Of a stretch of 14,290 bases of DNA, positions 1-14,290 are shown in pieces. This stretch comes from an uncultured Desulfobacterium sp. (GTDB lineage Bacteria > Desulfobacterota > Desulfobacteria > Desulfobacterales > Desulfobacteraceae). Under the pieces are notes generated by a model. That model saw nothing but the letters and a program-made list of their open reading frames with translations. It did not search any database and was not told where the DNA came from. The translations under genes and the position numbers were made by a program. Location: NCBI GenBank assembly GCA_937124525.1, contig CAKZLA010000550.1:1-14290 (forward strand), read 5' to 3'. Each line of letters begins with the position of its first letter. The stretch's first letter is position 1.

Positions 1-2279
1 ACAAGTTCAAACCCATTTTCCATGGGTATGTATTCGGCCCAGAACGTCATGTTGTTAATCTTTAAATGCCCTGTAAAATGTCCTGTCTTTGGATCAAAAA
101 TTTTCCTTCCGCTGTTTTCACAATGCTTAACAACGGCGTCCATATCCATATCCAGTATCATTTTACTGTTTAGACTTTGATTAACACTGAAAGGAATTTT
201 CAAATAAAATTTTTCCCCATTGCCATTATCTTTTCCTTTCTCCTTTGCTTCCTGTTCGGTTTCAAGCCTTTCCCCCCAGAAATCCATCAGCATTTTACGT
301 TTTAGCTGAACTCGATTATTTCTTTTATCTGTATAGGTGGGCGGTTGTCGATGTGAATCGTGCAATCCAAACAGAATATCCAGAATATGAAAAACAGGTT
401 TTCCAGAAGAGGCAAAAATATCCCGGCAGTTGATACAATAGGCAATGTAGGGATGATCATTTTGCTTAACCCTTGATTTAATCATCTCATGGGCATAATT
501 GGGATTTGCAATTGATATCTGTCCCCCCCAGCTGCAACATTGGGCCAGGGCACCTTCCATGGCCAGGGGCTCCATGGTAAAACCTGATTTTTTCACCAGG
601 AGCCTGACAACTTGCTGTAGTTCCGGTTCTTCCCGGCTGGAACAGGGATCAAAAACAGACACCGTTTCTCCTACGCCAGCCCTGGCGACAGAACAATTCC
701 ATTCCAGCAACATCTCATAGAGAAATACCCCCCCTATTTCCGGCAGATACCGCTTAAACATCTGTTTACATGTGGGACAGGCAAAAATGGCCACAGGTTT
801 TCCAAGAGAAAGCCATTGGTTTTGAATATTATCAATGACATCTTTATGGAGTTCTTCCTCCCCGGCCCATTGGGCAGGAGCCCCGCAACAGTTTATCATC
901 AAGGCGGTATCCGGCTTTTCAGCCAAAATCCTGCCATAACTTTCAGTGGCATAGATCATATCCGAAGCGCCCAGCTGGCACCCCGGAAAAAACATATATT
1001 CACTGGTGTTGTATCCGTCCGGGATTCTGGTTAATTGAGCTTCATCACCGTTGGTAAATGCCATGTCCTGTAACCAGAAATCATGATATGCCCATGGCAT
1101 AGCCCCCTTTTGTGTCATTGCCCCATGGCTTTGCAGCAAAAATTCTCCCAGATCTATATTCTGGGGACACACCGTCTTGCAAAGCCCGCAATGGTTACAG
1201 GTGGAGATAAATCTTGTGGCAATGGTCCCATCCCCCGCCAGGGTGCCAGGATTGATGGTGGCTTCCACATCATCTGCAATATTCTGGGGATATTTATTGG
1301 AATGCCGCATGAGATCACAGTGTCGAATACAGGCATCACAGGAACATTTCAGGCACCTTGCCGCTTCCTTCAGGGTCTCATCCCTGGTATAGGCACTTTT
1401 GTTGGCCGGGAGCACCGGTGGTGCAGAAACCACCCGGTCCGGAGCCATCTTTAGATGGGTACCCCGGGGGTGTTCCGGGGCATTCATGGTGCCCACCTTG
1501 ATATATCTTTCCATGGCATGCACCACCTGAAGGCCGTCTGCCATGGCCTTGCAACTTTCACTGCCCGTCAGGGACCCGCCCATGAAAATACCGGGTTTAG
1601 TGCTGGCAAAGGCCCCTCTTTTATCCCGTTTCAGCCCAAAAGTTTCACCGCCTTTTCCTGTGGCAATATATATGGCATCAAATGCCGGGTCCAATTCATC
1701 AATTTGTAAAATTTCCCGGTGTAAAAGCGTGTACTTTTCGTACATGAACTGGTGGTCAATATCATCCAGAAACACCTTTGGGGGCAATAGATCCCACAGG
1801 TGTCCGCCAATGCGTTGGGATTTTTCATACACAGTGACATCATATTTTTTTTCGCAAAGACGAAGGGCACAGGATAGACCGCTTATCCCGGCCCCGATAA
1901 TTGCCACCCGCTTATTTTTCAACGGCATGTTGTAACTATTGGGATTGGTTCTTGTGGCATAATCCATGGTGGCTTTTTCCAAAAGTTTCATGGAAATGGC
2001 ACCATCCTTATCCCCCCTGATACACACTTTTTTGCAGGGTTCATCACACAGCCTGGAAGCAATGCCAGGAAACCCCACTGCATTATGATAGGCCCGGAAT
2101 GCCACATTAAACCCACCCCGTTGTATCTTATCCATGAACCCGGCCACATCCAGATGAAAGGGGCATACAGCCGTGCAAAATGCCTGCTCATTTTGCAAAC
2201 AATTGTTTATATCTTTCAGTCTGATCTTCCAATAGCTTGGTAATGGGTTGACACGACCCTTAGAAAAATTTAGATCCAT
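1..2279 (-). CDS. FAD/iron-sulfur oxidoreductase with two CCG (HdrB/HdrD-type) domains, 3' end outside window
   Basis: The frame is open from the ATG at 2279-2277 to base 1, giving at least 759 residues with no stop, so the C-terminus lies outside the window. Order of domains: a dihydropyrimidine-dehydrogenase-type N-terminal iron-sulfur domain (Cys 27, 35, 39, 78, 82, 86); a FAD Rossmann motif GAGISGL at 129-135 and a second FAD motif near 231-240; a cysteine cluster at 309-321; a [4Fe-4S] motif at 361-371 (CNHCGLCKTVCP); and two CCG domains (C434, CC464-465, CPTC 501-504; C546, CC581-582, CINC 615-618), as in heterodisulfide reductase HdrB/HdrD and DsrK. The usual NAD(P)-binding subdomain between the two FAD motifs is absent. 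The start overlaps the upstream aldehyde oxidoreductase by 20 bp, with a GGTGA just before the ATG, so translation is probably coupled. Likely role: cytoplasmic electron acceptor for that enzyme. The final acceptor is unknown. Domain calls are firm; the role is inferred. Confidence 0.88.
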   Translation of the reverse strand, partial: MDLNFSKGRVNPLPSYWKIRLKDINNCLQNEQAFCTAVCPFHLDVAGFMDKIQRGGFNVAFRAYHNAVGFPGIASRLCDEPCKKVCIRGDKDGAISMKLLEKATMDYATRTNPNSYNMPLKNKRVAIIGAGISGLSCALRLCEKKYDVTVYEKSQRIGGHLWDLLPPKVFLDDIDHQFMYEKYTLLHREILQIDELDPAFDAIYIATGKGGETFGLKRDKRGAFASTKPGIFMGGSLTGSESCKAMADGLQVVHAMERYIKVGTMNAPEHPRGTHLKMAPDRVVSAPPVLPANKSAYTRDETLKEAARCLKCSCDACIRHCDLMRHSNKYPQNIADDVEATINPGTLAGDGTIATRFISTCNHCGLCKTVCPQNIDLGEFLLQSHGAMTQKGAMPWAYHDFWLQDMAFTNGDEAQLTRIPDGYNTSEYMFFPGCQLGASDMIYATESYGRILAEKPDTALMINCCGAPAQWAGEEELHKDVIDNIQNQWLSLGKPVAIFACPTCKQMFKRYLPEIGGVFLYEMLLEWNCSVARAGVGETVSVFDPCSSREEPELQQVVRLLVKKSGFTMEPLAMEGALAQCCSWGGQISIANPNYAHEMIKSRVKQNDHPYIAYCINCRDIFASSGKPVFHILDILFGLHDSHRQPPTYTDKRNNRVQLKRKMLMDFWGERLETEQEAKEKGKDNGNGEKFYLKIPFSVNQSLNSKMILDMDMDAVVKHCENSGRKIFDPKTGHFTGHLKINNMTFWAEYIPMENGFEL

Positions 2280-5181
2280 CACTTTCACCCAATGATTCAA
2301 ACATGTCATGGCCCCGAAATTTCACTGGATTTGCCTTAATATTTTCCAACTCATCATAGAGGTCAGACCCCAGAAAATACTTTTTCGGGGGCTCAATTTT
2401 TTTACCGGCTGCCAGTGTTTCCAGCCCTGCTTTTATCTTTTCAGGTTTTGCAGGAAGATCAAATATCCTTACCCCGCAGGCATTGTATATGGCATTGATA
2501 ACAGCCACATGGCCCGAAGACTGGAAGGCTTCGGATGCGCCAGAAGAACCAAAGGGTCCATCTTCCCGGGGATTCTCACAGGGAATGAGAATAATTTCAT
2601 CGGGAATATCCTTAATATAAGGCACACCGCTTCTGGCGATGTTGGTGTGCTTTTTCACATCACTGTAATCTTCACTCAAGGCAAAACCAATGCTGTGGGA
2701 AATACCACCGTAAGCCTGACCGCTCACCGCATCAATATTACCGATCTTTCCAACATCATAAACACAGACAAACCGCAGCACCGTGGTCTTACCCGTGGCG
2801 GTGTCCACTTCCACCTCTGCCATATTCAGTACATAGGTAAAGGCAGGGGTGGGATCACCAAGCCCTGTATTGGGATCAAGACGTGTGATGGAAAGATCCG
2901 TGATACAGGTATATGTCTCCTCATATCGGGTCTCAATGCCCTGGGCTTTCATCTCCTCGTATGTTCTGTAGGTCCCATCCTCTTTACGCATGGCAGCCAT
3001 GAGCTTTTCTGCGGCAAGTTTTGTGGCATGGCCATTCATATAGTGGGAACGGCTGGCAGCGGACATGCCACTGTCAGGGCAGATCTTGGTATCGTTCTGG
3101 CACAGTCTGACCCGATCCGGGGTTACTCCCATGGGCTTTAAGGCTTCAAGGGTTACCATGAGAGATCCCACGTCCCCCCCCTGGCCCAGGTCCTGCCATG
3201 TGTCATATTTAAGGATCATATTTTCGGCATCCAGTTCCAGCACAACCGTGGCCTGATCCGTACCGCCCTCGGTGACATTGAACCCACCCCAGGCAAGACC
3301 CACACCCCTTCTTTTTTCCGGAGTGTCGGCAGACTTGGCTTCGGCAACGGCTTTATCATAATGGGGGCGCAGCTTTCCCATCATCTCTTCCATGGGATAA
3401 TCTTTAAACACATGGCTGTTTATGTTTGTGTCCCCGGGCCTTGCAATGTTTTTCCATCTGAACTCAAAGGGGTCAATCTCCATTTTTTCCGCCAGCATAT
3501 CCATCAATGCTTCAGACATGGTGTATGCTTGGGGAGACCCATAACTCCGGTATGCCGTACCAAAGGTATGGTTGGTATTGGCCACCCGGCAAAGGCCCGC
3601 CACATGGGGAACCTTGTAGGGAAAGAAAGAAAAACGCACTGGTTTTTCCATCACATGATCCCCGCCCCAGGAGTAGGCACCATGATCCAGTCCCACATCA
3701 AATTCTGCCGCAGTGATTTTACCGTCTTCATCGCAGGCCACCCGGCCATTGGAAAAGGAGGGGCACCGTTTTCCACTGAAGTGCTGGTGCTCCTCATAGG
3801 TCAGGGAAAGGGCCACAGGTCCATTGACGGCAACGGCTGCAGCCCCAGCCAGGCAAAGATCTCCAGCATTTGTGGACCAGCCAAAACTTGCACCGTTGAA
3901 GTTATCAACAATGCGAAGTTTTTCCCGGGCCACCCCAAGGGAAATACCAACACGGCTGATGGAAGTATAAAGTCCCTGGGACTTGCATTGGAAGGTTAAA
4001 AAATCATCTTCGTCAAAATATGCCTGTACTGTACAGCCTTCTATGGACAAATGGGGTTCCCGGGTGGAATAAAAACTGCCCTCCACACTACAGGCGGAGT
4101 TGTCCAGAATTTCCGGCACCTTTTCTGTGTCTTCCAGGGCATCCCCCTTTAAAACAGGCTGGACACAGAAAAGATTGGGGGTATCGTCATGGACACGAAT
4201 GGCATCGGGCATCACCGCATCCAGAAAGTTAAGGTACTCGGGAAGGGGCTCAACTTCCACCTTTACTCTGGCCGCTGCGTCCCGGGCCTGGTCAAGGGTA
4301 TTGGCAATGGCCAGGGCCACCACATCCCCATAACGGAATATTTTATCGTCACAGAGAATTTTCCGGCTGGGAAGGGTCACACTACTGCGCTCGTGGAGAT
4401 TGGCCTCGGCCATCTGGTTGGTTCCGCCGTTTGCCTTGATATCTTCATGGGTGATTATTTTAACCACCCCGGGCATTTTTAATGCTTCAGTGGTATCAAT
4501 ATTTAAAATTTTTGCATGGTGGGCCACCCTTGGCTGAACCACTGCCACATGAAGGGTTTCCCGGGGCATTTTCAAGGCCATGTCTTCACCGTAATCGGCA
4601 AGTCCGGTCACCTTGGCAAGGGCTGCAGGCCTTACTAACGGCTTTCCATAACATTCATTATCTTCAGGAACTTTATAGGTGATGTCATCAATGGTGGCTT
4701 CCCCCCGGACAACCTTTGCCGCAGCCATCACGGCATCCACAAGCTGCTTATATCCGGTACAACGGCACACATTGCGATGCTTTTGAAACCAATCCCGAAC
4801 TTCCCCACGGGAGGGATTATCGTTCTGTAAAAGCAGGGCATATGACGAGACAATAAAACCAGGAGCACAAAAACCACATTGAACAGCACCATAGTTCATC
4901 CAGGCCACCTGTAGTGGATGCAGATTATCAGGGGTTCCAATGCCTTCAAGGGTTGTAATTTTACTATACTCCTCAACGGATCTCACCTTTTTAGAACAAG
5001 ATCGGATCACCTTGCCGTTAAGTATCACCGAGCATGATCCACACACCCCTGTATCGCAGCCAACTTTAACACTTGTGAGACCCATACGGCGTAACACCTG
5101 GGCCAGGGAATCTTTTTCCGGATCACAAATAAGCATGCGATCAGCGCCATTGATGTTTAACCACATTTTTCTTGGTTTCAT
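2260..5181 (-). CDS. mop: Mop-like aldehyde oxidoreductase (molybdenum hydroxylase with two [2Fe-2S] domains)
   Basis: A 973-residue single-chain molybdenum hydroxylase of the xanthine oxidase family, collinear with D. gigas aldehyde oxidoreductase (907 residues), which oxidises aldehydes to acids. The plant-type [2Fe-2S] domain has Cys 42, 47, 50, 62. The second [2Fe-2S] domain has Cys 102, 105, 139, 141 (CRCTGYK), offset by two from the D. gigas residues. The molybdopterin part begins near 180 (PLVRPAALAKVTG). It keeps SFGW near F433, the R545-x-Y547 substrate-pocket pair (R533/Y535 in D. gigas), GQG at 666-668, and the catalytic Glu at E884 in SGASE, where D. gigas has SGVGE. There is no flavin domain; the overlapping downstream flavoprotein probably takes the electrons. 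The start is set by a perfect GGAGGT (5192-5197, minus strand) ten bases before the ATG. A tail of about 50 residues beyond the D. gigas end is unusual. Substrate is inferred. Confidence 0.93.
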   Translation of the reverse strand: MKPRKMWLNINGADRMLICDPEKDSLAQVLRRMGLTSVKVGCDTGVCGSCSVILNGKVIRSCSKKVRSVEEYSKITTLEGIGTPDNLHPLQVAWMNYGAVQCGFCAPGFIVSSYALLLQNDNPSRGEVRDWFQKHRNVCRCTGYKQLVDAVMAAAKVVRGEATIDDITYKVPEDNECYGKPLVRPAALAKVTGLADYGEDMALKMPRETLHVAVVQPRVAHHAKILNIDTTEALKMPGVVKIITHEDIKANGGTNQMAEANLHERSSVTLPSRKILCDDKIFRYGDVVALAIANTLDQARDAAARVKVEVEPLPEYLNFLDAVMPDAIRVHDDTPNLFCVQPVLKGDALEDTEKVPEILDNSACSVEGSFYSTREPHLSIEGCTVQAYFDEDDFLTFQCKSQGLYTSISRVGISLGVAREKLRIVDNFNGASFGWSTNAGDLCLAGAAAVAVNGPVALSLTYEEHQHFSGKRCPSFSNGRVACDEDGKITAAEFDVGLDHGAYSWGGDHVMEKPVRFSFFPYKVPHVAGLCRVANTNHTFGTAYRSYGSPQAYTMSEALMDMLAEKMEIDPFEFRWKNIARPGDTNINSHVFKDYPMEEMMGKLRPHYDKAVAEAKSADTPEKRRGVGLAWGGFNVTEGGTDQATVVLELDAENMILKYDTWQDLGQGGDVGSLMVTLEALKPMGVTPDRVRLCQNDTKICPDSGMSAASRSHYMNGHATKLAAEKLMAAMRKEDGTYRTYEEMKAQGIETRYEETYTCITDLSITRLDPNTGLGDPTPAFTYVLNMAEVEVDTATGKTTVLRFVCVYDVGKIGNIDAVSGQAYGGISHSIGFALSEDYSDVKKHTNIARSGVPYIKDIPDEIILIPCENPREDGPFGSSGASEAFQSSGHVAVINAIYNACGVRIFDLPAKPEKIKAGLETLAAGKKIEPPKKYFLGSDLYDELENIKANPVKFRGHDMFESLGESDGSKFF

Positions 5182-5191
5182 GAAATGAATT

Positions 5192-5197
5192 ACCTCC
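5192..5197 (-). promoter_or_regulatory. Shine-Dalgarno site of the Mop-like gene
   Basis: The minus strand reads GGAGGT here, a full match to the anti-Shine-Dalgarno core, ten bases before the ATG at 5181. It decides the start of the hydroxylase. Confidence 0.85.
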
Positions 5198-5222
5198 AGA
5201 TGTTATTTTTATTATTTAGGGT

Positions 5223-5281
5223 TCGGGAATCATCGCCCCAAAAGTGTAAAGTATTTTTGGGATAATTTGAAGGATGCCCGA
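5223..5281 (-). promoter_or_regulatory. Candidate structured 5' leader of the Mop-like operon
   Basis: An outer imperfect stem pairs TCGGGAATC (5223-5231) with GATGCCCGA (5273-5281): eight pairs and one A/G mismatch. It encloses a second stem, CCCAAAA (5237-5243) with TTTTGGG (5255-5261). It lies 42-100 bases upstream of the hydroxylase ATG, within the probable leader mRNA. In the plus direction it is followed by a T-run, so a plus-strand terminator is a second reading, although no plus-strand gene ends here. I do not recognise it as a known riboswitch. Confidence 0.4.
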
Positions 5282-5341
5282 TTTTTTATAAAAATTATTA
5301 AAAGCTCAATATCTGAGTTGTGTAGCCCAGGGGTTATAAGT

Positions 5342-5367
5342 TGTCAATATTAATATATTTTTTGACA
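5342..5367. promoter_or_regulatory. Inverted TTGACA pair in the divergent control region
   Basis: TGTCAA (5342-5347) and TTGACA (5362-5367) form a perfect inverted repeat separated by 14 AT-only bases. Each arm is a consensus -35 hexamer facing outward from the pair. The minus-strand copy could serve the Mop operon, but the -10 at 17 bp (TACACA, 5324-5319) is weak. A regulator site is an equally good reading. Confidence 0.35.
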
Positions 5368-5443
5368 TTCAAATCTAAAAAAAAACTAAAACCAAGTTGT
5401 TTTTACCTAAGAAAAACTCAAAAGAACCCTAAACAACTATCTT

Positions 5444-5472
5444 TTGACACAAATTATCAACCTTGCTATCAA
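5444..5472 (+). promoter_or_regulatory. Probable sigma-70 promoter of the thioesterase gene
   Basis: TTGACA at 5444-5449 is a perfect -35 box. It is followed after 17 bp by TATCAA (5467-5472), four of six matches to the -10 consensus. Transcription would start near 5479, giving a leader of about 70 bases that contains the palindrome at 5491-5507 and an AAGGA ribosome-binding site before the ATG at 5548. Confidence 0.5.
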
Positions 5473-5490
5473 ACCTAAAAAAGTTTACAC

Positions 5491-5507
5491 ATCACATGTT
5501 CTGTGAT
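5491..5507. promoter_or_regulatory. Candidate operator palindrome upstream of the thioesterase
   Basis: ATCACA (5491-5496) and TGTGAT (5502-5507) form a perfect inverted repeat with a 5-bp centre. It sits just downstream of the inferred transcription start, a normal place for a repressor site. The half-sites are in everted order compared with the CRP consensus, so CRP/FNR binding is not implied. The binding protein is unknown. Confidence 0.4.
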
Positions 5508-5547
5508 TAACGCCACAACTTAGAATAAATTGAAAGAAGGAAAATAA

Positions 5548-6573
5548 ATGACCAGGCAAATAAAAACCCCAGCCGATTCAGAGTGCTTTATTGCAGAAAT
5601 TATTGGTGAGGAGAGCCTCATTGGGCAGCGCATGTCTGCTGGAAAGCTACTGCATATGATGGATATTGCCGCTGCCAGCGCAGGGGCCAGGCATTCGGGA
5701 AGTTCCCTTGTGACTTTGTCTTTTGATCGGATTGAGCTGCTTGATCCAATCTGCCACAGAGATTATGTACGCTATGATGCCTGTGTAATTCAGGTAGGAC
5801 ATTCCTCCATGGTGATCAAAGTCGAGGGCTTTCATAAGGCCCCCGGAGAGATGGAACTGGTGCCCGGGCACAGCCATATCATTACCATGGTGGCCATTGA
5901 TGCCAACAGAAAGCCCAATAAAAACATTCCCAAGCTTGAATACCGGACATCCAAAGATCTTGGGTTGAAAAAATTAGCAGAAGTCAGGCAGCGGTTTCTA
6001 AACAATCGTCAAAAAATGAAGGAGGCTGTTTTTGCCCTGGAACAGATCCCGGACAAATGGTTGACGGATTACTATCCCCGCACGTCTTATTTCACCCCAG
6101 AGGCCACAGAACTTGTTACCCGAAGGCGCTTTCTTCCCCGTAATATCAATGTTCTTGGCAATGTATTTGGTGGAGATACCGTTGAAATGATGGCGGAGCT
6201 GGCATTGGCCACGGCCCGTCAGTTCACCGGCAACTACCGTATGGTGACCATTGCCATGGAGGACGTGTTTTTTCTTAAACCCCTTCAGTTGGAAAATATC
6301 TTTGAAATGTGTGCCCATGTGATTTTTATTGCCAACACCACATTGGTGGTGGAGATCACCGTCAAGGCCATTTCACTGCATGACACACAAGAATCCTATG
6401 TCACTAATAATGGTCTTTTTACGGTGCTCAATTACGACCGCTCTGGAAGAAAAAAAGGAATTGTCAATGGGCTGGATATGAGTCATTCGGATCTTCAAAC
6501 CCGGCAATACTATCTCAATGAGTTGATAAAGTACGAGAAACGAACTGGGCGTGAGATCACCTGGAAAGGATAA
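5548..6573 (+). CDS. Double-hotdog acyl-CoA thioesterase (ACOT7/BACH-like)
   Basis: A 341-residue protein made of two hotdog domains, as in the acyl-CoA hydrolases that release CoA from fatty acyl-CoA in the cytoplasm. Domain 1 (about 15-125) carries GKLLHMMDIAAA with D39, the usual position of the catalytic Asp. Domain 2 (about 190-300) carries LGNVFGGDTVEMMAE with N205, the usual Asn position, but has A216 where the Asp would be. Domain 1 in turn has R28 where the Asn would be. One composite active site, formed by D39 and N205, is therefore likely. An AAGGA ribosome-binding site precedes the ATG and a promoter lies about 100 bp upstream. It is transcribed away from the Mop operon and shares its control region. 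Physiological substrate is unknown; release of acids from CoA esters near an aldehyde-oxidising enzyme is only a contextual guess. Confidence 0.85.
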   Translation: MTRQIKTPADSECFIAEIIGEESLIGQRMSAGKLLHMMDIAAASAGARHSGSSLVTLSFDRIELLDPICHRDYVRYDACVIQVGHSSMVIKVEGFHKAPGEMELVPGHSHIITMVAIDANRKPNKNIPKLEYRTSKDLGLKKLAEVRQRFLNNRQKMKEAVFALEQIPDKWLTDYYPRTSYFTPEATELVTRRRFLPRNINVLGNVFGGDTVEMMAELALATARQFTGNYRMVTIAMEDVFFLKPLQLENIFEMCAHVIFIANTTLVVEITVKAISLHDTQESYVTNNGLFTVLNYDRSGRKKGIVNGLDMSHSDLQTRQYYLNELIKYEKRTGREITWKG

Positions 6574-6689
6574 TTAAGTATGTGGTGTCCCCCCGGAATT
6601 AACTGAATTAACCCAAAAACTTTGCAAACATCCCGGCTTAAGTGGGTACCCCTATTTTCGATGCTGAATAAATACCCAAAAATTTTGGA

Positions 6690-7439
6690 TCAAATCTGAA
6701 ACCGGGCAGCCACGGGATAATGATCAGAAGGAAACCGTCCATCAAAAGAGTCGGTGAGCACCTTTTTGTGCATCAGCTGAAGCGGACCACGATAAAGAAT
6801 CCAATCAATGTGCATCTGGGTCTCAATGCCTTTAAATTCATGGAAGGTGGTTCCATGGTTATTCTCAAAGACTTCAGAAAACCTCGCTGCCTTGAAAAGG
6901 CGGTATGCGCCACTTCCCGGTGAACAATTAAAATCACCCACAATAAGCACCGGTCTATCATCAGGAAATTCCTCCAGAAACGAAACCACAAGCCTGGCAC
7001 TCTGCTCTTGCACGGATTCATCAAAATCAAAATGGGTGTTACAGATAATCAACTGATGCTCCTGGTGTTGAAAAAGCCCCATGACACATTGCCTTGGCCA
7101 CTGACTTCCCGACAATTTGGACGTCACATCCGGGGTGTGGCTCAAAAAACAGTGTTTTTGTTCCAGGCAGAGCCAGCCATGATGGTAAAATATTCCATTA
7201 TTTTGCCACCACTGCAGGGCAGGATTGTGCCAGCCAATGAAATGATGCGCTCTCAGTTTTCGCTGGAGAAAGCCCATCTGAAAGTGATTAAGCTCCTGGA
7301 ATCCCATGAACGTTGCAGGGTGCAGATGCAAGAACTTTTCAACCAGAATTTTTCTGTTAAACCATCCATTTTTGCCATCCCGGGCCAGGCCGAATCTCAT
7401 GTTCATGGTCATAATCGTGAATTCCAACGGTTCAGACAT
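6690..7439 (-). CDS. Endonuclease/exonuclease/phosphatase (EEP) family protein
   Basis: A 249-residue protein with the full set of EEP-fold motifs (the fold of exonuclease III, DNase I and inositol phosphatases): MTMNMRFG (N13), GFQEL (E49), WQNNGIFY, CNTHFDFD (H136), VLIVGDFNCSPGSG (D169, N171), MHIDWIL (D212) and the terminal SDHYPVAARF (D239, H240). These residues bind the metal and cleave phosphoester bonds. There is no signal peptide, so it is presumably cytoplasmic. Length fits the single-domain secreted/cytosolic phosphohydrolase-like group, and the motifs alone do not separate a nuclease from a small-molecule phosphatase. It is convergent with the thioesterase gene, with 116 bp between them and no convincing terminator. 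The ribosome-binding site is weak (AGGG, about nine bases before the ATG). The fold is secure; the substrate is not. Confidence 0.85.
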   Translation of the reverse strand: MSEPLEFTIMTMNMRFGLARDGKNGWFNRKILVEKFLHLHPATFMGFQELNHFQMGFLQRKLRAHHFIGWHNPALQWWQNNGIFYHHGWLCLEQKHCFLSHTPDVTSKLSGSQWPRQCVMGLFQHQEHQLIICNTHFDFDESVQEQSARLVVSFLEEFPDDRPVLIVGDFNCSPGSGAYRLFKAARFSEVFENNHGTTFHEFKGIETQMHIDWILYRGPLQLMHKKVLTDSFDGRFPSDHYPVAARFQI

Positions 7440-7508
7440 CCTGCAATCCCTTTTTTTTCTCTTTAATAGTTTTCATCAGGAGTGAGCCCAAGCCCCATTT
7501 ATACGTGA

Positions 7509-7713
7509 AACCTCGTCCGTGTTGATCGCTTAAGTGATCAAAAACTGAAAGCATTTACTATAATCCACAACTATTATCTCAAGGGGCCTGATGGAACCAC
7601 CGCAGCAGAGCGGTTTTATGAGAATAGACCCATTGATAGGTTTAAATGGTTACTCAGTAATATGCCCCAAGTATCTCGACCGAGAAACGTAACAAAAAAA
7701 GAGGTGACTGATT
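7509..7713 (+). pseudogene. C-terminal remnant of a transposase
   Basis: Plus-strand frame running from just after a TGA at 7506-7508 without a start codon. It reads LSDQKLKAFTIIHNYY, then KGPDGTTAAERFY, then RFKWLLSNMPQVSRPRN. This resembles the C-terminal tail of transposases in which a HNY...PDGTTPAERFF..P.DLFEWLL pattern ends the protein (recalled, not searched). The frame continues to a TAG at 7743-7745, but that part overlaps the end of the cysteine desulfurase gene and is probably not original sequence. The rest of the transposase and any terminal inverted repeat are absent, so this is a decayed element. It occupies most of the gap between the EEP gene and the cysteine desulfurase gene; bases 7440-7508 hold nothing I recognise. 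Confidence 0.6.
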
Positions 7714-8859
7714 TTATTGTGCAATCTGTTCCATGGCCGCAATAGTGATATCTATGTCTACACTGGAATTAAAAATACCCAGACTGAATCGCACAGCCCC
7801 CCTGTTGCCAGTCCCCAGTGTTTCATGAACCAGGGGGGCACAGTGAAGACCCACCCGCACGGCAATGCCGAAATCACCGTCAAGAATGGCACCAATATCT
7901 GCAGGGTTGAAAGATTCCAGGTTGGCACTGAGAACGGCCAGATGGCGGTCAGGGGTAATATTACTACCCCCATACAACTCGATTCCCCTGATGGCAAAAA
8001 GACCTTGGTACAACTTCTCAATGAGGCGCATTTCCTGCCCATGGAAAGTGGAAATTCCCTTTTCAAGAAGATAATCCATGGCAAGGGAGAGCCCCATGAT
8101 CCCCATGAGATTATGGGTACCGGCTTCCAGGCGATGGGGAAATTCCCGGGTGTGAACCAGACTGCTGGAATCAATGCCGGTTCCGCCAAAACGGGTGGAA
8201 TCTATTTCAAGGGCCGGATGGAGCACCAGGCCCCCGATGCCCGGCGGGCCGTAAAGGGATTTATGGCCAGTGAACACCAGGGCAGAAGCGTTCATTTCCC
8301 CTATATCAACGGGGATCTGCCCTGCGGACTGTGAGGCATCCACCACAAGATCAATTCCCTGGGCTTTGCACATGGCTCCCACCTGGTTGACAGGTTGAAT
8401 GGTGCCAAGGACATTGGAGGCATGGGTCATTACCACCAGCTTTGTTTCCGGGCGTATGGCATCTTTTATGTCCTGGGGATCGATAAAACCCTGTTGGTCA
8501 AAGTTGACAATGCTGCAGGTGATGATTTTATTTTTTTGCAGGTGATAAAGGGGACGAAGAACGGAGTTATGCTCCAGGCGGGTGGTGATGACGTGATCCC
8601 CGGGTTTTAAAATTCCCAACAGTGCTATGTTTAGGCTGTCTGTTGCATTGGCTGTGAAAATCACCCGGTTGGGATCAGGGGCACCAAAGAAACGGGCAAG
8701 CTTTGCGCGGGTTTGATTTATAAAATCCGATGCCACCATGGCAGCGTCATAGCTGCCCCTGCCCGGAGAGACCCCCATGGCGGAAAAGTGCTCCACCATC
8801 TGATCAAGTATCTGCCTTGGTTTTGGCCATGTGGTGGCGGCATTATCCAGATATATCAA
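7714..8859 (-). CDS. Cysteine desulfurase family protein (class V aminotransferase fold)
   Basis: A PLP enzyme of the NifS/IscS superfamily, 381 residues from the start chosen here. It has the N-terminal IYLDNAATTWPKP motif, H97 in LEHNSV, the PLP-contacting VDASQSAG (D174, Q177), the Schiff-base lysine K200 in FTGHKSLYGPPG, and the sulfur-accepting C340 in VGLHCAP. This is the group (TIGR01977-like) known from selenium-dependent molybdenum hydroxylase loci. It would take sulfur, or perhaps selenium, from (seleno)cysteine as an enzyme-bound persulfide. Start: an ATG at 8871 has no ribosome-binding site, whereas GGAGG at 8869-8865 lies five bases before a TTG at 8859, which gives the usual family N-terminus. 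The upstream genes on the same strand are a TusE-like sulfur carrier and a molybdenum hydroxylase, so cofactor sulfuration is a likely job. Family call firm; partner inferred. Confidence 0.9.
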   Translation of the reverse strand: MIYLDNAATTWPKPRQILDQMVEHFSAMGVSPGRGSYDAAMVASDFINQTRAKLARFFGAPDPNRVIFTANATDSLNIALLGILKPGDHVITTRLEHNSVLRPLYHLQKNKIITCSIVNFDQQGFIDPQDIKDAIRPETKLVVMTHASNVLGTIQPVNQVGAMCKAQGIDLVVDASQSAGQIPVDIGEMNASALVFTGHKSLYGPPGIGGLVLHPALEIDSTRFGGTGIDSSSLVHTREFPHRLEAGTHNLMGIMGLSLAMDYLLEKGISTFHGQEMRLIEKLYQGLFAIRGIELYGGSNITPDRHLAVLSANLESFNPADIGAILDGDFGIAVRVGLHCAPLVHETLGTGNRGAVRFSLGIFNSSVDIDITIAAMEQIAQ

Positions 8860-8950
8860 ATAATCCTCCATGAAAATAAGTGTGGATGTGGGGCTTGGTT
8901 AGAACATGGGCCACCCGTCACAGTTGGCGAGTGAACAAGGTTAAATTTAT

Positions 8951-9039
8951 GTTATTGGAGGCTGAGGTTTTTACCAGGCTCCGTGCTTTTGACAACTACC
9001 TGTGTCTCAAAGGTAAATTTCAACAAAAGCGCCAATAAC
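8951..9039 (-). other. Candidate structured RNA with nested stems (three-way junction) upstream of cysteine desulfurase
   Basis: Perfect inverted repeats nest here. The outer arms are GTTATTGG (8951-8958) and CCAATAAC (9032-9039). Inside them are GCTTTTG (8985-8991) and CAAAAGC (9024-9030), which enclose TACCT (8997-9001) and AGGTA (9011-9015). Between the outer and second arms a further small hairpin can form around GGT-TTTT-ACC (about 8966-8975). Together they could fold as a three-way junction. The element lies in the 247-bp gap between the TusE-like gene and the cysteine desulfurase gene, with its 3' end about 80 bases before the desulfurase start, so a cis-acting leader on the minus strand is the simplest reading. 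I recognise no known riboswitch consensus. Confidence 0.45.
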
Positions 9040-9041
9040 GT

Positions 9042-9099
9042 AAGCCTGACTCCTCCCCAAAGTGGCCCTGTGACCAAGCCCTGGATATGAATCAGGCTT
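9042..9099. repeat. Perfect 8-bp inverted repeat AAGCCTGA/TCAGGCTT
   Basis: AAGCCTGA at 9042-9049 and TCAGGCTT at 9092-9099 are exact reverse complements with 42 bases between them. The repeat begins 20 bases after the TusE-like stop on the minus strand and directly abuts the nested-stem element. Neither side has a T-run, so a simple intrinsic terminator is unlikely. Bases 8872-8950, next to the desulfurase start, show no further structure that I can support. Confidence 0.5.
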
Positions 9100-9118
9100 C
9101 AGCTCTTGTGGAAAAACC

Positions 9119-9481
9119 CTACAGGCATGCCTTGGGATTGGGCAGTCCCGCCAGTCGCCGGGCCCCCATGCGGATACCTTTGGGGAACAGTTTTTCCAGG
9201 GCCATGAGACCCATGCCCGTTCCCGTCTTTAAATCCTTGTTCATGGGAGCCCGACCATGGTAAAAATAAAATTCCCGCATGAACCGGAGCACCTGCCACT
9301 GGGTATCATCAAGGGTTTCCAGGCCCATCTCCCGGGCAAGGGCCAGGGCGATGGACTCATCCCAATCCTGGGGGTCCCACAAAAAATCCTCCCAGTCAAA
9401 ATAGAGATCGCGACCGGCAATGGTACGCAGATGCCGGTCGCGACCCTGTTGGGCAGAATGCTCCAATTCGTTTTCAGTCAT
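9119..9481 (-). CDS. TusE/DsrC-family sulfur carrier with only the C-terminal cysteine
   Basis: A 120-residue member of the DsrC/TusE/DsvC family, recognised from GRDLYFDWEDFLWDPQDWDESIALALA, the WQVLRFMREFYFYHGRAP segment and the C-terminal LAGLPNPKACL. The penultimate Cys (C119, CysA) is present. The second cysteine of true DsrC, eleven residues earlier, is replaced by R108. It therefore cannot form the DsrC intramolecular disulfide or trisulfide of dissimilatory sulfite reduction, and fits TusE-type carriers that hold one persulfide. The ATG directly follows the TAA of the second hydroxylase, with no bases between, so it is probably made by coupled translation. A cysteine desulfurase gene follows on the same strand. 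This context suggests sulfur transfer towards the molybdenum enzyme rather than tRNA thiolation or sulfite reduction. The family is clear; the role is inferred. Confidence 0.88.
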   Translation of the reverse strand: MTENELEHSAQQGRDRHLRTIAGRDLYFDWEDFLWDPQDWDESIALALAREMGLETLDDTQWQVLRFMREFYFYHGRAPMNKDLKTGTGMGLMALEKLFPKGIRMGARRLAGLPNPKACL

Positions 9482-12160
9482 TTAGGATTTGTCTGCCGTT
9501 TTTAATGCAGCCAGAACTTTATCCGGTGTGGCCGGCAGATTGGTTATCAGTACACCGCAGGCATCTTTGATGGCATTGATCACCGCCGGTGCCGTTGATA
9601 CCATGGACATCTCTCCCACCCCTGTGGCTCCCAATGTGCCCCGGGTTCTGGGGGTCTCCTGGACCACCGTTTCCATGTCAAAGGAGGTTTTCATGGTGGG
9701 GAACTTAAAGGTGCGCCAGTCCGTGGTCTTTCCGGCGATGAACTCCTCACGAAGGGCATACCCTACGCCCATATCCATGCCGCCTTCCAATTGTCCCGTC
9801 AGGTTATTGGGATTGATCACCACTCCCGCATCTACGCCCATGGTCATTTTCAGCACCCGGACCTCTCCGGTCTCCGTATTAACTTCCACCTCGGCCAGCT
9901 GGACGGCGTGGACATCGGATTCCGAAGAGGGGCCCTGGCCGGTGTCCGGATCCAAGGGGGCTGTTTCAACGGTGGCACGGTTACCCACATAGCGTGTGGG
10001 AACATCGGCGGCTTTGAAGGCCTCAAAGGTTTTAGACCCCACCGTATCCATGGCTTTTTTCAACTGTTCCAGAGCCGCAACGGTGGCACCACCGATCATC
10101 AGCGTCACCCGGCTACCCGAGGCCGGACCCGCCGCAGCGGTGTTCCCCGTGGATCGGGTCATTGCCCTCACCTTGTCAAGGGGCAGTTCCAGTACCTGGG
10201 CTGCCAACTGGGTGAGCATGGAATCATTTCCTTCACCTGGATCTGCCGCAGCAGCATATACGGTGACCCCGTCGTCGGGTTCCAGCTCCACGGCGGAGAT
10301 GGATTTGTCTCCGGGAAATCCGATTCCAAATGCGGCAGCCCCCAGCCCAACACCCCGTTTGACAGTTCCCTTATTGTCATGGGCCGCGGCATCGGCCATG
10401 GCCCGGTCATAATTGGGTTTAATGGCATCGCACAGCTCGGGAAAGGGCCATTGATCCACAGGATGCCCGGTGGCCTTGGTTAATCCCGGTTCCAGACTGT
10501 TGAGTTTCCTGAATGCCAGCGGGTCCATGCCAAGTTTTTGTGCCAAAAGGTCCATGGTACATTCCAGGGCATAGTGGACCTGTGGGGGACCGGCTCCCCT
10601 TGCGGCACTTCCCCAGGGATTGTTGCTGTAGATCAACTTGGAAGAGACGTTAATGTTGGGGATATAATAAGAGCTTGAAAGCATGTGAAGTGCCCGGTTG
10701 ATGATGACGTTACCAATGGAATGATAGGCCCCGTTATCCACGGTCATGTCCATTTCAAGGGCTGTGAGCTTGCCCTTGGCATCGGCTCCCATCTTGATTT
10801 TCATGTCAAAGGGGTGGCGCTTTGAAGTTATGAGCATGGATTCGGCAATGCTTGGGGTATAACGCACCGGTCGATTGAATTTTAACGCGGCAGCAGCGGT
10901 AATACCCTCGGTGAACACCTCAAGTTTAATGCCGAATTGTCCCCCGGAAAAGGGCTCTTCATAGCGGATGTTCTCAAACCCCAAAGCCTCCTGAAGCATG
11001 GACATGTGAAGATGGATATTAATGCCCCGGCCCATGACCACCAGGGTGGCATCTTCGCCTTCACCTTCCATGTAGGCCACGCTGTTTTCCGGCTCCATGG
11101 GGGCCTGGTGATTGATCTGGGTGATAAAATGCTCTTTGGCCACCACCGTCGCATCGGCGAATCCTTTGGCTGCATCTCCCTTGATTACAGGCTGGCTGAA
11201 ACAGTGGTTGGGCCGGTCGGGGTGAATCTGAACGGCATCCGGTGCAAGGGCCTCATCTGTGGTTCTTATTTCCGGTAACAGCGCATAGTCCACCTTTACG
11301 GCATCCACGGCGGCCAGGGCCTGTTCCCTGGTTTCTGCCACCACCACGGCAACGGCATCACCCAGGGTGCGAACCCGGTCTTCACAGATCACCGGCCGGT
11401 CTCCCACAATGTATTTCAAGCGATTACTGCCTTTGATGTCCGCGGCTGTGAGCTTACCGATAAATCCCGGCATTTTTTCAGCTTCGGTAAAATCAATGTT
11501 TTTAATTTCAGCATGGAAGTGGGGACTTCGTACCACGGCGATTTCCATGGCACCGGGCATGGTGATATCCGCCCCAAACTGGGCAGTACCACAGGCCTTT
11601 AAAAGGGCTGATGGTCTGACGTGGGAAACCCCCATTTTGGCATCTGTGGGTTTGGGCCGGATCTCATCGGGTGTCAGCTCTTTTCTGAGAAATCGTGCGG
11701 CCAGTTGAACAGCTTCAATGATCTTTACATAGCCTGTACAACGACAGATATTGCGACGAAGGGCGTGCTTGATCTCATCCGCAGTGGGATTAAGATTAAC
11801 GTCCAAAAGGGCCTTGGTGGCCATGATCATGCCCGGAGTGCAGAAACCGCACTGGATGGCACCGGCCAGGGCAAAGGCTTCCTGGATCAGATGGGGATTG
11901 GCCGGTGTGCCAAGCCCCTCAACGGAGATCACCGTGGCTCCCTCAAGTTTTTGAACCTTTGTAAGGCAGGATAATACCGCTTTTTTATTAACAATGACCG
12001 TGCAGGCCCCGCATTGTCCCTTCCGATCACAAGATTGTTTGGCCCCTGTCAAGTGTAGATGATCCCGCAGCAGGTCCAGCAGGACCATGTTTTCATCTGC
12101 TACCACCTGCTTTGCTTGTCCATTGATTGTTAAATTAATTTTTTTCAAACTCTTCCCCAT
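9482..12160 (-). CDS. Second Mop-like molybdenum hydroxylase, divergent active site
   Basis: An 892-residue single-chain molybdenum hydroxylase with both [2Fe-2S] domains (Cys 44, 50, 53, 65 and 104, 107, 139, 141) and the complete molybdopterin part from about residue 180 (VRPSALLKACGTAQFG). The catalytic Glu is E850 in GATGVGEMS, and the cofactor-contacting GSR motif is present. It differs from D. gigas Mop in three places: the first cluster motif is C-x5-C rather than C-x4-C; the pocket motif is R521-G-A523, with Ala in place of Tyr535; and the cofactor-contacting GQG is GEG (E643). No flavin domain is present. Substrate is unknown: an aldehyde or an N-heterocycle. The ATG at 12160 is preferred to an in-frame TTG at 12259, because the extra 33 residues are atypical of the family and their DNA carries promoter-like signals. 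No clear ribosome-binding site precedes the ATG. Translation appears coupled to the TusE-like gene downstream. Confidence 0.9.
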   Translation of the reverse strand: MGKSLKKINLTINGQAKQVVADENMVLLDLLRDHLHLTGAKQSCDRKGQCGACTVIVNKKAVLSCLTKVQKLEGATVISVEGLGTPANPHLIQEAFALAGAIQCGFCTPGMIMATKALLDVNLNPTADEIKHALRRNICRCTGYVKIIEAVQLAARFLRKELTPDEIRPKPTDAKMGVSHVRPSALLKACGTAQFGADITMPGAMEIAVVRSPHFHAEIKNIDFTEAEKMPGFIGKLTAADIKGSNRLKYIVGDRPVICEDRVRTLGDAVAVVVAETREQALAAVDAVKVDYALLPEIRTTDEALAPDAVQIHPDRPNHCFSQPVIKGDAAKGFADATVVAKEHFITQINHQAPMEPENSVAYMEGEGEDATLVVMGRGINIHLHMSMLQEALGFENIRYEEPFSGGQFGIKLEVFTEGITAAAALKFNRPVRYTPSIAESMLITSKRHPFDMKIKMGADAKGKLTALEMDMTVDNGAYHSIGNVIINRALHMLSSSYYIPNINVSSKLIYSNNPWGSAARGAGPPQVHYALECTMDLLAQKLGMDPLAFRKLNSLEPGLTKATGHPVDQWPFPELCDAIKPNYDRAMADAAAHDNKGTVKRGVGLGAAAFGIGFPGDKSISAVELEPDDGVTVYAAAADPGEGNDSMLTQLAAQVLELPLDKVRAMTRSTGNTAAAGPASGSRVTLMIGGATVAALEQLKKAMDTVGSKTFEAFKAADVPTRYVGNRATVETAPLDPDTGQGPSSESDVHAVQLAEVEVNTETGEVRVLKMTMGVDAGVVINPNNLTGQLEGGMDMGVGYALREEFIAGKTTDWRTFKFPTMKTSFDMETVVQETPRTRGTLGATGVGEMSMVSTAPAVINAIKDACGVLITNLPATPDKVLAALKTADKS

Positions 12161-12181
12161 GGCTTTGTAATTTGTTGAAAG

Positions 12182-12206
12182 AAATTGGCAAAAATATGGC
12201 CAATTT
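12182..12206. promoter_or_regulatory. Palindrome AAATTGGC-N9-GCCAATTT before the second hydroxylase
   Basis: Perfect 8-bp arms (12182-12189 and 12199-12206) flank nine bases, 22-46 bases upstream of the ATG. It may be an operator or a leader hairpin. On the minus strand TTGGC...TTTGC also has the GG-N10-GC spacing of a sigma-54 -24/-12 promoter (12203-12187), but that start site would leave only about 16 bases of leader. Confidence 0.45.
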
Positions 12207-12226
12207 TTAATAAAAATGATGTAATT

Positions 12227-12259
12227 AGTATAGTTATGGTTTGTTATTGTCAATAACAA
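12227..12259 (-). promoter_or_regulatory. Promoter with -35 inside a perfect 19-bp palindrome
   Basis: TTGTTATTG (12241-12249) and CAATAACAA (12251-12259) form a perfect palindrome around one base. On the minus strand its centre reads TTGACA (12253-12248), a consensus -35. It is followed after 15 bp by TATACT (12232-12227), five of six matches to -10. A repressor bound to the palindrome would block this promoter. The 15-bp spacer is short, and the regulator is not in the window. Confidence 0.5.
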
Positions 12260-12403
12260 TCATTAATGAAAACAATTATGCAAATATGAAATATAAAAAT
12301 AACCATAAACGAGTAAAAACAACCATTATTAAAAGTTTACGACGCGAGCATAATGCACTAAATTTATTAATTTTAAGCCAATGAATGTAATATTTTTGTC
12401 CGG

Positions 12404-12428
12404 TCACCCAAGAGGGCAACCCGGGTGA
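12404..12428 (-). terminator. Weak hairpin after the ATP-grasp gene, possible terminator
   Basis: TCACCC (12404-12409) and GGGTGA (12423-12428) can pair around 13 bases, starting 13 bases past the ATP-grasp stop. There is no T-run after it on the minus strand, so intrinsic termination is doubtful. The remaining AT-rich sequence (12260-12403) holds nothing else that I can support. Confidence 0.25.
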
Positions 12429-12440
12429 AAACTCTTCTTT

Positions 12441-13160
12441 CTATATTTTACCGGCACTGACCAGATCACAAAGCAGTTGTTTATAGTTGATTCCGGCCTT
12501 TGAGAATCCTTTGAGCCCATATTTCATGTTGGCTTCCAGCACGTAAAATTGTTTATCCTTCTCAACAATATCAATCCCCACGTCATCCCACCCGCACCGG
12601 GATGCGGTTTCCAAAGCGAGATCCAGGGCTTTTGGGGGCACCGGGTCAAAGCTGATGTGCCCGCCCTGGAACACATTGGTTCGAAATGGATCAGCCCCCA
12701 GCACCCGCCAGTAGGAAAGCACGACCTCCTTTCCAATAATGACCACCCGTATGTCTCTGTCCATGGGAATGTAGTTCTGTATATAAGCGGGTCCGGTGCA
12801 GGAAAGGTATCGTTCCATATCCTCCTGGTTTCTGATCAAATAAACGTGCAGACCCCGGGAAGATCCCCGGGCTTTTTTGGCCACAAAAGGGTAGTTAAAC
12901 AAATCTAAAATCTGTTTTTTCTGCTGTTTTCCATAAAAAATGTGAGTGCGGGGATGGGGGAGCCCCATCATCTGAAAGATGGTCGTCTGGCGAATTTTAT
13001 CCTGGGCGAATTTATAGGTATGAAAGCTGGGAAAGGTCTCTTTTCCCATGGTGTGAAATAGATCGGCATAAAACGCTGTGGGATAGTAAATCCGAGGTGC
13101 ATTCAGGATATGATCTCGATCCAGGGGTGAATAATCGCAAAAATTGGGCTTGAATCCCAC
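12441..13160 (-). CDS. RimK-type ATP-grasp ligase-like protein
   Basis: At least 239 residues with the ATP-grasp fold of RimK/glutathione-synthetase-type ligases, which join a carboxylate to an amine through an acyl-phosphate. Visible motifs: KFAQDK (50-55) before the central domain; the ATP-binding loop PFVAKKARGSSRG (91-103); AYIQNYIP (125-132); DRDIRVVIIGKEVV (134-147); and the metal-binding end VLEANMKYGLKGF with E209 and N211. Substrate is unknown; amino-acid or peptide ligation is usual for the family. The GTG at 13160 is the first conventional start, but the protein would then begin in the middle of the N-terminal domain. The same frame stays open upstream to a TGA at 13226-13224 and encodes a plausible missing strand (see findings). 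It lies downstream of the amidohydrolase on the same strand and may be co-transcribed with it. Confidence 0.8.
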   Translation of the reverse strand: MGFKPNFCDYSPLDRDHILNAPRIYYPTAFYADLFHTMGKETFPSFHTYKFAQDKIRQTTIFQMMGLPHPRTHIFYGKQQKKQILDLFNYPFVAKKARGSSRGLHVYLIRNQEDMERYLSCTGPAYIQNYIPMDRDIRVVIIGKEVVLSYWRVLGADPFRTNVFQGGHISFDPVPPKALDLALETASRCGWDDVGIDIVEKDKQFYVLEANMKYGLKGFSKAGINYKQLLCDLVSAGKI

Positions 13161-13275
13161 AGTGCGGATCTGGGGGCAATGGACCAGTCTGACACCAATG
13201 GCAATTGAAAATTTTATACTTCCCCCTCATGTTTAAGAATATTTTATTAATCATCCACCGTTGGGGTGAATGGGA

Positions 13276-14290
13276 TCACTTGGGATAAAACGTTTTCCCA
13301 ACACGACAGATATGGGCTATCAAAACATTCTCCGGCATGATGGCATAGCAAAAGACCTTACCCTTTTCAAGGGAGCCCAGCCTATCATTCATCAAAAGCG
13401 CCCGGGCAGGATTAAGGGTAATCAAAGAGATGGCCTCTGAAATGGAAATGGGTCGTTCAAGTCGTTCAATAAAATAAGAAAGTTCATTCCAAAGATTCAG
13501 ATCGTGGTTGGATGCAATGCTGTCGGTTCCCAGACACACGCAAATGCCTGCATCCAATATTTTTTCCCAGGGGGCCCGGCCCACACCAATGAAATCATTG
13601 CTCCGGGGGCACAAGCATACGTTTGTACCGGTGTGGGCAATGATCTCAATATCTCGGTCCGACACCTTGACACAGTGCACGGCCAAGGTGGTATTGTCCA
13701 GCAAACCAAAATCCCTGGCATGCTCAATGGGGGTTTTCATGGGTGGCACATATTCTCCCAGCAAATTATTTTGTTCCAGCAATTTATAAAAGCTGTTTTT
13801 TTCTCCCATGAGCATGCCGGTCTCATCTTCATGTTCAGCCATATGTATGGAAAAGGGAAGGTTTTTTTTAGTGTCCTGGCGTTTGACCTCCTGTAACATT
13901 GCGATACTTGTGGTGTGCAGGGCATGACCTGCGCCTGCAATGGCACTAAGAGGTGCTTTTCCATAGGGAAGTTTCTTAATCGGGATGACAGCTGACAAAA
14001 AACCAAAGGCCTCAACAAAGCAGGTATGATAAACGCCCAGTTTTGTCAAAATATCAATAATTTTTCCATCCTGGTGCGTTAAAATATCACCAAAACAACA
14101 GATTCCCTGTTCCTTTGCCCCAATCACAGCCTTTTCAACGGCATCAAAATCGGTTTTGCTGTAGTTATGGGTCATCATGCTCAAAAGCCAGGGGATGAAT
14201 CCCTGTCCGGATACGGTTTTACCTTTGAGTTTTGATAATTTCAGATGGCAATGGGCATTGACAAGGCCTGGCACCATGGTCACTTCCCCC
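13276..14290 (-). CDS. Amidohydrolase-superfamily deaminase/hydrolase, 5' end outside window
   Basis: The frame is open to the right edge (GEVTMVPGLVNAH), so roughly 50-60 N-terminal residues, including the usual small beta-sandwich strand region, lie outside the window. Metal ligands of the ATZ/TRZ-type amidohydrolases are all seen: NAHCHL (HxH), FSIHMAEHEDE (third His and the catalytic Glu), AVHCVKVSDRDI (fourth His) and LGTDSIASNHDLNLWNE (Asp). The CPRSN and GTDSxASN motifs resemble aminodeoxyfutalosine deaminases of the menaquinone futalosine pathway. Guanine-deaminase/SsnA-like or S-adenosylhomocysteine-deaminase-like activity cannot be excluded. The protein is cytoplasmic. The ATP-grasp gene follows on the same strand after a gap of 58 to 115 bases, depending on its start, which suggests an operon. 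The superfamily is certain; the substrate is a guess. Confidence 0.85.
   Translation of the reverse strand, partial: GEVTMVPGLVNAHCHLKLSKLKGKTVSGQGFIPWLLSMMTHNYSKTDFDAVEKAVIGAKEQGICCFGDILTHQDGKIIDILTKLGVYHTCFVEAFGFLSAVIPIKKLPYGKAPLSAIAGAGHALHTTSIAMLQEVKRQDTKKNLPFSIHMAEHEDETGMLMGEKNSFYKLLEQNNLLGEYVPPMKTPIEHARDFGLLDNTTLAVHCVKVSDRDIEIIAHTGTNVCLCPRSNDFIGVGRAPWEKILDAGICVCLGTDSIASNHDLNLWNELSYFIERLERPISISEAISLITLNPARALLMNDRLGSLEKGKVFCYAIMPENVLIAHICRVGKTFYPK

Follow-up and report, generated by a model that had tools for sequence, protein, structure and literature searches.

How a molybdenum hydroxylase could be supplied with sulfur for its cofactor is a question raised by three neighbouring genes of an uncultured Desulfobacterium sp. 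The original prediction was that a DsrC/TusE-family protein encoded next to the hydroxylase carries persulfide from a cysteine desulfurase to the molybdenum cofactor (Moco). The stretch of DNA analysed here, referred to as the window, is 14,290 nucleotides long and includes the following features:

9482..12160, minus strand: Mop-like molybdenum hydroxylase of the DsrC-linked clade, 892 aa (Pfam and NCBIfam domains)
9611-9613, minus strand: catalytic Glu850 of the hydroxylase, Glu in 46/46 alignment rows, window included
9481..9484, minus strand: TAA of the hydroxylase followed by the ATG of the DsrC-like gene in the same frame (...TCC TAA ATG...)
9119..9481, minus strand: DsrC/TusE-family single-cysteine protein, the proposed sulfur carrier, 120 aa (PF04358, TIGR03342)
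9125-9127, minus strand: Cys119, sole cysteine of the DsrC-like protein (from the sequence)
8872..9118, minus strand: gap of 247 nt between the DsrC-like and desulfurase genes, unusually long for the cassette
7714..8871, minus strand: SufS-like cysteine desulfurase of the TIGR01977 branch, 385 aa
8260-8262, minus strand: PLP Lys204 of the desulfurase, Lys in 47/47 rows, window included
7840-7842, minus strand: loop Cys344 of the desulfurase, Cys in 47/47 rows, window included

Three adjacent genes and their protein families

Sequence and family profiles confirm the three genes on the minus strand and the ATG of the DsrC-like gene directly behind the hydroxylase stop. The hydroxylase includes Fer2, Fer2_2, Ald_Xan_dh_C, MoCoBD_1 and MoCoBD_2 domains (Pfam, NCBIfam), and its two [2Fe-2S] domains, Moco-binding domains and catalytic Glu850 make it a member of the xanthine-oxidase family. 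The mechanical open reading frame opens upstream, with a TTG at 12259. Because close homologues (e.g. that of locus L001) align from the conserved ATG at 12160, we take this as the start and count the 892 aa from there. The best solved relatives are the aldehyde oxidoreductases 1sij (591 bits) and 1dgj (553 bits), which we take to be the D. gigas and D. desulfuricans enzymes respectively. The protein scores below the cut-offs of both the Mop-type aldehyde oxidoreductase equivalog (NF045668; 790.6 bits, cut-off 1100) and Se-dependent XDH (TIGR03311; 549.5 bits, cut-off 830.45).

The DsrC-like protein belongs to the DsrC/TusE superfamily, exceeding the curated cut-offs of PF04358 (83.5 bits, cut-off 24.9) and TIGR03342 (63.5 bits, cut-off 53.5). 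It does not reach the TusE equivalog (NF008562; 45.7 bits against a cut-off of 191), nor is it a canonical DsrC, which uses two redox cysteines in its C-terminal arm. Its AF2 model has a pLDDT of 88.5, and with this model Foldseek retrieves eight PDB matches at E <=0.001, every one a DsrC-family chain. No natural fusion of the DsrC-like domain to a larger protein turned up in the size ranges covered, about 557-1773 aa and 230-731 aa. The desulfurase is a member of the TIGR01977 branch (417.7 bits, cut-off 377), scores below the cut-off for the selenocysteine lyase SclA (NF040779; 343.2 bits against 525) and has SufS-type cysteine desulfurases as its best solved relatives.

The spacing of 0 between the hydroxylase stop and the DsrC-like ATG, the codon immediately 3′ of it, also occurs at loci L001, L003, L027, L035, L044 and L045. 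On this arrangement, translational coupling of the two genes is likely. The gap between the DsrC-like and desulfurase genes is 247 nt in the window compared to a median of 13 nt (47 loci); the nearest relative, L001, has 216 nt. The minus strand of the window gap yielded no call of a terminator or of a sigma-70-like promoter, and the window desulfurase may be expressed separately.

Conservation of the cassette in four phyla

A search with two short peptide patterns (one LAGLPNPK-like) identified 53 DsrC-like loci, whose records are labelled Desulfobacterota, Chloroflexota, Bacillota and Actinomycetota; many of the sampled genomes are incomplete and many contigs short. In all 51 evaluable loci the neighbouring gene upstream, on the same strand, encodes the hydroxylase, and in 49 of them the desulfurase gene is adjacent as well. 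The two loci without an adjacent desulfurase are L004 and L005, and the assembly containing L004 holds the cassette at L003. In the reverse direction, the DsrC-like and desulfurase genes lie beside 22 of 27 evaluable copies of the hydroxylase clade, the copies being a lower bound since only the best two or three hydroxylase candidates were scored per genome. Thirteen of the 27 are from genomes that had been identified by their DsrC-like gene; outside these genomes, 11 of 14 copies have the pair. Rarity of the three genes as neighbours would have told against the original prediction, and they are neighbours in nearly every case. Among more distant Mop-like loci, none of 26 has a DsrC-like or desulfurase gene in its 1.5-kb flanks, a few of which are cut by contig ends. 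The distance matrices of the three proteins are correlated (r 0.61-0.64, 41 rows), with 0 of 2000 permutations reaching as high. The arrangement is a conserved cassette and not a chance neighbourhood, and the association between hydroxylase and pair is close to obligatory in both directions.

The C-terminal cysteine of the DsrC-like protein is present in 53/53 loci, and the second DsrC cysteine (CysB) in 0/53, with Arg instead in 53/53; conservation of the stretches covered by the search patterns is partly built in, and both of these positions lie outside them. CysB is found in 49/49 canonical comparators, which are top-scoring matches with single-cysteine TusE and the tandem DsrC type left out. 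A tree that includes no TusE separates the DsrC-like proteins from these 49 two-cysteine DsrC with 100/100 support. A separate clade with one cysteine is more in keeping with a persulfide carrier than is the two-cysteine DsrC of sulfite reduction.

These observations also bear on the idea that the DsrC-like protein transfers no sulfur and acts instead as a redox partner, regulator or assembly chaperone, the desulfurase being a general helper. Regulatory roles have been proposed for DsrC-family members, and in the window the DsrC-like gene abuts the hydroxylase and not the desulfurase. Yet adjacency of the desulfurase, invariance of Cys119 and the joint absence of the two genes wherever the pair is missing and not replaced (four clade copies) make this quite improbable. 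Three of the five clade copies without the pair are extra copies in genomes with a full cassette (one in G375, two in G017). Another, in G891, has neither gene nearby and its genome has no DsrC-like gene.

In the fifth, in G083, the place of the pair is taken by a different class-V aminotransferase and a NifU_N-domain protein (a weak match, 27.5 bits, cut-off 22), as though one pair of desulfurase and acceptor had been exchanged for a second. This case, together with the usual role of SufS-type desulfurases in feeding iron-sulfur assembly, could suggest that the pair serves the two [2Fe-2S] clusters of the hydroxylase rather than its Moco. The weakness of the NifU_N match counts against this, as does the single-cysteine DsrC-like protein, which has no cluster-scaffold motif. 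The window also provides an internal contrast:

2260..5181, minus strand: Mop1, a second Mop-like hydroxylase, of the NF045668 aldehyde-oxidoreductase type (1154 bits, cut-off 1100)
3..2309, minus strand: oxidoreductase with cysteine-rich and FAD-type motifs (by eye), an open reading frame of 769 aa that runs off the window

Mop1 shares the Fer2 and Fer2_2 domains of the cassette hydroxylase, yet neither a desulfurase nor a carrier gene adjoins it, and the 26 distant Mop-like loci likewise do without the pair. A role dedicated to the clusters thus appears highly unlikely. In 18/18 loci with a Mop1-type gene, a homologue of the oxidoreductase is encoded no more than 1.5 kb from that gene.

Beyond the three genes the flanks are not conserved, the largest neighbour cluster (ABC-transporter-like) occurring at 10/53 loci. 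This argues against a single shared pathway of the kind expected if the carrier gave its sulfur to the substrate or product of the hydroxylase and the three proteins made or broke a sulfur-containing metabolite. Such a function has a parallel in TusE, a single-cysteine DsrC-family protein which hands sulfur to MnmA for tRNA (PMC5372717), and many clade-specific residues of the hydroxylase alignment lie within the Moco-binding domains. The occurrence of cofactor-maturation genes among the recurring neighbours speaks against it, and we consider it improbable. XdhC and/or a MobA-like NTP transferase are encoded in the available flank of 6/53 loci (L018, L019, L020, L032, L035 and L051); no cofactor-maturation gene is found in the available flank of the other 47, many on short contigs.

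A putative sulfur relay to the molybdenum cofactor

Gene linkage, the separate clade, the conserved residues and the predicted fold come directly from the data; each transfer step and its target are our inference. The reading we prefer, with a probability of roughly 0.55, is that desulfurase and carrier form a relay which sulfurates the hydroxylase Moco, the three genes being a dedicated maturation cassette for one Mop-like clade. Weighing against it are the cassette-free hydroxylase of G891, the loci L004 and L005, the long gap in the window, the 47 flanks with no cofactor-maturation gene and the lack of natural fusions in the size ranges covered. The desulfurase would abstract the sulfur of cysteine to form a persulfide on Cys344, as its family and conserved residues imply. 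This sulfur would pass to Cys119 at the tip of the DsrC-like C-terminal arm, to which both its conservation as the only cysteine and the example of TusE point. The DsrC-like protein would then dock on the co-translated hydroxylase, or on a chaperone holding the cofactor, and its sulfur would replace an oxo ligand on molybdenum to give a Mo=S enzyme. DsrC reaches into DsrAB with its arm, and the proposed docking resembles this. Handling and insertion of the cofactor would remain with XdhC and a MocA-type NTP transferase in genomes that have them.

An XdhC-family protein is encoded in 46/50 cassette genomes, mostly away from the cassette; it is close to the cassette at 5/53 loci and absent from the window genes scanned. 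The carrier had been proposed to act in place of XdhC or alongside it: the first option is not supported by these genomes, and the second fits better. We considered replacement of XdhC and rejected it: only G018, G031, G032 and G042 show no XdhC, and these may be incomplete, since G016 and G020, whose carriers are closest to that of G018 in the tree, have XdhC.

Cys320 of the hydroxylase is found in 46/46 rows of the first set and in 0/34 distant rows (27 distinct genes). As an obligatory relay partner it was discarded: V or Y stands at this position at L123, L162, L163 and L164 despite a full cassette, and the cysteine is present in G891, which is without the cassette.

It had also been assumed that enzymes of this family require a terminal Mo=S ligand. 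As a general statement this fails, the D. gigas aldehyde oxidoreductase being reported to work without a sulfido ligand (PMC10223205). Since this is the closest solved relative, a Mo=S requirement in the cassette clade is not a given. A more far-reaching form of the relay, which we regard as tentative, is that the DsrC-family arm carries sulfur or selenium from the dedicated desulfurase straight into the folded Mop-like hydroxylase, XdhC serving only for cofactor handling. This would place Mo=S (or Mo=Se) on a scaffold best known from an enzyme that functions with oxo ligation, by a widespread and undescribed route.

Selenium could also be the sole cargo, with the desulfurase a selenocysteine lyase or selenium carrier, Cys119 carrying selenium and the hydroxylase Se-dependent. 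The expected tie between this desulfurase branch and Se-hydroxylase loci is borne out: TIGR01977 takes its name from EF_2568, a protein that Haft and Self treat together with selD and molybdenum hydroxylase genes and regard as probably a selenocysteine lyase (PMC2276186). Matches above cut-off to selD occur in 48/50 and to selA in 47/50 cassette genomes. We rejected these counts as evidence given the high selD background, 53/60 Mop-like-bearing genomes of the L001 phylum sample (59 without the clade, and G083) and 160/201 genomes of the Chloroflexota sample. Among above-cut-off matches, selD lies on the cassette contig only in G026, about 100 kb away, many contigs being short. With the SclA and Se-dependent XDH scores also below their cut-offs, an exclusively selenium-based function seems unlikely.

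Relation to known systems

The same gene order in distantly related bacteria suggests a dedicated sulfur (possibly selenium) route to the metal site, and as a three-gene unit extending over four phyla the cassette is a compact, testable system. No description of a DsrC/TusE protein joined to a molybdenum hydroxylase appears in the titles and abstracts of the open-licence literature matches listed. If the proposed relay is correct, the DsrC fold would gain a third use in addition to those in sulfite reduction and tRNA thiolation. Since 15/50 genomes, several of them incomplete, have no DsrC-family match other than the hydroxylase-linked type, a "dsrC/tusE" annotation need not mean sulfur respiration. 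The relay also predicts different metal ligands on two Mop-like enzymes of one organism, a difference that bears on whether a D. gigas-type enzyme needs sulfur. The D. gigas aldehyde oxidoreductase (Mop) is the closest solved relative of the cassette hydroxylase; unlike the latter, Mop1-type genes adjoin another oxidoreductase and no desulfurase-carrier pair (18/18).

The Se-dependent hydroxylase locus of E. faecalis includes a desulfurase of the same branch (EF_2568, TIGR01977) near molybdenum hydroxylase genes. Its small protein EF_2566 has a SirA-like N-terminus, so that the carrier candidate there is SirA-type whereas that of the cassette is DsrC-type, and selD is adjacent there but not at the cassette (PMC2276186). 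In the R. capsulatus NifS4-XdhC-XDH system, a desulfurase likewise supplies the cofactor sulfur of a xanthine-oxidase-family enzyme. It acts on XdhC-held cofactor, with no intermediate carrier in the account given there (PMC2997495), while the cassette almost always includes a DsrC-family protein and usually has no XdhC beside it. In the E. coli IscS-TusA-TusBCD-TusE-MnmA relay, a DsrC-family protein similarly passes on desulfurase-derived sulfur, but the target is tRNA, via MnmA, and TusE is fed through TusA and TusBCD (PMC5372717). Finally, the DsrC of sulfite reduction shares the fold of the carrier (Foldseek E 9e-8 to 2xsj_C) and a similar C-terminal arm, AGLPxPxxC; the carrier differs in having Arg at the second-cysteine position throughout, and in being linked to a hydroxylase.

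The hydroxylase, DsrC-like and desulfurase genes as a conserved unit

The arrangement of the three genes, as first described for the window, proved correct in its coordinates, strand and TAA/ATG junction:

9482-12160, minus strand: Mop-like hydroxylase
9119-9481, minus strand: DsrC/TusE-family protein, 120 aa
7714-8871, minus strand: TIGR01977 cysteine desulfurase

The ATG of the DsrC-like gene directly follows the hydroxylase TAA without a change of frame and 247 nt separate the DsrC-like gene from the desulfurase start. No RNA genes were detected in the window by ARAGORN or by Rfam at gathering scores. Upstream, on the same strand (12441-14283), are genes for a RimK-type ATP-grasp protein and an amidohydrolase, neither of which was matched in the locus of the cultured Desulfocicer vacuolatum DSM 3385 (L001).

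An alignment of 36 DsrC-like proteins (35 from the 120 matches listed, and the window protein) was used in one scan of one-genome-per-species contigs and identified 53 loci, assigned by record title to Desulfobacterota lineages, Chloroflexota, Bacillota and Actinomycetota. A member of the hydroxylase clade is located upstream on the same strand in 51 of these, at a spacing of -19 to 457 nt (mostly less than 30), and in the other two the contig starts at the DsrC-like gene. The desulfurase comes directly after the DsrC-like gene in 47 loci and directly before the hydroxylase in two; two further loci reach a contig end and in two (L004 and L005) no desulfurase was found nearby. The median gap between the DsrC-like and desulfurase genes is 13 nt. 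In the nearest relative, D. vacuolatum, whose hydroxylase is 92% identical, it is 216 nt, long as in the window. The original prediction was vulnerable to these genes being rare neighbours; they commonly adjoin (hydroxylase in 51/53 and desulfurase in 49/53 loci), and their linkage is real. The pairwise distances of the three proteins are also correlated (r 0.61-0.64, 41 rows). Such correlation would follow if the unit were inherited or transferred as a whole, but taken alone it is weak evidence because shared species history contributes too.

The linkage is also visible from the hydroxylase side. Among 395 genomes of the phylum of L001, the DsrC-like profile gave at least 135 bits in 16 genomes, the next score being 96.7 bits, and 17 genomes had 18 hydroxylase copies of at least 57% identity (next, 44%); both partner genes accompany 16 of these 18 copies. 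The 301 Chloroflexota genomes (the phylum of L009) include four copies in two genomes, two with the pair, while the 299 genomes of the phylum of L020 (Bacillota by title) include six, one cut by a contig end, with the pair beside four of the five evaluable. In total, the pair accompanies 22/27 evaluable copies of the hydroxylase clade, and 11/14 copies outside genomes found through the DsrC-like gene. Neither a carrier nor a desulfurase gene was found within the 1.5-kb flanks of 26 distant Mop-like loci (L130-L133, L135-L143 and L166-L178).

The exceptions are five copies. They include the second copy of genome G375 and two extra copies of G017, both genomes also carrying a full cassette. In G083, where no DsrC-like gene of the cassette clade was found in the genome, the genes immediately after the hydroxylase (L145:7417-9177) encode another class-V aminotransferase, which shares 25% identity with the desulfurase of the window, and a protein that matches NifU_N weakly (27.5 vs 22 bits). 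Finally, G891, with neither partner gene nor an obvious substitute found, is a true counter-example. Around the next hydroxylase tier (L146-L148, about 43% identical) the gene cluster is conserved and comprises an FAD oxidoreductase, a short-chain dehydrogenase and a PEP-synthase-like gene, all named by eye from sequence.

A single-cysteine carrier candidate and its partners

The AF2 model of the DsrC-like protein (pLDDT 88.5) matched eight PDB chains at E 0.001 or better, all from the DsrC family. In a tree of 102 DsrC-family proteins, TusE being left out, the hydroxylase-linked members (52 loci and the window) are split from 49 canonical DsrC at 100/100; its inner forks are weak because few columns were available. 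All 53 loci retain a single cysteine that terminates an ARRxxGLPNPxxC-type arm, with small variants such as ARV, SGLP and LPSP. The second DsrC cysteine, present in 49/49 canonical comparators, occurs in none of the 53 and is replaced by Arg in every case. Of 50 genomes, many of them incomplete, 15 have no DsrC-family match other than the hydroxylase-linked protein, which would make it unlikely that the protein serves DsrAB or takes part in a canonical TusE relay in those 15. In several further cases (G005:C70, G030:C252, G044:C128, G047:C183 and others) a single reading frame encodes a protein that matches DsrC twice; these end short of the profile end, where the C-terminal cysteine lies.

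The partners keep their catalytic residues: the loop cysteine and PLP lysine of the desulfurase are present in 47/47 rows and the catalytic glutamate of the hydroxylase in 46/46, the window included in both.

Hydroxylase residue 643 (window 10232-10234) is Glu in 46/46 cassette-linked rows and in all 30 additional rows of the clade, whether or not the pair is present, and Gln (GQG motif) in 34/34 distant Mop-like rows (27 distinct genes). Judged from these alignments, Glu at this position is a clade trait.

Cofactor maturation, XdhC and selenium

Genes beyond the three vary between the flanks of the 53 loci. XdhC and/or a MobA-like NTP transferase (MocA type) is present in six (L018, L019, L020, L032, L035 and L051), with a partial relative at the contig end of L049; none was found in the flanks, often short, of the other 47. 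The order in L019 (wider piece, L189) is ABC transporter, hydroxylase, carrier, desulfurase, XdhC and NTP transferase. The transporter includes a binding protein of the SBP_bac_11 type, known from molybdate uptake systems, and its putative substrate is molybdate. L025 has similar transporter genes and L018 an NTP-transferase/HD protein, a histidine phosphatase and XdhC. These XdhC, NTP-transferase and transporter neighbours lean towards a role in cofactor maturation, but no XdhC or MocA-type gene was found in the often short flanks of 47/53 loci. The suggestion that the cassette replaces XdhC did not hold: 46/50 cassette genomes encode XdhC, which the cassette thus seems to supplement.

The cassette might instead handle selenium in place of sulfur. 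As originally noted, its desulfurase branch (TIGR01977) is the one discussed alongside selenium-dependent molybdenum hydroxylases (PMC2276186), and selD and selA occur in 48/50 and 47/50 cassette genomes. However, selD, the only gene with controls, is common there too (53/60 and 160/201 genomes) and none was seen near the cassette; these counts speak neither for nor against a selenium role, which we consider less likely than one in sulfur transfer.

The most likely reading, at a probability of roughly 0.55, is a relay from the desulfurase through the DsrC-like protein to the hydroxylase's molybdenum cofactor, each transfer step of which we infer. No description of this three-gene linkage was found, by title and abstract, among the open-licence papers searched.

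Two hydroxylase types in one window

The window holds both hydroxylase types: its second Mop-like hydroxylase, Mop1, scores 1154 bits against NF045668, over the cut-off, and the cassette-linked enzyme 790.6, below it. The Mop1-type gene and an adjoining oxidoreductase gene occupy 3-5181. A homologue of this oxidoreductase gene lies beside the Mop1-type gene in 18/18 loci, and the carrier/desulfurase pair in 0/18; the oxidoreductase may be the electron partner of Mop1.

The original prediction assumed that the whole family needs Mo=S. The assumption does not hold for the aldehyde oxidoreductase of D. gigas, the closest relative with a solved structure, which is reported to work without a sulfido ligand (PMC10223205). 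With both types in the window, this sharpens the case: a sulfido (or selenido) ligand is predicted to be needed only by the cassette-linked type and not by Mop1.
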